Source of the DNA: Acidobacteriota bacterium | GTDB taxonomy: Bacteria; Acidobacteriota; Thermoanaerobaculia; Multivoradales; JAGPDF01 | Direction of reading: 5' to 3' | Length of the DNA: 64,000 nucleotides | Assembly (NCBI GenBank): GCA_014584695.1 | Contig: JACTMI010000028.1 | Span: 124,001 to 188,000, forward strand | Part shown: piece by piece, positions 1-64,000 of the stretch | Layout: every line of letters begins with the position of its first letter | How positions within the stretch are numbered: position 1 is the first letter of the stretch | Program-made: the position numbers and the translations under genes | The notes under the pieces: model-generated | The model's database searches: none | Told to the model about the DNA's origin: nothing | What the model saw: the letters and a program-made list of their open reading frames with translations, nothing else

Positions 1-518
1 GCGATCAGGTCGCGGTCGAGCTTCACGACCTCGGGCTCGAGGTCCGAGATGTACTTGATATTCGAGAAACCCGCACCCAGGTCGTCGATCGCAAGCGAGA
101 TCCCCTTCTGGCGGATCTCCGCCAGCACCGAGTGGCACTGCGAGAAGTACTTGATCGGCACCGACTCCGTGATCTCGACCGTGACCGCGTAGCGGTGGCG
201 GAACATCGGATCGTCCGGGCGCACCAGCCAGCCGAAGTCGAACTCGTGGGGCTCGACGTTCAAGAACAGGGCGTGGCCAGCGCAGTAGCGGACGGCCTGG
301 TCGCGGTGGAGTCGGCCCAACTCGGCGACGCGTCCGGCCTGCACCGCCGCCTCGAACATCTCGGGCGTCGAAGCGAAGGTCGAGGTGGTGCGCCGAGCCA
401 GCGCCTCGTAGGCGTGGAGGCGCCGCCGCCGCAGCTCGACGATGGGCTGGAAGACGATTCCGACGTCCTGCCGGTCCAGCAGGTCGTGAACCGCGCGGAC
501 CTTCTCGGCGTCGAGCAC
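1..518 (-). CDS. EAL-domain cyclic-di-GMP phosphodiesterase (3' part beyond window)
   Basis: The reading frame begins at a GTG (518-516), the only usual start codon after an in-frame TGA inside the end of purC, with an AGGTA sequence about 12 bases upstream. The visible 172 residues are an EAL domain: FQPIVEL near residue 23, the signature Glu-Ala-Leu at about 38-40, a VEITES metal-ligand stretch near 113 and the DDLGAGFSN motif near 142. EAL enzymes hydrolyse the second messenger cyclic-di-GMP in the cytoplasm; the ligand residues visible here look intact, so activity is plausible. No GGDEF or sensor domain precedes the EAL domain. It follows purC by 16 bases on the same strand and is probably co-transcribed with it and with the cyclase-like gene upstream. 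The C-terminus is missing at the left edge. Confidence 0.88.
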   Translation of the reverse strand, partial: MLDAEKVRAVHDLLDRQDVGIVFQPIVELRRRRLHAYEALARRTTSTFASTPEMFEAAVQAGRVAELGRLHRDQAVRYCAGHALFLNVEPHEFDFGWLVRPDDPMFRHRYAVTVEITESVPIKYFSQCHSVLAEIRQKGISLAIDDLGAGFSNIKYISDLEPEVVKLDRDLI

Positions 519-534
519 GGCCGCCGAGGCTACC

Positions 535-1440
535 TCAGAATCTCGGTTCCCCGCCGGTCAGGCGGCGGAACGCCTCCGCGTAGCGGTCGCGGGTCCCGAC
601 CACGACCTCCACCGGCAGCTGCGGCGGCTCGGATTCGTGATCCCACCCCGAGCGGTCCAGCCAATCGCGGACGAACTGCTTGTCGAAGGAGACGGGCTCG
701 GTGCCGGGTTGCCAGGCCGCGGCGTCCCAGTACCGGGACGAGTCGGGCGTGAGCACTTCGTCGATCAGAACCAGCTCGTCCTCCACCCAGCCGAACTCGA
801 ACTTGGTGTCGGCGAGCAGGAGACCGCAACTCTCGGCGTGGCGCGACGCGTCGGCGTAGAGCTCGAGGGTCAGGTCGCGGAGGCGACCCGCCAGATCCTC
901 GCCGAGCGCGCCCGCGAGATGACCGAAGTCGACGTTCTCGTCGTGCCCGGTCTCCGCCTTGGTCGCCGGGGTGAAGATCGGCTCCGCCAGTCGGCTCGCG
1001 CGCACCAGCCCGGGTGGCAGCGCCGATCCGCAGACCGTGCCGGCGGCTCGGTACTCCCGGTAGGCGCTGCCGGCCAGGTAGCCGCGCGCCACGCACTCGA
1101 AAGGGATCACCTCGGCCTTGCGCGCCAGAATCGTGCGTCCTTCCAGCAGCGCGTGGTGGGCGGCGACCTCGGCGGGAAAGTCCGCGGTTTCGGTGGCGAC
1201 GAGATGATTCGGCACCAGGTGGCTCGTTCTCTCGAACCAGAAGTTCGCGAGCTGGGTGAGGATCTTCCCCTTCTGGGGAATGGCAGGCCGCAGGACGTGG
1301 TCGTAGGCCGACAGCCGGTCGGTGGCGACGATCAGCAGCTGGTCACCGAGGTCGTAGACGTCGCGGACCTTGCCCCGTTTCGGGGATCGGAGGCCGGCGA
1401 TCTCGGTGCTCCAAACGGCGGCGATGTCCACTGCGCGCAT
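535..1440 (-). CDS. purC: Phosphoribosylaminoimidazole-succinocarboxamide (SAICAR) synthase
   Basis: This 301-residue enzyme condenses CAIR with aspartate, using ATP, to give SAICAR in de novo purine synthesis. The nucleotide-binding N-terminus has GKVRDVYDLGD and ATDRLSAYD; the central ECVARGYLAGSAYREY and the C-terminal VSFDKQFVRDWL are typical of the long, yeast Ade1-like form rather than the about 240-residue short bacterial form. The ATG has a strong GAGGAGAG Shine-Dalgarno sequence. It lies 21 bases after the cyclase-like gene and 16 bases before the EAL gene, so it sits inside an apparent three-gene unit rather than with other purine genes, none of which is in the window. Confidence 0.96.
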   Translation of the reverse strand: MRAVDIAAVWSTEIAGLRSPKRGKVRDVYDLGDQLLIVATDRLSAYDHVLRPAIPQKGKILTQLANFWFERTSHLVPNHLVATETADFPAEVAAHHALLEGRTILARKAEVIPFECVARGYLAGSAYREYRAAGTVCGSALPPGLVRASRLAEPIFTPATKAETGHDENVDFGHLAGALGEDLAGRLRDLTLELYADASRHAESCGLLLADTKFEFGWVEDELVLIDEVLTPDSSRYWDAAAWQPGTEPVSFDKQFVRDWLDRSGWDHESEPPQLPVEVVVGTRDRYAEAFRRLTGGEPRF

Positions 1441-1461
1441 GGTCTCTCCTCGTCTCGTCTT

Positions 1462-3468
1462 TCAGGCCTCGCCACGCAGGCCGGCATTGAACTCGCGCTC
1501 GATCAGCTCGACCAGCTGCACCCCGCGCAGCTCCATCAGGGTGGCGTCGCCCCAGATCGCGGCGTCGACCACTTCGTAGATCGGCAGCCGGTCGAGCCCC
1601 TTGAGTTGCGCGACACCCAGCTTGCGGATGCCGACCAGCACGCTGGAGGCGTGCAAATCGAGCTTGACGGCGATGTAGGTGCGCGGGCCGTCGATCAGGC
1701 GGAAGACGCGGTGGAAGGCGTTCTCCTTCGCCAGCCGGGAGACGAAGTCCCAGGTCGCGACGATACCCTCGTTCACCAGCGAACCGTTCTGGTTGATATA
1801 GGCGTGGAAGGCCCGCGCCTCCTCCCGCTTGTCGACCACGTCGACGTTGTGGCGGGTCATCGGCGCGAAGAAGCGGTTGACGGTCGATTCCGGGTAGCCG
1901 TTGGTGATGAGGAGGTTCTTGATCTCCTCGATCTCGCGCGTCGACTTGCCGGTGGTCAAGCGGGTCAGCTCGACCACGCCGTGGCCGAAGAACTCGTAGC
2001 GCTCACTCTCCGACTGCGCCCCGATCTGGATCGGCAGCAGCCGGTACTGGCCGTGGTTGAGCGCGATTCGCAGACCCTTGCAGAACGGGAAACCCTTGCC
2101 CAGGGCTTCGCGGTAGGCGCGCTGGATCTGGATCGCGATCACGAGCAGCTGGCGGGCCTCACGGCTGGAGTAGAAGGCGCCGTCGCCCAGATACTTCTCG
2201 AGCTTGGCCCTGTGCTGGCTCGCGATGCGGTTGATCTTGCGCTGGAAGCGGAACAGCATGCGGAACGAGCGGTCCTGCTCGAGCTGGCCGGACCGGCGCA
2301 GCATCGTGACTGTTTCGGTGAACTCCGAGATGTCGTAGATCAGGCCGAACCGGGAAACCAGCGGGTCCACGACCCACGGCGCCATGAAGTCGAGCGGCCG
2401 CGTGCTCAGCGACAGGCGGCGGGCCTCGCCGCCCGAGCCGGCACGCCCCCCGGGCGACCTCTCCCGCCCGACCAGCACCTCGCCCATCCGGTCGACCTGG
2501 ATCATCGCGCGGCGCAGCGCGTGCATCAGCTCGAACTCCTTGAGCTTCACCAGCAGGCTCTCCCAGACCTGGACCTGGCGGGCGTCGAGGAGCTCACGCG
2601 AGTCGTAGCGGGAGCGCGAGGAGAGGTAGGTCAAGAAGCCGCTCCGGTTGAGGTGAGAGCGGGGCTCCTCGAGCCGGTCGATGCCGAGCAGCGTCGCCAC
2701 CGAGGCGAGCTCGGGATCGCTCTTGAGCTCACGGGCGTACCAGTCGATGACGCGGACGAGGCGGCTGCGGAAGTCGCGGCCGTCGAGGTGGAGGCAACCG
2801 GAAAAGTAGCTGCCCAGTTCCCCCATATTCGAGCTGACGTGGTCCTCCGTGAAGATCAGGACGTTGTCTCGCATGCGCGACACGAGACTCGGGAAGAGCT
2901 GCTCCTCGGCTTCCTCGGTGTCCGATGACAGGTGCTGCACCAGGTCGTAGGTGAGCTGGAGGAGCCGATCCATGACCTTGTGGTAAACGCGGTACTTGAG
3001 CTCGTCGCCGTGGCTGCGTCCGTAGGTCAGGTCGCGGCGCAGCATCCGCTTGGGAGTGTCCTTGAAAACGCGCGCCATGCCGAGCGAGTGCCAAAGCCAG
3101 AAGATGGTGGGGTAGTGCCGCCCGAAGCTGGCGGTGGCGACGTTCTCGCCGGCACGTACGAGCAGCAGGCGATAGTGCTCCCACGCGCCCTGGTAGGCGC
3201 TGGTGTCGAAGGCGCTGCGCTGCTGGACCGCCAGCTCGACCTCTTCCTCCTGGATGACGTAGCGCTCGAAGGCCTTGTCGAGGGCCGCGAGCTCGGGCGA
3301 GGAGAGCACGGGAAAGCCGTACATCGGCGTGGCCGATTCGTCCTCGAGGTAGATCTGTTGCGGCGGCGGCAGCGATTTCTCCCAATCCGGGACGACCCGC
3401 CGGATCTCCTCGGGCGACTTGATGAGGAAGCTGAAGGGGCCGGTGAGCAGCTGGAACAGGGGTACCAT
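1462..3468 (-). CDS. Large protein with degenerate class III nucleotide-cyclase-like domain
   Basis: The protein has 668 residues and I recognise no family over its full length. The N-terminal 360 or so residues are helical and charged, without signal peptide or clear membrane segment. Residues about 375-520 resemble a class III nucleotidyl cyclase homology domain: FGLIYDISEFT matches the first metal-binding strand, KYLGDGAFY (about 429) matches the KxxGD hairpin, and FGHGVVELTRL (about 496) takes the place of the usual GxxVNxAARL. Both metal-binding Asp residues seem kept, and so does the transition-state Arg, but the Asn is replaced, so cyclase activity is doubtful. The gene heads a tight minus-strand unit with purC and an EAL gene, which hints at a link to nucleotide signalling. 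The assignment rests on motif resemblance only. Confidence 0.55.
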   Translation of the reverse strand: MVPLFQLLTGPFSFLIKSPEEIRRVVPDWEKSLPPPQQIYLEDESATPMYGFPVLSSPELAALDKAFERYVIQEEEVELAVQQRSAFDTSAYQGAWEHYRLLLVRAGENVATASFGRHYPTIFWLWHSLGMARVFKDTPKRMLRRDLTYGRSHGDELKYRVYHKVMDRLLQLTYDLVQHLSSDTEEAEEQLFPSLVSRMRDNVLIFTEDHVSSNMGELGSYFSGCLHLDGRDFRSRLVRVIDWYARELKSDPELASVATLLGIDRLEEPRSHLNRSGFLTYLSSRSRYDSRELLDARQVQVWESLLVKLKEFELMHALRRAMIQVDRMGEVLVGRERSPGGRAGSGGEARRLSLSTRPLDFMAPWVVDPLVSRFGLIYDISEFTETVTMLRRSGQLEQDRSFRMLFRFQRKINRIASQHRAKLEKYLGDGAFYSSREARQLLVIAIQIQRAYREALGKGFPFCKGLRIALNHGQYRLLPIQIGAQSESERYEFFGHGVVELTRLTTGKSTREIEEIKNLLITNGYPESTVNRFFAPMTRHNVDVVDKREEARAFHAYINQNGSLVNEGIVATWDFVSRLAKENAFHRVFRLIDGPRTYIAVKLDLHASSVLVGIRKLGVAQLKGLDRLPIYEVVDAAIWGDATLMELRGVQLVELIEREFNAGLRGEA

Positions 3469-3504
3469 CGCGGATCGATCGCCGGGCGACTCCCGGAGCT
3501 GTGG

Positions 3505-3510
3505 AGCCTA
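3505..3510 (-). promoter_or_regulatory. Promoter -10-like TAGGCT before cyclase-like gene
   Basis: The hexamer TAGGCT on the minus strand ends 36 bases before the ATG at 3468. It is a candidate -10 box for the cyclase-like/purC/EAL unit; no -35 element is clear. Confidence 0.35.
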
Positions 3511-3570
3511 CACCGAGCGCTCGCCCCCAGGCTGCCCGGGCGGCCTCGGCTGCGCTGGCGCCGCGGTTGA

Positions 3571-3576
3571 TAGGAT
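3571..3576 (+). promoter_or_regulatory. Extended -10-like TGATAGGAT before GT2 gene
   Basis: TAGGAT preceded by TGA (extended -10 pattern TGnTAnnnT) lies 36 bases before the ATG at 3613, giving a predicted leader of about 30 bases. Confidence 0.45.
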
Positions 3577-3612
3577 CGCCCCCACCGGGCCCCGCCGGGG
3601 AGACCGGATGCC

Positions 3613-4623
3613 ATGTCCGCCATCGAGCCTCCTCAGCCCCTTCCAGTCCCGACCGCGACCCGGCTCGCGGCTCCTCTTGGCGAGCCGGGGGAGATCGATC
3701 TCACCATCCTGGTGCCAGTCCTCGACGAAGCCGGCACGGTCGAGGAGCTCGCGCGGAGAGTGGCGGCGTCGGCGTCGGGGCTCGGCCTGGATTTCGAGAT
3801 CCTGTTCGTCGACGACGGTTCCCGGGACGGGACTTCCGACCGGGTCCGGGCCGTCCGCGAAACCGACGCGCGGATCAAGCTGGTCCGGTTGCGGCGCAAC
3901 TTCGGCAAGGCGGCGGCGCTCACCGCCGGCTTCGACCGCGCTCGCGGGCGCGTGGTGGTCACCATGGACGGCGACCTCCAGGACGATCCGGAGGAGCTGC
4001 CGCGTCTGCTCGAAGCGCTCGAAGCGGGCCCGTTCGACCTGGTGTCCGGGTGGAAACGAGAGCGTCGGGACCCGCTCTCGAAGACGCTGCCGTCGCGGCT
4101 GTTCAACTGGGCGACCCGCAAGCTCGCCCAGGTCGACCTGCACGACTTCAACTGCGGCTTCAAGGCCTACCGCCGAGAGGTGCTCGAGGAGGTGCCGATC
4201 TACGGCGAGCTGCATCGCTACATCCCGGTGCTCGCCAGCCGCAAGGGTTTCCGCGTCGGCGAGATCGCGGTGCGCCATCATCCCCGGCGCAGCGGCGTCT
4301 CCAAGTACGGCTGGGACCGGTTCTACAAGGGGCTGCTCGACCTGCTGACGGTGCTGTTCATCACCAAGTACACGCGTCGCCCGCTGCACCTGTTCGGCGG
4401 CTTCGGCCTGCTCTCCTTCGGCGCTGGATTCGCGATCGACCTCTATCTCGCCGTCCGCTGGCTGCAAGGCGAATCGCTCTCCGACCGGCCGCTGCTCATC
4501 CTCGGCGTCCTGCTCATGCTGCTCGGGCTGCAGGTGCTGACCACGGGACTGCTCGCCGAGATGATGACCCACAAGACCTTCCGCCGAACCGACAGCTACT
4601 CGGTCAAGGAGATCCTCGATTAG
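3613..4623 (+). CDS. Family 2 glycosyltransferase, DPM1/ArnC type, with two membrane segments
   Basis: This 336-residue membrane-bound glycosyltransferase probably moves a sugar from a nucleotide donor onto a polyprenyl phosphate at the inner face of the cytoplasmic membrane. The GT-A core has LVPVLDEAGT, the VDDGSRDGT donor-binding motif, LRRNFGKAAALTAG and the DGDLQDDPEE metal-binding motif. FNCGFKAYRREV and SGVSKYGWDRF are typical of polyprenol-phosphate-mannose/glucose synthases. Two hydrophobic helices close the protein (about 257-278 and 295-319). The ATG at 3613 is used because the earlier ATG at 3608 is in another frame. A second glycosyltransferase overlaps its end, so the two probably act in one glycan or glycolipid pathway. 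The acceptor is unknown. Confidence 0.9.
   Translation: MSAIEPPQPLPVPTATRLAAPLGEPGEIDLTILVPVLDEAGTVEELARRVAASASGLGLDFEILFVDDGSRDGTSDRVRAVRETDARIKLVRLRRNFGKAAALTAGFDRARGRVVVTMDGDLQDDPEELPRLLEALEAGPFDLVSGWKRERRDPLSKTLPSRLFNWATRKLAQVDLHDFNCGFKAYRREVLEEVPIYGELHRYIPVLASRKGFRVGEIAVRHHPRRSGVSKYGWDRFYKGLLDLLTVLFITKYTRRPLHLFGGFGLLSFGAGFAIDLYLAVRWLQGESLSDRPLLILGVLLMLLGLQVLTTGLLAEMMTHKTFRRTDSYSVKEILD
4606..4621 (+). promoter_or_regulatory. Shine-Dalgarno and ATT start region of the GT4 gene
   Basis: AAGGAGA (4606-4612, inside the end of the GT2 gene) lies 7 bases before an ATT codon at 4619 that opens the GT4 frame and overlaps the GT2 stop codon. The spacing is ideal for translational coupling at a rare start codon. 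Confidence 0.45.
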
Positions 4624-5845
4624 CGGCGCGCCGCTGCGGGTCCTCTTCCTGACCCAGACCTTCCCGCGCTTCGAGCACGACAGCTCCGGGCCCTTCATAC
4701 GCGATCTGGCGCGGGCGCTGGTGCGCGGCGGCGACAGCGTCCGCGTGCTGACGCCCAGCGGTCCGCAGGTCGCTCCCTGGTGGCTCGAGGATCGGGTCGA
4801 GGTGCGCAGCTTCCGCTATGCGCCGCGCCGGTTCGAGAGCCTGGGCTACAGCCGCAGCCTGCGCGCCGACGAGCGGATCCGGGCCTCGGCGGGGCTGGTC
4901 GCGCCGCTCTACCTGCTGGCCGCTCGCCGGGCGGTCGCGCGCGAACTGGCCACCGGCGCGTGGGACCTGGTCCAGGCGCACTGGGTGGTTCCGAACGCTC
5001 TCGCCGCCGCCCCCTTCGGCCGTCGGGTGCCGCTGGCGGTCGGGCTGCACGGCAGCGACGTCTTCCTGGCCGAGAAACCGGTCCTGCGCACCCTGGTGGC
5101 TCGCGCCCTGCGCGGCGTGCGCGTCTTGACCAGTTGCTCGCCGGAGCTCGCACGACGGATCGAGGCGATCGGGTTCCCATCCGCCCGGACGCGAGTGATC
5201 CCCTACGGCGTGGACGTGCAGCTGTTCCGGCCGGCTCCGGAGCGACGCTCGGTCTGGCGTCTCAAGCTGGGCATTCCCGACCAGGCGCCGACCCTGCTCG
5301 GCGTCGGGCGGCTGGCGACCAAGAAGGGCTTCGAGGTGCTGATGCGGGCGTTGCCCGAGCTCTTCGCGCGGGTGCCAGGTGCCCACGTCGTGCTCGCGGG
5401 GGGAGGGGACCTCGAAGGGCCGTTGCGCGCCGCGGCGGCGCCGTTCGCGTCGCAGGTCCATTTCACCGGCCCGGTCCTGCACGACACGCTGCCCGATCTC
5501 TACCGAGCGGCGGACTTCTTCGTGCTGCCGGCGGTGCACGACGCCGCCGGCAACGTCGATGGCCTGCCCAACGTCATCCTCGAGGCCATGGCGTCTGGCC
5601 TGCCCGTGCTCGCCAGCGACATTTCCGGGATTCCAATGGCCGTCGAAGACGGCGTAACGGGGCGGCTGGTGGCCGAGCGCGACGTGGCGGGACTGGCCGC
5701 AGCAGCGGTGGCTCTCGCGCTCGACGCCGACGCCCGCCGTCGGATGGGGGAGCTGGCGCGCCGACGGGCTGAAGCTGACCTGACCTGGGACGCGGTCGCG
5801 CGCCGGTATCGCGAGGCGTACCGCCTGGCACTCACCCCGCGTTGA
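4619..5845 (+). CDS. Family 4 (GT-B) glycosyltransferase with a rare start codon
   Basis: The protein is a GT-B retaining glycosyltransferase: an N-terminal acceptor half with FLTQTFPRFEHDSSGPFIRD, a LHGSDVFLAEKP loop, then a donor half with GVGRLATKKGFEVLM, VLAGGGDLEGPL and the EAMASGLPVLASD nucleotide-sugar site. The frame has no ATG, GTG or TTG before the conserved N-terminal strand; the first GTG (4721) would remove about 30 conserved residues. The two candidates are ATT at 4619, which overlaps the previous stop codon and lies 7 bases after an AAGGAGA sequence, and CTG at 4634, which would give an N-terminus MRVLFLTQTFPR. I report the ATT (408 residues) for its Shine-Dalgarno placement. 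A sequencing error is a third possibility. The 3' end overlaps the opposing TPR-PDZ gene by 14 bases. Confidence 0.85.
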   Translation: MSGAPLRVLFLTQTFPRFEHDSSGPFIRDLARALVRGGDSVRVLTPSGPQVAPWWLEDRVEVRSFRYAPRRFESLGYSRSLRADERIRASAGLVAPLYLLAARRAVARELATGAWDLVQAHWVVPNALAAAPFGRRVPLAVGLHGSDVFLAEKPVLRTLVARALRGVRVLTSCSPELARRIEAIGFPSARTRVIPYGVDVQLFRPAPERRSVWRLKLGIPDQAPTLLGVGRLATKKGFEVLMRALPELFARVPGAHVVLAGGGDLEGPLRAAAAPFASQVHFTGPVLHDTLPDLYRAADFFVLPAVHDAAGNVDGLPNVILEAMASGLPVLASDISGIPMAVEDGVTGRLVAERDVAGLAAAAVALALDADARRRMGELARRRAEADLTWDAVARRYREAYRLALTPR

Positions 5846-7574
5846 GTCGCAACTCGAGCTGCCGGCCCTGGCGGAGGATTTCCAGCCGGAGCTCGCGCCG
5901 GGCCGCGGCGAAGGCGCTGGCGAGGGCGGCGGGCGTGGTGACGGCGGCGCCGTCGGCGCGCAGCACGAGGTCACCGACCTGGAGTCCGCCTCGAGCCGCG
6001 GGGCTGCCGGCAGCCACCTGCTCGACCAGCAGTCCGCGCAACCCGAGGGCCGGGTAGTCGACCTCCTTGAGCTGGGCGCCGAGGGCCGGCGGCTGGGCGC
6101 CGCGCCGCTCGGTCGCCGGGGGCGACTTCTGCGCCTCCAGACGCGCCACGATCGCCGCAGCCTCCGCGCTGGCGGGCTCGATTTCCAGGACGCGGCGGAA
6201 CGCCGCCTCGGCGCCGACCAGATCGCGCTTCGCGAGCAGCGCGCTGCCCAAGTTGTGGAGGATGTCGGCGCGATCGGGCGCCAGCGCCGCGGCCTGGCTC
6301 AGGGCCTCGGCGGCGCCGCCCGGGTCGTCCGCCCGCAGGCGCGCCAACCCGAGCAGGACCCAGCCATCGGGCCGCTCCGGGCTGAATTGGGTGGCGATGC
6401 TCGCCGCCGCAGCCGCGCCCAGGATGTCGCCGCCCGCCAGGCGGCCTTCGGCGAGCAGCAACGCCGCCGTTTCGGCGTCGCCAGCGCGGTTGCCGGGATC
6501 GAGCTCGAGCGCGCGAGCCAGGGATTCGAGCGCCCCCTGCAGATTGCCCAGGCCGCGCTGTGCCCGCCCCAGGTGGATCCAGAGGTCGGGCGTTTCCGGT
6601 TGCTCCCGGGTTGCCTCGAGCAGCACCGCCACTGCCTCGACCCATTCCTGGCGCTCGATGTGGGCGAGCCCGATCTGTCGCGCGACGTCGACGTCGCGGG
6701 GATCCAGTTCGCGCGCCCGGCGATAGGCGGCGAGGGCCTCCGGCTTGCGCCCGAGGCGGGCGCGGGTGAGGCCGAGGTTGTACCAGGCCTTGGCGTCCGC
6801 GCGATCCAGCTTGACGGCTTCCCCGAGGGCGGTCTCCGCGTCGTCGAATTGGCCGCGGGCGAAGTAGATGACCGCGGCGTTGTTGAGCGCCTGCGCCTTG
6901 AGCTCGCGCGACACCGATTCCGGCCGCCCTCGCTCGAGCGCCAGCACCCGCTCGAAGCCGGCCAGCGCGGCTTCCTGGCGACCCGTCCGCTGGTCCACCA
7001 CTGCGAGGTTGTAGAGGCCGTCCGGGTCGTCGGGCCCCAGGCGGAGCCCTTCTTCGAGCAGGCGCCGCGCGGCTTCGTAGCGGCCGGCCGAGATCTCGGC
7101 GACGGCGCGGTTGAGCCGGTCCACCGCTTCGCTGCGCCGGCGCAGGAGCGCGTCGCGCAGGGCGTCCTGGTGGAGCGCGGTGAATTCGGCGTTGTACAGA
7201 TCTGCCCGGAAGGGCGTCGCCGGATCTTCGAACAGCGCCTGCACCAGCTCCGACGTCGCGCCGGCGGCGTCGCCGAGCTGAAAGAGGAGCCAGGCAGTGG
7301 TCAGGTGATGGCGCGCCCGCTCGGAGGGGCCTTCGGCTCCCTCCGCGAGCGCGCGGTAGAGACCGATGGCGCGCGCGAGGTCACCGTCGGCATATGCCTG
7401 CTGCGCCTCCGCTTCCAGCGCGCCCACGGCCGCCGGCGGGCTCTGGGCCTGGCGCTCGTCGAGGTCCTCCTCGACCAGCTCACGGTCGGGCGGCTGCGCG
7501 CCGAGCGCCGCCGGGGCAAGCAGCGCCACGGTGAGCAGAAGCGGCGGCCAGGGGTGGCAGCGATGCGATCTCAT
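5832..7574 (-). CDS. Secreted TPR-repeat protein with C-terminal PDZ domain
   Basis: The 580-residue product starts with a probable signal peptide (hydrophobic LLLTVALLAPAALGA after a short basic start). Its body is a long array of tetratricopeptide repeats, recognisable by repeated A-x-x-x-Y/L ... P motifs such as AKAWYNLGLTRARLGRKPEA and DILHNLGSALLAKRDLVGA. The last 75 or so residues form a PDZ-like domain (LGLRGLLVEQVAAGSPAARG, GLQVGDLVLRADG). No protease domain accompanies the PDZ. It probably acts as a periplasmic or surface scaffold for protein-protein contacts. The ATG at 7574 lies 29 bases after the kinase stop codon, so the two genes are probably co-expressed. Its function beyond scaffolding is unknown. 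Confidence 0.85.
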   Translation of the reverse strand: MRSHRCHPWPPLLLTVALLAPAALGAQPPDRELVEEDLDERQAQSPPAAVGALEAEAQQAYADGDLARAIGLYRALAEGAEGPSERARHHLTTAWLLFQLGDAAGATSELVQALFEDPATPFRADLYNAEFTALHQDALRDALLRRRSEAVDRLNRAVAEISAGRYEAARRLLEEGLRLGPDDPDGLYNLAVVDQRTGRQEAALAGFERVLALERGRPESVSRELKAQALNNAAVIYFARGQFDDAETALGEAVKLDRADAKAWYNLGLTRARLGRKPEALAAYRRARELDPRDVDVARQIGLAHIERQEWVEAVAVLLEATREQPETPDLWIHLGRAQRGLGNLQGALESLARALELDPGNRAGDAETAALLLAEGRLAGGDILGAAAAASIATQFSPERPDGWVLLGLARLRADDPGGAAEALSQAAALAPDRADILHNLGSALLAKRDLVGAEAAFRRVLEIEPASAEAAAIVARLEAQKSPPATERRGAQPPALGAQLKEVDYPALGLRGLLVEQVAAGSPAARGGLQVGDLVLRADGAAVTTPAALASAFAAARRELRLEILRQGRQLELRLNAG

Positions 7575-7603
7575 GGCAGCCTCGGACGCGGCACGGTCGT
7601 GGT

Positions 7604-9412
<1,809 letters not shown>

Positions 9413-9429
9413 GCCGGAATTCCGGCGCG

Positions 9430-9435
9430 ATGGTA
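9430..9435 (-). promoter_or_regulatory. Extended -10-like TGCTACCAT before kinase gene
   Basis: TACCAT, preceded by TGC, ends 17 bases before the kinase ATG (9412). It lies downstream of the alternative GTG at 9439, which argues against that longer start. Confidence 0.45.
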
Positions 9436-9472
9436 GCACGCGCGGCGCGCCCGCTCGGAGCTCAACCGCGAT

Positions 9473-11290
9473 TCAGCGGGGCGCTCGGGCGGGGCTCGCG
9501 GCATCGTCGAATAGCTGCGACAGGAGCTCCGCGAGCGCCGCGGCGCCGCCGGGCCCGAGACGTGCTCCCGGCGGCGCCAAGCCGCGCGGTCGCGCGAGCA
9601 GGCGGAGCCGCAGCGGATCGACCGCGGCGGCTGCGGCCAGTGCGTCGCCCGCCTCGGACGCGCCCGACGGATCGTGGATCAGGAGCAGCGGGACGCGCGG
9701 CGGCACGCCCGCGGCGAACCGGGCGAGCACGAAATCCAGGTCCGGGTCGATCGCCGCCGCCCCGGCGAGGCCCGCGTCGACGGTGGCTGCCGCGAGCGTG
9801 GCCAAGCGTGAAGCACGGGGGCCCGAGCCCACGAGCGCCACCGGACGGGTCTGGGCATCGACCTCCTCCACCAACCAACGGCGCGCTCTCCCCAGCGCTG
9901 CGAGGTCGCTGGCGCTGGACTCGCCGGTCGCCCCGGCCTCCCCCCGCGAGCCGTGGACGTCCGGCGGCGCGAGCCGGAGCACGGCTACACCGCGTTGCGC
10001 AAGGTACTGACCGAACGGCAACAGATCGAACCAGGGGGGCGACGCCGCGTCGTCCTGCAGCCAGAGGACGGCGGCCCGCGCCCCCGTCGGCGTGCGCGGG
10101 CGCAGCAGCTCGCCGCCCCAGACGCCGGCGGGGAGCGCGAGCTCCACCAGCTCCGGCTCCGCCAGGTCTCGGGGGGCGATGGTCGGAGTCAGGCCATAGG
10201 TCAGCGGCTGGGCCTCGCCACCGGCATCGAGGCGCCAAAGGTCACGCGGCCAGCGGCCCCCGGCCAGGGCATACAGCGCCACCGCGCCGCTGCGGTCGAA
10301 CCAGATGTCGACCGGGCGCGTGCCGGGCGGAGCGGGCAGCTCGGGACCCTGCTCGGTCGTGCCAGCCAGCCACCTCATCGCGGCGCGCCCGCGACACGAG
10401 ACCAGGACCGCCGCGAGCCGCGCTCCAGTGCGCAGGCCGGTCGGGTGACAGTTCGCTCCGAGCACCTCCGGACGGCGCTCGCCGGTTGCGACGTCGAGCC
10501 ACTCGGCTCGGCTCGCTCCGCTGCCGTCCTCGTAGCTCAACAGCAGCTGACGACCATCGAACGCGAACCCGATCGGCCGGATCGTCGCGGGCGACTCTGC
10601 CTGACCGAGCGCGATCACCTGGCCCGAGCTACGCTCGACGAGGTGGAGCTCGGTGGCGGACGAGGTCTGGAGCAGCGCCGCCGCGAGCTGGCCGTCGGGC
10701 GAGAGGCAGACGAGCTCCAGGCCGGCTGGCAGGCCCGCCTGCTCCCGCACCTCGCCGTTCGCTCGCAACTCGAGCCACCGCTCACCCGTGGCCTCGGCCT
10801 GGCGGCTCGAAGCCAGGTGTGGGGTTCCGTCTCGATCGAGCCCCAGGAGCCGCCAGCGTTCGCCCACGGGCGGGCCGAGCCGTCTCGTCGCACCGTCGCT
10901 CCGGACCAGGAGCCACTCCGGCGCCGTGCCGTCGACGCCGGAGAGCTCGACCAGGGCGGCGCCATCGGCCAGCGCCGCGAGCGCGCGCGAGTCGCGCGAT
11001 CGCCCCGGCAGCAGCGCGGCGATCTCGCCCGACTCGAGCGCGAGGCGCACGGCGTCCAACCGTTCCTCCGACTGCCGGGTCGCGAGCCAGGCGCCGCCCG
11101 GCAAGGGTGCCGCCGGCTCCAGAGAGTGGATGGCGAGGAACGCGGCGAGAGAATCTGGCCGGGCGGAGGGCAGCGGCGAGGTCGCGGGAGCGGGCTCGTC
11201 GCGACATCCCGCGGCGGCGAGCAGCAGCGCGGCCGCCGTCACCACGCGCCGGCTCCGGCGTCCCGACGCGGGCTGGTAGAGTGGCCGCAT
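9473..11290 (-). CDS. Lipoprotein resembling an S9 peptidase, probably catalytically dead
   Basis: The 605-residue product has a lipoprotein signal (basic RRSRR, then AAALLLAAAGC). A beta-propeller-like region follows, with repeats such as CLSPDGQLAAALL and FAFDGRQLLLSYEDGSG, then an alpha/beta-hydrolase-like region (ELLRPRTPTGARAAVLWLQDD). This order matches prolyl-oligopeptidase (S9) proteins. The expected nucleophile motif GxSxGG is replaced by VALVGSGPRAS, and I find no clear C-terminal catalytic His, so enzyme activity is unlikely. It may serve as a binding or sensing protein on the envelope. The ATG (11290-11288) overlaps the start codon of the divergent zinc-ribbon gene by two bases. 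A TGGTATTTT element ends 9 bases before it, which supports this start although no Shine-Dalgarno sequence is seen. Confidence 0.7.
   Translation of the reverse strand: MRPLYQPASGRRSRRVVTAAALLLAAAGCRDEPAPATSPLPSARPDSLAAFLAIHSLEPAAPLPGGAWLATRQSEERLDAVRLALESGEIAALLPGRSRDSRALAALADGAALVELSGVDGTAPEWLLVRSDGATRRLGPPVGERWRLLGLDRDGTPHLASSRQAEATGERWLELRANGEVREQAGLPAGLELVCLSPDGQLAAALLQTSSATELHLVERSSGQVIALGQAESPATIRPIGFAFDGRQLLLSYEDGSGASRAEWLDVATGERRPEVLGANCHPTGLRTGARLAAVLVSCRGRAAMRWLAGTTEQGPELPAPPGTRPVDIWFDRSGAVALYALAGGRWPRDLWRLDAGGEAQPLTYGLTPTIAPRDLAEPELVELALPAGVWGGELLRPRTPTGARAAVLWLQDDAASPPWFDLLPFGQYLAQRGVAVLRLAPPDVHGSRGEAGATGESSASDLAALGRARRWLVEEVDAQTRPVALVGSGPRASRLATLAAATVDAGLAGAAAIDPDLDFVLARFAAGVPPRVPLLLIHDPSGASEAGDALAAAAAVDPLRLRLLARPRGLAPPGARLGPGGAAALAELLSQLFDDAASPARAPR
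11277..11282 (+). promoter_or_regulatory. Extended -10-like TGGTAGAGT, leaderless zinc-ribbon gene
   Basis: TAGAGT ends 6 bases before the ATG at 11289, so transcription would begin at or next to the start codon. The box lies inside the first codons of the divergent S9-like gene. Confidence 0.6.
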
Positions 11291-11774
11291 GTCGGACCGA
11301 AAATACCAGCAGCGCGGGTATCAAGAGTCGGATCGGCAGGAGCGCGAGCGCGGCCAGGAGAGCGACCGGCCACGGGTTCCGCGGCCGCCGCGGGATCCGC
11401 GCGAAGCGCCGCGCGGTCGCGGCCTCGGGGGGCCGACGCAGAGTGTCTTCCGCTGCGCCCGGTGTGGTACCGCGCAGCCGCTGGCGGCGGCGATGGCGGC
11501 CGATGCGCGCTGCGCGGCTTGCAGCGCGGATCTGCACACCTGCACCAACTGCCTGTCCTTCGACACCGGGGCGCCGAACCAGTGCCGTCAACCGGGAATC
11601 ATCCGTGTGCCGCGCAAGGACCAGCGCAACGACTGCCCGCAGTTCGATCCCCGCGAGCGCCAGGAGTCGACGGCGGAGACCCCGGGCGGCGGTCGCCCGC
11701 CGAGTGAAGGCAAGGGCGGCTCCGGCCGCGCCGCCGACGCCCGCGCGGCGTTCGACGCGTTGTTCAAGATCTGA
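11289..11774 (+). CDS. Zinc-ribbon protein with disordered charged arms, family unknown
   Basis: The 161-residue protein has a central block of nine or so Cys residues between two low-complexity arms. The N-terminal 50 residues are rich in Arg, Asp, Glu and Pro (QESDRQERERGQESDRPR). The core has CARCG, CAAC and CTNC pairs that would form one or two zinc ribbons, followed by a conserved-looking RVPRKDQRNDCPQFDPR. The C-terminal arm is Gly/Ser-rich and ends in a short helix (ARAAFDALFKI). Such an arrangement suits a nucleic-acid or protein-binding adaptor, but no function can be assigned. The ATG is preceded, 6 bases away, by TAGAGT and has no Shine-Dalgarno sequence, as expected for a leaderless mRNA. 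It is divergent from the S9-like lipoprotein gene. Confidence 0.75.
   Translation: MSDRKYQQRGYQESDRQERERGQESDRPRVPRPPRDPREAPRGRGLGGPTQSVFRCARCGTAQPLAAAMAADARCAACSADLHTCTNCLSFDTGAPNQCRQPGIIRVPRKDQRNDCPQFDPRERQESTAETPGGGRPPSEGKGGSGRAADARAAFDALFKI
11300..11305 (-). promoter_or_regulatory. Extended -10-like TGGTATTTT, S9-like gene
   Basis: TATTTT on the minus strand ends 9 bases before the ATG at 11290. The box lies inside codons 4-6 of the zinc-ribbon gene. Confidence 0.55.
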
Positions 11775-11837
11775 AGGCTGACGCCGCCGGCGCGGGCGAA
11801 TCCGAGATCGCCATCCTCGGCGGGCAAGGCGTCGCGG

Positions 11838-12527
11838 CTAGACCGGCTCGGCGATCCCTGATTCCAGCTCGCGGCGGATCACCGCGCGCAGCAGCTCGGC
11901 CTCATCCGGGTCCATCCGGTCGAACTCCAGGGCGACCTCGTAGAGCCCTTCCGAACCCGCTATCGGCTGCGAGGTGACGATCCGCGCATGGGTGGTGAGC
12001 GTGCGCGGTTCGAGCCGAAGCTCGACGTCGCAGCCGACCCCCGGCTCGACCGCCAGGCTGGTTTCCACGGCCATGCCGTGCAGGTTGATCGTCCGCACTT
12101 CGAATTCGGCCGAGGAGCTGACCGCCACCGAGCTCTCCTCGAGCCGGAAGCGGCCGAAGATCCGCGTCTCGAGGGTGACGATCGCGTGGCTCTCGAGGAA
12201 GGACAGCAGTTCGCGCGACCCCTCCGTCAGCACGTCGGCGAACTCGATCCCGGCCCGGTAGACGGGCAGGGTCTCGCCCTGGTCATTGGTCCGCGTGCCC
12301 TGGAGAAAGCACCAGACCACCCGCCCCTGGAGCATCAGCAACTCGCTCCCTTTGCGCAGACGCAGCGAGATGCGGTGGTGCGGCGCCAGGCGGGACTGGG
12401 TCTCGATCGCCATGCCGGCGATGCCGATGTCGAGCACCTTGCCGTCGAGGGAGAGGATCAGCTGACCGTGGGTTTGCGGCAGCCGGACTCTGCGGCTGCG
12501 CCGTCGGTCGGATTCGGCGGTCGTCAT
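11838..12527 (-). CDS. Tandem PilZ-like cyclic-di-GMP-binding protein
   Basis: The 229-residue cytoplasmic protein seems to hold two PilZ-type barrels. The first starts with RRRSRRVRLP, matching the RxxxR cyclic-di-GMP arm, and has DIGIAGMAIE in place of the D/NxSxxG strand. The second (from about residue 115) has RFRLEESS and INLHGMAVE, with no clear RxxxR arm, so it may be structural. PilZ proteins change conformation when they bind cyclic-di-GMP and control motility, polysaccharide or transcription targets. The ATG lies 10 bases after moaA, so it is probably read through from the moaA promoter. The EAL protein at the left edge could influence the same second messenger. Confidence 0.8.
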   Translation of the reverse strand: MTTAESDRRRSRRVRLPQTHGQLILSLDGKVLDIGIAGMAIETQSRLAPHHRISLRLRKGSELLMLQGRVVWCFLQGTRTNDQGETLPVYRAGIEFADVLTEGSRELLSFLESHAIVTLETRIFGRFRLEESSVAVSSSAEFEVRTINLHGMAVETSLAVEPGVGCDVELRLEPRTLTTHARIVTSQPIAGSEGLYEVALEFDRMDPDEAELLRAVIRRELESGIAEPV

Positions 12528-12537
12528 GATCGGGATC

Positions 12538-13563
12538 TCAGCCGCCAATATACGACATCTCGATCCGGGGTCCAGGACGGGTGGCCGCGGTCCGCAGCTC
12601 CGAGTAGCGGTCGTCGCGGTCGCGCCAGCGTCCGGCGACCAGCGTTGCGAGCTCGTCGTCGCTCGCCCCGCCGCGCAGCGGGCCGCGCAGATCGAGCCCC
12701 TCGGCGGCAAACAGGCAAGTGAACAGGCGGCCGTCGGCCGAGAGCCGGGCGCGCGTGCAGTCGCCGCAGAAGGGCTGCGTCACCGAGCTGATCAGGCCGA
12801 CCTCCCCCGGCCAGCCGGCGACCCGGTAGCGGCGCGCGACCTCGCCTCGGTAGCCCGGCTCGACCGGCTCGAGCTCGAGCTCGGCGGCGATGCGCGCGTG
12901 GATCTCCCGGGCGGGGACGACCTGCTCGAGGCGCCAGCCGTTGCTGGTGCCGACGTCCATGTACTCGATGAAGCGGACCTCGTGGCCGCGGGGGGCGAAG
13001 CGGCGGACCAGGGGCAGGATTTCGCCCTCGTTGACGCCGCGCCGGATCACGGCGTTGAGCTTGGGCGGCGGAAAGCCGGCTCGCTGCGCCGCCTCGATCC
13101 CCGCCAGCACCCGGTCCACGGGGACTTCGGTGTCGTTGGTGCGGCGGAAGACCGCCGGATCGAGGGCATCGAGCGAGACCGTAACCCGCCGGAGCCCGGC
13201 CGCGCGCAGTGGCGCCGCAGCCTCCGCCAGCAGCGAGCCGTTGGTGGTCAGCGCGAGATCGGCGCCGATGCCTCCCAGCCGCCGCACCAGGTCCGTGAGA
13301 TCGCGGCGCAGCAGCGGCTCGCCGCCGGTCAGCCGGATCTTGAGCACGCCGAGCCGAACGAACGTCGCGGCCAGGCGAGCGAGCTCCTCGTAGGTCAGGA
13401 TCTGCGCGCGCGGCAGGAAGGGGTGGTCCGGGCCGAACACCTCGCGCGGCATGCAATAGGCGCAGCGGAAATTGCAGCGGTCGGTGACCGAGATCCTGAG
13501 GTCTCGCAGCGGTCTGCGACCGAGGTCGGCCACCGGCCCCGCTGCGTGATCGATCCGCTCCAT
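12538..13563 (-). CDS. moaA: GTP 3',8-cyclase, molybdenum cofactor biosynthesis
   Basis: MoaA is a radical-SAM enzyme that turns GTP into 3',8-cyclo-GTP, the first step of molybdopterin synthesis. The 341-residue sequence has the radical-SAM triad Cys30-x3-Cys34-x2-Cys37 (CNFRCAYC), the SAM-binding TGGEPLLR motif, the second cluster motif CGDCTRARLSADG ... CLF, and the C-terminal Gly-Gly that the family needs for activity. No moaC, moaD or moaE gene is in the window, but a molybdopterin oxidoreductase gene lies 15 kb away. The ATG has a TACAAT hexamer ending 6 bases before it and no Shine-Dalgarno sequence, suggesting leaderless expression. Confidence 0.95.
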   Translation of the reverse strand: MERIDHAAGPVADLGRRPLRDLRISVTDRCNFRCAYCMPREVFGPDHPFLPRAQILTYEELARLAATFVRLGVLKIRLTGGEPLLRRDLTDLVRRLGGIGADLALTTNGSLLAEAAAPLRAAGLRRVTVSLDALDPAVFRRTNDTEVPVDRVLAGIEAAQRAGFPPPKLNAVIRRGVNEGEILPLVRRFAPRGHEVRFIEYMDVGTSNGWRLEQVVPAREIHARIAAELELEPVEPGYRGEVARRYRVAGWPGEVGLISSVTQPFCGDCTRARLSADGRLFTCLFAAEGLDLRGPLRGGASDDELATLVAGRWRDRDDRYSELRTAATRPGPRIEMSYIGG

Positions 13564-13569
13564 GCACCG

Positions 13570-13575
13570 ATTGTA
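13570..13575 (-). promoter_or_regulatory. -10-like TACAAT, leaderless moaA
   Basis: TACAAT ends 6 bases before the moaA ATG (13563), and no Shine-Dalgarno sequence intervenes; a leaderless transcript covering moaA and the PilZ gene is predicted. Confidence 0.6.
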
Positions 13576-13597
13576 CGCGCGGTCAGAGCCCAGGCTC

Positions 13598-14317
13598 TCA
13601 GCGCGGCCGGTAGAGATACTCGGGGTAGAGCAGGTTGAGCGCCAGGGTGTGCACCGGATCGAACAGGTAGCCGAACAGGCGCCAGGCCACCAGCAGGCCC
13701 GCCAGCGCCAGCATCGGCTGCCGGGCCAGGGCGAGGTAGCCGCGTACCCAGCGTTCCGGCAGGAAGAGCGCGAGCACCGAGCTGCCATCGAGCGGCGGCA
13801 GGGGAAGCAGATTGAAGGCGAAGAGCACCAGGTTGAGCGAGAAGAGGATGCTCAGCAGGGTGCCCAGCGCCGCCGGCAGGCCGTCCGCCGCCGCGACGAC
13901 GGAGGAGAAGGTCGCCGAGGTGGGCGCTTCGAAGCCGCCGGTGGCGATCCCGATGCGGATCGAGAGGGCGGCCAGCATCACCAGCAGCAAGTTGGCGGCC
14001 GGGCCGGCGAGCGCCATCCACCCCGCCCTGCGGGGGTGGCGGTCGGCCCAGGCCGGGTCGAACGGGGCGCTGGCCCAGCCCATCATCCACTGGCGCGACA
14101 GCGCGAAGGAGAGCAGCGGAAAGACCACCGTGCCGAAGGGTTCGCGCCGGACGTGGGGGAGGGGATCTAGAGAAACCTGGCCGCCGAGGTAGGCGGTGGG
14201 ATCTCCCAGCCTCAAGGCCGCCCACGCGTGCGCGGCCTCGTGGCAGCAGGTGGAGAACAGGAAGACCACGTACCAGGCGAGCCCGAGCAGGACGAGATCG
14301 AGGAGCTCCGGCGACAT
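13598..14317 (-). CDS. Site-2-protease-like M50 membrane metalloprotease
   Basis: The 239-residue polytopic protein carries the HExxH zinc motif (HEAAH, residues 26-30) in its first membrane helix and a NLLPLPPLDG motif near residue 190 supplying the third ligand (Asp). Hydrophobic helices cover most of the rest. This is the compact, PDZ-less class of M50 proteases found next to housekeeping genes, which cut within or near the membrane. Its substrate is unknown. The gene lies 75 bases after speA and 34 bases before the moaA start region on the same strand; whether it belongs to the speA transcript is uncertain. Confidence 0.9.
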   Translation of the reverse strand: MSPELLDLVLLGLAWYVVFLFSTCCHEAAHAWAALRLGDPTAYLGGQVSLDPLPHVRREPFGTVVFPLLSFALSRQWMMGWASAPFDPAWADRHPRRAGWMALAGPAANLLLVMLAALSIRIGIATGGFEAPTSATFSSVVAAADGLPAALGTLLSILFSLNLVLFAFNLLPLPPLDGSSVLALFLPERWVRGYLALARQPMLALAGLLVAWRLFGYLFDPVHTLALNLLYPEYLYRPR

Positions 14318-14392
14318 CTCTGCCCCTACCGCGACGGGCCGCCGCCGAGTCGGGAGTCGCGGCGCGCGACGGTCGTCCCGCTCATCTCGCCT

Positions 14393-16309
14393 TCAGTCCC
14401 GCTCGAGGTAGGTGTAGCCGGCCAGGCCCTGTTCGTAGACTCTCAGCAGCTGGCGCGACTCCTCGAGCGTGATGCGCTTGGCCCGCAGCGCGATCTCGGA
14501 GAAGCGTCGGACGCTCGCCATGAGCTGGTCGCGGTCGTAGCTGACGTACTTGAGCACGTCGGTGACGGTGTCGCCGGTGAGCACGTGGTCGATGTGGTAG
14601 CTGCCGCCCTCGCCCAGCGCCACGTGCAGGGTGTTGGTGTCGCCGAACAGGTTGTGCAGGTCGCCTAGGATCTCCTGATAGGCGCCGACCAGGAAGATCC
14701 CCAGGTAGTAGTCCTCCTCCCGCAGCGGATGCAGCTCCAGCACGTGCTTGACGTCCCGGCGGTCGATGAAGCGGTCGATCTTGCCGTCCGAATCGCAGGT
14801 GATGTCGGCCAGCACGCCGCGGCGGCTCGGCTCCTCGTGCAGCCGGTGGATCGGCAGCACCGGGAAGAGCTGGTCGATCGCCCACGCGTCCGGCAGGGAC
14901 TGGAAGACCGAGAAATTGCAGAAGTAGGTGTCCGACAGGCTCCGTTCGAGGCTCTCGAGCTCCTCGGGCACTTCCGGCAGCTCGCGGACCAGGCGCAGGA
15001 TCTTCTGCGACAGCGCCCAGAAGATGTCCTCCGCGATGACCCGCTCCGAGAGGGTGAGGTGATTCAGGTTGTACAGCGAGAGCACCTCGTCGCGGTAGCC
15101 GAGCGCGTCGTGGTAGGCCTCCAGGAGGTTCTTGCGCGAGACCTCTCGGTAGGCGTCGAGCAGGTAGCGGATCGGTGCCGGCGTCTCGTCGTCGAGCTTC
15201 TCCGGCAGGCTGCCGACGGTGAACTCGCCGACGCCGAGGACATCGGCGACCAGAATCGCGTGATGGGCGACCAGCGCTCGACCGGACTCCGACACCAGCG
15301 TCGGGTGCGGCACGCCGTCGGCGTCGCACAGCTCCATGGTGCCGAAGACGATGTCGTTGGCGTACTCCTGAAGCGTGTAGTTCATCGACGACGAGAAGTT
15401 CGTCTGCGAGCCGTCGTAGTCGACCCCCAAGCCGCCGCCGACATCGAGATAGCCGAGCGGAGCACCCAGCTTGTACAGCTCGCAGTAGGTGCGGGCCGCC
15501 TCGCGCAGCGCCTCCTTGACGTTGCGGATCGAGGAGACCTGGCTGCCGAGATGGAAGTGCACCAGCTGGAGCCGGTCGAGCAGGCCGCGCTCGCGCAGGA
15601 ACTGGATCGCCTGGAAGAGGCCGCGGGCCCCCAGCCCGAATTTCGAGCGGTCGCCGCCCGAGGCTTCCCAGTGGCCGGCGCCCCGCGCCGAGAGGCGCGC
15701 GCGAATGCCGATCGAGGGCGCGACGCCGACGCGCTCGGCGACCTCGGCGATCAGCGGCAGCTCGGAGAACTTCTCGACCACCAGGATGATGTGGCGTCCC
15801 AGCTTCGAGCCGAGCAGGGCGGTCTCGATGTACTCCTCGTCCTTGTAGCCGTTGCAGACCACCACCGCCTCTTCGTCCTCCAGCATGCCGAGGACGGCGA
15901 GCAGCTCGGGTTTCGAACCCGCCTCGAGGCCGAAGTGGTAGGGCCGCCCGGCGTCGAGCAGCCGCTCCACGACGTAGCGCTCCTGGTTGACCTTGATCGG
16001 GTAGACGCCCCGATAGGTTCCCTGGTAGCCGTACTCCTGGATCGCCCTGCGAAAGGCCTCGTTGAGCTCGGTGACGCGGGCGGCGAGGATCTGCGAGAAG
16101 CGGATCAGCAGCGGCGGCAGGATGCCGCGGCGGCGGACCTCCTCGACCAGTTCCTTGAGGTCGACCGCTTCGGTGCCCGGCCCCCCCGGCTGGACGATCA
16201 GGTTGCCCTGCTCGTTGGCCGAGAAGTAGCCGTTCCCCCACTGCCGGATGCTGTAGAGGTCGAGCGAGTCTTCGACCGTCCACTTGCGGGGAAGTACCTT
16301 GTTCGCCAT
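14393..16309 (-). CDS. speA: Biosynthetic arginine decarboxylase
   Basis: This 638-residue PLP enzyme makes agmatine from arginine, the entry to putrescine and spermidine. The N-terminus (WTVEDSLDLYSIRQWGNGYF) and the length are typical of SpeA (about 630-660 residues). YPIKVNQERYVVE contains the PLP lysine region of the fold-III barrel; LHFHLGSQ-like VHFHLGSQVSSIRNV and LDVGGGLGVDYDGSQ bind the phosphate; CDADGVPHPTLVSESGRALV carries the C-terminal active-site region. No agmatinase or agmatine deiminase gene is nearby. The ATG has AGGAG about 12 bases upstream, and a TGCTAGAGT promoter-like element lies 61 bases before it. Confidence 0.95.
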   Translation of the reverse strand: MANKVLPRKWTVEDSLDLYSIRQWGNGYFSANEQGNLIVQPGGPGTEAVDLKELVEEVRRRGILPPLLIRFSQILAARVTELNEAFRRAIQEYGYQGTYRGVYPIKVNQERYVVERLLDAGRPYHFGLEAGSKPELLAVLGMLEDEEAVVVCNGYKDEEYIETALLGSKLGRHIILVVEKFSELPLIAEVAERVGVAPSIGIRARLSARGAGHWEASGGDRSKFGLGARGLFQAIQFLRERGLLDRLQLVHFHLGSQVSSIRNVKEALREAARTYCELYKLGAPLGYLDVGGGLGVDYDGSQTNFSSSMNYTLQEYANDIVFGTMELCDADGVPHPTLVSESGRALVAHHAILVADVLGVGEFTVGSLPEKLDDETPAPIRYLLDAYREVSRKNLLEAYHDALGYRDEVLSLYNLNHLTLSERVIAEDIFWALSQKILRLVRELPEVPEELESLERSLSDTYFCNFSVFQSLPDAWAIDQLFPVLPIHRLHEEPSRRGVLADITCDSDGKIDRFIDRRDVKHVLELHPLREEDYYLGIFLVGAYQEILGDLHNLFGDTNTLHVALGEGGSYHIDHVLTGDTVTDVLKYVSYDRDQLMASVRRFSEIALRAKRITLEESRQLLRVYEQGLAGYTYLERD

Positions 16310-16370
16310 GCTTCGAGGGTCTCCTGATCGAGGAAAAGTGGCCGGTGGCTGGAGCGGTGGGGGCGGCGGG

Positions 16371-16376
16371 ACTCTA
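16371..16376 (-). promoter_or_regulatory. Extended -10-like TGCTAGAGT before speA
   Basis: TAGAGT, preceded by TGC, lies 61 bases before the speA ATG, whose leader holds an AGGAG sequence. Confidence 0.4.
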
Positions 16377-16406
16377 GCACCCGGTCCGCCGCGCGGCGGC
16401 ACGCTT

Positions 16407-18032
16407 TCAGGGCGAGCTCGGCAGGTAAACGACCTGTCCGGCCAGGGGGTCGACCGACAGCGCCGCGGCGGCGAAACGGACGCCGGCAGCCCGGAACACG
16501 GCGGTGAACGGCTGCGGGCGGCTCTCGAGTCCGCGGTAGAGGTCCGTGATCGATCGCCACCGAATCTCGAGCGGTCCGAGCTCGTAGAGAGCTGCGTCGA
16601 CGAGCGCGCCCAAGCCGTCGTAGAGCTCGAGCTGGACGTAGCCGCCGGCGAGGTCGAGATTCGCGGCCACGAGCTCGATCGCCGTCGTGACGCCTCCGCC
16701 GATGCCGCCGATGACCTTCTGGCTGGAGCTCCAGCGGGTCGCTGCGAGCTCCTCGACGACATCGGTCGAGCTGCCCGTGGGATCGGCCGCCAGCGCGACG
16801 TTCGCGAACGAGACGATCTGGTCGGTGGCGGCGCCGGTGGGCGCCCGGAAGATCAGCAACAGGGCGCCGCGCGCCCGCTCCAGGCCGAACAGCGACGGAA
16901 TCACGTCCACGATCTGGCGCGCCGTGCCGGGCGGCACGAGCACTCGGCGCGGGGCGGGCGGCTGATCGTACCGGACCTCCGGGAAGAAGACCGCTTCCGC
17001 GAGCGCGAGTGAGGCGCCGAAGTTCTGGATCCGCAACTCGCTCACGACGTCGCCGGGCAGGCCGGATTCGGCGTGGAGCAGGATCGGCAGCAGGGTCGAG
17101 CGGGCGATCCAGAGCGGGGCTTCGCCGCCGACAACGAGCGTGACCTGGTCCGTCGCCACGCCTCCCCCCGCGGTCTCACCGCGCAAGGTGACGACATGGC
17201 TGCCCGGTTCGAGGAAGACGTGCTGGGCCGCCAGGACGAGCGGCGCCGTCGAGGCGGCCCAGCCGCCGTCGCCGAAATCCCATTCGAGCCGGACGAACGA
17301 GCTGAAGAGCGTCGCCGAGAACTCCGCCAGGGCCCCCGCCTCGACCGCTCCCGCCGGCGGCAGGATCTCGAGCCGCGGCGTCGCGAGCAGCTCGAGAAGG
17401 TGCTCGAGGAAGTGGCCCGCCAGCTCCGTGTAGCCGGCGCCGTTGGGGTGGCCGACTTGGTCGTCCGGATCCTGGTTGTAGTAGTTCAGAAAGACGTTGG
17501 GCAGCGACTGGAAGAGCGCGAACTGATCGACCAGCGGCCGGCCGCGCAGATCGGCGAGCGCGCGCAGCGAGACGGCGAGCGCGCTGGTGCGCGCGTTGTT
17601 GGCGTCGGAGGTGGCGGTCGGGAGCCGCGGAATGACGGTGGCATGCACGGCGACCATGCCGGCGGCCTCGGCCCGCGTCGCCATCTGGTCGAGATTGAAG
17701 CGGATGGTCTCGATGCCGATGCTGCCGCGGGAGATGTCGTTGGTCCCCTCCATCAGCAGAAAGTAGTCGCCGCCGTCCGCCAGCACCGAGTCGACGCGCG
17801 ACAGCCCTTCGGCGGTCGTCTCGCCGCCGACGCCGGAGTTCACGACCGTGGCGTCGTAGGCGCGTTCACGGAGCCAGCGCTGGAGCCTCCCGGGATAGCC
17901 CTCGGCCTGCGGCGACGTGTCGCCGTAGCCGAGCGTGATGCTGTCGCCGAAAGCGATGATCCGCAGCGGCGCCGCCGGTAGCGACGCCGCCGCGCCGGCG
18001 AGGAGGAGGCTGAGGGACAGCAGGCGCCACAT
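16407..18032 (-). CDS. Secreted SGNH/GDSL hydrolase with PKD-like domain
   Basis: The 541-residue protein starts with a signal peptide (LLSLSLLLAGAAASLPAAP). An SGNH esterase domain follows: GDSI with nucleophile Ser31, SGVGGE (block II Gly), GTND (block III Asn) and HPNGAGY (block V His). Near residues 215-300 lies a PKD-like immunoglobulin fold with EWDFGDGG. The remaining 240 residues, with strands such as LRIQNFGASLALAEAVFFP, form an unidentified beta-rich C-terminal region. Likely activity is hydrolysis of acyl or acetyl esters on polysaccharide or lipid outside the cytoplasm. The ATG is preceded 9 bases away by TAGAAT and no Shine-Dalgarno sequence. Confidence 0.88.
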   Translation of the reverse strand: MWRLLSLSLLLAGAAASLPAAPLRIIAFGDSITLGYGDTSPQAEGYPGRLQRWLRERAYDATVVNSGVGGETTAEGLSRVDSVLADGGDYFLLMEGTNDISRGSIGIETIRFNLDQMATRAEAAGMVAVHATVIPRLPTATSDANNARTSALAVSLRALADLRGRPLVDQFALFQSLPNVFLNYYNQDPDDQVGHPNGAGYTELAGHFLEHLLELLATPRLEILPPAGAVEAGALAEFSATLFSSFVRLEWDFGDGGWAASTAPLVLAAQHVFLEPGSHVVTLRGETAGGGVATDQVTLVVGGEAPLWIARSTLLPILLHAESGLPGDVVSELRIQNFGASLALAEAVFFPEVRYDQPPAPRRVLVPPGTARQIVDVIPSLFGLERARGALLLIFRAPTGAATDQIVSFANVALAADPTGSSTDVVEELAATRWSSSQKVIGGIGGGVTTAIELVAANLDLAGGYVQLELYDGLGALVDAALYELGPLEIRWRSITDLYRGLESRPQPFTAVFRAAGVRFAAAALSVDPLAGQVVYLPSSP

Positions 18033-18041
18033 GGGTCGAGG

Positions 18042-18047
18042 ATTCTA
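18042..18047 (-). promoter_or_regulatory. -10-like TAGAAT before SGNH hydrolase gene
   Basis: TAGAAT ends 9 bases before the ATG at 18032; a leader of two or three bases is predicted and no Shine-Dalgarno sequence is present. Confidence 0.55.
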
Positions 18048-18099
18048 ATTGCGGAACGGCGCCAGCGCCACGCCTGCCTGGCCAGAGCGTCGCGCGCGG

Positions 18100-18105
18100 T
18101 ATGCT
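18100..18105 (+). promoter_or_regulatory. -10-like TATGCT before TPM-like gene
   Basis: TATGCT ends 8 bases before the ATG at 18114. It is divergent from the SGNH hydrolase promoter, with the two boxes 52 bases apart. Confidence 0.55.
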
Positions 18106-18113
18106 CGCGGGCG

Positions 18114-18767
18114 ATGAGTCGAGCCGTGCAGGTGCTCTCCGGCGACGAAGCCGCGGCGATCCGCGTCGCCGTCGAAGCGGCGGAGCGGCAGAGCGCGGGC
18201 GAGCTGGTGCCGGTCCTGATCGAGGCCGCCGACGACTATCCCGAAGCGGATTGGCGAGCCGCGGCGGCCGGCGCGCTGCTCGCTTCGGTCCTGCTCGCCG
18301 GCGCGCACCTCGCGCGGGGCACCTGGGGCGTCGAGGCGGCTTGGCTGGCGCTGGCCCCGGTGGCGGGAGCGGTCGCGGGCGCGCTCGCCGCCCGCTGGGC
18401 GCCGCTGCGGCGGTGGCTGATCGGCGCGGCGCGGCTGGATCAGCGGGTCGAGGCCGGCGCGCGCGCGGCCTTCCTCCGCCACGAGGTGTTCCGGACCCGC
18501 GACCGGTCGGGAATCCTGATCCTGGTCGCGCTGTTCGAGCACCGGGTGCAGATCCTCGCCGACGAAGGGATCCACGCCGCGGTGCCGCCCGCCGTCTGGG
18601 CGGAGGTCGCCCGCGAAACGGCGCTGGGGATGCGGGATGCCGGTCCCGGACCCGCGCTGCTGCGCGCGATCGAGCGCTGCGGCGCCCTGCTCGCCAGCCA
18701 CGGCCCCGCGCGACGGGCGGACGATCGCAACGAGCTGCCCGACCTGCCCCCGGGCGCTCCGGCCTGA
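18114..18767 (+). CDS. TPM-domain (YgcG-like) membrane protein
   Basis: The 217-residue protein begins LSGDEAAAIRVAVEAAER and continues with SAGELVPVLIEAADDYPEADW, matching the start of the TPM domain found in YgcG-type proteins. Two hydrophobic helices (about 48-64 and 75-95) interrupt the domain. The second half resumes with ILILVALFEHRVQILADEGI and the domain's helical end. The family is often annotated as putative phosphatase on the basis of plant homologues, but bacterial activity is not established. The ATG has a TATGCT hexamer ending 8 bases before it and no Shine-Dalgarno sequence. Confidence 0.78.
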   Translation: MSRAVQVLSGDEAAAIRVAVEAAERQSAGELVPVLIEAADDYPEADWRAAAAGALLASVLLAGAHLARGTWGVEAAWLALAPVAGAVAGALAARWAPLRRWLIGAARLDQRVEAGARAAFLRHEVFRTRDRSGILILVALFEHRVQILADEGIHAAVPPAVWAEVARETALGMRDAGPGPALLRAIERCGALLASHGPARRADDRNELPDLPPGAPA

Positions 18768-18785
18768 GCGGCGGAATCGCGAGGC

Positions 18786-18807
18786 ACCGCGCGCATCGGC
18801 GCGCGGT
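18786..18807 (+). terminator. Hairpin after the TPM-like gene
   Basis: A perfect 9-base-pair stem (ACCGCGCGC / GCGCGCGGT) with an ATCG loop lies 18 bases after the stop codon. There is no U-tract, so it is terminator-like rather than a proven intrinsic terminator. Confidence 0.45.
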
Positions 18808-18819
18808 CGAGCGGCGTGC

Positions 18820-18825
18820 TAGTCT
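18820..18825 (+). promoter_or_regulatory. Extended -10-like TGCTAGTCT
   Basis: TAGTCT, preceded by TGC, lies 48 bases before the ATG at 18874. This gene has an AGGAGA Shine-Dalgarno sequence, in keeping with a normal leader. Confidence 0.5.
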
Positions 18826-18873
18826 GCCGACCACTCGATTCCCGCCAACCGCCGACGCAGAGGAGAACCGTCG

Positions 18874-19650
18874 ATGAACGAGCCCGTTGTCCCACCGCCG
18901 CCCGGAGCCGAGGCGCCGGCCAAAAAGAAGGGGTTGTCGCCGCTCGCCTGGTTCGCGATCGGTTGTGGCGCCCTGATCCTGCTCGGCCTGGGCAGCTGCT
19001 TCGTGATGACGGCCTTCGTCGCCAACAAGGTCAAGAAGACGGTCGAGGAGTTCGCCGACAATCCGGACGCGGCGATCGTCAAGACCACCGAGCTGATGCT
19101 GCGGGCCAATCCCGAGCTCGACGTGGTCGCTTCGGATCCGGCGGCGGGCACCATCACTGTGCGCGAGAAGGCGACCGGCAAGGAGGTCACCTTCACGCTG
19201 GCCGACATCAAGGCCGGCCGCATCTCCGTCCGTTCGGGTGACGAGGAGACCAGCATCGACTTTTCCGGTGACGACACCGGCGGGGGCACGATGAAGATCA
19301 CCTCCGAGCGCGGGACGATGGTGTTCGGCGGCGGTGACGGGTCGCAGGTTCCGTCCTGGATCCCGAGCTACCCGGGCGCCCGGTCGGACGCCTTCGCGAA
19401 TGTCCGCTCCGACGAGGAGGCGAGCGGCAGCTTCTCGATCCACACCGCCGATGGCTCCGACGTCGTGCTCGCGTTCTTCGAGCAACGGCTCCGCGACGCC
19501 GGCTTCGAGGTCGAGAAGACGACGATCGAGAAGGGGGGAGCGCTCGGGGGCACGCTGACCGCGCGCTCCGGCGGCCGCTCGCTCAACGTCACCGTCGCGA
19601 TGCAGGAAGGGGAGACCCAGGGGCTGATCTCCTACGCGGAGAAGCGGTAG
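18874..19650 (+). CDS. Single-pass membrane protein of unknown family
   Basis: I do not recognise a family for this 258-residue protein. A short Pro/Ala-rich cytoplasmic start is followed by one hydrophobic helix (WFAIGCGALILLGLGSCFVM, about 25-44). The rest would be extracytoplasmic. It holds a segment with strands TITVREKATGKEVTFTL and EETSIDFSGDD, then a second segment from WIPSYPGARSDAF onward that reads like a compact alpha/beta fold (VVLAFFEQRLRDAGFEVEK, LNVTVAMQEGETQGLISYAEK). A TGCTAGTCT element 48 bases upstream and an AGGAGA Shine-Dalgarno sequence give this gene a normal leader. The following gene begins 62 bases downstream, after a strong hairpin. Confidence 0.7.
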   Translation: MNEPVVPPPPGAEAPAKKKGLSPLAWFAIGCGALILLGLGSCFVMTAFVANKVKKTVEEFADNPDAAIVKTTELMLRANPELDVVASDPAAGTITVREKATGKEVTFTLADIKAGRISVRSGDEETSIDFSGDDTGGGTMKITSERGTMVFGGGDGSQVPSWIPSYPGARSDAFANVRSDEEASGSFSIHTADGSDVVLAFFEQRLRDAGFEVEKTTIEKGGALGGTLTARSGGRSLNVTVAMQEGETQGLISYAEKR

Positions 19651-19671
19651 CCCCGGAAGACCGGGCTCGGA

Positions 19672-19701
19672 GCGCCCGTGGCCCGACGGGGCCGCGGGCG
19701 C
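19672..19701 (+). terminator. Strong hairpin before the rhomboid gene
   Basis: Thirteen-base arms (one T-G wobble) enclose a GACG loop, 22 bases after the preceding stop codon and 11 bases before the rhomboid ATG. It could end the upstream transcript or mask the rhomboid translation start. Confidence 0.5.
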
Positions 19702-19712
19702 CCGTCGCGTTC

Positions 19713-20576
19713 ATGTTCGGCCGCCAAACCACCGGTTCCGTCGTCTGCGCCTCCTGCGGCCGCCTGGTCGGCGTGCGCGACGACGTCTGCCTCAACTGCG
19801 GGCGGCGGAACCCGGCGCTCTGGGGCTTCTCGCCGCTGCTGCGCCGGCTGGGCGCCGACCTCGGCTTCACCAAGCTCCTGCTCGGCGGCTGCATCGCGCT
19901 CTATGCCGCCTCGCTGCTGATGTCGCCCGGGGCCTTGCAGCCGAAGGGAGGGCTCTTTCGCCTCTTCTCTCCCAATCTCGAGGCGCTCTTCCTGCTCGGC
20001 GCCTCCGGACCGCTGCCCGTGTTCGGACTCGGCCACTGGTGGACGGTTCTCTCGGCAGCATGGCTTCACGGCGGCCTGGTTCACATCCTCTTCAACATGA
20101 TGTGGGTCCGGAACCTGGCGCCGCCGGTGGCCGAACTTTACGGCGCCGGCCGCATGGTGCTGATTTGGACCGCCGGCTCGATCTCCGGCTTCCTGGTCAG
20201 CTCGGCGGCCGGGGCCTTCCTGCCCAACTTGCCGCTGCTGGGCGGCCGGGCGATGTTCTCGGTCGGCGCGTCGGCGCCGATCTTCGGACTGCTCGGAGCG
20301 CTGCTCGTCTACGGCCGGCGGACCGGCCAGAGCGCGCTGCGCCAGCAGGTGCTGGGCTGGACGCTGGCCGGCCTGCTGTTCGGCTTCGTCATCCCCGGGG
20401 TCGACAACTGGGCCCACCTGGGCGGCCTGGCGGGCGGCTTCGCGGTCGCCCGCGCGCTCGACCCTTTGCGGCCGGAGCGGATCGATCACGTCGTCGGGGC
20501 GCTCGCCTGTCTCCTCGCCGCGGGCGCGGCGATCGTCGCGTCGATCATCTTCGGGCTCGGCTACCTGGGCCGTTGA
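19713..20576 (+). CDS. Rhomboid-family intramembrane serine protease with N-terminal zinc ribbon
   Basis: The 287-residue protein opens with a rubredoxin-like zinc ribbon (CASC at 12-15, CLNC at 26-29), followed by a rhomboid core of six or seven membrane helices. Signature elements are WLHGGLVHILFNMMW, the nucleophile motif GASAPIFGLLGAL and the catalytic His in NWAHLGGLAGGF. Rhomboids cut single-pass membrane proteins inside the bilayer. The ATG at 19713 has no clear Shine-Dalgarno or nearby TANNNT box; a 13-base-pair hairpin ends 11 bases before it. The ABC exporter gene starts 7 bases after its stop codon. Confidence 0.9.
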   Translation: MFGRQTTGSVVCASCGRLVGVRDDVCLNCGRRNPALWGFSPLLRRLGADLGFTKLLLGGCIALYAASLLMSPGALQPKGGLFRLFSPNLEALFLLGASGPLPVFGLGHWWTVLSAAWLHGGLVHILFNMMWVRNLAPPVAELYGAGRMVLIWTAGSISGFLVSSAAGAFLPNLPLLGGRAMFSVGASAPIFGLLGALLVYGRRTGQSALRQQVLGWTLAGLLFGFVIPGVDNWAHLGGLAGGFAVARALDPLRPERIDHVVGALACLLAAGAAIVASIIFGLGYLGR

Positions 20577-20583
20577 GGCGCGG

Positions 20584-22434
<1,851 letters not shown>

Positions 22435-22484
22435 GCTCGACGCGGCGGCGGCCGCGCCGGTCTCGACGCGCACGTCGCTTCGGA

Positions 22485-22490
22485 TAGCAT
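22485..22490 (+). promoter_or_regulatory. -10-like TAGCAT before DUF2339 gene
   Basis: TAGCAT ends 22 bases before the ATG at 22513; a leader of about 15 bases is predicted. Confidence 0.4.
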
Positions 22491-22512
22491 CCCCTCTTTC
22501 TCGGGACTCTCC

Positions 22513-25161
22513 ATGGACACCCTCCTCGGTTGTGGCGGCGCGCTGCTCGCGCTCTTCATTCTCCTCGCGCCGATCGCGTCGTTCGTGATCGCGCTCAAGA
22601 ATCGGCGCGAGATCGCCGAGCTGCGCGCCGCCGTCGAGCGCCTGCGCACTCCGTCGGCAGCGGATGCCGCGCCGCCACCGGCGGCAGCGGCTGAAGCCGA
22701 GGCTCTCCCCCCCCGGCCGGTCGAAGCTGCGCCCCCGCCCGCCGAGCCGACCTTCCCGGATCTGGCGCCGGAGCCCCAGCTCGCGGGGCCGACGCCCGAG
22801 CCGGCCAGCGCGGCGACGGAGGAGCTGGAGGAGCGAACGGCTCCGCTCGCGCTGCCCCGACCGGCCCCGGCCGGACCGGGGCTCGAGGAGCGGCTCGGCG
22901 CCCGGCTGCCGGTCTGGCTGGGCGCCATCGCCCTGGCGCTCGCCGGGATCTTCCTGGTCCAGTACTCGGTGGAGCAGGGTTGGCTCTCCGAGATCGTGCG
23001 CACGGCACTGGCGCTGCTGTTCGGCGTCGGCCTCCTGGCGGGCGGCGAGGCGCTGCGCGGCAGGTCGCGGGGCATCGCGTCGGCACTCTCGGCGGCCGGG
23101 ATCGCCGATCTCTACGCCGCCCTGCTCGCGGGGGTGCACCTCTACGAGCTGATCCCGCCGGGTCTCGGCTTCGGCCTGATGGCGCTGAATACGGCGGTGG
23201 CGGTCCTGTTGGCGCTGCGCCAGGGTCCGCTGCCGGCGGCGCTGGGGCTCGTCGGCGGCTTCCTGACGCCGCTCTGGATCGGCGGCGAGGCTCGCTCTCT
23301 GGCCGGCCTGCTCGGCTATCTCCTGCTGCTCGACGCCGGCCTGCTGGCGGTGGCATGGCGGCGCCGCTGGCCGCTGCTCGGCTTCGGGGCGCTGGGCGCG
23401 ACCGCGCTGTGGGCGATCGCGCTGGTCAGCGCTCCGCTCGCCCCGCGCGACAGCCTGCTGGCTGGCGGCTTCCTGCTGGCCACGGGAGTGCTGTTCGGCT
23501 ACACGGCGCTGCGTCACGAAGGTGCCGCGGCGTGGGGGAGCGCGCGCGCGTCGCGCGGCCTGGTCGAGGCGAGCTCGGCCGGAGGCCTGGTCCTGCTGGC
23601 GGTTCTGGTGGGGCGGGGTGCTTACGCGACCGGTGACTGGCTGCTCTTCGGTGTCGCCGTCGCCGGGTCGCTCGCCATCGCCCGTTGGCGCGAAGTGCCG
23701 CTGTTCTGGGTCGCGCCGCGCGCGGCGGCGGTCACCTTCGTGCTGTTCGCGATCTGGGGCTACTCGGTACCAGCCGAGGACGGCGGCCGCTACCTCGCCA
23801 CGCTCGGCGCCCTCACCGCGCTCCTGGCGGGCGGCGGCTACGCGGCGCAGCGGAGCTCGTCTCTGGCGGCGCGCTGGGCGGCGCTCGCGAGCTCCGCGTG
23901 GGTGGCTTTCCCGCTGCTCGCGGCGCTCTCGGTGCGGGAGGTGGGCGACGCTGTCTGGGCGGCCGTGCTGATGGGTCTGGGCGCCCTGGCGGTGGTCGGC
24001 GCGCTGCCGTGGGCGCGGCACCGCGCCGCGGCGACAGTGCTCGGCGCCAGCGACGCGGTCGTCGGGGCCTGGGCGGCGGCCGCCACGGCCCTCGCCACGC
24101 TGGCGCTCGCCTTCGCCCTCGAGCGGGCCTGGCTCTCGGTTGCCTTCGCGGTCGAGGCCGCGCTGCTCGTCTGGCTGGGTTCCCGCCTCCGGCTCGCCAT
24201 CCTCGGCCGACTGGCGCTCGGGGCGTTCGGCATCGCGCTGGTCCGCCTGGTTCTGAATCCCGAAGTGCTGCGCTATCCGATCGGGTCGCTGCCGATCGCC
24301 AACTGGCTCCTGTGGGGATTCGGCGTGCCGGCCCTGGCGGGATTCTGGGCCGCTCGGCGGTCGCGAGGCGACGGTGTCGAGCGCCACGCGCGGCTCTTCG
24401 AGGGGGGCGCGGTGCTCTTCGCCGCCGCCGGCGCCACGCTCTCGGCGTGGCACTTGGCGGTGCCAGAGGCCCTGCCGCGCGCGCTCGAGGTCGGCGGCCT
24501 GCGGGCCTGGACCGCGCAGTCGCTGGCCTGGCTGGCGCTGGGCATCGCGTTCGTCGCCGCGGCCCGCGGCTTCACGCGCCCGGTGTTCGCCTACGCCGGC
24601 AGACTGCTGGTGTCGGCCGGCGCGCTCAGTACCTGCCTCGGCGCCGGCGCGATCGAGAACCCGGCGTGGAGCTCGAACCCGGTCGGAGCGATCCCGGTGC
24701 TCAACTACCTCCTGGTCGCGCTGGGTGCTCCGATCGTCCTCCTGCTGGCGGCCGCCCGCCGCGTCGAGCGGGATGGCGGGCGGCGCTTGCCCCTCGTCGC
24801 GCGCATCGTCTCGGGCGCGCTCCTGTTCCTGCTGGCGACGCTCGAGGTCCGGCAGCTGTTTCGCGGCAGCGACCTCGCCGCGGGCGTCAGCACCCCCGCC
24901 GAGGGCTTCGCCTACTCGGTGACTTGGGCGCTCCTGGGCACGGTGCTCCTGGCGCTGGGGGTGCTCCGAGCGCGGCGCGGGCTGCGGCTGGCGGCGTTGG
25001 CGGTGATGCTGATCGCGGTGCTCAAGGTCTTCCTGATCGACGCCTCGGTGCTGACCGGTCTCTACCGGGTGCTGTCCTTCCTCGGGCTCGGCGCCGCGTT
25101 GCTCGTGCTCGCCACGCTCTACCAGCGCTTCGTCTTCCGGCGCGAGGAGGGAGCCGGATGA
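22513..25161 (+). CDS. DUF2339 polytopic membrane protein
   Basis: The 882-residue protein has one N-terminal hydrophobic helix, a short coiled stretch (NRREIAELRAAVERLRT), an Ala/Pro-rich linker, then about 24 membrane helices. RLPVWLGAIALALAGIFLVQ and GLVGGFLTPLWIGG are characteristic of the DUF2339 family, whose function is unknown. Its stop codon overlaps the ATG of the DUF3999 gene (ATGA), a pairing known from other bacteria that implies a joint envelope role. A TAGCAT hexamer 22 bases before the ATG may be its promoter. Confidence 0.88.
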   Translation: MDTLLGCGGALLALFILLAPIASFVIALKNRREIAELRAAVERLRTPSAADAAPPPAAAAEAEALPPRPVEAAPPPAEPTFPDLAPEPQLAGPTPEPASAATEELEERTAPLALPRPAPAGPGLEERLGARLPVWLGAIALALAGIFLVQYSVEQGWLSEIVRTALALLFGVGLLAGGEALRGRSRGIASALSAAGIADLYAALLAGVHLYELIPPGLGFGLMALNTAVAVLLALRQGPLPAALGLVGGFLTPLWIGGEARSLAGLLGYLLLLDAGLLAVAWRRRWPLLGFGALGATALWAIALVSAPLAPRDSLLAGGFLLATGVLFGYTALRHEGAAAWGSARASRGLVEASSAGGLVLLAVLVGRGAYATGDWLLFGVAVAGSLAIARWREVPLFWVAPRAAAVTFVLFAIWGYSVPAEDGGRYLATLGALTALLAGGGYAAQRSSSLAARWAALASSAWVAFPLLAALSVREVGDAVWAAVLMGLGALAVVGALPWARHRAAATVLGASDAVVGAWAAAATALATLALAFALERAWLSVAFAVEAALLVWLGSRLRLAILGRLALGAFGIALVRLVLNPEVLRYPIGSLPIANWLLWGFGVPALAGFWAARRSRGDGVERHARLFEGGAVLFAAAGATLSAWHLAVPEALPRALEVGGLRAWTAQSLAWLALGIAFVAAARGFTRPVFAYAGRLLVSAGALSTCLGAGAIENPAWSSNPVGAIPVLNYLLVALGAPIVLLLAAARRVERDGGRRLPLVARIVSGALLFLLATLEVRQLFRGSDLAAGVSTPAEGFAYSVTWALLGTVLLALGVLRARRGLRLAALAVMLIAVLKVFLIDASVLTGLYRVLSFLGLGAALLVLATLYQRFVFRREEGAG

Positions 25162-27074
25162 AATCGTCGCGCCAGCTCTGGCTCGCTCTCCTCGCCCTCC
25201 AGATCGGCGGCACGGCGCTCGCCGAGATCGCGGTGTGGCCGATCGATGTCGACGCGCCAGGCTGGGTGGAAGTGGAGCTCGACGTCGAGGTGCTCGCCCG
25301 GCTCGGGCCTGCGGGCGGAGTGGAGGTGCGGTCGCCGTCGGGTCTCGCGGTCCCCGCGCGGCGGCTGCTCGCCGCCGAGACCCGGCGCTGCCGCGCCGTC
25401 GAGGTCGGGGCGGTCGAGCGGCTCGGCGACGTCTACGCGCTGTTGCTGGATCTCGGTCCGATGCCCGGTCCGCACGCGGCCCTCCGGTTCGCGCTCGAGG
25501 AGCGGACCTTGGCGCCCGGCTGCCGGCTCGAGGTGGAGGCGGGTCGGGGCTGGCGCGAGCTGGCGCGGGCCGATCTCTTCCGGTTGGGCGAGGGCAGCGG
25601 GCTCGACGCGACCTGGTTCGAGTACCCCGAGAGCCGGGCGAGACGGCTGCGGCTGCTGTGGCCTGCGGCCGCGGGTCACCCCGCCGTGCGCGCGGTCCAG
25701 GCCTGCGAGAGTGAACCCCAGCGCGCCGTGGTCCGCAGGCCGGTCGACACCCCCGAGCTGGTGGTCACGACAGCTCAGATGGCGCGCCTCCGACTGGTCA
25801 CGCCCACGGTTTCGGTGCCACTGCGGGCGCTCGTCCTGGCGACGGGTGCCGAGGCGCGGCCGGATGCCTATCGCATCTCCTTCGCGCAGGACGGGAGATG
25901 GCAGCCGTGGCTCGAGGGACCGTGGCCCGCGGCGAGGGACGAGCTGCGCGTCGCCCTCGGCGACGCGGCTTTCCCCGGGGGAGCGCTGCGGCTCGATCTG
26001 TTCGGACCGTCGCCGCGCGTCGTGGCGGCGACCTGGGAGATCGCGCCGCAGGCCCTCCGGTTTCGCGCCGAGACCCCGGGCCGCTACCTCCTGCGCGCCC
26101 CAGCGCGGGGCACCACGCAGGAGGTCGATCGCGGTGGCGCAGAGCCGCACCGCGGCAGCTTGGGGGCGTTCGCGGTCGAGGTCGCCGAGGTGGCCGCTCC
26201 GGCGCTGGGAGCGGCGCCGGAGGAGCGGGCCTTGGAGGCCCGATTCGCGATCGCCGGGGCGGGGATCCCCCGCGGATCGCCGGTCGCTCTGATCCTGCCG
26301 CCCGAGGTCACCGAACGGCAGCCGGCCCGCGCGCGGCTGGTCTTCGAGGAGCGGCTGGTTCCGGCCCGGTTCGAGCCTCACCCCGAGCCCTATCCGGTGG
26401 CTCGGTTCGAGGCCCAGGCTCCCGCGCCGGTGGACCGGAGCAGGAGCCGACTGCCGGTACCCCTTGCGAGCGACCAGCTGGTGGGTCCGTCCGTGCGCAT
26501 CGAGCTGCTCGCGGCGCGGGCGAGCGGACCGTTCGAGCGTCGCCTGCACGTAGAGATCGCTTCCGACGCGCCGGGGACGCCGGAAGCTCGGCTCGGCTCG
26601 GCGTATTGGAAATGCCGCACGGGGGCGGCGCCCTGCGCTCTCGCCCTGGACTTCGCGCTGCCGGAGCGCCGGCGAGGCGACCGTCTGTTCGTCACCTTCG
26701 AGGATGGCGACGCGGCGCCGCTCGGTCCGATCGCGGTCGAGGTCGAGGTGCCGGCCACCCGCGCTCTCTTCCTCTGGCCCGGCTCCGGCGCGGAGCTCCT
26801 GCTGGCGCGGACACCGTACGACCCGCCCCGCTTCGACCTGTCGCAGCTCGAGGCGGCGCTCGAGCTGCGACCGCCGCTGACCGCGCGCCTCGGCGCGCGG
26901 CAGGCCGTCGAGGCGGGCTGGTTGGAACGGCATCCGAAGCTGCTCCTGGCGCTCGGCGTCGCGCTCGCCGGGGCCGCCCTGCTGGCCCTGTTGGCGAGGC
27001 TGCTGCCGTTGAGATCCGGCGCGGCGTCGGACCCGTCGAAGGGCGATCCGCCGGCTCCTGGATCGCCCGGTTAG
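25158..27074 (+). CDS. DUF3999 envelope protein
   Basis: The 638-residue protein has a signal peptide (LWLALLALQIGGTALAEIA), a long beta-rich extracytoplasmic region with repeated Arg-rich strands, and one C-terminal membrane helix (LLLALGVALAGAALLALLA) before a short basic tail. The domain order and its coupling to DUF2339 match DUF3999 family proteins, of unknown function. The ATG lies inside the last codons of the DUF2339 gene (four-base overlap), and a GAGGAGGGAG Shine-Dalgarno sequence precedes it. The family call leans partly on gene neighbourhood. Confidence 0.78.
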   Translation: MKSSRQLWLALLALQIGGTALAEIAVWPIDVDAPGWVEVELDVEVLARLGPAGGVEVRSPSGLAVPARRLLAAETRRCRAVEVGAVERLGDVYALLLDLGPMPGPHAALRFALEERTLAPGCRLEVEAGRGWRELARADLFRLGEGSGLDATWFEYPESRARRLRLLWPAAAGHPAVRAVQACESEPQRAVVRRPVDTPELVVTTAQMARLRLVTPTVSVPLRALVLATGAEARPDAYRISFAQDGRWQPWLEGPWPAARDELRVALGDAAFPGGALRLDLFGPSPRVVAATWEIAPQALRFRAETPGRYLLRAPARGTTQEVDRGGAEPHRGSLGAFAVEVAEVAAPALGAAPEERALEARFAIAGAGIPRGSPVALILPPEVTERQPARARLVFEERLVPARFEPHPEPYPVARFEAQAPAPVDRSRSRLPVPLASDQLVGPSVRIELLAARASGPFERRLHVEIASDAPGTPEARLGSAYWKCRTGAAPCALALDFALPERRRGDRLFVTFEDGDAAPLGPIAVEVEVPATRALFLWPGSGAELLLARTPYDPPRFDLSQLEAALELRPPLTARLGARQAVEAGWLERHPKLLLALGVALAGAALLALLARLLPLRSGAASDPSKGDPPAPGSPG

Positions 27075-27077
27075 AAT
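27072..27077 (+). promoter_or_regulatory. -10-like TAGAAT overlapping the DUF3999 stop codon
   Basis: TAGAAT ends 6 bases before the ATG at 27084. Its first three bases are the stop codon of the DUF3999 gene, so the next gene can have its own leaderless transcript despite the 9-base gap. Confidence 0.55.
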
Positions 27078-27083
27078 CCGCGC

Positions 27084-28529
27084 ATGCGCGCACGGATCCT
27101 GTCGTGGGGCGCGGTGCTTCTCGCCGCGCGCATCGTGCTGGCTCAGGAGGTGGGGGGAGCTGGCTCTTTCGAGGTGCAGGTCGAAGGTGAGCGGGGCCGA
27201 CCCGTCCAGGGCGCCGAAGTGGTGGTCGCGGGGCTGGAGCTCGACCAGGGCGAACTGCTGCCCTTCGTCACCGACGCCAAGGGCCGCGTTTCGATCGGCG
27301 GGCTGGCGCCGGGGCGGTGGGCGCTCGAAGTCCGTCGACCCGGCTACATGACCTATCGCGCGGTGGTCGTCGTGCGCGGCGCGGGTCGGCCGGAGATCGA
27401 GAGCGCGGCCCAACACAACGTCCCCGGCGCGATCGCGCCGATGCGGGTCCGCCTGGGCAAGGCGCGGGGGACGCCGATGGTGCCGCGCCCAGCTCCGCCT
27501 CCCACGGCCGCGCCGCCGCAGCCGGTCGCGACGTCCGCACCGCCGGTCGCGGCGACTCCGGCGCCGAGGCCTGTCGCCACCCCGGTTCCGCCCGCCACGC
27601 CGGCGCCGCCCGCGCCGATGACGCCGTCGCCCACGACCGTGCCGTCGCCGACGCCCACGCCGGCACCGACGCCGACCGCCGTTCCGACCCCGTCGCCCAC
27701 GGCCCTGCCGACGCCGACGGCAATCCCGACTCCGTCGCCGACCGCGGTCCCCACGGCCACGCCAGCGCCCGTACCGACCGCCGTGCCGAGTCCGGCGCCG
27801 ACCCCCACCGCGCCGCCGACGCCCACTCCGACGGCCATCCCGCCGCCGTCACCGACGCCCACGCCGCTGCCGCCGCCGACACCGGTCCCCGCGAGCCCCC
27901 CGGCCCCCGTTGCGCCGGCCCCGGCACCGCTCGATCCGATCCGCGAGCCGCCGCCAGCGCCGCCTTCGATCGCCAGCCCGAGCCAAAGTCCCACTCCGAC
28001 TCCCGTGGCGACTCCGGTTCCGACTGCCGCAGGGACGACTCCGCCCGAACCCGTCGCGGCGGCTGCTCCGGTGGACCCGGTCGCCTCCCCGGCCGCAGCG
28101 CCAGCGCGACTGCCGGCCCGGACCTGCACGGAGTGTCGCCCGGGCGAGCAGGCGCTCTGGGTCGAGGTGGTCGTCGCCGGCGGCGGCGGTCCCGGCTGTG
28201 GCACCGAGCTCCGGCGTCAGCTCGCGGCTGCGCAACCCGACGAAGTCTCGGCGCTGGTCGCCGGGGCACCCACGGGTTGTGCCGCCATGGTGGCCGAGCT
28301 GCCGGGCGGTGTCCGCTACGCTGGCTTCCGCTACGGGGCGGCGGCTGAAGGGCCGGAGGCGGACTGCTTTCCCGACCGCCCCTGTCCCGCGGGGGACTGC
28401 CGGTTCCTCGGCAATCCGGTGGTGGTGCGCAGCCGGGACCGTACTGTGGTCATCGGCCTGTTCGAGTCGACCGCCGCGACCAGCCGGGCCGCGACCCTGA
28501 CGGTCTACTACACCTTCGAACGGCGCTGA
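27084..28529 (+). CDS. Secreted protein: carboxypeptidase-regulatory-like domain, Pro/Thr linker, Cys-rich C-terminus
   Basis: The 481-residue product has a signal peptide ending at AARIVLA. A beta-sandwich of the carboxypeptidase-regulatory type follows (VQGAEVVVAG, VTDAKGRVSIGGLAPGRWAL, VRRPGYMTY). About 210 residues of Pro/Thr/Ala repeats (many PTPT, VPTP and APTP units) link this to a 120-residue C-terminal domain with eight or so Cys, beginning CTECRPGEQALWVEVVV. The linker resembles those that span a cell-wall or matrix layer. No enzyme motif is visible. A TAGAAT hexamer ends 6 bases before the ATG and shares its first three bases with the stop codon of the DUF3999 gene; there is no Shine-Dalgarno sequence. 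Confidence 0.78.
   Translation: MRARILSWGAVLLAARIVLAQEVGGAGSFEVQVEGERGRPVQGAEVVVAGLELDQGELLPFVTDAKGRVSIGGLAPGRWALEVRRPGYMTYRAVVVVRGAGRPEIESAAQHNVPGAIAPMRVRLGKARGTPMVPRPAPPPTAAPPQPVATSAPPVAATPAPRPVATPVPPATPAPPAPMTPSPTTVPSPTPTPAPTPTAVPTPSPTALPTPTAIPTPSPTAVPTATPAPVPTAVPSPAPTPTAPPTPTPTAIPPPSPTPTPLPPPTPVPASPPAPVAPAPAPLDPIREPPPAPPSIASPSQSPTPTPVATPVPTAAGTTPPEPVAAAAPVDPVASPAAAPARLPARTCTECRPGEQALWVEVVVAGGGGPGCGTELRRQLAAAQPDEVSALVAGAPTGCAAMVAELPGGVRYAGFRYGAAAEGPEADCFPDRPCPAGDCRFLGNPVVVRSRDRTVVIGLFESTAATSRAATLTVYYTFERR
27483..28118 (+). repeat. Pro/Thr-coding low-complexity tract
   Basis: About 635 bases of imperfect CCGACGCC-like repeats encode PTPT, VPTP and APTP units in the secreted protein. Unit lengths vary, so this is degenerate low complexity and not a uniform tandem repeat. 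Confidence 0.8.
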
Positions 28530-28538
28530 ACGCGCCGC

Positions 28539-30569
28539 TCAGCCCACCCGCTCGACCTCGACGCGGGCGTCGCTGAAACAGGCGCCGCCGCCGAGGTCGG
28601 CGAGGTGGTCGGGCGCCAGCGCATTGGCGGTGGCGCCGTTGTCGGTGTGATGGCTCCACAGTCCCTTCGGCAGCTCGACCACGCCCGGCCGCACGGCTGG
28701 GCTGAGCCGAATCCGGCAGACGATCTCGCCGAGGTCGTTCCAGATCCGCACCCGGTCGCCGGTCGCGAGCGCGCGCGCCGCGGCGTCCTCCGGGTGCATC
28801 TCGAGCGGCACCCGGTGGCGCAATCGAGAGCCGAAGGTCGAGGAGACCATGCGGCGGCTGGCGGGAGAGACCAGGGCGAGCGGGTACTTCGGGTCGGCGG
28901 GCTCGGGCCGGTACCGGTAGAGTCCGCCTTCCGCCTCGCGGTCGAGCTCCTCCGGCACCAGATGGACCCGCCGGTCGGGCGTGTGCGGCCAGGCATCGAC
29001 GAATTGGACCGGGCGCTCGCCGGCCGGCGCCGCGGCGTAGCCGCGGGAGTCGAGCTCCCGGCGCAGCTCGTCGCCCCGGCCGGTCGAGGCGAGCAGCCGT
29101 TCGACCACGCTCCCTTCGGAGGGGATCTCGTTTCGGCGGGCCAGACCGCAGCGCACCGCGAGCTCGGCGAACACCTCGAAGTTCGAGCGCGCTTCACCGG
29201 CCGGAGGCACCACCGGCTTCGCCTCGTGCAGCACGAAGGCGCCGTAGCCGCGCGACAGCTCGCGGTGCTCGAAGAAGTGAGTGGCCGGCAGCAACAGGTC
29301 GGCGTAGCGGGCCGTGTCGGTCATCACCTGGTCGAAGACCACGGTGTACAGGTCCTCGCGCCCGAGGCCACGCCGGATCCGGTTCTGGTCGGGCGAGGTG
29401 GCGAGCGCGTTCGAGTTGTAGACGAAGAGCGCGCCGACCGGCGGATCCGCGAGCTCGGTCAGCGCGGCGCCCAGCTGGTTCATGTTGATCGTTCGCGTCG
29501 CCGGCGCCGGGCCCCAGAGGTCGCCGGCGTCGAAGCGCCAGGCGCCGGAGTTCGACAGCGTATAGCCGCCGCCGCGCTGGCCGAACTTGCCCGCGACCGC
29601 CGGCAGCGCGAGGATCGCGGCGATGGCGGAGCCGCCGTTGCGATTGCGCTCCGGCCCCCAGCCGCAGCGGATCACGGCGGGCGAGGTCGAGGCGTAGAGC
29701 TCGCACAGGGCGCGCAGCTGCTCGATCGGCACTTGGGCGGTCGCCGCGGCCCGCTCGAAGGTCCAGGGCTCGGCGCGTCGAGCGAGCTCTTCGCTGCCCG
29801 TCGTCTGGCTGGCGAGGAACTGGGTATCGGCTCTGCCCGAAGTGAACAGCTCACGGATCAGCGCCAGCGCGAGCGGCAGATCGGTTCCGGGCCGGGGCGC
29901 GAGGTGGAGATCGGCCTGCGCGGCCAGCGGGATGCGACGCGGATCGACGACCACCAGCCGCGCGCCCCCTTGGCGTGCCGCCTGGATCGGCGGCAGCAGG
30001 TGAATGCCGGTCGCGGACGGATTGCAGCCCCAGACGACGATCAGCCGGGCGTGGCGATAGTCGTCGAGCGCCACCCCCTCCATCTTGCCGTAGAGACCGG
30101 TGGCGGCCCGGCCGCTGGGGGCCGCGCAGACCGTGCGCGCCAGCCGCGAGGCCCCCAGCCGACGGAACAACAGTGCGTCCGTGGTGTCCTGCGACAGCAG
30201 CCCGTTCGAGCCGCCGTAGGAATAGGGGAGGATCGCCTCGCCGCCCAGCCGCTCGCGCACCGCGAGCAGCTTCGCCGCGATGTCGTCGAGCGCCTGGTCC
30301 CACGAGAGGCGCTCGAAGCGTCCGCTCCCCTTGGACCCGATCCGGCGAGCCGGGTGGAGGAGGCGCTCGGGAGCGTGCAGCAGCTCCGGCAGCTTGCGGA
30401 CCTTGGAGCAGATGAAGCCGGCGGTCACCGGATTGCGGTCGCGGGCGCCTTCGACCCGGGTGACGCGGCCGTCCGCGACCACCACCTCGAGGCTGCACGC
30501 GTCGGGGCAGTCGAGCGGGCAGGCCGACGGCAGCGTCGCCGCCGATGCGGCCGCCGGCTCGGCGCTCAT
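28539..30569 (-). CDS. Molybdopterin oxidoreductase (DMSO reductase superfamily)
   Basis: The 676-residue protein has the N-terminal iron-sulfur motif CPLDCPDACSLEVV ... CSK (four Cys for a 4Fe-4S cluster), followed by the molybdopterin core (LSWDQALDDIAAKL, YSYGGSNGLLSQD, VVWGCNPSATGIHLLPP, CGWGPERNRNGG) and a C-terminal guanine-dinucleotide cap (PLALVSPASRRMVSSTF, ATGDRVRIWNDLGEI). There is no Tat signal, so it is probably cytoplasmic. The substrate is unknown; relatives are often annotated as formate dehydrogenase-like or anaerobic dehydrogenase. The ATG overlaps the stop codon of the 89-residue gene (ATGA), so translation is coupled. No iron-sulfur or membrane partner subunit is encoded next to it. 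Confidence 0.9.
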   Translation of the reverse strand: MSAEPAAASAATLPSACPLDCPDACSLEVVVADGRVTRVEGARDRNPVTAGFICSKVRKLPELLHAPERLLHPARRIGSKGSGRFERLSWDQALDDIAAKLLAVRERLGGEAILPYSYGGSNGLLSQDTTDALLFRRLGASRLARTVCAAPSGRAATGLYGKMEGVALDDYRHARLIVVWGCNPSATGIHLLPPIQAARQGGARLVVVDPRRIPLAAQADLHLAPRPGTDLPLALALIRELFTSGRADTQFLASQTTGSEELARRAEPWTFERAAATAQVPIEQLRALCELYASTSPAVIRCGWGPERNRNGGSAIAAILALPAVAGKFGQRGGGYTLSNSGAWRFDAGDLWGPAPATRTINMNQLGAALTELADPPVGALFVYNSNALATSPDQNRIRRGLGREDLYTVVFDQVMTDTARYADLLLPATHFFEHRELSRGYGAFVLHEAKPVVPPAGEARSNFEVFAELAVRCGLARRNEIPSEGSVVERLLASTGRGDELRRELDSRGYAAAPAGERPVQFVDAWPHTPDRRVHLVPEELDREAEGGLYRYRPEPADPKYPLALVSPASRRMVSSTFGSRLRHRVPLEMHPEDAAARALATGDRVRIWNDLGEIVCRIRLSPAVRPGVVELPKGLWSHHTDNGATANALAPDHLADLGGGACFSDARVEVERVG

Positions 30570-30835
30570 GGCTCCGACACGCCGTGATCGGTCGACTCGG
30601 TCTCCGAGTCGGCGCGCGCGATCAGCTCGGCGAGCTTCGCCAAGAACGGAGCGACATCGTCGTGCTCGGGCAGGGTGATCTCGTAGAGGCCGGCGCGAAC
30701 CCGCCGGACCTCGCCCTCGCCGGAGCGCAGCAGCGCGACGCGCAGTGCCTCGCGCGAGAGCCCGAGGTCGTCAGTGACCTCGAACAGCCGGTTCATCGAA
30801 GCCTGGTCGAGGGTACGGAGCGGTCGGGTCTCCAC
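30566..30835 (-). CDS. Small 89-residue protein coupled to the molybdopterin oxidoreductase
   Basis: I do not recognise a family. The start is a GTG at 30835 with a near-perfect CGGAGG Shine-Dalgarno sequence 8 bases upstream; a longer open frame upstream runs through the SDR gene in another frame and is not real. The product is acidic and looks like a compact alpha/beta fold: MNRLFEVTDDLGL, REALRVALLRSGEGEVRRV, AGLYEITLPEHDDV, then a helix AKLAELIARADSETEST. It sits 14 bases after the SDR gene and overlaps the oxidoreductase start by four bases. That suggests a chaperone or small subunit role, which is inference. Confidence 0.72.
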   Translation of the reverse strand: METRPLRTLDQASMNRLFEVTDDLGLSREALRVALLRSGEGEVRRVRAGLYEITLPEHDDVAPFLAKLAELIARADSETESTDHGVSEP

Positions 30836-30849
30836 GTCGTGCCTCCGGA

Positions 30850-31671
30850 TCAGTCGAGGAAGAAGTCGGGGTGGAGCGGCTGGCCGGGTGCGACGGCATA
30901 GCGCTCGAGATCGGTGGTTCCGGCGCGGACGAGCACCTCTTCGTCGACGAAGAAGTTGCCGCTGCACTCGCGCGCCGGCTGAGTGAGGATCCAGTGCGCG
31001 GCGTCGCCGACGATCTCCGCCTTCCGGGTGTGGCGCCGGTCGACCCGGCCGCCGAGCATCGCGATGGCGGTGGTGTCGATCACCGTGCGCGGCCACAGGG
31101 CGTTGACGGCGATGCCCCGGGCGCGCAGCTCGCCAGCCATGCCCAGCACGCAGAGCGACATGCCGTACTTGGCCATCGAGTAGGCGACGTGCGGCGCGAA
31201 CCACTGCTCCCGCATCGAGAGCGGCGGCGACAAATTCAGGATGTGCGGGTTGTCCGCCCGCTCCAGGTGGGGGAGGCAGCTCTTCGAGCAGAGAAACGTT
31301 CCGCGCACGTTGACGCCGAACATCAGGTCGAACTTCTTCATCGATGTCTCGGCCGTGCTGGTGAGCGAGATCGCGGAGGCGTTGTTGACCAGGATGTCGA
31401 GGCCGCCGAAGCGTTCGACCGTCGCCGCGACGGCGGCCTGGACCTGCGCTTCGTCGCGGATGTCGACGGCCAGCGGCAGCGCCTCGCCGCCGGCGGCGCG
31501 CACCAGCTCGGCGGCGGTGTGGATCGTGCCGGGCAGCTTCGGGTGCGGCTCGGTCGTCTTGGCCGCGAGCGCGACGCGGGCACCGTCGCGCGCGGCGGCG
31601 AGCGCGATCGCCAGGCCGATGCCGCGGGAGCCGCCGGTGACGAAAAGGGTCTTGCCGGCCAGGGAGGGCAT
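30850..31671 (-). CDS. Short-chain dehydrogenase/reductase, HSDL2-like
   Basis: The 273-residue enzyme has the classical SDR fold: TGGSRGIGLAIA dinucleotide-binding motif, VDIRDEAQV acidic strand, NNASAIS, the structural Asn region, and the catalytic YSMAK. AALAAKTTEPHPKLPGTIH-like text (residues about 33-52, VALAAKTTEPHPKLPGTIHT) and LNLSPPLSM match the hydroxysteroid-dehydrogenase-like-2 subgroup, whose substrate is not firmly known but is thought to be lipid-related. It is the first gene of the unit with the 89-residue protein and the molybdopterin oxidoreductase. The ATG has TAAGAT ending 7 bases before it and no Shine-Dalgarno sequence. Confidence 0.9.
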   Translation of the reverse strand: MPSLAGKTLFVTGGSRGIGLAIALAAARDGARVALAAKTTEPHPKLPGTIHTAAELVRAAGGEALPLAVDIRDEAQVQAAVAATVERFGGLDILVNNASAISLTSTAETSMKKFDLMFGVNVRGTFLCSKSCLPHLERADNPHILNLSPPLSMREQWFAPHVAYSMAKYGMSLCVLGMAGELRARGIAVNALWPRTVIDTTAIAMLGGRVDRRHTRKAEIVGDAAHWILTQPARECSGNFFVDEEVLVRAGTTDLERYAVAPGQPLHPDFFLD

Positions 31672-31678
31672 GGCGCCG

Positions 31679-31684
31679 ATCTTA
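31679..31684 (-). promoter_or_regulatory. -10-like TAAGAT, leaderless SDR gene
   Basis: TAAGAT ends 7 bases before the SDR ATG (31671), with no Shine-Dalgarno sequence. Confidence 0.55.
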
Positions 31685-31751
31685 GCCGCACCCGGCGGCC
31701 GGCGCAGTGGCGGCTCACCAGGGCCGGCGGCGCGGGCCCGGGGCGCCGTTC

Positions 31752-31757
31752 TAAGCT
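31752..31757 (+). promoter_or_regulatory. -10-like TAAGCT, leaderless Lhr gene
   Basis: TAAGCT ends 6 bases before the GTG start at 31764. It faces away from the SDR promoter across 67 bases. Confidence 0.55.
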
Positions 31758-31763
31758 CCCGCC

Positions 31764-34700
31764 GTGCCTTTGGCCCGATTCCATCCGGTGGTTCGTGACT
31801 GGTTTGCCCGGACCTTCGCCGCGCCCACCGAGATTCAACGCCGCTGCTGGGGGCCGTTGGCCGACGGCGAGCACTTGCTGGCCGTGGCGCCCACCGGCAG
31901 CGGCAAGACCCTGACCGGCTTTCTGTGGCCGCTCGACCGGCTCCTCACCGGAGGTTGGGAGGGAGGCGGGCTGCGCCTCCTCTACGTGTCGCCGCTCAAG
32001 GCCCTCAACGTGGACATCGAACGCAACCTGGTGGCGCCGCTCGCCGGCATCGCCGCTGCGCTCGAGGCGGCCGGACTGCCGCCTCGTCCGGTCCGGGTCG
32101 GCGTCCGCAGCGGCGACACGCCGCCTGCGGAGCGCGCGCGCCAGGTCCGCCGTCCACCCGAGATTCTCATCACCACTCCCGAGAGCCTGAACCTCCTGCT
32201 GCTGCAGCGCCGCGCCGGCCAGCTCTTCTCGGGACTGCGGATGGTCCTCCTCGACGAGATCCACGCCGTCGCGGGCAACAAGCGCGGCACCCACCTGATC
32301 ACTGCCGTCGAGCGGCTGGCGCAGCTGGTCGGGGAGTTCCAGCGGGTGGCCATCTCCGCGACCGTCCGCCCAGTCGACCGGGTGGCGCGTTTCGTCGGCG
32401 GCTATCGGCTCGAACGCGGCGCCGGAGGGGAGCCGCTCCACCTGCGGCGACCGGTGCGGGTGATCGAGGCCGCCGAGCGCAAGCGCTACGAGCTCGCGGT
32501 GCGGGCGCTGCCGGTGCCGGCCGAAGGCGAGCCGGGCCCGCCCGACGCGGCCTGGCTCCGGCTGGCGGAGGAGCTGCGGGCGCGCATCACCGAAGCGCGC
32601 TCGACGCTGGTCTTCACCAACAGCCGTCGGCAGGCCGAGAAGCTGACCCGCCTGATCAACGACGCCGCCGGTCGCGAGCTCGCCTGGTCCCACCACGGGT
32701 CCCTCGCGCGCGAGCTCCGGACGGCGGTCGAGCGGCGGCTCAAAGAGGGGGCGCTGCCGGCGATCGTGGCCACCAGCTCACTCGAGCTCGGCATCGACGT
32801 CGGGGCGCTCGACCGCGTGCTGCTGATCGCGTCACCGCCGACGCTGGCTTCGGCGGCGCAGCGGATCGGGCGCGCCGGCCACCAGGTCGGCCGGGCGAGC
32901 CGGGCGCTCTTCTATCCGGTGCACGCGCGAGATTTCCTCGACTGCGCGGTCGCGGCGCGAGCGGTGCTCGAGGGCGAGATCGAGCCGATCGAGGTCGTGC
33001 GGGCGCCGCTCGACCTGCTGGCGCAGACTCTCCTCGGTTGGGTGGCTCACCAGAGCTGGCGGCTCGACGACCTCTACGCGGCGACGCGGACGGCCGCGCC
33101 GTTCCACGACCTCTCGCGCGGCCAGTTCGACCTGGTAGTCGAGATGCTCGCGGGCCGTTACGCGGAGACGCGGCTGCCGGAGCTGCGGCCCCGCGTGGCG
33201 GTGGACCGGCTCGACGGCACCGTCAGCGCCCGGCCGGGCGCGGCGCGGCTGCTCGCCCGCGCGGGCGGCACCATTCCGGATCGCGGTTACTTCCAGCTGC
33301 GCTTGGAGGATTCCCAGGCGCGACTGGGCGAGCTCGACGAGGAGTTCGTCTGGGAGCGCAGAGTCGGCGACAGTTTCACGCTCGGAGCCCAGGGGTGGCG
33401 GATCCGTCGCATCACGGCCAACGAAGTGATGGTGGCTCCGGCCCGCGGCGGCGCCACGCTGGCGCCCTTCTGGCGCGCCGACGCGCGCGATCGGGGGTCG
33501 TTCTTCGCGCTACGGATCGCCGAGCTGCTGGAGCGGGCCGAGAGTCGGCTCGACGAGCCCGCGTTCGCCGCCGAGCTCGCTCGCGATCACGCCCTCGAAG
33601 CGGGCGCCGTCGAGCAGCTGCTGGCGCTCCTGCGGGTCACGCGGGCGGCGTTGGGCGGCGTGCTGCCGCACCGCCGGCGCCTGGTGCTCGAGGAGTCCGA
33701 GGAGCGCACGGACGGCGGAGAGCAGCGGTCGATCGTGCTCTACACCTTCTGGGGCGGCCGGGTGAACCGGCCGCTGGCGCTGGCGCTCGCGGCGGCCTGG
33801 GAGGAGCGGGAAGGGAGCGCCGTCGAGGTCGTGGCCGATGACGACGCGATTCTGCTGGTGCTGCCCGAGGGTGCTGATCCGGGCGCGCTCCTCGCCGCAG
33901 TCGCGCCCGAGAGCTGCGAACGGTTGCTGCGTAGGCGGCTCGAAGGCTCGGGTTTCTTCGGCGCCCACTTCCGCCAGAACGCCCAGCGGGCGCTGCTGCT
34001 GCCGCGTGCCGGCCCAGCCCGCCGCACGCCGCTCTGGCGCTCGCGTCAGTACGCCAAGCAACTGCTCGACGCCGTCTCGGCGTTCGACGACTTTCCGATC
34101 CTGGTCGAGACCTGGCGCACCTGTCTCCAGGACGAGTTCGAGCTGGGCGAACTGCGGGCCAGATTGACCGAGCTCGCCACGGGCGCGGTCCAAATGGTCC
34201 ATGTCCGCACGCCGCGGCCGTCGCCGCTGGCGGCGGGCCTCGTCTGGCGGCGAACCAACGAGTTGATGTACGAGGACGACGTGCCGGAGACGCGCCGCGC
34301 CAGTCCGCTGCGCGGCGACTTGATCCGCGAGGTGGCGCTCGGCGGCGAGGGCTCGCCGCTGCCGTTGCGCCTGGTCGAGCGCTTCCGGGCGGTGGCCCAG
34401 CGGCTGCCGCCCGGCTATCCGCCGGCCAGTGGCGGCGAGCTGGTCGAGTGGGTCAAGGAGAGGATGCTGATCCCGCCCGCAGAGTGGCGACAGCTGGTGG
34501 CCGCGATCGATCGCGACACGCGGGGAGATGCGGCACGGATCGTGGCCGAAGCGGCACCGAAGCTCGAGCTGCTCCCGGGTCTCGGGCAGATGGCGCGCGA
34601 GGTCCGCTTGGCGACCACGGGTCCGGGGCTCTGGCTGCGTCGGCGAGCCGCGGCGGACGAGCCGGGCGATGCGGCGGCGGCAGCGGGGGCCGCGCTGGTC

Positions 34701-36191
34701 GATTTCTTGGCGAGCTGGCTGCCCGCGCAGGGCGCCCTCCGGGTCGACGAGCTGGCGATGCTCTTGGACGAGCCGGTGGAGCGGGTCAGAGCGGCCGTTG
34801 TGGGCCTGGTCGAGAGCGAAAGAGCCGTGTCCGGCCCTCTGGTCGCCGGCGAGACCGGCACTTGGGTCGCCGCGCTCGGCAGCTACGAGACTCTGCTGCG
34901 GTGGCGTCGCGCCGCGGCCCGGCCGAGCCTCGAGCCGTCGCCGCTCGAGTCTCTGCCGCTCTTCCTGGCCGAAACTCAGGGCCTGACCTCGGCTCGATCG
35001 GGCACCGAGGGGCTCCAAGCTGCTCTCGAACGGCTGTTCGGCTGGTCGGCGCCCGCGGCGGCTTGGGAGACCGAGATCCTGCCGGCGCGCCTCGACGGCT
35101 ACCAGCCGTCCTGGCTCGACACCCTGTTCGAGGAGCACGGCTTGCGCTGGTTCGGCAGCGGCCGCGAGCGGGTGGCTCTGGGGCTCGAGCGCGACCTGCC
35201 CTGGCTGGCCGACCCGGACGCGGCAGGCGCCGCGGAGGGGAGCGAGGAAGGGGTCCCACCCGGCGCGCAGGCGGCACTCGCCCTGCTGGAGCGGTTCCCC
35301 AGGGGCCTCGGGCTCGCCGAAGTCGCCGATCACCTCGCGCTGGGCAGCGCCGAGGCGGCGCGGCTTCTCTGGGCGCTGGCCTGGCGCGGGCAGCTGGCCA
35401 GCGACTCGATGCGCGCGCTGCGCCAAGGCGTCCTGGCGAAGTTCGAGCTGCCCGAGGACACCCCCGCGGAGATGGCCCGGTCCCGCCGGGGGGCATTTCG
35501 GCGTTGGGTGTCCTCCCGCCCTCTCGCCGGACGGTGGTTCGCCGGGGCGGGCCGGGAGGCGGAAGATCCACTCGACCGCGAGACCGTTGCGCGCGAGCGC
35601 GCTCGGGTCGTGCTGGATCGCTACGGCGTGGTCTTCCGGGAGCTCCTGGCGGCGGAGCCGGCACCCTTCGCGTGGGGGCGCCTCGTGCGCTCGTTGCGCA
35701 CGCTCGAGTTGGCCGGGGAGATCGTCTCGGGTCACTTCTTCCGAGGCGTCCCCGGTCTGCAGTTCGCGACCCCCGATGCCGTTCGCCGCCTCGGTGCGGG
35801 GAGCTCGGGCGCTCCGATCTGGTGGGTTTCCGGTGTCGATCCAGCGTCGGCCTGCGGGCTGGACCTCGACGGGCTGCGCGGGAAGCTGCCGCGGCGTTCG
35901 GCGTCGACGCACCTGGTCTACCGGGGCTCCGAGCTGCTGCTGATCGCGAAGCGCGCCGGCCGGGAGCTCGAGCTGCGGACGGTGCCCGACGATCCGGTCA
36001 ACGCGCTGCTGATGGCCCCCATCCGGTCGGCGCTCACCCGGACGTTCTCGCCCGCGCGCGCGGTCGACATCGAGACGATCAACGGCGCCCCTGCGGCGCG
36101 CAGCCCCTATCGGACCGCCTTCGCCGCTTTCGATTCCACCAGTGAAGGGGCCGGCCTGCGGCTGCGCCGCCGCTACACCGGCGCCGGTTGA
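31764..36191 (+). CDS. lhr: Lhr-type large DEAD/DEAH-box helicase
   Basis: The 1475-residue protein matches the long Lhr helicases involved in DNA repair. RecA domain 1 has EIQRRCWGPL (Q-motif-like), Walker A APTGSGKT near residue 43, TTPESLNLLL and the DEIH box near 164; SAT motif ISATVRP follows. Domain 2 has LVFTNSRRQAEKL, SSLELGIDVGALDRVLLI and QRIGRAGHQVG. The winged helix and the 600-residue C-terminal region (beginning about DDVPETRRASPLRGDL, with later FRRWVSSRPLAGRWF and LVYRGSELLLIAKRAGREL) are present, so the gene is full length. The start is a GTG with TAAGCT ending 6 bases before it and no Shine-Dalgarno sequence, divergent from the SDR gene with 92 bases between. Confidence 0.92.
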   Translation: MPLARFHPVVRDWFARTFAAPTEIQRRCWGPLADGEHLLAVAPTGSGKTLTGFLWPLDRLLTGGWEGGGLRLLYVSPLKALNVDIERNLVAPLAGIAAALEAAGLPPRPVRVGVRSGDTPPAERARQVRRPPEILITTPESLNLLLLQRRAGQLFSGLRMVLLDEIHAVAGNKRGTHLITAVERLAQLVGEFQRVAISATVRPVDRVARFVGGYRLERGAGGEPLHLRRPVRVIEAAERKRYELAVRALPVPAEGEPGPPDAAWLRLAEELRARITEARSTLVFTNSRRQAEKLTRLINDAAGRELAWSHHGSLARELRTAVERRLKEGALPAIVATSSLELGIDVGALDRVLLIASPPTLASAAQRIGRAGHQVGRASRALFYPVHARDFLDCAVAARAVLEGEIEPIEVVRAPLDLLAQTLLGWVAHQSWRLDDLYAATRTAAPFHDLSRGQFDLVVEMLAGRYAETRLPELRPRVAVDRLDGTVSARPGAARLLARAGGTIPDRGYFQLRLEDSQARLGELDEEFVWERRVGDSFTLGAQGWRIRRITANEVMVAPARGGATLAPFWRADARDRGSFFALRIAELLERAESRLDEPAFAAELARDHALEAGAVEQLLALLRVTRAALGGVLPHRRRLVLEESEERTDGGEQRSIVLYTFWGGRVNRPLALALAAAWEEREGSAVEVVADDDAILLVLPEGADPGALLAAVAPESCERLLRRRLEGSGFFGAHFRQNAQRALLLPRAGPARRTPLWRSRQYAKQLLDAVSAFDDFPILVETWRTCLQDEFELGELRARLTELATGAVQMVHVRTPRPSPLAAGLVWRRTNELMYEDDVPETRRASPLRGDLIREVALGGEGSPLPLRLVERFRAVAQRLPPGYPPASGGELVEWVKERMLIPPAEWRQLVAAIDRDTRGDAARIVAEAAPKLELLPGLGQMAREVRLATTGPGLWLRRRAAADEPGDAAAAAGAALVDFLASWLPAQGALRVDELAMLLDEPVERVRAAVVGLVESERAVSGPLVAGETGTWVAALGSYETLLRWRRAAARPSLEPSPLESLPLFLAETQGLTSARSGTEGLQAALERLFGWSAPAAAWETEILPARLDGYQPSWLDTLFEEHGLRWFGSGRERVALGLERDLPWLADPDAAGAAEGSEEGVPPGAQAALALLERFPRGLGLAEVADHLALGSAEAARLLWALAWRGQLASDSMRALRQGVLAKFELPEDTPAEMARSRRGAFRRWVSSRPLAGRWFAGAGREAEDPLDRETVARERARVVLDRYGVVFRELLAAEPAPFAWGRLVRSLRTLELAGEIVSGHFFRGVPGLQFATPDAVRRLGAGSSGAPIWWVSGVDPASACGLDLDGLRGKLPRRSASTHLVYRGSELLLIAKRAGRELELRTVPDDPVNALLMAPIRSALTRTFSPARAVDIETINGAPAARSPYRTAFAAFDSTSEGAGLRLRRRYTGAG

Positions 36192-36238
36192 AGCGACCGG
36201 CAGCGGCTCCTTCCACACCCAACGGGCCCGCCGCTTGC

Positions 36239-36244
36239 TATTCT
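36239..36244 (+). promoter_or_regulatory. Extended -10-like TGCTATTCT before barrel/OsmC unit
   Basis: TATTCT, preceded by TGC, lies 50 bases before the ATG at 36295, whose leader has an AAAGGA sequence. Confidence 0.45.
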
Positions 36245-36294
36245 CGCGCTCCGTCCGCCGGCAAGCGGACGCGATCCGACGAAAGGACCGACGC

Positions 36295-36813
36295 ATGCGC
36301 AAGCTGTTGATCGCCGCCGCGCTGGTAGCCCTCGCCGCGATGACGGCGAACCCCGCCCAAGCCGGAGAGCACCGTCTCGGTTTCGGCTTCCACTACTGGA
36401 AGACCGTCGACGAGCTGGCCGACCAAGGCTTCGGCGACATCGAGGACGACGGCCTGTCGCAGGTCTTCTCCTATCAGTACCTGCCCGGCGGCTTCCTCCG
36501 CTTCGAGTTCGACGTCGAGTATTTCGACAAGGGCTTCGGCGGCTCGACGACCCGCGCCTACTCGCCGCAGTTCTACGTGCTGGTCGGCCGGGGAATCTAC
36601 GCTGGTGTCGGCGTCGGCGCCACTTATTCGAGCGGCTTGGCGGACGATTGGTCCGATCCCTACTACGCGGCGCGCGCCGGTGTCGACCTGTTGATGCTGC
36701 CGAAGTTCCATCTCGACATCAACGCCAACTATCGCTTCAACGCCTGGGACCAGCTCGACGAGGTCGACACGGAAACCCTCACGCTGGGCGCGATCGCCCG
36801 CTTTACTTTCTGA
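36295..36813 (+). CDS. Small outer-membrane beta-barrel protein
   Basis: The 172-residue product has a clear signal peptide (LLIAAALVALAAMTANPAQAG). After cleavage the chain shows alternating aromatic and polar residues typical of an eight-stranded barrel: HRLGFGFHYWKTV, GGFLRFEFDVEYFDKGF, SPQFYVLVGRGIYAGVGVG, FHLDINANYRFNAW, and a terminal strand ending in Phe (LTLGAIARFTF), the usual assembly signal for BamA. It has a normal leader with AAAGGA before the ATG, and a TGCTATTCT promoter-like element 50 bases upstream. The OsmC gene follows after 14 bases. Function unknown. Confidence 0.85.
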   Translation: MRKLLIAAALVALAAMTANPAQAGEHRLGFGFHYWKTVDELADQGFGDIEDDGLSQVFSYQYLPGGFLRFEFDVEYFDKGFGGSTTRAYSPQFYVLVGRGIYAGVGVGATYSSGLADDWSDPYYAARAGVDLLMLPKFHLDINANYRFNAWDQLDEVDTETLTLGAIARFTF

Positions 36814-36827
36814 CGGAGGAGCCGGAC

Positions 36828-37253
36828 ATGGCAGTGCGCAGCGCGAAAGCGGTCTGGAACGGCGGCTTGCAGGAGGGAGCCGGCACGATGCGGTTGGGGA
36901 GTGGCGCCTTCGAGGGCCGCTATTCGTTCAGCAGCCGCTTCGAGGAGGGGACGGGTACCAATCCCGAGGAGCTGCTCGGGGCGGCCCACGCCGGTTGCTT
37001 CTCGATGGCGCTCTCGGCGGGTCTCGGCCGCGCGGGGCACACCCCGACGCGCATCTCGACCGAGGCGAAGGTCCACCTCGGCAAGAACGAAGCGGGCCTG
37101 GCGATCACCCGCATCGAGCTGGCCTGCGAGGGCGAGGTGCCGGGCATCGACGAAGCGGTCTTCGTCGAGCACGCCGAAAGCGCGAAGGCGAACTGTCTGG
37201 TTTCGAAGGTGCTGGGCAACGTGGAGATCCGGCTGCAGGCCAAGCTGGTCTGA
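36828..37253 (+). CDS. OsmC-family peroxiredoxin
   Basis: This 141-residue cytoplasmic protein belongs to the OsmC/Ohr fold, thiol peroxidases that reduce organic hydroperoxides. It starts SAKAVWNGGLQEGAGTM and has both redox Cys in their expected settings: AHAGCFSMAL (Cys56) and ANCLVSKVL (Cys122). The pattern TNPEELLGAAHAGCFSMALS is that of OsmC rather than Ohr. The ATG at 36828 has a GGAGGAGCC Shine-Dalgarno sequence. It probably shares an mRNA with the barrel protein, and a strong hairpin 24 bases after its stop codon looks like the end of the transcript. Confidence 0.92.
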   Translation: MAVRSAKAVWNGGLQEGAGTMRLGSGAFEGRYSFSSRFEEGTGTNPEELLGAAHAGCFSMALSAGLGRAGHTPTRISTEAKVHLGKNEAGLAITRIELACEGEVPGIDEAVFVEHAESAKANCLVSKVLGNVEIRLQAKLV

Positions 37254-37276
37254 GGCCGGACGGCGGACAGGCAGGT

Positions 37277-37302
37277 GGCCGGGCGCTTCCTGGCGCCCGG
37301 CC
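37277..37302. terminator. Bidirectional hairpin between convergent genes
   Basis: A perfect 10-base-pair stem (GGCCGGGCGC / GCGCCCGGCC) with a six-base loop lies between the OsmC gene and the opposing secreted-protein gene. It lacks a U-tract but is placed to end both transcripts. Confidence 0.55.
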
Positions 37303-37310
37303 GCGAAAGG

Positions 37311-37865
37311 TCAGTCGAAGCTCAACCGGACCCGCTTGCCATCCTCGCGCGCCTCGATCTGCATTCGGGCCTTGCCCTGACCGAGCGCGCTGCCGAGGCC
37401 TTCCGCGGGGGTCCGGCCGAGCAACAGGCACTCCGCGGCGGGCCAGGGCATCTCGACCACGGCCCTGCCGCCGTCGCGCCGAGTCGACTCGAGCTTGAGC
37501 TGGCCGCTCGAGCGCCGCGCCAGGATCCGGTCACCGTCGCCGTCGCGGCCACTCCAGACGCCGCCTTCGCCCTGCTCGGTCAAGCTGTCCATCATCCGCC
37601 GCGTCTGGCGGTCGGGGCGGGCGTCACAGTCGACTTCGACCTGTTCGAGCAGGCCCGAAAGCCACCCGGTGCCGACGCGGAGGTCGACCTTGGCGCCATC
37701 GTCGTCCTCGATGGTCAGCCGCAAGCTGGACGGCTGCCGGTCCCCTTCCCCTGGCTCGGCGGCGCGGCCTGCGGTGGCCGTGCCGAGCAGGACCAGGGTC
37801 GAAAGGGCGAGGGCAGAGCCGATTCGCCCAGCGAACAGCGACGTGCGATCTCGGAGCTCGGTCAT
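37311..37865 (-). CDS. Secreted protein of unknown function
   Basis: The ATG at 37865 is chosen because GGAGG lies 7 bases upstream; an ATG ten codons earlier (37895) lacks this. The 184-residue product has a basic start, a hydrophobic signal segment (SALALSTLVLLGTATAGRAA) and an extracytoplasmic domain rich in Asp, Arg and Glu. Strands such as SSLRLTIEDDDGAKVDLRV, RAVVEMPWPAAECLLLG and ARMQIEAREDGKRVRLSFD suggest an all-beta fold. There are two Cys, possibly a disulfide. I recognise no family. It is convergent with the OsmC gene and divergent from the next gene. Confidence 0.7.
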   Translation of the reverse strand: MTELRDRTSLFAGRIGSALALSTLVLLGTATAGRAAEPGEGDRQPSSLRLTIEDDDGAKVDLRVGTGWLSGLLEQVEVDCDARPDRQTRRMMDSLTEQGEGGVWSGRDGDGDRILARRSSGQLKLESTRRDGGRAVVEMPWPAAECLLLGRTPAEGLGSALGQGKARMQIEAREDGKRVRLSFD

Positions 37866-37964
37866 CTGGAAGGCCTCCTCGCCAGCACTACGCATCTCCC
37901 ACTGGCCGGTTTCGCCCGGTCGCCTGCGGCTCGGACCAAGCCAACCCGCGAGGCCGGCGTCCTT

Positions 37965-37970
37965 TAAGAT
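37965..37970 (+). promoter_or_regulatory. -10-like TAAGAT, leaderless NTF2-like gene
   Basis: TAAGAT ends 7 bases before the ATG at 37978 and overlaps the alternative ATG at 37969, which favours the later start. Confidence 0.5.
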
Positions 37971-37977
37971 GTCGGCG

Positions 37978-38478
37978 ATGCGCAAGGTGCTTCCGATCCT
38001 GCTGTTGCTCGGGCTGGCGGCGGGCCTCTGGCACTGGTGGCCGAGCGACCGGCGCCGGCTCGGGGCGAGGTTCGACGAGGTCCTGGGCCGCTTCGAGAAG
38101 CGGGGCGACGAATCGCAGCTCGAGGCCTTCGCCAGCGTGCGGGGCGTCGTCTCGACGTTCGCCCCCGGTTTCGTGGTCATGGCCCGCCCCTACGGGGGAA
38201 CCATCACCGACGCCCAGAGCCTGGCGGCGATCATCCACAGCTATCGCGACTCGGCGACCCGAGTCCAGGTCTCGGACTCCGGGCGGGAGATCGAGGTCCA
38301 GTCCGCGCGGGGCACGGCCACGATGACCAGCACGGTCACGGTCGATGGCACCCGGGGTGGCACGCCGGGCCGCGAGCGCCTCCGGGTCCGGATCTCCTGG
38401 CGCAAGGACGACGGCGTCTGGCGGATTCAGGAGCTCGAGATCCTGGAGGTCCTCGACACCACGGGTATCTTCTTCTGA
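37978..38478 (+). CDS. Membrane-anchored NTF2-like protein
   Basis: The 166-residue protein has an N-terminal hydrophobic anchor or signal (VLPILLLLGLAAGLWHWW) followed by a domain that reads like a nuclear-transport-factor-2 or SnoaL-type cone: a long helix RRRLGARFDEVLGRFEKR, then strands RVQVSDSGREIEV, TATMTSTVTVDG, RERLRVRISWRKDDGVWRI and QELEILEV. No catalytic residues can be named. Of two in-frame ATGs (37969 and 37978) I choose the second because a TAAGAT hexamer ends 7 bases before it and overlaps the first. Family placement is tentative. Confidence 0.65.
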   Translation: MRKVLPILLLLGLAAGLWHWWPSDRRRLGARFDEVLGRFEKRGDESQLEAFASVRGVVSTFAPGFVVMARPYGGTITDAQSLAAIIHSYRDSATRVQVSDSGREIEVQSARGTATMTSTVTVDGTRGGTPGRERLRVRISWRKDDGVWRIQELEILEVLDTTGIFF

Positions 38479-38569
38479 AGCTACCCAGCGCCTCGGCCGG
38501 AGCCTCGTCGGGTCGCCTCGACGGCGTCACGGCCCGCGCGACCGAGCATCGAGATTGGAGGGAGCGGCG

Positions 38570-39466
38570 GTGAGCGTGGAGCGAGGCGTCTTGGCGGGGC
38601 GCGCGGCGGCAGTGAGCCTGCTGGTCGGCTTCGCCGTGTTCGCGCTCAAGCTCTTCGCCGCCCTCTTGACCGGCTCGCTCGCCCTGCTCTCCGACGCGCT
38701 GGAGTCGGTGGTGAACGTCGCGGCCGCGGCCATGCTGTGGGCCGCGATCCGCATTTCGTCGCGGCCCGCCGACGACAACCACCCGTACGGACACGCCAAG
38801 ATCGAGTACGTTTCGGCCGGGCTCGAAGGGGCGCTGGTGGTCGGCGCGGCGGCCACGATCGCCTGGCAGGCGGTCACCCGCTTCGGTCGCGAGCCGGCGC
38901 AACCGGAGCTGGGCACGGGCCTGGTCGTCTCGATCCTGGCGACGGCGGTCAACCTGGCGCTGGCGCTGTGGTTGCGTCGAATGGGGCGCGTTCACCGCTC
39001 ACCGGCTCTGGCCGCTGATGCGCTGCACATTCGCACCGACGTCTATACCTCGCTCGCGGTTTACGCCGGATTCGGTGTCGCGTGGGTCACCGGCAAGTGG
39101 GCGCTCGACGCCGTGGTGGCGCTGGCGATGGCGGCGCACATCCTGTTCGCCGGCCTCGCGGCCGTCCGCGCCTCGCTGGCCGGCTTGATGGACGAGAGCC
39201 TGGCGGCGGGGGAGCTCGAGGCGGTGGAGCGAGTGCTCGGCGCGGAAGGGCCCCCAGTCCTCGAGCATCACGGGCTGCGGACCCGGCGCTCGGGGTGGCA
39301 CACCTTCGTCGATCTCCACCTGGTGGTCGAGGGGCGGACGACGGTGGCCGTCTCGCACGCCATCTGCGATCGAATCGAGAAGCGGATCGGTGAGCTCCTG
39401 CCAGGAGCCCAGGTGACCATCCACGTCGAGCCGGAGGCCGAGGCCCTGGGCCCTCAGTCGCCCTAG
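38570..39466 (+). CDS. Cation diffusion facilitator (CDF) metal efflux protein
   Basis: The 298-residue protein is a proton-coupled exporter of divalent metal ions from the cytoplasm. It has six membrane helices, metal-site residues in helix 2 (LLSDALESVVN) and helix 5 (ADALHIRTDVYTS, the HxxxD pair), the HPYGHAKIEYVSA loop, and a C-terminal cytoplasmic ferredoxin-like domain with His-rich dimer contacts (VDLHLVVEG, SHAICDRIEKRI). The start is a GTG at 38570 with GGAGGGAG 7 bases upstream; longer readings of this frame run into the previous gene. Which metal it moves (zinc, iron, manganese) cannot be decided by eye. Confidence 0.92.
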   Translation: MSVERGVLAGRAAAVSLLVGFAVFALKLFAALLTGSLALLSDALESVVNVAAAAMLWAAIRISSRPADDNHPYGHAKIEYVSAGLEGALVVGAAATIAWQAVTRFGREPAQPELGTGLVVSILATAVNLALALWLRRMGRVHRSPALAADALHIRTDVYTSLAVYAGFGVAWVTGKWALDAVVALAMAAHILFAGLAAVRASLAGLMDESLAAGELEAVERVLGAEGPPVLEHHGLRTRRSGWHTFVDLHLVVEGRTTVAVSHAICDRIEKRIGELLPGAQVTIHVEPEAEALGPQSP

Positions 39467-39516
39467 GGCGCGAGGGCCCGACGGCCGCGACGGAATCGCG
39501 AGACTCCGATCCGGGC

Positions 39517-39522
39517 TAGACT
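39517..39522 (+). promoter_or_regulatory. -10-like TAGACT before TPR-murJ unit
   Basis: TAGACT lies 45 bases before the ATG at 39568; the leader carries a strong GGAGGGAGGGA Shine-Dalgarno sequence. Confidence 0.4.
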
Positions 39523-39567
39523 GCCGCCACGCCGCTGGAGGTCGGGATCCTGGAGGGAGGGACCGCC

Positions 39568-40857
39568 ATGCATCGAGGAGCCTTCGCCGCGCTGAGCTGC
39601 TTGCTGCTCTCGCCGCCGTCGCTCGCCGCAGAGACACCAAGCGCTACGGCGCTCGCGGCGCTGGATCGCGGTGACGCGGCGGCCGCGCGTCCGATACTGC
39701 GCGCCGAGGCGGCTCTGGCGATGTATCACTTGGCGCTCGCCGAAAGCGGCGAAGAGCGCAAGTCGCTCGCGGCGCATGCGGTCCGGCTGAGCACGGGGCT
39801 CGGCGGCTGGCTCGAGCCGGCGACGAGAGGCCTCTCGGCGTGGGCGGACGGCGACGCCCAGGCGGCCGTCTCGGCCTATCGCGAAGCCTCCGCTGCCGAG
39901 GGCGCCGACGCGCGGCTCTGGAAGCAGCTGGGGGACCTGCTCGTCCAGGGCGGGGACTCGGCGGGTGCCCGCGCTGCCTACGAAAGGGCGGTGGCGCTCG
40001 ACCGGCGCTTTCCCCTCGCGCTGATGGCTCTGGGTGATCTGCAGCGGGAGGCGGGAGATCTCGGCGCGGCCTTCAACTCCTACAACCACGCCGTGGGCGA
40101 CGATGGGCGGCCGGTCGCGGCGCTGATCGGCCGTGGCACGACGAGCCTGTTCCTGGGCGACCGGGAGGGAGCGACGCGCGACTTCCAGCGGGCCGCCGGA
40201 ATCGCCCCGGCGGGCGATCGGCAGCGCGCGTTGATGGGGCTCTTCTACGTGCGCGCCTACGACCGACAGGCCGTGCAGGGTCTGTCCCACGTCGAGGAGG
40301 CGATCACCTCCTGGACCGCCGAAGGGCGGGCCGACATGGTCGCGGCGACCGCCAACGCCGCCGGTCGGGTGCTGCTCGAGAGCGGCGAACCGGCGCTGGC
40401 CGAGAGCTGGTACCGGCGCGGCGGCGCGGCGGTGGCGGCCTCGTCGCTCGCCGCCGAACAGAAGTCGCTCTGGCGCATCCGTGAGTTGCACGGGCTGACG
40501 CGGGCGGCGGCTCAGCGCGGTGACGGACGGCGGACGGAGCAGCTCCTGGTCGAGGTGCGGACGGCGATCGAGGCCGATCTGGCCAACGCCGAGCACTATC
40601 AGTGGACGTGGCCCTACCTGGTGGGCTACGTGCGGCTGCTGGAGCGGCGCTACGACGAAGCGATCGCGGAGCTCCGGCAGTCGGACACGGAGCGGCCGCA
40701 CGTCCGGATGCTGATCGCCGAGGCCTACGCGCGCAAGCGGGATCGAGCCAGCGCCCGCGAGTGGTATCAGCGGGCGCAGGACGCAGCCACCGGCCTGGAC
40801 GCCGAATCGGTCGTGGTCCGGCCAGCGGCCCGCGCGTGGCTCGAACGGAACCGCTGA
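39568..40857 (+). CDS. Secreted TPR-repeat protein
   Basis: The 429-residue product has a signal peptide (FAALSCLLLSPPSLAAE) and about eight degenerate tetratricopeptide repeats, for example ARLWKQLGDLLVQGGDSAGA and PLALMALGDLQREAGDLGA. Late repeats carry the Ala-rich helices HVRMLIAEAYARKRDRASA. It is probably periplasmic and binds other proteins. A strong GGAGGGAGGGA Shine-Dalgarno sequence and a TAGACT hexamer 45 bases upstream support this start. It is followed 20 bases later by murJ, so it may act in cell-wall assembly; that is inference from position. Confidence 0.8.
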   Translation: MHRGAFAALSCLLLSPPSLAAETPSATALAALDRGDAAAARPILRAEAALAMYHLALAESGEERKSLAAHAVRLSTGLGGWLEPATRGLSAWADGDAQAAVSAYREASAAEGADARLWKQLGDLLVQGGDSAGARAAYERAVALDRRFPLALMALGDLQREAGDLGAAFNSYNHAVGDDGRPVAALIGRGTTSLFLGDREGATRDFQRAAGIAPAGDRQRALMGLFYVRAYDRQAVQGLSHVEEAITSWTAEGRADMVAATANAAGRVLLESGEPALAESWYRRGGAAVAASSLAAEQKSLWRIRELHGLTRAAAQRGDGRRTEQLLVEVRTAIEADLANAEHYQWTWPYLVGYVRLLERRYDEAIAELRQSDTERPHVRMLIAEAYARKRDRASAREWYQRAQDAATGLDAESVVVRPAARAWLERNR

Positions 40858-40877
40858 CGCCTCTGCGTCGGGATTGC

Positions 40878-42566
40878 ATGGCGAGCGGCGACGGCACGAC
40901 CGCGACTCGGAGCGGGGGCGCGCCCGCGGTCGCGGCCGGCATTCTCGCCTCCCGCCTCGCCGGGTTTCTGCGCAGCAGCGTCAGCGGGGCGCTGCTGGGC
41001 GTCGGCCCGCACGCGGACGTGCTGCAGACCGCGCTGCGCGCGCCGAACCTGCTGCAGAACCTGCTCGGTGAGCAGACCCTGTCGGCCTCGTTCATTCCGG
41101 TCTATTCGCGGCTGCTGGCCGCCGGTCGGCGTGAAGAGGCACGGCGGTTCGCGGGCGCGGCCTTCGGCCTGCTGGCGGCGGTCGCGGCGGCCGCGGCGCT
41201 GATCGGCATGCTGGCGGCGCGCCCCCTGGTCGCGATCTTCGCCGCCGGCTATCTGGGGGACGCCTCCCGAGTCGCCGCGGGCGAGCTCGCGGTCGACCGC
41301 TTCGAGCTCGCGGTGGCCGCGGTGCGCTGGATCTTCCCGATGACCGCCTGCCTGGTGCTGTCGGCGTGGGCGCTGGGCGTGCTCAACAGCCATCGGCGCT
41401 TCCTGCTGCCGTACGCCGCGCCGGTGGTCTGGAACGCCGCCATCCTCGGCGGCTTGGCGTGGGTGGCGCTGGCCGCGGGACCGCTGCGCGGGACGGTGAC
41501 GGGTCAGACCCGCCTGCTCTTCGCGGCCTGCATCGGGGCTCTGGCCGGTGGGCTGCTCCAATTCCTGATCCAGCTGCCGGCCGCGTGGCGGGCGCTGGGC
41601 GGTCTCCGGCCGCGGCTGGAGCTAGGCTCGCCGCCCATGCGCGAAGCACTCGCCGCTTTCGGGCCCGCGGTCGCCGGCCGTGGCGTCGTGCAGCTCTCTT
41701 CTTACGTGGATCAGCTCTTGGCGACCTTGCTCGCGGCGGGTGCCGTCGGGGCGCTCGGGTACGCGCAGACGCTCTACCTCTTGCCGGTCAGCCTGTTCGG
41801 GATGTCGGTCGCTGCCGCCGCGCTGCCAGAGCTGTCGCGGCGGAGCGCGGGAGCGGCCGGCGGGGCCGAGTTGGCCGCGGAAGCCAGAGCGGCGGTCGCG
41901 CGGTCCGGTTTTCTGAACCTTCCCTCCGCGATCGCGTATCTGCTGTTGGGCCTGCCCCTGGTCGAGGGTTTGTACCGGCTCTTCCCGGGGTCTTTCGGAC
42001 GTCCCGAGGCTGTGCTGGTGACGGCGGTGCTCGCCGGCTACGCCCTCGGGTTGCCGGCCTCGACTTCAGCGCGCGTGGTGCAGACGACCTTCTTCGCCCT
42101 CGGCGACACCCGGACTCCCGCCCGTATCGCTGGCCTGCGCGCCGTGACGAGCGTGACTCTCGGGGTGCCGGCCATGTTCTGGCTGGATCGTTGGGCGGTG
42201 GCATCGGTGCCGTCGTCCGGAATGGGGGGCTCGCAGCTGCGGTTCGGCGCCGTCGCGCTCGCCTTGGCAACCTCGGTGGGCGCCTGGACCGAGCTCATCG
42301 TCTTGCGTCGAAGACTCCGAGGCCGACTGCCCGAGTTGGTCTGGCCCGCGCGCGAGCAGGCGGGGGCACTCGCCGCCGCGCTGCTGGCCGCCGTCCCCGG
42401 GCTCGCCGCCTGGTGGTTGGCGGCGCGTGCCACTTGGCATCCGGCCGCGATCGCGGTGGCGGTGGCCGCGAGCTTCGGCGCCGCTTACATCGGCATCTCG
42501 ATGGCACTGAACTTGCCGCAGCTTCAGTGGGTGCGCACTCGGTGGCGCGGAGACCGACGTCGATGA
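40878..42566 (+). CDS. murJ: Lipid II flippase
   Basis: MurJ moves the undecaprenyl-linked peptidoglycan precursor lipid II to the outer face of the inner membrane. The 562-residue chain has about 14 membrane helices and the family's N-terminal pattern: ILASRLAGFLRSSVSGALLG, APNLLQNLLGEQTLSASFIPVYSR. Further typical stretches are VLNSHRRFLLPYAAPVVWN, LSSYVDQLLATLL and VQTTFFALGDTRTPARI. The ATG at 40878 is the first plausible start; the open frame upstream belongs to another gene. It overlaps the next gene by four bases, and so lies in a three-gene unit with two TPR proteins. Confidence 0.9.
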   Translation: MASGDGTTATRSGGAPAVAAGILASRLAGFLRSSVSGALLGVGPHADVLQTALRAPNLLQNLLGEQTLSASFIPVYSRLLAAGRREEARRFAGAAFGLLAAVAAAAALIGMLAARPLVAIFAAGYLGDASRVAAGELAVDRFELAVAAVRWIFPMTACLVLSAWALGVLNSHRRFLLPYAAPVVWNAAILGGLAWVALAAGPLRGTVTGQTRLLFAACIGALAGGLLQFLIQLPAAWRALGGLRPRLELGSPPMREALAAFGPAVAGRGVVQLSSYVDQLLATLLAAGAVGALGYAQTLYLLPVSLFGMSVAAAALPELSRRSAGAAGGAELAAEARAAVARSGFLNLPSAIAYLLLGLPLVEGLYRLFPGSFGRPEAVLVTAVLAGYALGLPASTSARVVQTTFFALGDTRTPARIAGLRAVTSVTLGVPAMFWLDRWAVASVPSSGMGGSQLRFGAVALALATSVGAWTELIVLRRRLRGRLPELVWPAREQAGALAAALLAAVPGLAAWWLAARATWHPAAIAVAVAASFGAAYIGISMALNLPQLQWVRTRWRGDRRR

Positions 42567-43699
42567 GAGGACCTGCCTGGCTCCGGGCGTCGCTTCCCGC
42601 GTTCCTCGGCCTTCTGCTGGCCGTGGGTTGCAGCTCGTCCGGGGCGCTGCGCACCGTGCTCGAGGAGAGCTTGCGCCTGAGAATCGACGCCGCCGGGCTC
42701 GACCCGCGCGAGGTCGAGCTGCCCTTCCGGTTGACTCCCGAGATGCGGGAGTGGGTGCGCAACACGGTGAAGCTCGGAGGCTCCGCCGAGGAGCGCCTGC
42801 AGCGGCTGCTGCGTCATCTGCTCCTGCGCGACGGCCAGACCTTGGTCTATCAGAGCGGTCACACCGGGACGGCGCAAGAGGTCTGGGAGACCCGCAGGGC
42901 CAACTGTCTGGCGTTCACCCACCTGTACGTCGGCATGGCGCGGGAGCTCGAGCTGCCGGTCTACTACCTGCGCGTCACCGACTTGCAGAGCTACGAGCGG
43001 GACGGTGACCTGGTGATCGCCTCGGAACACATCACCGCCGCGTACGGACCCGCCAGCCAGCGGCGCGTGCTCGACTTCTCGGATCGCCCCGTGACCTCGT
43101 ACCACGCCGTCCAGCCGATCTCGGATCTGACCGCGGTCGCGCTCTACTACTCCAACCGCGGCGCCGAGCTGATTCGCGACGGGCATTCGGCCGAGGCGCT
43201 CCGAGCCCTCGAGATCGCCGTCGCGCTCGATCCGGAGTTGCCCGACGGCTGGGTCAACTACGGCGTGGCGCTGCGCCGGAAGGGGCGGTCCGCGGAAGCC
43301 GAGCGGGCCTACCGACGAGCGCTCGAGCTCGATCCCAGGCAGTCCGCCGCGTACCAGAACCTGGCGGCGCTTCTGCGCCTCCAGGGGCGGGAACGCGAGG
43401 CGCAGGACCTGCTCGCGCTGACGGTGCGCGGCTCGAGCCGCAACCCGTTCTCCTACCTGGCGCTCGGCGATCTCTCGCTGCGCGAGGGTCGCCTGGAGGA
43501 GGCGGAGCGGTTCTACCGCCGGGCGCTGCGGCTGGAGCCGGAGCTGGCGGAGCCCCACGCCGCGCTGGGCCTTTGGGCCCTCGCCGCGGGCCGGGAGCGC
43601 GAAGCCCGCAGCTGGCTGCGCAAAGCCGAGAAGCTCGACCCCGAGAGCCCGCGGGTCGACGAGCTCGCACGCCGGATCAGGAGCCTCCAGCCGGGTTGA
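42563..43699 (+). CDS. Lipoprotein with transglutaminase-like and TPR domains
   Basis: The 378-residue protein has a lipoprotein signal (LPAFLGLLLAVGCSSSG). Residues about 50-200 form a transglutaminase-like, papain-fold domain: the Cys is in TRRANCLAFTHLYVGMAREL, the His probably in SEHITAAYG and the Asp in VLDFSDR. The last 180 residues are TPR repeats (GWVNYGVALRRKGRSAEA, FSYLALGDLSLREGRLEEA). Its ATG overlaps the murJ stop codon (ATGA), so the two are translated together. A role in cleaving or binding peptides of the cell wall would fit, but is inference. Its 3' end overlaps trmL by 23 bases. Confidence 0.82.
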   Translation: MRGPAWLRASLPAFLGLLLAVGCSSSGALRTVLEESLRLRIDAAGLDPREVELPFRLTPEMREWVRNTVKLGGSAEERLQRLLRHLLLRDGQTLVYQSGHTGTAQEVWETRRANCLAFTHLYVGMARELELPVYYLRVTDLQSYERDGDLVIASEHITAAYGPASQRRVLDFSDRPVTSYHAVQPISDLTAVALYYSNRGAELIRDGHSAEALRALEIAVALDPELPDGWVNYGVALRRKGRSAEAERAYRRALELDPRQSAAYQNLAALLRLQGREREAQDLLALTVRGSSRNPFSYLALGDLSLREGRLEEAERFYRRALRLEPELAEPHAALGLWALAAGREREARSWLRKAEKLDPESPRVDELARRIRSLQPG

Positions 43700-44144
43700 G
43701 CGAGGCCCACTGGCGCCGGACCTCGTAGCAGGCGAGCGCCACCGCGGTCGACAGGTTGAGGGCGCGAACGTCCGGATCGGCGATCGGGATGCGCACCGTG
43801 CGGTCGCGCCACCGCGCGATCAAGTCCCGCGGCAGGCCGACGCTCTCGCGGCCGAAGACCAGGACGGCAGGTCGGGTGTAACCGACCTCCCACATCCCAC
43901 GTATTCCCTCCGAGGAGAAGAACCACGCCTCACCCAGGCCGCCGAGCTCCGGCTCGAGCGCGGACCAGCTCGGCCAAGTGCGGAGCGGGACGCGCGGCCA
44001 GTAGTCGAGACCGGCCCGGCGCAGTTGCCGGTCGTCGAGCGAGAAGCCCAGCGGCTCGACCAGGTGGAGCCGGGCACCGGCCGCCAGGCAGGTGCGGCCG
44101 GCGTTGCCGGTGTTCCAGTGGATCTCGGGCTCGACCAGGACCAC
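43677..44144 (-). CDS. trmL: tRNA (cytidine/uridine-34-2'-O)-methyltransferase
   Basis: TrmL methylates the ribose at the wobble base of some tRNA-Leu, using SAM. The 155-residue product is the size of the E. coli enzyme and has the SPOUT-knot motifs: EPEIHWNTGNAGRTC, LHLVEPLGFSLDDRQLRRAG, LVFGRESVGLP and PDVRALNLSTAVALACYE. I choose the GTG at 44144 because the homologous N-terminus begins here. The in-frame ATG at 44225 would add 27 unrelated residues and lies upstream of a TACGAT promoter-like box; a CTG at 44150 is another option. No Shine-Dalgarno sequence is evident. The gene is divergent from the MacA-like gene, and its 5' region is antisense to that gene's promoter. Confidence 0.85.
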   Translation of the reverse strand: MVLVEPEIHWNTGNAGRTCLAAGARLHLVEPLGFSLDDRQLRRAGLDYWPRVPLRTWPSWSALEPELGGLGEAWFFSSEGIRGMWEVGYTRPAVLVFGRESVGLPRDLIARWRDRTVRIPIADPDVRALNLSTAVALACYEVRRQWASLNPAGGS

Positions 44145-44182
44145 GTGCAGGTCGTCGCTGCTTGAAACCTCGGCCGACCCCG

Positions 44183-44188
44183 ATCGTA
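44183..44188 (-). promoter_or_regulatory. -10-like TACGAT before trmL
   Basis: TACGAT on the minus strand lies 38 bases before the GTG start of trmL and inside the region upstream of the MacA-like gene. Confidence 0.35.
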
Positions 44189-44223
44189 GGGAGGGGCGAC
44201 GGGCCGTAAGCGAGGAGAGGGAC

Positions 44224-45333
44224 ATGGGAAAGCCGATGAAGTTCGTTTTCGGATCGATGGTCGTGGGAGTCGCCGCCGTCGGTCTGTTCGTCTACAGCCA
44301 GAAGGCCTCGGCGAAGCAGGACGGCCTGAAGACCGTGGAGATCGTCCGCGGCACCATCGTCGACAAGGCGTTGGCCGTGGGACAGATCGTCCCGGATCAG
44401 GAGATCCAGGTCAAGTCTCAGATTTCCGGCATCGTCGCCAAGTGTTTCGTCGAAGTCGGGGACCGAGTCGAGCTGGGACAGCCGCTGTTCTCGATCACCC
44501 CGGATCCGACGCCGCTCGAGCTGGCGGAAGCGGAGCGCGCCGTCGAGTCGGCGCAGGTCGCCTACGACAAGGCGGAGCAGGACCTCGAGCGGACGCGCAC
44601 GCTGTTCTCGGGTGGCATCCTGCCGCGGGACCAGTTCGATTCGCGCCAGAAGGACTTCGAGCAGGCTCGCATTTCACTCGAGCAGGCGAAGGACCGGCGC
44701 GCGCTGCTCAAGGACGGACGGATCGAGCGGCGCGGCGCCGTCGCGGGCGTCGACTCGGTGATCCGCGCCTCCGCGGCCGGCACGGTGCTGGAGCGCAAGG
44801 TCAATCCGGGTGACCCGGTGGTGCCGCTGACCACCTTCCAGGAGGGTACCGTGATGATGACCCTCGCCGACATGAGCACGCTCGAGTTCAAGGGCACGGT
44901 CGACGAGATCGACGTCGGCAAGCTCAGCGAGGGCATGCCGGTGCGCATCCAGGTCGGCGCGCTGCCCGGCACTACGGTCCCGGGCCAGCTCGTCCGGATC
45001 GCGCCGAAGGCGCGCGAGAAGGAGGGCGCTACGGTGTTCGACGTCGAAGTCGCGGTCGACACCACCGCCTCCCAGGTGGTTCTGCGCGCCGGCTACTCCG
45101 CCAACGCCGACGTCATCATCCAGGAGAAGAGCGACGTGCTGCTCGTACCCGAGCGGCTGGTCACCACGGAAGGTGACAAGGCCTTCGTCGAGGTCCCCGG
45201 TGCCAAGCCCGACGCCGAGCCGGAGAGGCGGGAGATCCAAGTGGGCCTCTCGGACGGCCTGAACCTCGAAGTGGTCGCGGGTCTGGCCGAGGGCGACAAG
45301 GTCGTCCAGCGCCCGGCGCGCGAGGTGAAGTGA
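44224..45333 (+). CDS. Periplasmic adaptor (membrane-fusion protein), MacA-like
   Basis: The 369-residue protein has an N-terminal membrane anchor (FGSMVVGVAAVGLFVYS). It then shows the split lipoyl/barrel-sandwich domain (QIKSQISGIVAK-like VKSQISGIVAKCFVEVGDRV, and IRASAAGTVLERKVNPGDPV), a coiled-coil hairpin between them (about 95-165, ELAEAERAVESAQVAYDKAE) and a beta-barrel domain (STLEFKGTVDEIDVGKL). Adaptors of this kind link an inner-membrane ABC transporter to an outer-membrane channel. It has a GAGGAGAGG Shine-Dalgarno sequence. Two permease genes and an ATPase gene follow at 7, 2 and 11 bases, so the four form one operon. No TolC-like gene is in the window. Confidence 0.92.
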   Translation: MGKPMKFVFGSMVVGVAAVGLFVYSQKASAKQDGLKTVEIVRGTIVDKALAVGQIVPDQEIQVKSQISGIVAKCFVEVGDRVELGQPLFSITPDPTPLELAEAERAVESAQVAYDKAEQDLERTRTLFSGGILPRDQFDSRQKDFEQARISLEQAKDRRALLKDGRIERRGAVAGVDSVIRASAAGTVLERKVNPGDPVVPLTTFQEGTVMMTLADMSTLEFKGTVDEIDVGKLSEGMPVRIQVGALPGTTVPGQLVRIAPKAREKEGATVFDVEVAVDTTASQVVLRAGYSANADVIIQEKSDVLLVPERLVTTEGDKAFVEVPGAKPDAEPERREIQVGLSDGLNLEVVAGLAEGDKVVQRPAREVK

Positions 45334-45340
45334 GTCGTCG

Positions 45341-46576
45341 ATGATCTCGCTGCGCAACTCCCTGCGGCAGTTCCTGCGGGACGCGCGTTCGCAGAAGCTC
45401 CGCCTCTTCCTGACCGTCTTCGGCATCGTCTGGGGCACGGCCGCGGTGACGCTCCTGCTCGCCTTCGGCGAGGGTCTCCACCGGCGCGTCCTGATCAGCC
45501 AGAAGGGGCTCGGCGACGCCATCGTCATCGCTTGGCCCTCGCGCACCTCGAAGCCGTGGGAGGGGCTGCCGCGCGGCCGCGCCGTGCAGATGACCGCCGA
45601 GGACGTCGAGCGGATCCGCAGCGAAGTCGAGGAGATCGACCGGATCAGTGACGAGTACATGCGCAATACGCGAATCGGCACCGGCGCCAAAACGCTCTCG
45701 GTCCAAGTCTCGGGAGTCAACGCGGAATACGGCGTCATGCGCAACCTCATTCCCCGGGAGGGGGGGCGCTTCCTCGATCAGCGCGACCTCGACATGCGGC
45801 GCCGGGTCGTCTTCCTCGGCGACCAGCTCGCCAAGGACCTCTGGGGCGACGCGGTCGATCCGGTCGGCAGCCAGGTCCGTCTGGGCGGCGTGCCCTTTCT
45901 GGTGATCGGCGTCATGGTGACCAAGGATCAGGATTCCTCCTACAGCGGGCGCGACAAGGACAAGGCCGTCATTCCGGCGCCGACGTTCCAGGCGCTGTTC
46001 GGGGACAAGTACGTCGACAACTTCGTCTTCCAGGTGCTCGACCCCCAGCGCGTGCCGGCGGTCAAGAAGAAGGTGCTCGAAGTCGCCGCGCGCAAGCACC
46101 GCTTCGATCCGGAGGACGAGGAGGCGGTCCAGATGTGGGACACCACCGAAGGGGTGAAGTTCCTCAACACCTTTTTCGTCACTTTCAGGGCCTTCCTCGG
46201 CATCGTCGGCGCGCTGACCCTGGTGGTGGGCGGCATCGGAGTGTCGAACATCATGAATGTCGCGGTCGAGGAGCGGACGAAGGAGATCGGCATCAAGATG
46301 GCGCTCGGCGCGAAGCGGCGGTGGATCCTCAATCAGTTCCTGATCGAGACGCTGATGCTCACCATCGGCGGCGGCGCCATCGGCTTCGCCATCTCGTGGG
46401 GGATCTGCTCGGTGTTCCCCTCGCTCGGGTTGGCGCAGTACGTCGGTGATCCGGAGATCTCCTTCCGGGTGGCCGCGATCACCACCGCCATCCTGGGCGG
46501 CATCGGCGTCGTCGCCGGCTACTTCCCGGCCCGCAGCGCGGCCTCCCTGCGCCCCGTCGAAGCCTTGAGGATGTAG
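45341..46576 (+). CDS. MacB/FtsX-type ABC transporter permease (first of two)
   Basis: The 411-residue permease has one N-terminal membrane helix (LFLTVFGIVWGTAAVTLLLAF), a large periplasmic MacB core (about 50-270; AVQMTAEDVERIRSEVEEID, GVPFLVIGVMV) and three C-terminal helices with the FtsX signature GGIGVSNIMNVAVEERTKEIG. It ends ARSAASLRPVEALRM, as MacB proteins do. Mechanotransmission transporters of this class push substrates from the periplasm through the outer membrane. It lacks a fused ATPase, which is encoded two genes downstream. It and the next gene appear to be diverged duplicates and may form a heterodimer. Confidence 0.93.
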   Translation: MISLRNSLRQFLRDARSQKLRLFLTVFGIVWGTAAVTLLLAFGEGLHRRVLISQKGLGDAIVIAWPSRTSKPWEGLPRGRAVQMTAEDVERIRSEVEEIDRISDEYMRNTRIGTGAKTLSVQVSGVNAEYGVMRNLIPREGGRFLDQRDLDMRRRVVFLGDQLAKDLWGDAVDPVGSQVRLGGVPFLVIGVMVTKDQDSSYSGRDKDKAVIPAPTFQALFGDKYVDNFVFQVLDPQRVPAVKKKVLEVAARKHRFDPEDEEAVQMWDTTEGVKFLNTFFVTFRAFLGIVGALTLVVGGIGVSNIMNVAVEERTKEIGIKMALGAKRRWILNQFLIETLMLTIGGGAIGFAISWGICSVFPSLGLAQYVGDPEISFRVAAITTAILGGIGVVAGYFPARSAASLRPVEALRM

Positions 46577-46578
46577 TC

Positions 46579-47835
46579 ATGGCGCGAATCGGACTGATTT
46601 TCAAGCTGTTCCGGCGCGGCGCGCAGATCCAGCGCAAGCGGATGGCGATGACCGTCGCCGCGATCGCCTGGGGCACCCTCTCGATCGTCCTCCTGCTCTC
46701 CTTCGGCGAGGGGATGAAGCGGAGTTTCTCCAAGGGGAGCAAGGGCTTGGGAGAGGGCATCGTCGTGGTCTGGCCGGGGGCGACGTCCATCGCTCACGCG
46801 GGCTTCCCCCAGGGCCGCAACCTGCGCTTCCATCCCGACGATGTCGCGCTGCTGCGCGCCAACATCGAGGAGCTCGGCGAAGCGTCCGGCGAGATGCGGC
46901 GCTGGGGCGTCAACATCACCTATGGCCGTCGCGCGCTGACCAAACCGGTCGTGGGAGTGGAGACGGAGTACGGCGAGCTGCGCAACCAGATACCTCAGCC
47001 CGGCGGTCGCTTCCTCAACCGGCGAGACGAGGCGGAGAAGCGACGGGTCGCCTTCCTCGGCAACGACCTCAAGGACGAGCTGTTCGGCGACGAAGACGCG
47101 ATCGGTAAGACGATCCTGGTCCACCAGGTCCCGTTCACGGTCGTCGGGGTGATGCAGAAGAAGATCCAGATGGGGACCTACGGCGGCCCCGACGCCAACA
47201 ACGTGGTGATCCCGCTGTCGACGTTTCGCTCCATGTTCGGCCGGCGCTACCTCTCTGATTTCGTGCTCCGGGCCTCGAACGTGGATCAGAACGAGATCCT
47301 CAAGCGGCGGCTGTTCGAGGTGCTGGCGGCCAAGTATCGCTTCGACCCCGCCGACGAGCGCGCGCTGCAGATGTGGGACACGCACGAGTCGCAGCAGGTC
47401 ACGCGCAACATCGCGATCGGCATCCAGTTCTTTCTCGGCGTGATCGGGGGGCTGACGCTGCTCATCGGGGGCGTGGGGGTCGCCAACATCATGTACGCGG
47501 TGGTCAAGCACCGGACCAAGGAGATCGGCGTGCAGATGGCGCTCGGCGCGCGGCGCTCCTACGTGCTCGGCCCGCTGGTGCTCGAATCGCTGTCACTCAC
47601 CGCGTTGGGCGGCGCGATCGGCGTCGGTGCCGGCTGGGCCATCGTCCGCGGCTTGGCGTTTCTCCAGACCAAGGCCAACAGCGACGCGCTCGAGTTCATG
47701 GGTGCGCCGACCTTCTCGCCCGGAATCGCCGTGACCACCGTGCTGCTGCTCGGCGCGATCGGCTTCCTGGCGGGCTATTTCCCTTCGCGGCGGGCGGTGG
47801 CGATCCAGCCGGCCGCGGCGCTGCGCTACGAGTGA
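46579..47835 (+). CDS. MacB/FtsX-type ABC transporter permease (second of two)
   Basis: This 418-residue permease starts two bases after the first. It has the same plan: N-terminal helix MTVAAIAWGTLSIVLLLSF, periplasmic core with VEDDV-like FHPDDVALLRANIEELGE and VPFTVVGVMQ, and three C-terminal helices with GGVGVANIMYAVVKHRTKEIG and PSRRAVAIQPAAALRYE. The overall similarity to its neighbour points to tandem duplication and divergence, consistent with an obligate heterodimeric exporter. The substrate is unknown; relatives export peptides, siderophores, antibiotics or lipoproteins. Confidence 0.93.
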   Translation: MARIGLIFKLFRRGAQIQRKRMAMTVAAIAWGTLSIVLLLSFGEGMKRSFSKGSKGLGEGIVVVWPGATSIAHAGFPQGRNLRFHPDDVALLRANIEELGEASGEMRRWGVNITYGRRALTKPVVGVETEYGELRNQIPQPGGRFLNRRDEAEKRRVAFLGNDLKDELFGDEDAIGKTILVHQVPFTVVGVMQKKIQMGTYGGPDANNVVIPLSTFRSMFGRRYLSDFVLRASNVDQNEILKRRLFEVLAAKYRFDPADERALQMWDTHESQQVTRNIAIGIQFFLGVIGGLTLLIGGVGVANIMYAVVKHRTKEIGVQMALGARRSYVLGPLVLESLSLTALGGAIGVGAGWAIVRGLAFLQTKANSDALEFMGAPTFSPGIAVTTVLLLGAIGFLAGYFPSRRAVAIQPAAALRYE

Positions 47836-47846
47836 GGGGCGGGGAC

Positions 47847-48605
47847 ATGCTCTTTTCGGGCAAGAACGGCAAGAACGGCAAGAACGGCAAGAACGCGGAC
47901 GTCGCCGGCAACGGCGGCATCATCGAGATGCGCTCCCTGCGCAAGGTCTACGACACCGGCGCCATTTTGGTCGAGGCCTTGAAGGGCATCGAGCTGTCGG
48001 TGGCGCGCGAGGAGTTCGTCGCCATCGTCGGCCCGTCCGGGTCCGGCAAGTCGACCCTGCTCAACATCGTCGGCTGTCTCGACGTCGCCACCGAGGGCTC
48101 CTACCTGCTCGACGGCGAGGAGGTCGCCGGGATGGACCTCGATCAGCTCGCCGACATCCGCAACCGCAAGGTGGGGTTCGTCTTTCAGAGCTTCAACCTG
48201 CTGCCGCACATCACGGCATTCGAGAACGTCGAGATGCCGCTGCTCTTCCAGGGCGTCGGCGCGCGCCGGCGGCGCGAGCGGGTGGAGGAGCTGTTCGAGC
48301 AGGTGGGGCTATCGGACCGGATGCACCATCGGCCGGTCGAGCTCTCCGGCGGACAGATGCAACGGGTGGCCATCGCCCGCGCGCTCGCCTGCGAACCGGC
48401 GCTCATCCTCGCCGACGAGCCGACCGGCAACCTCGACACCACCTCGGGCCGGGACATCCTGGGACTGTTCGAGGACCTGGCCGGCAAGGGCCACACGCTG
48501 GTGCTCATCACCCACGACATGGCGCTCGCCCAGCGCACCCGCCGCATCGTCCGCATCCAGGACGGCCGCGTCGTCGAAGACCGCCCCACCACCCAAGCCG
48601 CCTGA
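47847..48605 (+). CDS. ABC transporter ATPase of the MacAB-like exporter
   Basis: The 252-residue ATPase has Walker [11 protein letters not shown]-loop FQSFNLLPH, signature LSGGQMQR, Walker [13 protein letters not shown] and the switch His in LITHDM. It belongs to the LolD/MacB-N ATPase group. Before the ABC domain (which begins [14 protein letters not shown]) lies an unusual 20-residue extension containing four tandem Gly-Lys-Asn units, encoded by a 9-base tandem repeat. Start codon ATG at 47847, with GAGGGGCGGGG upstream. It is the last gene of the four-gene exporter operon. Confidence 0.94.
47859..47894 (+). repeat. Four tandem copies of a 9-base unit in the ATPase gene
   Basis: GGCAAGAAC occurs four times in a row without mismatch, coding for Gly-Lys-Asn units near the N-terminus. 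Copy-number change would alter the length of the extension without a frameshift. Confidence 0.9.
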
Positions 48606-48660
48606 CCCCTGTGTCCCCCGGCCCCTCTTCCTCGCAGCCAAACCAGAGCGAAGCAAGGCA

Positions 48661-48748
48661 GGCGCTTCACCGGTCGGAGTGGGCAGCGCCGTTGGAAGCT
48701 GGGGCTCGAGAAAAGGACCAGATAAGGGAAAGAAGCCTGCCAGACAAG
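48661..48748 (+). repeat. Direct repeat, copy 1
   Basis: This segment starts with the same 16 bases (GGCGCTTCACCGGTCG) as copy 2 and continues with similar AAAGGACCAGA and AAGGGAAAG blocks, with small insertions. Confidence 0.7.
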
Positions 48749-48802
48749 GCCCTGGAGCCCATGGTGGCCACCGGCTCAGCGCAGGTGCCAAGCACGCGCA
48801 CG

Positions 48803-48893
48803 CCATTCTCTGGTCCATTCTTTCGGCGCTTCACCGGTCGCAGTGGGTCGCTCCGTCGGAGGCATGGGCCCGAAAGAAAGGACCAGAGAAGGG
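48803..48893. repeat. Inverted repeat with 24-base arms
   Basis: The left arm (48803-48826) read on the minus strand matches the right arm (48870-48893) at 22 of 24 bases; the core is GGACCAGAGAA. A 43-base loop separates them. The element could form a long hairpin in RNA or be a protein-binding or mobile-element remnant. Confidence 0.75.
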
Positions 48894-48914
48894 AAAGGCC
48901 AGCCGGACGGGACC
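48825..48914 (+). repeat. Direct repeat, copy 2
   Basis: Second imperfect copy, 164 bases after the first. Its purine-rich core also forms the right arm of the inverted repeat at 48803-48893. Confidence 0.7.
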
Positions 48915-49397
48915 TTGGCGCCAACAGCCTGCACCAGTCCAGCCGGCGGATCGGCCGCTCCCGCCCCATCTAGGGTCCTTTTCATTCCTGTCGACCCACA
49001 CCAACGTGTGAAGGCTCTTTCTTTCCTTCGGGACCCACATGGAGGATGAGCGGCGAGGAGGGGTCGCTGGCGCGGGGCGTTCGAGTGCGGGCAGAGTGTT
49101 GGCGCGCGGCGGCCTTTCGCGGTGCGTTCTGAGAACTCGCCAAGTTGGGCGACGTGAGGAAGCACCGGAGGTCGCGCTCTCGGCCAGGTGCGGAAGGCGC
49201 GCCGATCGACCAGCGAACAGCGATAGCGCCCGAGCCCCCCTTCGATGGCCTTTCGTCTGGCAGGGCACGATCAGCGCGCTGAGTCTGTTCACCCGATCGG
49301 GGGGGGCGTCGGCCGAACAGGCGCGGTCTCCATTCGGGACAGGCCGCGATCCGGGGCTGCCGGAGCGTCGCCGGTCGGAGGGCGTCCGGCGGCGAGA

Positions 49398-49403
49398 TAG
49401 AAT
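49398..49403 (+). promoter_or_regulatory. -10-like TAGAAT before asnS
   Basis: TAGAAT ends 10 bases before the ATG at 49414 and no Shine-Dalgarno sequence is present. Confidence 0.55.
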
Positions 49404-49413
49404 CGCCGGCCTC

Positions 49414-50712
49414 ATGGCGACGAGTGGAATCTCCATCAGAAGGCTGAAAGAGCACGTCGGGGAGCAGGTATCGCTCCAGGGCTGGCTGGTCGCGAAGCGA
49501 TCGAGCGGCAAGATCGGATTTCTCCAGGTTCGCGACGGCAGCGGCGTCGTGCAAGGCGTGGCTTCGCGAGCCGAAGTGCCCGCAGCGGCTTGGGCCGAAG
49601 TGGAGCGTGTGACGCAGGAGTCGACGGTGCGGATGACCGGCACGGTGCGCGAGGACAAGCGGTCGCCGTCGGGAGTCGAGCTGCATCTGTCCGACTTCGC
49701 GGTCGATTTCCTGACCGAGGAGTTCCCGATCACCCCCAAGGAGCACGGCACCGCGTTCCTGATGGAGAACCGCCATCTCTGGCTCCGCTCGAGCCGCCAG
49801 CGAGCGGCATTACGGGTGCGCAGCGAAGCCGAGCAGGGCATCCACGACTTCTTTCACCAGCGGGACTATGTCCGCATCGATTCGCCCATCCTGACCCCGG
49901 CCGCCTGCGAGGGGACGTCGACGCTGTTCGAGACCGAGTACTTCGGCGACAAGGCCTACCTGTCGCAGTCCGGACAGCTCTACCTGGAACCGGCGCTCTC
50001 CGCCTTCGGCAAGGTCTACTGTTTCGGACCGACCTTTCGGGCGGAGAAGTCGAAGACCCGTCGCCACCTGATGGAGTTCTGGATGGTGGAGCCCGAGGTG
50101 GCCTTCCTCGAGTTCGAGGGGCTGTGCGACCTGGCCGAGGAGTTTCTCTCGGAGCTGGTCGCGCGGGTCCTCGATCGCTGCGCCGAGGAGCTCCGGGTGC
50201 TCGAGCGCGACACCGGGCCGCTGGAGCGAGTGGTCGGGCCCTTCCCCCGCATCACGTACACCGAGGCGATCGCGCGCTTGAACGCCAAGGGGAATCCGAT
50301 CGCCTGGGGCGACGACTTCGGTGCCGACGAGGAGACGGCGATCTCGGAGGACTTCGACCGCCCGGTGCTGATCTCGCGGTTCCCGGCCGCGTTCAAGGCT
50401 TTCTACATGCAGCCAGATCCGGAGGATTCCCGGGTGGTGCTGGGTCTGGACATCCTGGCGCCCGAGGGCTACGGCGAGATCGTCGGCGGCAGCCAGAGAA
50501 TCCACGACCACGATCTGCTGCTGGCCAAGGTCCGCGAGCACGACCTGCCGGTCGAAGCCTTCCAGTGGTATCTCGACGTCCGCAAGTACGGCTCCTGCCC
50601 GCACGCGGGCTTCGGCATGGGCCTCGAGCGCTTCGTCGCCTGGGTGTGCAAACTCGACCACCTGCGCGAGACGATTCCCTATCCGCGGATGCTCTACAAG
50701 ATCTACCCCTGA
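49414..50712 (+). CDS. asnS: Asparaginyl-tRNA synthetase
   Basis: The 432-residue class IIb synthetase charges tRNA-Asn. An N-terminal OB-fold anticodon-binding domain (VSLQGWLVAKRSSGKIGFLQ, VRMTGTVREDKRSPSGVEL) is followed by the catalytic domain with motif 2 (FRAEKSKTRRHLMEFWMVEPE read over about residues 210-230) and motif 3 (GFGMGLERFVAW). ILTPAACEGTSTLFE and the absence of the aspartyl-type insertion favour asparagine over aspartate. The ATG has TAGAAT ending 10 bases upstream and no Shine-Dalgarno sequence; longer readings of the frame pass through non-coding repeats. The stop codon overlaps that of the opposing gene by 10 bases. Confidence 0.95.
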   Translation: MATSGISIRRLKEHVGEQVSLQGWLVAKRSSGKIGFLQVRDGSGVVQGVASRAEVPAAAWAEVERVTQESTVRMTGTVREDKRSPSGVELHLSDFAVDFLTEEFPITPKEHGTAFLMENRHLWLRSSRQRAALRVRSEAEQGIHDFFHQRDYVRIDSPILTPAACEGTSTLFETEYFGDKAYLSQSGQLYLEPALSAFGKVYCFGPTFRAEKSKTRRHLMEFWMVEPEVAFLEFEGLCDLAEEFLSELVARVLDRCAEELRVLERDTGPLERVVGPFPRITYTEAIARLNAKGNPIAWGDDFGADEETAISEDFDRPVLISRFPAAFKAFYMQPDPEDSRVVLGLDILAPEGYGEIVGGSQRIHDHDLLLAKVREHDLPVEAFQWYLDVRKYGSCPHAGFGMGLERFVAWVCKLDHLRETIPYPRMLYKIYP

Positions 50713-51056
50713 CCGGGGCTCGGTTCGGTGCCGGCCGGCGGCGTGCCGCGGCGCAGCAGGATCAGGTTGCGCGCATAGAGGAAGGGCAGGAAGGCGAACG
50801 ACAGGATGATCGGCAGCTTGTCGATGTGGAGCGCGTAGACGAGCGAGATCGTCGAGCCCCAGAAGGAGAGGTGCCAGAAGATCGGCGGCACCAGCAGCTT
50901 GCGCTTCTTCTCCGAGTAGAGCCACTGAATCAGGAAACGGCTCGAGAAGAGCCCGTTGCCGAGCAACCCGAAGGCGGTCCACCACTTCGAATCGACGTAG
51001 AGCACCGGCAGCAGCGGCCGCAGGAGCGGTTCGAGGAAACCCGAGGCTTCGTTCAT
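50703..51056 (-). CDS. Small membrane protein, lipid-A-disaccharide-synthase N-terminal domain type
   Basis: The 117-residue protein has three hydrophobic helices: WWTAFGLLGNGLFSSRFLIQW, PIFWHLSFWGSTISLVYAL and LPIILSFAFLPFLYARNLILL. This pattern (G-GN-LF--RFLIQW-SE, FW--S--G, P-------YARN) is that of the short domain found at the N-terminus of some LpxB proteins and as stand-alone genes. Its role in lipid A or other glycolipid handling is unproven. Two in-frame ATGs, 51056 and 51074, are possible. Neither has a good Shine-Dalgarno sequence. It is convergent with asnS and divergent from the EamA gene. Confidence 0.82.
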   Translation of the reverse strand: MNEASGFLEPLLRPLLPVLYVDSKWWTAFGLLGNGLFSSRFLIQWLYSEKKRKLLVPPIFWHLSFWGSTISLVYALHIDKLPIILSFAFLPFLYARNLILLRRGTPPAGTEPSPGQG

Positions 51057-51102
51057 GCGCCGATTCTGGCTCATCCCGCCAGTTCGAGCGCGTTGCGCCG
51101 GA

Positions 51103-51108
51103 TAGACT
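51103..51108 (+). promoter_or_regulatory. -10-like TAGACT, leaderless EamA gene
   Basis: TAGACT ends 6 bases before the GTG start at 51115, without a Shine-Dalgarno sequence. Confidence 0.55.
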
Positions 51109-51114
51109 GTTCCG

Positions 51115-52026
51115 GTGGGAGAGCGGAGCGGAGTCGGCGGCGACGTCGCGATCTTTCTCCTGCTGACGCTGATCTGGGGGACGACTTGGGCGGCGATCCG
51201 TGTCGCCCTGGTCGGCATTCCACCTCTCACCGGGGTCGCGATCCGCTTCGCGCTGGCCGGTGTCCTGCTGCTGGCGCTGGCCCTCGCGCGCGGCGTCCGG
51301 CTGGGCGCCACGCGGCGGGAGGTCCGGCTCTGGTGGTTCAACGCCGCGACCACCTTCGCCGGTTCCTATGGCCTGGTCTACTGGGCGGAGCAGTGGGTCC
51401 CCTCCGGCCTGGCGGCGGTGCTGTTCGCGACCTTTCCCATCTGGGCAGTGGTCCTCGGACGGTGGTTCCTCCCTGGCGAGCGCATCGACGGCCGCCGGTC
51501 GCTGGCGCTGGTGGCGGGCCTCGCCGGCGTGGCGCTGCTCTTCTCGGAGGATTTCGCTCGGCTCGGCGGGACGGAAGTCCGGCGGGCCTCGCTCCTGCTG
51601 CTGGTCGCCCCCGCCGCGTCGGCCGCCGGCTCGCTGGCGGTCAAGCGCTGGGGACAGGGGGTCTCGCCGCTCTCTCTGACCGCGGTGCCCATGCTGATGA
51701 CCGGCGCCGGTGTCGGTCTGGCCGCGGCCATTGCCGAGCGCGGACGGGAGATCGGCACCGCTCCGGCGCCCTGGCTGGCGACGCTCTATCTCGCGCTTGC
51801 CGGCTCGGCGCTCACATTTACGCTCTATTTCCGACTTCTAGCGCGCCGATCGATGCTGGCGGTCTCGCTCATCTCCTACACGGTGCCGCTGGTCGCGGTC
51901 CTGGTCGGCGTGATCGCGCTCGGCGAGCCGTTCACGCTCCGACTGGGCTTGGGGACGCTCATGATCCTCGGGGGCGTCGGTTTCGCTGTGGCGCCCCGGC
52001 GGAAATTGGCGGCCCCTCCACCCTGA
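51115..52026 (+). CDS. EamA/DMT-superfamily transporter
   Basis: The 303-residue protein has ten predicted membrane helices in two EamA repeats. The first starts FLLLTLIWGTTWAAIRVALVG with the conserved Trp-Gly; the second starts LLLLVAPAASAAGSLAVKRW. The end SLISYTVPLVAVLVGVIALGEPF is typical of drug/metabolite transporters. The direction and substrate cannot be inferred. The start is a GTG with TAGACT ending 6 bases before it and no Shine-Dalgarno sequence. It is followed by 142 bases holding operator-like repeats ahead of the acyl-CoA dehydrogenase gene. Confidence 0.9.
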   Translation: MGERSGVGGDVAIFLLLTLIWGTTWAAIRVALVGIPPLTGVAIRFALAGVLLLALALARGVRLGATRREVRLWWFNAATTFAGSYGLVYWAEQWVPSGLAAVLFATFPIWAVVLGRWFLPGERIDGRRSLALVAGLAGVALLFSEDFARLGGTEVRRASLLLLVAPAASAAGSLAVKRWGQGVSPLSLTAVPMLMTGAGVGLAAAIAERGREIGTAPAPWLATLYLALAGSALTFTLYFRLLARRSMLAVSLISYTVPLVAVLVGVIALGEPFTLRLGLGTLMILGGVGFAVAPRRKLAAPPP

Positions 52027-52043
52027 GGCCACCACGGGATTTA

Positions 52044-52104
52044 CGCCGCAGCGCGACATTCGTGCCGCTTTGCGGTAAAATCATGCCGCAGTGCGGAAAG
52101 TCAG
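52044..52104 (+). promoter_or_regulatory. Three-copy operator-like array before acyl-CoA dehydrogenase gene
   Basis: Units beginning at 52044, 52063 and 52084 share the pattern NGCCGCNNNGCG; the second and third are spaced 21 bases apart and each has a dyad core (CCGCTTTGCGG and CCGCAGTGCGG). The spacing of about two helical turns suggests side-by-side binding of a dimeric regulator. A TATCAT -10-like box lies 33 bases downstream. Confidence 0.55.
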
Positions 52105-52136
52105 CCGCGCTCGCCGACCCGGTCGTTATCATCACC

Positions 52137-52142
52137 AGAGGG
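52137..52142 (+). promoter_or_regulatory. -10-like TATCAT before acyl-CoA dehydrogenase gene
   Basis: TATCAT ends 26 bases before the ATG at 52169, whose leader has a Shine-Dalgarno sequence. A second possible box, TAAAAT, lies within the operator array at 52076-52081. Confidence 0.4.
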
Positions 52143-52168
52143 CAGCCGAGGCCCTCGAGGAGAGCCCC

Positions 52169-54076
52169 ATGAGCGAGTCCGCCCACCCGCACGTCAGCGA
52201 GCAGGAGGCGCGCAAGGTCGCCGAAGCCTCGCGGGAGAAGGAGTGGAAGAGCCCCAGCTTCCTGAGGGAGCTCTTCCTGGGCAATTTCCGCCTCGATCTG
52301 TTGCACCCCTTCCCCCTGGACGATCAGGAGCGCCCCGAGTTCACGGCGTTCTACCTCGCGCTCGCGGAGTTCCTGCGCGAGCAGGTCGATCCGCGTGCGA
52401 TCGACGCTTCGGGGGAGTATCCGCCGGAGGTGATCGAAGGCCTCAAGAAGCTGGGCGCGTTCGGGATGAAGATCCCGCAGGAGTACGGCGGTCTGGGTTT
52501 CAGCTCCGCCGAGTACTCGAAGATCATGGAGCTGCTCGGCAGCTGGGACGGCAACATCTCGGCGCTGCTCTCCGCTCACCAGTCGATCGGCGTGCCGCAG
52601 CCGCTCAAGGACTTCGGCACCGAGGACCAGAAGAAGCGCTTCCTGCCCCGCTGCGCGCGCGGCGAGATCTCCGCCTTCGCCCTCACCGAACCGGACGTCG
52701 GGTCGGATCCGGCGCGGATGCGAACCAGCTACGAGCTGACCCCGGACGGCCGGCACTACCGCTTGAACGGCGTCAAACTCTGGTGCACCAACGGCACCAT
52801 CGCGGACCTGCTGGTGGTGATGGCGGCCGGCAAGGCCAACCGCAAGATCTCGGCCTTCGTGGTCGAGGCGAAGAGCCCCGGCGTGACGGTCGAGTTCCGC
52901 AGCCGGTTCCTCGGCCTGCGCGCCCTGGCCAACGCCCAGATTCGCTTCGACGACGTGCTGGTGCCGGTCGAGAACCTCATCGGGCAGGAGGGGCGGGGGC
53001 TCAAGATCGCCCTCACCACGCTCAACGCGGGGCGGCTGTCGATCCCGGCCGGGTCGGTCGGTACCGCCAAGGCCTGCCTCGAGATCTGCCGGGAGTGGGC
53101 GAGCGAGCGCGTGCAGTGGGGCCGCCCGGTCGGCAAGCACGAAGCGATTTCGCACCTGCTCGCCGATATGGCGGCCGACACCTTCGCGATGGAGTCGATC
53201 TCGATGCTGGCGAGCGCGATGGCCGATCGGGGTGGCTACGACATCCGGCTCGAGGCGGCGGCGGCAAAGCTCTGGAACACCGAGACGACCTGGCGCATCG
53301 TCGACGACACCATGCAGATCCGTGGCGGCCGCGGCTACGAGACCGCGGAGTCGCTGGCGGCCCGGGGAGACCGGCCGATCCAGGTCGAACAGGTGATGCG
53401 CGACTATCGGATCAACCGGATCTTCGAGGGCTCGAGCGAGATCATGCACCTGTTCATGGCGCGCGAGGCGGTGGACAAGCACCTCCAGGTCGCCGGTGAC
53501 CTGATCGATCCGGAGAAGCCGGCGCCGGCGAAGGCGAAAGCGCTGCTGCGCGCGGCCGGCTTCTACCTCTGGTGGTATCCGACCCGGTGGTTGGGCTGGG
53601 GGCGCTTTCCGCGCTACGCCGAGTTCGGTCCGCTCGCCGCTCACTTGCGATTCGTCGAGCGCTCGTCGCGCAAGCTCGCCCGCTCGGTTTTCCACGGCAT
53701 GGTCGTCTACCAGGGCAAGCTGCAGCACAAGCAAGGCTTCCTGTTCCGCCTGGTCGATGTCGCCGACGAGCTGCTGGCGATGGCCGCATCCTGCGCCCGC
53801 GCGCAAGCGATGCGTCGGCGCAAGCACCCCGAGGCGGCGCGCGCGATCGGGCTCGCCGACCTGTTCTGCCGGGACAGCCGGCGCACCGTCCGCCGGCTCT
53901 TCCGCGACCTGTGGTCGAACGACGACGCGCTCAAGTACAGGGCCGGTGTGGCCGTGCTCGAAGGGCGCCAGGCGTGGTTGGAAGAGGGCGCGCTCGGCCT
54001 GCCCGAATGGCGCCCCGCCGAGCCGGAGCGGGCCGCGCGGGATGCGGCGCCGGCGGTGCCCGTGGGGACGCGCTGA
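52169..54076 (+). CDS. Acyl-CoA dehydrogenase, long (VLCAD/ACAD9-like) form
   Basis: This 635-residue FAD enzyme introduces the double bond in the first step of fatty acid beta-oxidation. The N-terminal helical, beta-barrel and C-terminal helical domains are all seen: [21 protein letters not shown]-type entry, [15 protein letters not shown] (FAD/substrate loop), [11 protein letters not shown], and [20 protein letters not shown] with the catalytic Glu near residue 419. A 150-residue extension after the core ([17 protein letters not shown]-type helices) resembles the membrane-binding C-terminus of very-long-chain acyl-CoA dehydrogenases. It has a CGAGGAGAG Shine-Dalgarno sequence. The quinone oxidoreductase gene follows 4 bases later. 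Confidence 0.93.
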
Positions 54077-54080
54077 GGCG

Positions 54081-55070
54081 ATGCGGGCCGTCGCGCCCTG
54101 GCGCCCCGGTGCCGTCGCACGCCCCGCGCTGAGCGAGTTGCCCCGCCCCGCGCCGGGCCCGGGCGAGGTCCTGATCGAAGTCGCGGCCACGGCCCTGAAT
54201 CGGGCCGACCTGCTCCAGGTGCGGGGCGACTATCCGGCCCCTCCGGGGGAGAGCGCTGTCCCCGGGCTCGAAGCGGCCGGTGTGGTGCGGAGCCTGGGTG
54301 CGGGTGTCGAAGGGTGGCGCCCCGGCGACCGGGTCATGGCGCTGCTGGCGGGCGGTGGCCAGGCGGAGTGGGTAGCGGCTCCGGTGGGGCAGCTCCTGCC
54401 GGTGCCCGTCGGGCTGACGCTGACCGAGGCGGCGGCTGTTCCCGAGGCCGCGCTGACGGCCTGGACGAACCTCGTGCTCGAGGGGGCGGCGACGGCCGGC
54501 GAGACGCTGCTCCTGACCGGAGGCACTTCGGGCGTCGGCACCTTCACCATTCAGCTGGCCCGCGAGCTGGGCCTGCGGGTGCTCGCGACCGGTCGCCGCG
54601 TGGATCGGCTCACGCCGCTGCTCGATCTCGGTGCCGAGGCGGTGCTGCCGCTCGACGCCGCACTCGCCGAAGGCGTGCGGGCCCTCACGGGAGGTCGCGG
54701 CGCCGATCTGGCGCTCGATCTCGTCGGCGGACCGTGGCTCGCGAAGGTCCTCGATGCGCTGGCCGCGGGCGGGCGCTGCGTGCTCATCGGTCTGGTGGCC
54801 GGCCGGCGCGCCGAGCTCGACCTCGGGCGCCTCCTGGCGGGGCGGCTGCGCCTCGCCGGGTCGGTCCTGCGCACCCGCCCGCGTGCCGAGAAGAGCGACC
54901 TGGTTCGCGGTTTCGCCGAGGTTGGGCTGCCGCGACTCGCCGATGGCCGGCTGCGTCCGGTGATCGCGAGGACTTACCCCTTCGAGCAGATCGCCGACGC
55001 CTATGCCGACCTCGAGACCGGGGGCCACCTCGGCAAGCTGGTGGTCACGGTCGCCGACAGCTTGGTCTGA
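54081..55070 (+). CDS. Zinc-free NAD(P)H quinone oxidoreductase, PIG3 type
   Basis: The 329-residue medium-chain reductase has the GroES-like N-terminal domain (PGPGEVLIEVAATALNRADLLQ, GLEAAGVVRSLGAGV) and the Rossmann domain with TGGTSGVGTFTIQLAREL, ATGRRVDRL and LDLVGGPWLAKVLDALA. The Asn-Arg-Ala-Asp-Leu motif and lack of zinc-ligand Cys place it with the PIG3/QorA branch, which reduces quinones or enones using NADPH. It lies 4 bases after the acyl-CoA dehydrogenase gene and is probably co-expressed; it could reduce enoyl or quinone products of that pathway (inference). Confidence 0.92.
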   Translation: MRAVAPWRPGAVARPALSELPRPAPGPGEVLIEVAATALNRADLLQVRGDYPAPPGESAVPGLEAAGVVRSLGAGVEGWRPGDRVMALLAGGGQAEWVAAPVGQLLPVPVGLTLTEAAAVPEAALTAWTNLVLEGAATAGETLLLTGGTSGVGTFTIQLARELGLRVLATGRRVDRLTPLLDLGAEAVLPLDAALAEGVRALTGGRGADLALDLVGGPWLAKVLDALAAGGRCVLIGLVAGRRAELDLGRLLAGRLRLAGSVLRTRPRAEKSDLVRGFAEVGLPRLADGRLRPVIARTYPFEQIADAYADLETGGHLGKLVVTVADSLV

Positions 55071-55079
55071 CCGGCGGCC

Positions 55080-55102
55080 GTCCGCGCCGCCCAGCCGCGG
55101 AC
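55080..55102. terminator. Hairpin between convergent genes
   Basis: A 7-base-pair stem (GTCCGCG / CGCGGAC) with a 9-base loop lies 9 bases after the quinone oxidoreductase stop codon, facing the aminopeptidase gene. It could end transcription from both sides; no U-tract. Confidence 0.35.
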
Positions 55103-55136
55103 CGGAGCGGGCGAGCGGCGCTTCCGGCGGGCGCGC

Positions 55137-56990
55137 TCAGCGTGCTTCCGGGAAGACGGCGTCGATCGTCTCGCGGGTCACCGCGTGGTAGCCGGGTCGC
55201 GCGCGCAGGTAGACACCTCGTGCCCATTCCCGCGTCTCGGGTCGCTTGGCGAGCTCGACATAGATGGGCCGCAGGAACTTGCGGCGTCCGACCTCGAGCA
55301 GGAACTTCTCGAGCGGCGCCAGGATCGGCGGATAGCCGGATCCGATGACGGCCAGCGTCCAGGCACTGAACAGCTCGGCGTTGCCGCTCGCCGACAGCCG
55401 GAACGCGGCGTCGAGCTCCGCGAGCCGGGAGATCTCGAGGCCGCGCGGCAGTCGGTCGAGAAAATGCAGCCACTGCTGGGTGACCCAGCCGCCGGTGGCG
55501 AGCTCGGTCGCGGGGGTGCCGGCTCGCCAGCGCTCGATCTCGCGGTCGACCCGCTCGAAGGCCGCCGAGCGGATCGGCACCGCGTCGGCCGGGATGCCGG
55601 GGCCGTAGATCCAGGCGTCGATGTCGACGCGCTCGAGCGCCCGCGGGTCGGAGACCAGCAAGTGGGCGCGCAGGAACTCGACGAAGCCGACGGTCGTCAT
55701 GGTGCGGAAGGCGAAGGAGTCGAAGTAGCGACGCAGCAGGGCGTCCCAACGATCGCGGCCGATCGCGCGCTCGAGCGTCAGCAGGAACAGCGCTCCCTTC
55801 TCGTAGGCGACCGGGCCGACGCCGTCGTCCGGATCGCGGCCGGCGAAATCGCCGTAGAGCCAAGTATCGCGGCTCTTCTCGCCGACTTCGGTGATGTAGA
55901 CCTCGAGCTCGCGTCGCGACAGGGCCGCCAGCATCTCGGCGATCTCCCGCCCGTACACCGCCTCCATGATGCGTAGCTCGAAGTAGACGGTGAATCCCTC
56001 GTTGAGCCAGAAGTCGTTCCAGGTCGCGTTGGTCACCAGGTTGCCGGACCAGGAGTGGGCCAGCTCGTGGGCGATCAGGCTCACCAGGGACCTGTCGCCG
56101 GCGAGCACCGTGGGCGTCAGGAACGTGAGCCGCGGGTTCTCCATCCCACCGAAGGGGAAGGCGGGCGGCAACACCAGGAGGTCGTAGCGGTCCCAGCGAT
56201 AGGGCCCGTAGAGCGCCTCGGCGGCGGTCATCATTCGCTCCGTGTCGGCGAGCTCGCTGGCCGCGCGGTCGAGCCGCGAAGGCTCCGCGTAGACTCCGGT
56301 CCGTGGCCCCAGGGACCGGAAGGCGAGGTCGCCGACGGCCAGTGCCAGCAGGTAGGACGGCACGGGCTGGGGCATGTCGAACAGATAGATGCCATCCGGC
56401 GTCCGCGCCGTTGGATTGGCAGCGCTCATGACCGCCAGCAGCTCGACCGGGACCCGGATTCGCGCTCCGTAGGTCATGCGGACTCCCGGAGAGTCCTGGC
56501 AGGGGACCCAGGTGCGGGCCAGGATCGCCTGCGACTGCGTGAACAGGAAGGGCCATCGCCCGCCGGCGGTCTGCGCTGGCTCGAGCCACTGCAGCGCCGC
56601 GGCCTCCGGGCGCGTGCGGTAGCGGATCGTCACCTCCCGCGTTTCCGCGCGCACCGGCACGGACAGGCGTCGCCCGAGGTGCGCGACCGGGGGGCCGAGC
56701 TCGAAGGGCACGACCTCGCCGCCGTCGAGCAGGGTCTCGAAGATCTCCAGGTCGCGCGTGTCGAGCTGCAAGCGGTCGGCCGCGGGATCCAGCCGCTCGA
56801 TTCTCAGCCGGGCCTCGCCGGCCAGGCGTCGTTCGTCGAAGTCCACGCTCAGGTCGAGATGGAGGTGGCGGACCACGACCTGATCCGGGCGCGAGAACGA
56901 GTGCGGGTCGGGCAGCTCGGTGGCCGTGGCGCGAGCCGGCGGCGACGGCACGGTCAAGACCCAGAGCGCGGCGAGGACGAATCGGCGCAT
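55137..56990 (-). CDS. Secreted M1 aminopeptidase, leukotriene-A4-hydrolase-like
   Basis: The 617-residue zinc aminopeptidase has a signal peptide (RRFVLAALWVLTVPSPPARA). The N-terminal saddle domain precedes the catalytic domain with GGMENP (substrate amino end), the zinc motif HELAHSWSG near residue 306 with the downstream Glu in WLNEGFTVYFE, and the proton donor Tyr region VAYEKGALFLLTLE. NLVTNATWNDFWLNEGF strongly matches leukotriene A4 hydrolase and its bacterial relatives, and the C-terminal helical domain is present. It probably removes N-terminal residues from peptides outside the cytoplasm. The ATG has AAGGGAG 6 bases upstream. Confidence 0.93.
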   Translation of the reverse strand: MRRFVLAALWVLTVPSPPARATATELPDPHSFSRPDQVVVRHLHLDLSVDFDERRLAGEARLRIERLDPAADRLQLDTRDLEIFETLLDGGEVVPFELGPPVAHLGRRLSVPVRAETREVTIRYRTRPEAAALQWLEPAQTAGGRWPFLFTQSQAILARTWVPCQDSPGVRMTYGARIRVPVELLAVMSAANPTARTPDGIYLFDMPQPVPSYLLALAVGDLAFRSLGPRTGVYAEPSRLDRAASELADTERMMTAAEALYGPYRWDRYDLLVLPPAFPFGGMENPRLTFLTPTVLAGDRSLVSLIAHELAHSWSGNLVTNATWNDFWLNEGFTVYFELRIMEAVYGREIAEMLAALSRRELEVYITEVGEKSRDTWLYGDFAGRDPDDGVGPVAYEKGALFLLTLERAIGRDRWDALLRRYFDSFAFRTMTTVGFVEFLRAHLLVSDPRALERVDIDAWIYGPGIPADAVPIRSAAFERVDREIERWRAGTPATELATGGWVTQQWLHFLDRLPRGLEISRLAELDAAFRLSASGNAELFSAWTLAVIGSGYPPILAPLEKFLLEVGRRKFLRPIYVELAKRPETREWARGVYLRARPGYHAVTRETIDAVFPEAR

Positions 56991-57044
56991 CGAAGCTCCC
57001 TTTCGAGCGAAGCGCGGCGCTTGGCCGCTGGTGCGGGCCGGAGA

Positions 57045-57050
57045 TAAGCT
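57045..57050 (+). promoter_or_regulatory. -10-like TAAGCT before MinD-like gene
   Basis: TAAGCT ends 9 bases before the ATG at 57060, with no Shine-Dalgarno sequence. Confidence 0.5.
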
Positions 57051-57059
57051 CCCTGCTCC

Positions 57060-58352
57060 ATGCCCAAACGGATCATACCCGTGGCTTCGGGCAAAGGCGG
57101 GGTCGGCAAGACCACCTTCGCGGTCAACTTCGCGCTGGCTTTGTCGCGCCGCGCGCCGACGGTGCTGATCGACCTCGACACCGTCACCTCGTCGGTCCGC
57201 TCGACGCTCGCCACCGCGATCCACCGCGACCTCTACCACTTCCACCGCAAGAAGGCCGCGCTCGTCGAGTGCATCACCCGCCTCGAGCCGGCGCTCGACC
57301 GGACCGGGCGCTACCGAGATTTCGGGTTCGTCGCCGGGCCCAGGCACTATCTCGAGGAGCTCGCCAATCCGGATCCCGACCTGCGCCGCCGACTGGCGGT
57401 CGAGATCAACTCCCTGCCGGTCGACTATGTCGTGGTGGACCTGCGCGCCGGCGTCGACGCCAACGTCCTCGAGTTCCTGCCCTATACGAACTCCGGCGTG
57501 CTGATCTTCACCCCGCATCTGCCGCAAGCGACGCTCGCCGCCTCCGACATCGTCAAGGCGGTGCTGTTCCGCACGCTACGCCTGGTGTTCAGCAAGTCCT
57601 CCGACGTCTTTCGGCTGCCGGGTTTCGGCGAGGGGCACGAGCTCATTCACGAGCTGCTGTCGCGCGCCGAGGACGTCTACGACGACTCCGTGCCCAATCT
57701 CGATTTCGTGCTCAAGGACCTGCGCGACGTCTTCGGGGACCAACCGCTGCTCGCCGCGATCGAATGGGTGATCGCCGACTTCCGGGTCCACTACGTGCTG
57801 AACATGTTCGACGGGGTGGAGGAGAGCCACGAGTCGGCGATCGTGCCCTTCGTCCAGAACCTCGGCGGCAACGTCTCGGGCCGGCTGAACCTGACCCAGC
57901 TCGGCTGGGTGGTGCAGGACCCGAAGCTCCACCGGGCCAATTGCACCGGAGTGCCACTGCTGCTCGAAGGGGAGCGAGCGCGGACGCAGGCGGCGAGCCC
58001 GCAGCGCCCGGCGATCGACCCGGTGTTCGCCGAGCTCGAGGCGCTGCGCTCTTCGGCGCTCGGCATCGACCGCCGAAAGCCCCCCAAGGTGTCGCGAACA
58101 GCGGCCGCCGAGGCGCCCTCGGTCGACGCCTTGCTCGGCGAGCAGCTGGAGTCCCTGCGCACGATGTTCACCGACCGGCGCAAGGACAGCGTGCAGGAGA
58201 ATTTCAGTTACGCGGTGTTCCGCGCCCTGAACTTGATGCAGGCGCCGCGCCTGCCGACGGAGTTCGGCATGACGCAGATCGCGCCACCGGAGCAGCTGGT
58301 GCGCTGGATCCTGCGCCGACTGCAGTCCGCGACCGCCCAGGTCCCCGCCTGA
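57060..58352 (+). CDS. MinD/ParA-type P-loop ATPase with C-terminal extension
   Basis: The 430-residue protein has the deviant Walker A motif GKGGVGKTT (11-19, with the signature Lys12 and Lys17), the strand VLIDLDTVTSS, and Walker B YVVVDLRAG. The fold is thus a MinD/FlhG/ParA ATPase, which dimerises on ATP and often positions other machines. Residues from about 290 onward form an extra 140-residue region (VDALLGEQLESLRTMFTDRR, RALNLMQAPRLPTEFGM) that I do not recognise. No MinC, MinE, ParB or flagellar gene is near, so the partner is unknown. TAAGCT ends 9 bases before the ATG, without a Shine-Dalgarno sequence. Confidence 0.85.
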   Translation: MPKRIIPVASGKGGVGKTTFAVNFALALSRRAPTVLIDLDTVTSSVRSTLATAIHRDLYHFHRKKAALVECITRLEPALDRTGRYRDFGFVAGPRHYLEELANPDPDLRRRLAVEINSLPVDYVVVDLRAGVDANVLEFLPYTNSGVLIFTPHLPQATLAASDIVKAVLFRTLRLVFSKSSDVFRLPGFGEGHELIHELLSRAEDVYDDSVPNLDFVLKDLRDVFGDQPLLAAIEWVIADFRVHYVLNMFDGVEESHESAIVPFVQNLGGNVSGRLNLTQLGWVVQDPKLHRANCTGVPLLLEGERARTQAASPQRPAIDPVFAELEALRSSALGIDRRKPPKVSRTAAAEAPSVDALLGEQLESLRTMFTDRRKDSVQENFSYAVFRALNLMQAPRLPTEFGMTQIAPPEQLVRWILRRLQSATAQVPA

Positions 58353-58380
58353 ATCAGGGCCGCCGTCCCCGGCCCCTTGA

Positions 58381-58386
58381 TAGACT
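58381..58386 (+). promoter_or_regulatory. Extended -10-like TGATAGACT before rimO
   Basis: TAGACT, preceded by TGA, ends 9 bases before the rimO ATG and would drive the rimO-ribF-trxA-M24 unit. Confidence 0.55.
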
Positions 58387-58395
58387 CTCCTGGCG

Positions 58396-59763
58396 ATGGA
58401 TTCGAGCGCCCCGCCGAGCCGCGTCGGCCTGATCAGCCTCGGCTGCGCCAAGAACCTGGTCGACTCGGAGATCCTGCTGGGGGAGCTCCGCGAGCGGGGG
58501 CACGAGGTCACCGCGAGCCTGGAAGAGGCCGAAACGGTGATCGTCAACACCTGCGCCTTCGTCGACGACGCGAAGCGCGAGTCGATCGACGCCATTCTCG
58601 AGGTCGCGGCGCGCAAGGGACGGGGGGTCAGCCGCCTGCTGGTGGCCGGCTGCATGGTCAACCGCTACGGCGAGCAGCTGCGCGCGGAGATCCCCGAGAT
58701 CGACGGCTTCGTCGGGCTCGACGATCTGCGGCGGGTGGGGGAAATCGTGCAGTTGGGCGGCGGCCCGCCGCTCGCGGCGCCGTCCCACCTGGTCTTCGAC
58801 CACACCGCGCCGCGGTTGCTCACCACGCGGGGCCACGCTTACCTCAAGGTGGCCGAGGGCTGCGACAATCCGTGCACCTTTTGCGCCATTCCGCTCTGGC
58901 GTGGCCGTTTCCGGAGCCGGACTCCGGACAGCCTGGTGGCGGAGGCGCGGGCGCTCGAAGCGGCCGGCGCCGTCGAGCTCTGCCTGATCGCCCAGGACAC
59001 CACTCGCTACGGCGAGGACCTCGGCCTGGGCCGCCACGGCCTGACCCGACTGGTCGAGCGCTTGCTGGGCGCGACCGGCTTCCCGTGGATCCGCTTCCTC
59101 TACGCCTATCCGACGACGCTCGACGAGGACCTCCTGCGGCTGATGGGCGCCGAGCCCCGCCTGACCTCGTACCTCGATATCCCGCTCCAGCACAGCCACC
59201 CGGAAATCCTGCGCGCGATGCGACGGGGCGGCCGCGCCGAACGCTACTTGCGGCTGCTCGACCGCGCGCGCGAGCTGGCGCCGAACATCTTTCTGCGCTC
59301 GACGTTCATCGTCGGCTTCCCGGGCGAAACCGACGAGCACTTCGAGCATCTGCTCGCCTTCGTCGCGCGGGCCCAGTTCGATCATTTGGGCGCTTTCGCC
59401 TACAGCGCCGAGGAGGGGACCCCGGCGGCCGGTGCGGCCGGAGCCGTGTCCCGAGCGGTGGCGCGCCGGCGGCACCGGCGGCTGCTCGAGCACCAGCGGC
59501 CGATCGCTCTCGAGCGGCGCCGGCGGCTGGTGGGTGAGCGTCTGCAAGTCCTGGTGGAAGGGCCTTGTGAGGAAAGCGAGCACCTCCTCCAGGGCCGGCA
59601 TCACGGCATGGCGCCGGAGATCGACGGCCGCCTGCTGATCAACGACGGCAGCGCCCCGCCGGTGACGCTGGTCGAAGTCGAGATCACCGACGCCTTCCCA
59701 TCGGATCTGGTGGGCCGCATCGTCGGGCCGGCGGGCAGGGCGGGCGTGGTGCCGGCGGCCTGA
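58396..59763 (+). CDS. rimO: Ribosomal protein S12 methylthiotransferase
   Basis: RimO is a two-cluster radical-SAM enzyme that adds a methylthio group to an Asp of ribosomal protein S12. The 455-residue chain has the N-terminal cluster Cys (SLGCAKNLVDSE with Cys17, VNTCAF, VAGCM), the radical-SAM triad in EGCDNPCTFCAIPLWRGRF (Cys156, 160, 163) and a C-terminal TRAM domain (GERLQVLVEG ... VEITDAFPSDLVGRIV). ISLGCAKNLVDSE and the RGRFRSR stretch distinguish RimO from MiaB. TAGACT ends 9 bases before the ATG. It starts a unit with ribF, trxA and the M24 peptidase, spaced by 7, 4 and 7 bases. Confidence 0.95.
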   Translation: MDSSAPPSRVGLISLGCAKNLVDSEILLGELRERGHEVTASLEEAETVIVNTCAFVDDAKRESIDAILEVAARKGRGVSRLLVAGCMVNRYGEQLRAEIPEIDGFVGLDDLRRVGEIVQLGGGPPLAAPSHLVFDHTAPRLLTTRGHAYLKVAEGCDNPCTFCAIPLWRGRFRSRTPDSLVAEARALEAAGAVELCLIAQDTTRYGEDLGLGRHGLTRLVERLLGATGFPWIRFLYAYPTTLDEDLLRLMGAEPRLTSYLDIPLQHSHPEILRAMRRGGRAERYLRLLDRARELAPNIFLRSTFIVGFPGETDEHFEHLLAFVARAQFDHLGAFAYSAEEGTPAAGAAGAVSRAVARRRHRRLLEHQRPIALERRRRLVGERLQVLVEGPCEESEHLLQGRHHGMAPEIDGRLLINDGSAPPVTLVEVEITDAFPSDLVGRIVGPAGRAGVVPAA

Positions 59764-59770
59764 TCGCCCG

Positions 59771-60754
59771 ATGCTGACGATCCCCGACGTCTTTCGTTCG
59801 ACCGATCTGCCACGCGGCTGCGTAGCGACGATCGGCAACTACGACGGCGTCCACCGCGGTCAGCGGGCCGTGCTCGATCGTGTCGTCGCGCGCGCCGGCG
59901 AGCTCGGGGCCCCTTCGGCGCTGATCACCTTCGAGCCCCACCCGTTGCGGGTGCTGGCGCCGGAGCAGGCCCCCCTCCGGATCGTCACCGCACGTGAGCG
60001 CACCCGCCTGCTCGAGGAGGCCGGTCTCGAAGTCCTGCTGGTCGTGCCCTTCACCGCCGAGCTCGCGGGCTGGACGGCGGAGCGATTCGTGCGGGACTTG
60101 CTGGTGGCAAGACTGGGCGTGCGCGAGCTGCACGTCGGATCCCGCTTCGCCTTCGGCCGGGGCCGGAGCGGCAACCTCGCGCTGCTCGAGCGCCTGGGTG
60201 GCGAGCTGGGGTACGAGGCCCGCGGCGTGCCCGAGATCCTCTTCGATGGCGAGGCCATCTCCTCGACCCGGGTGCGCAACGCCATCGCCGAGGGGCGCGT
60301 CGACCTGGCGGCCGATCTCCTCGGCCGGTCGTTCGCGCTCACCGGCCGGGTGGTGCGCGGCGACCGGATGGGCAAGCGGCTCGGCTGGCCGACGATCAAC
60401 ATCGAGGCCGACAACGAGCTGGAGCCCTTCGAGGGCGTCTACGCGACGCGGGTCCACTTCCCGAGCTTCCCGGCCAATTTCGATTCCGTCACCAACATCG
60501 GCACCCGGCCGACCGTCTACGAGAACTACTCGCGCGTGATCGAGAGTCACGTGCTGGACTTCGGCGCCGACGTCTACGGGGAGCCGGTCGAGCTGTCGTT
60601 CTTCAAGCGGCTGCGCGACGAGATGCTGTTCCCGTCCGTGATGGCGCTTTCGGCCCAGATTCGACGGGACGTCGAGGCGACCCGAGAATACTTCGCGCTG
60701 CTCCGGCGTTCTCAGTCCACGCCGGAGCTGACTCCGACCACGGAAAGGACTTGA
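59771..60754 (+). CDS. ribF: Bifunctional riboflavin kinase / FAD synthetase
   Basis: The 327-residue enzyme phosphorylates riboflavin to FMN and adenylates FMN to FAD. The N-terminal adenylyltransferase domain has TIGNYDGVHRGQRAVL and ITFEPHPLRVL, the nucleotide-binding ISSTRVRNAIAEG, and FAFGRGRSGN. The C-terminal flavokinase domain has GDRMGKRLGWPTINIE, GVYATRV, TNIGTRPTVYENY and ESHVLDFGADVYG. It is the second gene of the rimO unit. FAD made here is the cofactor of the acyl-CoA dehydrogenase encoded 7 kb away. Confidence 0.95.
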   Translation: MLTIPDVFRSTDLPRGCVATIGNYDGVHRGQRAVLDRVVARAGELGAPSALITFEPHPLRVLAPEQAPLRIVTARERTRLLEEAGLEVLLVVPFTAELAGWTAERFVRDLLVARLGVRELHVGSRFAFGRGRSGNLALLERLGGELGYEARGVPEILFDGEAISSTRVRNAIAEGRVDLAADLLGRSFALTGRVVRGDRMGKRLGWPTINIEADNELEPFEGVYATRVHFPSFPANFDSVTNIGTRPTVYENYSRVIESHVLDFGADVYGEPVELSFFKRLRDEMLFPSVMALSAQIRRDVEATREYFALLRRSQSTPELTPTTERT

Positions 60755-60758
60755 GCCC

Positions 60759-61088
60759 ATGGCCAACGATCGCATCGTCGAAGTGACCCAAGACAACTTC
60801 GGGACCACCGTGCTGGGTTCGGACGTCCCGGTCCTGGTGGATTTCTGGGCATCCTGGTGCGGCCCCTGCCGCATGGTGGCCCCGGTGCTGGAGGAGCTCG
60901 CCGACGAGCTCGGCGGCAGGGTCAAGATCGGCAAGCTGAACGTCGACGAGAACCAGGAGCTGGCGATGCAGTTCCGGATCTCGAGCATCCCGGCGTTCGT
61001 TCTGTTCAAGAACGGCCAGGCGGTCGATCGCAAGGTGGGCGCGATGCCCAAAGCGGCATTCCAGAGCTTCCTCTCCGCGCACCTGTGA
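60759..61088 (+). CDS. trxA: Thioredoxin
   Basis: The 109-residue cytoplasmic disulfide reductase has the classic active site WCGPC (Cys34, Cys37) within VDFWASWCGPCRMVAPVLEE, the cis-Pro in ISSIPAFVLF, and the buried Asp (VDFW). The chain lacks a signal peptide. It sits 4 bases after ribF in the rimO unit, with a GGAAAGGA-type Shine-Dalgarno sequence before the ATG. It would reduce ribonucleotide reductase, peroxiredoxins such as the OsmC protein (possible) and others. Confidence 0.96.
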   Translation: MANDRIVEVTQDNFGTTVLGSDVPVLVDFWASWCGPCRMVAPVLEELADELGGRVKIGKLNVDENQELAMQFRISSIPAFVLFKNGQAVDRKVGAMPKAAFQSFLSAHL

Positions 61089-61095
61089 GCCGAAC

Positions 61096-62331
61096 GTGAG
61101 CCGCCCGAGCGCTGGGGAGTCGCTGGTCGGTGTCGACAGCCTGCTGGAGGCGGCCGGCGCCGCGGCCCTCCTGATCGTCGGCCACGGCGGTGCCGATCCC
61201 GATCTGGCCCGCTTCGCCGGGGACGCCCACCTGGGGGACGCCCTGGTCCTGATCCCCAGGGGCCAGCCGCCCCGCCTCGGCTACTTCACGCCCATGGAGC
61301 GGGGAGAGGCGGAGTCGACCGGGCTCGGTCTGCTGACCCCGGAGGAGCTCGACATCGCACGCTTCGCGCGCGAGGGGGCCTCGCCGGGTGCCACGCTCGG
61401 CGGCGTGGTGGCGCGCGCCCTCCAGCTCGCCGGCGTCGCCCCCGGTCCGATCGCGCTCGCCGGCAGCTGGGCCGCCGGACCGTTGGTCGAGGCGATGGCC
61501 GCGGTGGGCGCGGACGGCTGGCCAGCTCGCTCCGGCAACGAGCTGGCGCTGCGTTTGCGCAAGCGCAAGACCGCCGCCGAGCTCGACGAGATCCTGCGCG
61601 TGACGGAGGTGACCTGCGCGGCGTTTCGCGAGGTCGCGGCCCGGCTCGCCGCCGCGACGGAGCGCGACGGCGAGCTCTGGCTCGAAGGCGAGCGTTTGAC
61701 CATCGGCCGGTTGCGCAGCGACATCTCGAGCCTGTTCGCCGCGCACCGGCTGGTCGAGCCGCGCGGCAACATCGTCGCCCCCGGCGCCGACGGGGGAGTC
61801 CCCCATACCGCGGGCGACTCGGGCCGGGTGCTGGCGCCCGGTGAGTCGCTGGTGGTCGACCTGTTCCCGCGCGGCAGGCTGTTCTCCGATTGCACCCGGA
61901 CCTTCTGCGTCGGTCCGGCGCCGGAATCCTTGCTCCGGGCGCATGCGTCGGTGCTGATGGCGCTGCGAGCGGCCCACGACGAAGCCCGGCCGGGGGTGCG
62001 GGGCTGGGCCTTGCAGGAGCTCGCCTGCCGCCGCCTCGGGGAGGCCGGGTACCCGACTCCGATCAGCCACCCCGGAACCCTCACGGGCTACGTCCACGGG
62101 CTCGGTCACGGTGTCGGCTACGAGTTGCACGAGTACCCGAGCTTCAAGCAGCACGCGGGCGAGGAGGGGGTGCTGGAGGCCGGCGATGTCGTCACGCTCG
62201 AGCCCGGTCTCTACGATCCGGCGCCCGGCGGGTATGGCGTGCGCCTGGAGGACCTCGTGGTGATCGGGGATGCGGGCCATCAGAACTGGACCCCGTTGCC
62301 CTACGACCTCGATCCGCGCGCCTGGCGCTGA
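61096..62331 (+). CDS. M24-family Xaa-Pro aminopeptidase-like metallopeptidase
   Basis: The 411-residue protein has an N-terminal creatinase-like domain and a pita-bread catalytic domain. The five metal ligands of the family are visible: Asp in VVDLFPRG, Asp in DCTRTFCVG, His in GLGHGVGYELHE, Glu in LEPGLYDPAPGG and Glu in VRLEDLVVIG. It would remove an N-terminal residue next to proline, or act as a related dipeptidase. The start is a GTG 7 bases after trxA. It ends the rimO unit; hairpins follow from 41 bases downstream. Confidence 0.9.
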   Translation: MSRPSAGESLVGVDSLLEAAGAAALLIVGHGGADPDLARFAGDAHLGDALVLIPRGQPPRLGYFTPMERGEAESTGLGLLTPEELDIARFAREGASPGATLGGVVARALQLAGVAPGPIALAGSWAAGPLVEAMAAVGADGWPARSGNELALRLRKRKTAAELDEILRVTEVTCAAFREVAARLAAATERDGELWLEGERLTIGRLRSDISSLFAAHRLVEPRGNIVAPGADGGVPHTAGDSGRVLAPGESLVVDLFPRGRLFSDCTRTFCVGPAPESLLRAHASVLMALRAAHDEARPGVRGWALQELACRRLGEAGYPTPISHPGTLTGYVHGLGHGVGYELHEYPSFKQHAGEEGVLEAGDVVTLEPGLYDPAPGGYGVRLEDLVVIGDAGHQNWTPLPYDLDPRAWR

Positions 62332-62371
62332 ACCGCCGCACCTCACAGGCTCAGGATCCTCAGCAGAAGCA

Positions 62372-62462
62372 CCTCCGAGCGAGCCGCGAGGCTCGCAACC
62401 GCGGAGGGGTGAGGGCACCGGATTCACTCCGGTGCCCGAGGGGAGGGCGCGAGCCCTCCCCT
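62372..62462 (+). other. Run of perfect hairpins between M24 peptidase and HerA-like genes
   Basis: Three stems follow each other. The first has an outer stem (62372-62377 with 62402-62407) and an inner 7-pair stem (62379-62385 with 62390-62396) closed by a GCGA tetraloop. The second is a 10-pair stem (62413-62422 with 62428-62437). The third is a 10-pair stem (62439-62448 with 62453-62462), again with a GCGA loop. All arms match exactly. They could end transcription of the rimO unit or form a structured RNA leader. Confidence 0.6.
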
Positions 62463-62512
62463 GTGGAATCGACCCAGGCTCGCCGAACACCCGAACTGGC
62501 GCCTGGCTTCGA

Positions 62513-62518
62513 TAGGCT
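62513..62518 (+). promoter_or_regulatory. -10-like TAGGCT before HerA-like gene
   Basis: TAGGCT ends 15 bases before the ATG at 62534, giving a predicted leader of about 9 bases that includes GGGAGG. Confidence 0.4.
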
Positions 62519-62533
62519 CGGGCGGGAGGCGTC

Positions 62534-64000
62534 ATGACCGGATTCGAGAAGCTCGGAGTTTTCTATCTCGGCCGCCCGCTCGACCCCGCCACGCTGGCTC
62601 CGCTGGCTCCGGTCGCGGAGCCGCTGCTCTACGACGCGCGCGACCTGGTGACCCATGCGGTCATCGTCGGCATGACCGGGAGCGGCAAGACCGGTCTGGG
62701 GATCGGCCTGCTCGAGGAGGCGGCCATCGACGGCGTCCCGGCGGTGATCGTCGATCCCAAGGGCGACCTCACCAACCTGTTGCTGACCTTCCCGGAGCTG
62801 CGGCCGGAGGATTTCCTCCCCTTCGTGCGCGAAGAGGACGCGGCGCGCAAGGGGATCGGGCGCGAAGAGCTGGCCGCTCAGGAGGCGGAGAAGTGGCGGC
62901 GCGGTCTCGCTTCCTGGGGCCAGGACGGGGAGCGGATCCGGCGCTTCCGCGAAGCCGCCGAAGTGGCGGTCTTTACGCCCGGCAGCGAGATCGGACGGCC
63001 GCTGTCGATCCTGGCCTCGTTCGCGGCGCCGCCGCCGGAGGTCGTCGCCGACGGCGATCTCCTCCGCGACCGGGTCGAGACCTCCGCGACCAGCCTGCTG
63101 GCGCTGCTCGGCGTCGACGCCGATCCGCTGAGGAGCCGGGAGCACATCCTCCTGGCCTCTCTCCTCGACGCCGCCTGGCGGGCCGGCCGGGACTACGATC
63201 TGCCCGGGCTCATCGCCGACCTGCAGCAGCCGCCGCTCGCCAGAGTCGGGGTGCTCGAGGTCGAGACCTTCCTACCGGCGCAAGACCGCTTCGCTCTCGC
63301 GCTCCGGCTGAACAACCTGCTGGCCGCGCCTGGCTTCGACGTCTGGCTGCGCGGCGAGGCGCTGTCTTTCGACCGCCTGCTCTACGGTGCCACGGGCAAG
63401 CCGCGGCTCGCCGTGGTCTCGATCGCCCACCTGTCGGACGCCGAGCGGATGTTCCTGGTCGCGCTGCTGCTCAACGAGGCGGTGGCCTGGATGCGTAGCC
63501 GCCCGGGCAGCTCGAGCCTGCGTGCGCTGCTCTACATGGACGAGGTTTTCGGCTACTTGCCGCCGGTGGCGAATCCGCCGTCGAAAAAGCCGATGCTGAC
63601 GCTGCTCAAGCAGGCGCGCGCATTCGGCTTGGGCGTCGTCCTCGCCACCCAGAATCCGGTCGACCTCGACTACCGGGCGCTATCGAACATCGGCACTTGG
63701 TTTCTCGGTCGGCTGCAGACGGAGCGCGACAAGGCGCGCGTGCTCGACGGCCTCGAAGGCGCTTCGACCGCCTCCGGAGCGGTCTTCGACCGGCCGTCGA
63801 TGGACCGCATCCTGTCCGCGCTCAAGGCCCGCAACTTCCTGCTCCACAATGTCCACGACACGGGGCCGAGCCTGTTCGAGACGCGCTGGGTACTCTCTTA
63901 CCTCGCCGGACCCATCGACCGGGCGCAGCTGCGCCAGTTGGTCGGCCCGCCGGCGCCGAGGGTGGAGGCCGAGCCACCGGTCGCCGCGCCGGCTGCGGTT
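62534..64000 (+). CDS. HerA-like P-loop ATPase (3' part beyond window)
   Basis: The first 489 residues are visible; the stop codon lies past the right edge. Walker A is GMTGSGKT (46-53) in the setting [20 protein letters not shown], followed by [18 protein letters not shown]. Walker B is near residue 335 ([13 protein letters not shown]), and the sensor and arginine-finger region is in [20 protein letters not shown]. This is the FtsK/HerA branch of hexameric DNA-pumping or protein-remodelling ATPases, in a stand-alone form often annotated as DUF853/DUF87-type. Its partner, if any, would lie downstream. A TAGGCT hexamer 15 bases upstream and GGGAGG before the ATG support the start. Confidence 0.85.

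Follow-up and report, generated by a model that had tools for sequence, protein, structure and literature searches.

Two divergent genes of an acidobacterial genome probably start at one and the same palindromic CATG, which supplies an ATG to each strand. Both messages would be leaderless or nearly so, and the two promoters would compete mildly, with no strict exclusion. We assign this reading, made from sequence, a probability of roughly 0.68. The genes lie in a window of 64,000 nucleotides, bases 124001-188000 of contig C1 of the acidobacterial MAG G000 (4.35 Mb, 71% GC), which is close to Thermoanaerobaculia and has these and further acidobacterial MAGs as its named relatives. Positions below are those of the window, and the features are as follows.

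11289..11774, plus strand: gene of a zinc-ribbon protein of 161 aa, with two CxxC-type Cys clusters and a conserved MSDRKYxQRGYQ start.
9473..11290, minus strand: gene of a 605-aa lipoprotein with the S9 prolyl oligopeptidase fold (beta-propeller plus alpha/beta-hydrolase) and a lipobox AAGC ending at Cys29.
11288..11291, both strands: CATG palindrome containing the ATG of both genes, invariant in 8/8 family genomes and a dual start in 6/8.
11274..11282, plus strand: candidate extended -10 box TGG-TAGAGT, ending 6 nt ahead of the zinc-ribbon ATG; TA.A.T is invariant in 8/8.
11300..11308, minus strand: extended -10-like sequence TGG-TATTTT, 9 nt before the lipoprotein ATG, antisense of the zinc-ribbon R-K-Y codons.

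Positions 11288-11291 read CATG, with the zinc-ribbon ATG at 11289-11291 (plus strand) and the lipoprotein ATG at 11290-11288 (minus strand). Thus the start codons have two bases in common and the genes overlap by 2 bp. TAGAGT occupies 11277-11282, and its first T is 12 bp upstream of the zinc-ribbon ATG. Each box falls within the first codons of the partner gene: read antisense, the plus box encodes residues 3-6 of the lipoprotein (P-L-Y-Q). The initial annotation had described the two-base overlap and the placement of both boxes inside partner codons, and every coordinate in it is correct. It lacked the key point that both boxes are at leaderless distance from their respective ATG, the end of TGGTAGAGT being 6 nt from the zinc-ribbon ATG and that of TGGTATTTT 9 nt from the lipoprotein ATG.

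The palindrome alone carries little weight, because any CATG yields two ATGs, and 3442 CATG sites occur in a sample of about 1.96 Mb of G000, taken in stretches. The shared site goes beyond chance, since neither CATG nor TA.A.T varies among the eight family genomes, and in six of six genomes from two genera the lipoprotein has no usable start but the antisense ATG. The family comparison comprises three genera: g1 and g2 (G000, G001, G002, G003, G004, G006) and g3 (G005, G007).

The zinc-ribbon side is the clearer one. The protein is carried by 64 of 99 relatives, and has no Pfam or NCBIfam match above the cut-off. Its family, widespread in Acidobacteriota, has the seemingly invariant MSDRKYxQRGYQ at the start and AFDALFK at the end. 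The start region aligns without gaps over 120 bases in all eight family genomes, and the -10 letters T, A, A and T (TA.A.T) and the CATG do not vary. In each of the eight, the first T of a TANNNT box is about 12 bp upstream of the start, as in leaderless genes, and no Shine-Dalgarno box precedes the start. A scan for consensus sigma-70 promoters found none at the locus, where there is no -35 match.

The same signature is seen at the genome level. In the sample of about 1.96 Mb, candidate starts show a strong excess of TANNNT 6-9 nt upstream, and internal Met or Val codons show none. The raw peak at distances (d) of 6 and 9 nt is inflated by in-frame stop codons, and thus TA[CT]NNT, a form that rules out an in-frame stop, and the off-frame distances d=7-8 served as controls; TA[CT]NNT was observed 34 times against about 5.5 expected (p=2e-12). 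Of 67 leaderless-type ATG starts, 45 have C at position -1, compared with 36% of internal ATGs (p=2e-7), as expected if transcription begins at the A of C|ATG. The extended TG shows no particular enrichment at the boxes of leaderless genes (19% vs 17%), and so the TG of both boxes is given little weight. A UbiA-like gene unrelated to the zinc ribbon (C7:110028) has TAGAAT or TACAAT 7-8 nt before its start in 6/6 family genomes. The enrichment in G000 corresponds to the signature of leaderless genes reported for bacteria including Acidobacteria, where 9.7-19.4% of genes were predicted to be leaderless of the TANNNT type (PMC3160421).

The conserved box at 6 nt, the genome-wide enrichment, the bias for C at -1 and the UbiA-like parallel together make it very likely that the zinc-ribbon mRNA is leaderless, with A11289 as the probable transcription start on the plus strand. 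Outside the family, zinc-ribbon homologues (e.g. L009, L013, L025) belong either to families with a leaderless-type TATAA box immediately ahead of the start or to families with a clear Shine-Dalgarno box (GGAGG), which suggests that the mode of initiation switched in evolution.

The minus-strand box is less special than the plus box, since its TAYTT core is forced by the conserved zinc-ribbon codons CGN AAR TAY (Arg-Lys-Tyr), whether or not the homologue has the lipoprotein as its neighbour. The last T alone is free; it requires the codon CGA, which accounts for 7% of CGN arginine codons in the genome, and may have been completed by chance. The middle letters TTT are atypical among the boxes of this genome. 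TATTTT at d=9 is present in G000 and G003, and TATACT at d=11 in G002; no TANNNT was found at leaderless distance from the antisense ATG in G001, G004 and G006. The claim of the initial annotation that each promoter lies inside the partner gene stands for the plus strand (TA.A.T in 8/8), while the minus-strand box is kept, as TANNNT at d=9, in two genomes of six. The check it proposed, conservation of both starts and boxes in relatives, divides in the same way, the CATG and the plus box being kept throughout. Selection on the CGA codon that completes the minus box was considered and dropped, as its frequency in genomes with the neighbour (2/6) and without it (about 3/38) is unconvincing.

These observations leave room for a reading in which the plus promoter alone is truly leaderless. 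The lipoprotein would then be expressed from a start deeper in the zinc-ribbon gene, or be weakly transcribed, and TATTTT would be a by-product of the R-K-Y codons. The forced TAYTT core and the sparse occurrence of the box at d=9 are what it would predict, and it has perhaps one chance in three. However, the lipoprotein ATG has no Shine-Dalgarno box in any of the six g1 and g2 genomes, which fits a leaderless message; d=9 falls within the TANNNT peak of the genome; and the sister genus g3 has a clear box (TACGAT) 7 nt ahead of its lipoprotein start in both G005 and G007. Wherever exactly it is, the lipoprotein promoter must sit in the zinc-ribbon coding region, as there is no other DNA nearby. 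A leaderless or nearly leaderless message from TATTTT is our best guess, at about even odds.

The lipoprotein is the divergent neighbour of the zinc-ribbon gene in the six genomes of g1 and g2, at 32-41% protein identity. In all six it begins at the antisense ATG of this CATG, and a lipoprotein signal peptide follows. Where the codons were read one by one, no other start codon precedes the basic residues. The signal peptide of G000, MRPLYQPASGRRSRRVVTAAALLLAAAGC, requires the antisense ATG: the next in-frame starts are GTG codons past all basic residues, and neither TANNNT nor a Shine-Dalgarno box is found ahead of them. The g3 orthologues (profile E 1e-8 and 8e-36) use a TTG 42 bp before the zinc-ribbon ATG, and the antisense ATG of the CATG is out of frame; no outgroup has the gene pair and could thereby polarise the change in start position between g1/g2 and g3.

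One could suppose that the overlap results from 5' over-extension of a lipoprotein gene whose true start is downstream. In one survey, each of the 75 divergent overlaps above 60 bp proved to be a mis-annotation (PMC2478687), and the g3 orthologue does start 42 bp away. However, the overlap here is 2 bp, the alternative GTG codons of G000 would remove the basic residues of the signal peptide and have neither TANNNT nor a Shine-Dalgarno box ahead of them, and the in-frame antisense ATG has been retained in every g1 and g2 genome in spite of the low protein identity. An artefact is thus improbable. With no other plausible start, the CATG overlap is, on this comparison, a real and maintained feature of g1 and g2. 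Homologues starting further downstream, named in the initial annotation as evidence against the overlap, were found only in the sister genus g3.

The AlphaFold model of the lipoprotein has a mean pLDDT of 69, and its best PDB matches are S9 peptidases (Foldseek E about 1e-21), although no Pfam match was found. Neither protein could be firmly assigned to a family by searches of Pfam, NCBIfam and PDB sequences. At the expected place of the S9 nucleophile motif GxSxG, the orthologues read VGSGP, ALGPR, VEGAR, GEGPW or GIGRG. This variation suggests that the nucleophile motif has been lost, and the lipoprotein may be a catalytically dead S9 relative. The region 5832-16500 of the window contains genes for a kinase, the lipoprotein, the zinc ribbon, PilZ, MoaA and SpeA (arginine decarboxylase), and this order is kept across the family where contigs show it.

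The proposed explanation, two divergent leaderless or nearly leaderless genes starting from one CATG, may be outlined as follows. Transcription of the zinc-ribbon gene from its -10 box would begin at or beside the A of the ATG, and this step is well supported. Its initiator C(-1)A(+1) would create the CATG, and with it a ready ATG on the opposite strand. In g1 and g2 the lipoprotein appears to use this ATG, so that its first codons overlie the zinc-ribbon promoter, MxxVY or MxxLY being the -10 box read backwards. The lipoprotein mRNA would begin in the zinc-ribbon coding region, most likely a few bases from the ATG, from TATTTT or TAYTT; our confidence in this step is moderate. The polymerase footprints would overlap by about 40 bp, and initiation would alternate in time. 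From footprint size we infer that simultaneous occupancy by two polymerases is impossible, in agreement with the initial annotation, and that each polymerase would cover, and transcribe through, the promoter of the other.

The initial annotation went further, calling the genes mutually exclusive unless one start was wrong. The comparative evidence indicates that both starts are real, the antisense ATG being kept in all six g1/g2 genomes and the CATG in all eight. Exclusivity is not borne out by published bidirectional promoters, which compete little at basal activity: overlapping bidirectional promoters of E. coli are too weak at the basal level to compete, and repression occurs only if one of them is strongly activated (PMC12825309). 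By this analogy, competition would matter only with one side strongly induced, with no strict on/off. A true switch, in which polymerase competition selects one gene or the other, would draw on the overlapping footprints and on the EcoRV and CfrBI restriction-modification operons, regulated via overlapping divergent core promoters (PMC5333194), but it is very unlikely, since the five bidirectional promoters tested were too weak to compete at the basal level (PMC12825309) and the zinc-ribbon promoter does not differ in g3 despite the other lipoprotein start there, and thus was not shaped for a switch.

Among the 3442 CATG sites of the sample, a few others resemble genuine shared starts; they are leads, not proven pairs. 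The counts of CATG pairs are lower bounds and include false positives, as the gene finder missed the zinc-ribbon gene itself (coding score 8.4). At C16:84687 (L187:4687-4690) of G000, a CATG joins two divergent genes. One encodes 303 residues and has TATCCT at d=8; the other encodes 102 residues and has TAGAAT at d=11. This CATG is also common to the pair in G003, although TATCCT is not retained there, and is not common to it in G002. In G000, the CATG of the leaderless-type UbiA-like gene at C7:110028 (L152:10028) is common with a divergent gene of 758 residues that has a Shine-Dalgarno box. At C16:109788 there is a leaderless-type box on one side of the CATG.

Each leaderless start offers an antisense ATG, because the preferred initiator C|ATG is palindromic. 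It is conceivable, and we suggest it tentatively, that in leaderless-rich genomes divergent genes are repeatedly recruited to a common CATG with promoters buried in the partner, a general and so far undescribed arrangement. If so, the zinc-ribbon/lipoprotein pair and the C16:84687 pair would be instances of it. Such a pair shows how tightly divergent genes may be packed, with zero intergenic DNA and with promoters and first codons superimposed, and this is possible as leaderless messages need no untranslated region. Common CATG starts are predicted for other leaderless-rich phyla and could be sought in TSS maps of actinobacteria or Deinococcus. In annotation, such starts should not be trimmed as errors.

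Leaderless genes, divergent leaderless pairs and overlapping divergent promoters are all already known. In the literature searched, we found no description of a conserved pair that starts from a common CATG and has each promoter inside the coding sequence of the partner. In the known leaderless genes (Zheng et al. 2011, PMC3160421; M. tuberculosis, PMC3898074), a TANNNT -10 box precedes the start by about 12 bp. The zinc-ribbon gene resembles them in box sequence, spacing, high-GC genome and absence of a Shine-Dalgarno box, and the former survey included Acidobacteria. However, both studies treat single genes, and two genes on one start palindrome were not found described there. The M. tuberculosis genes prpD (Rv1130) and Rv1129c are likewise divergent neighbours, both leaderless (PMC3898074), but their mapped 5' ends, 1254630 and 1254510, are 120 bp apart and the coding regions do not overlap.

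The EcoRV and CfrBI systems likewise have overlapping divergent core promoters (PMC5333194). Unlike the CATG pair, these promoters are intergenic, the EcoRV C transcript is not leaderless, and it is under the control of a C protein. Opposite polymerases are likewise unable to bind together at the bidirectional promoters of Warman et al. (2026, PMC12825309), which have a shared symmetric -10 element. Their start sites flank or lie within the one shared -10, usually 18 bp apart. No shared -10 is seen at the CATG pair: its two distinct boxes, at 11277-11282 and 11300-11305, face each other from the far sides of the common start, and each transcript would cross the promoter of the other.
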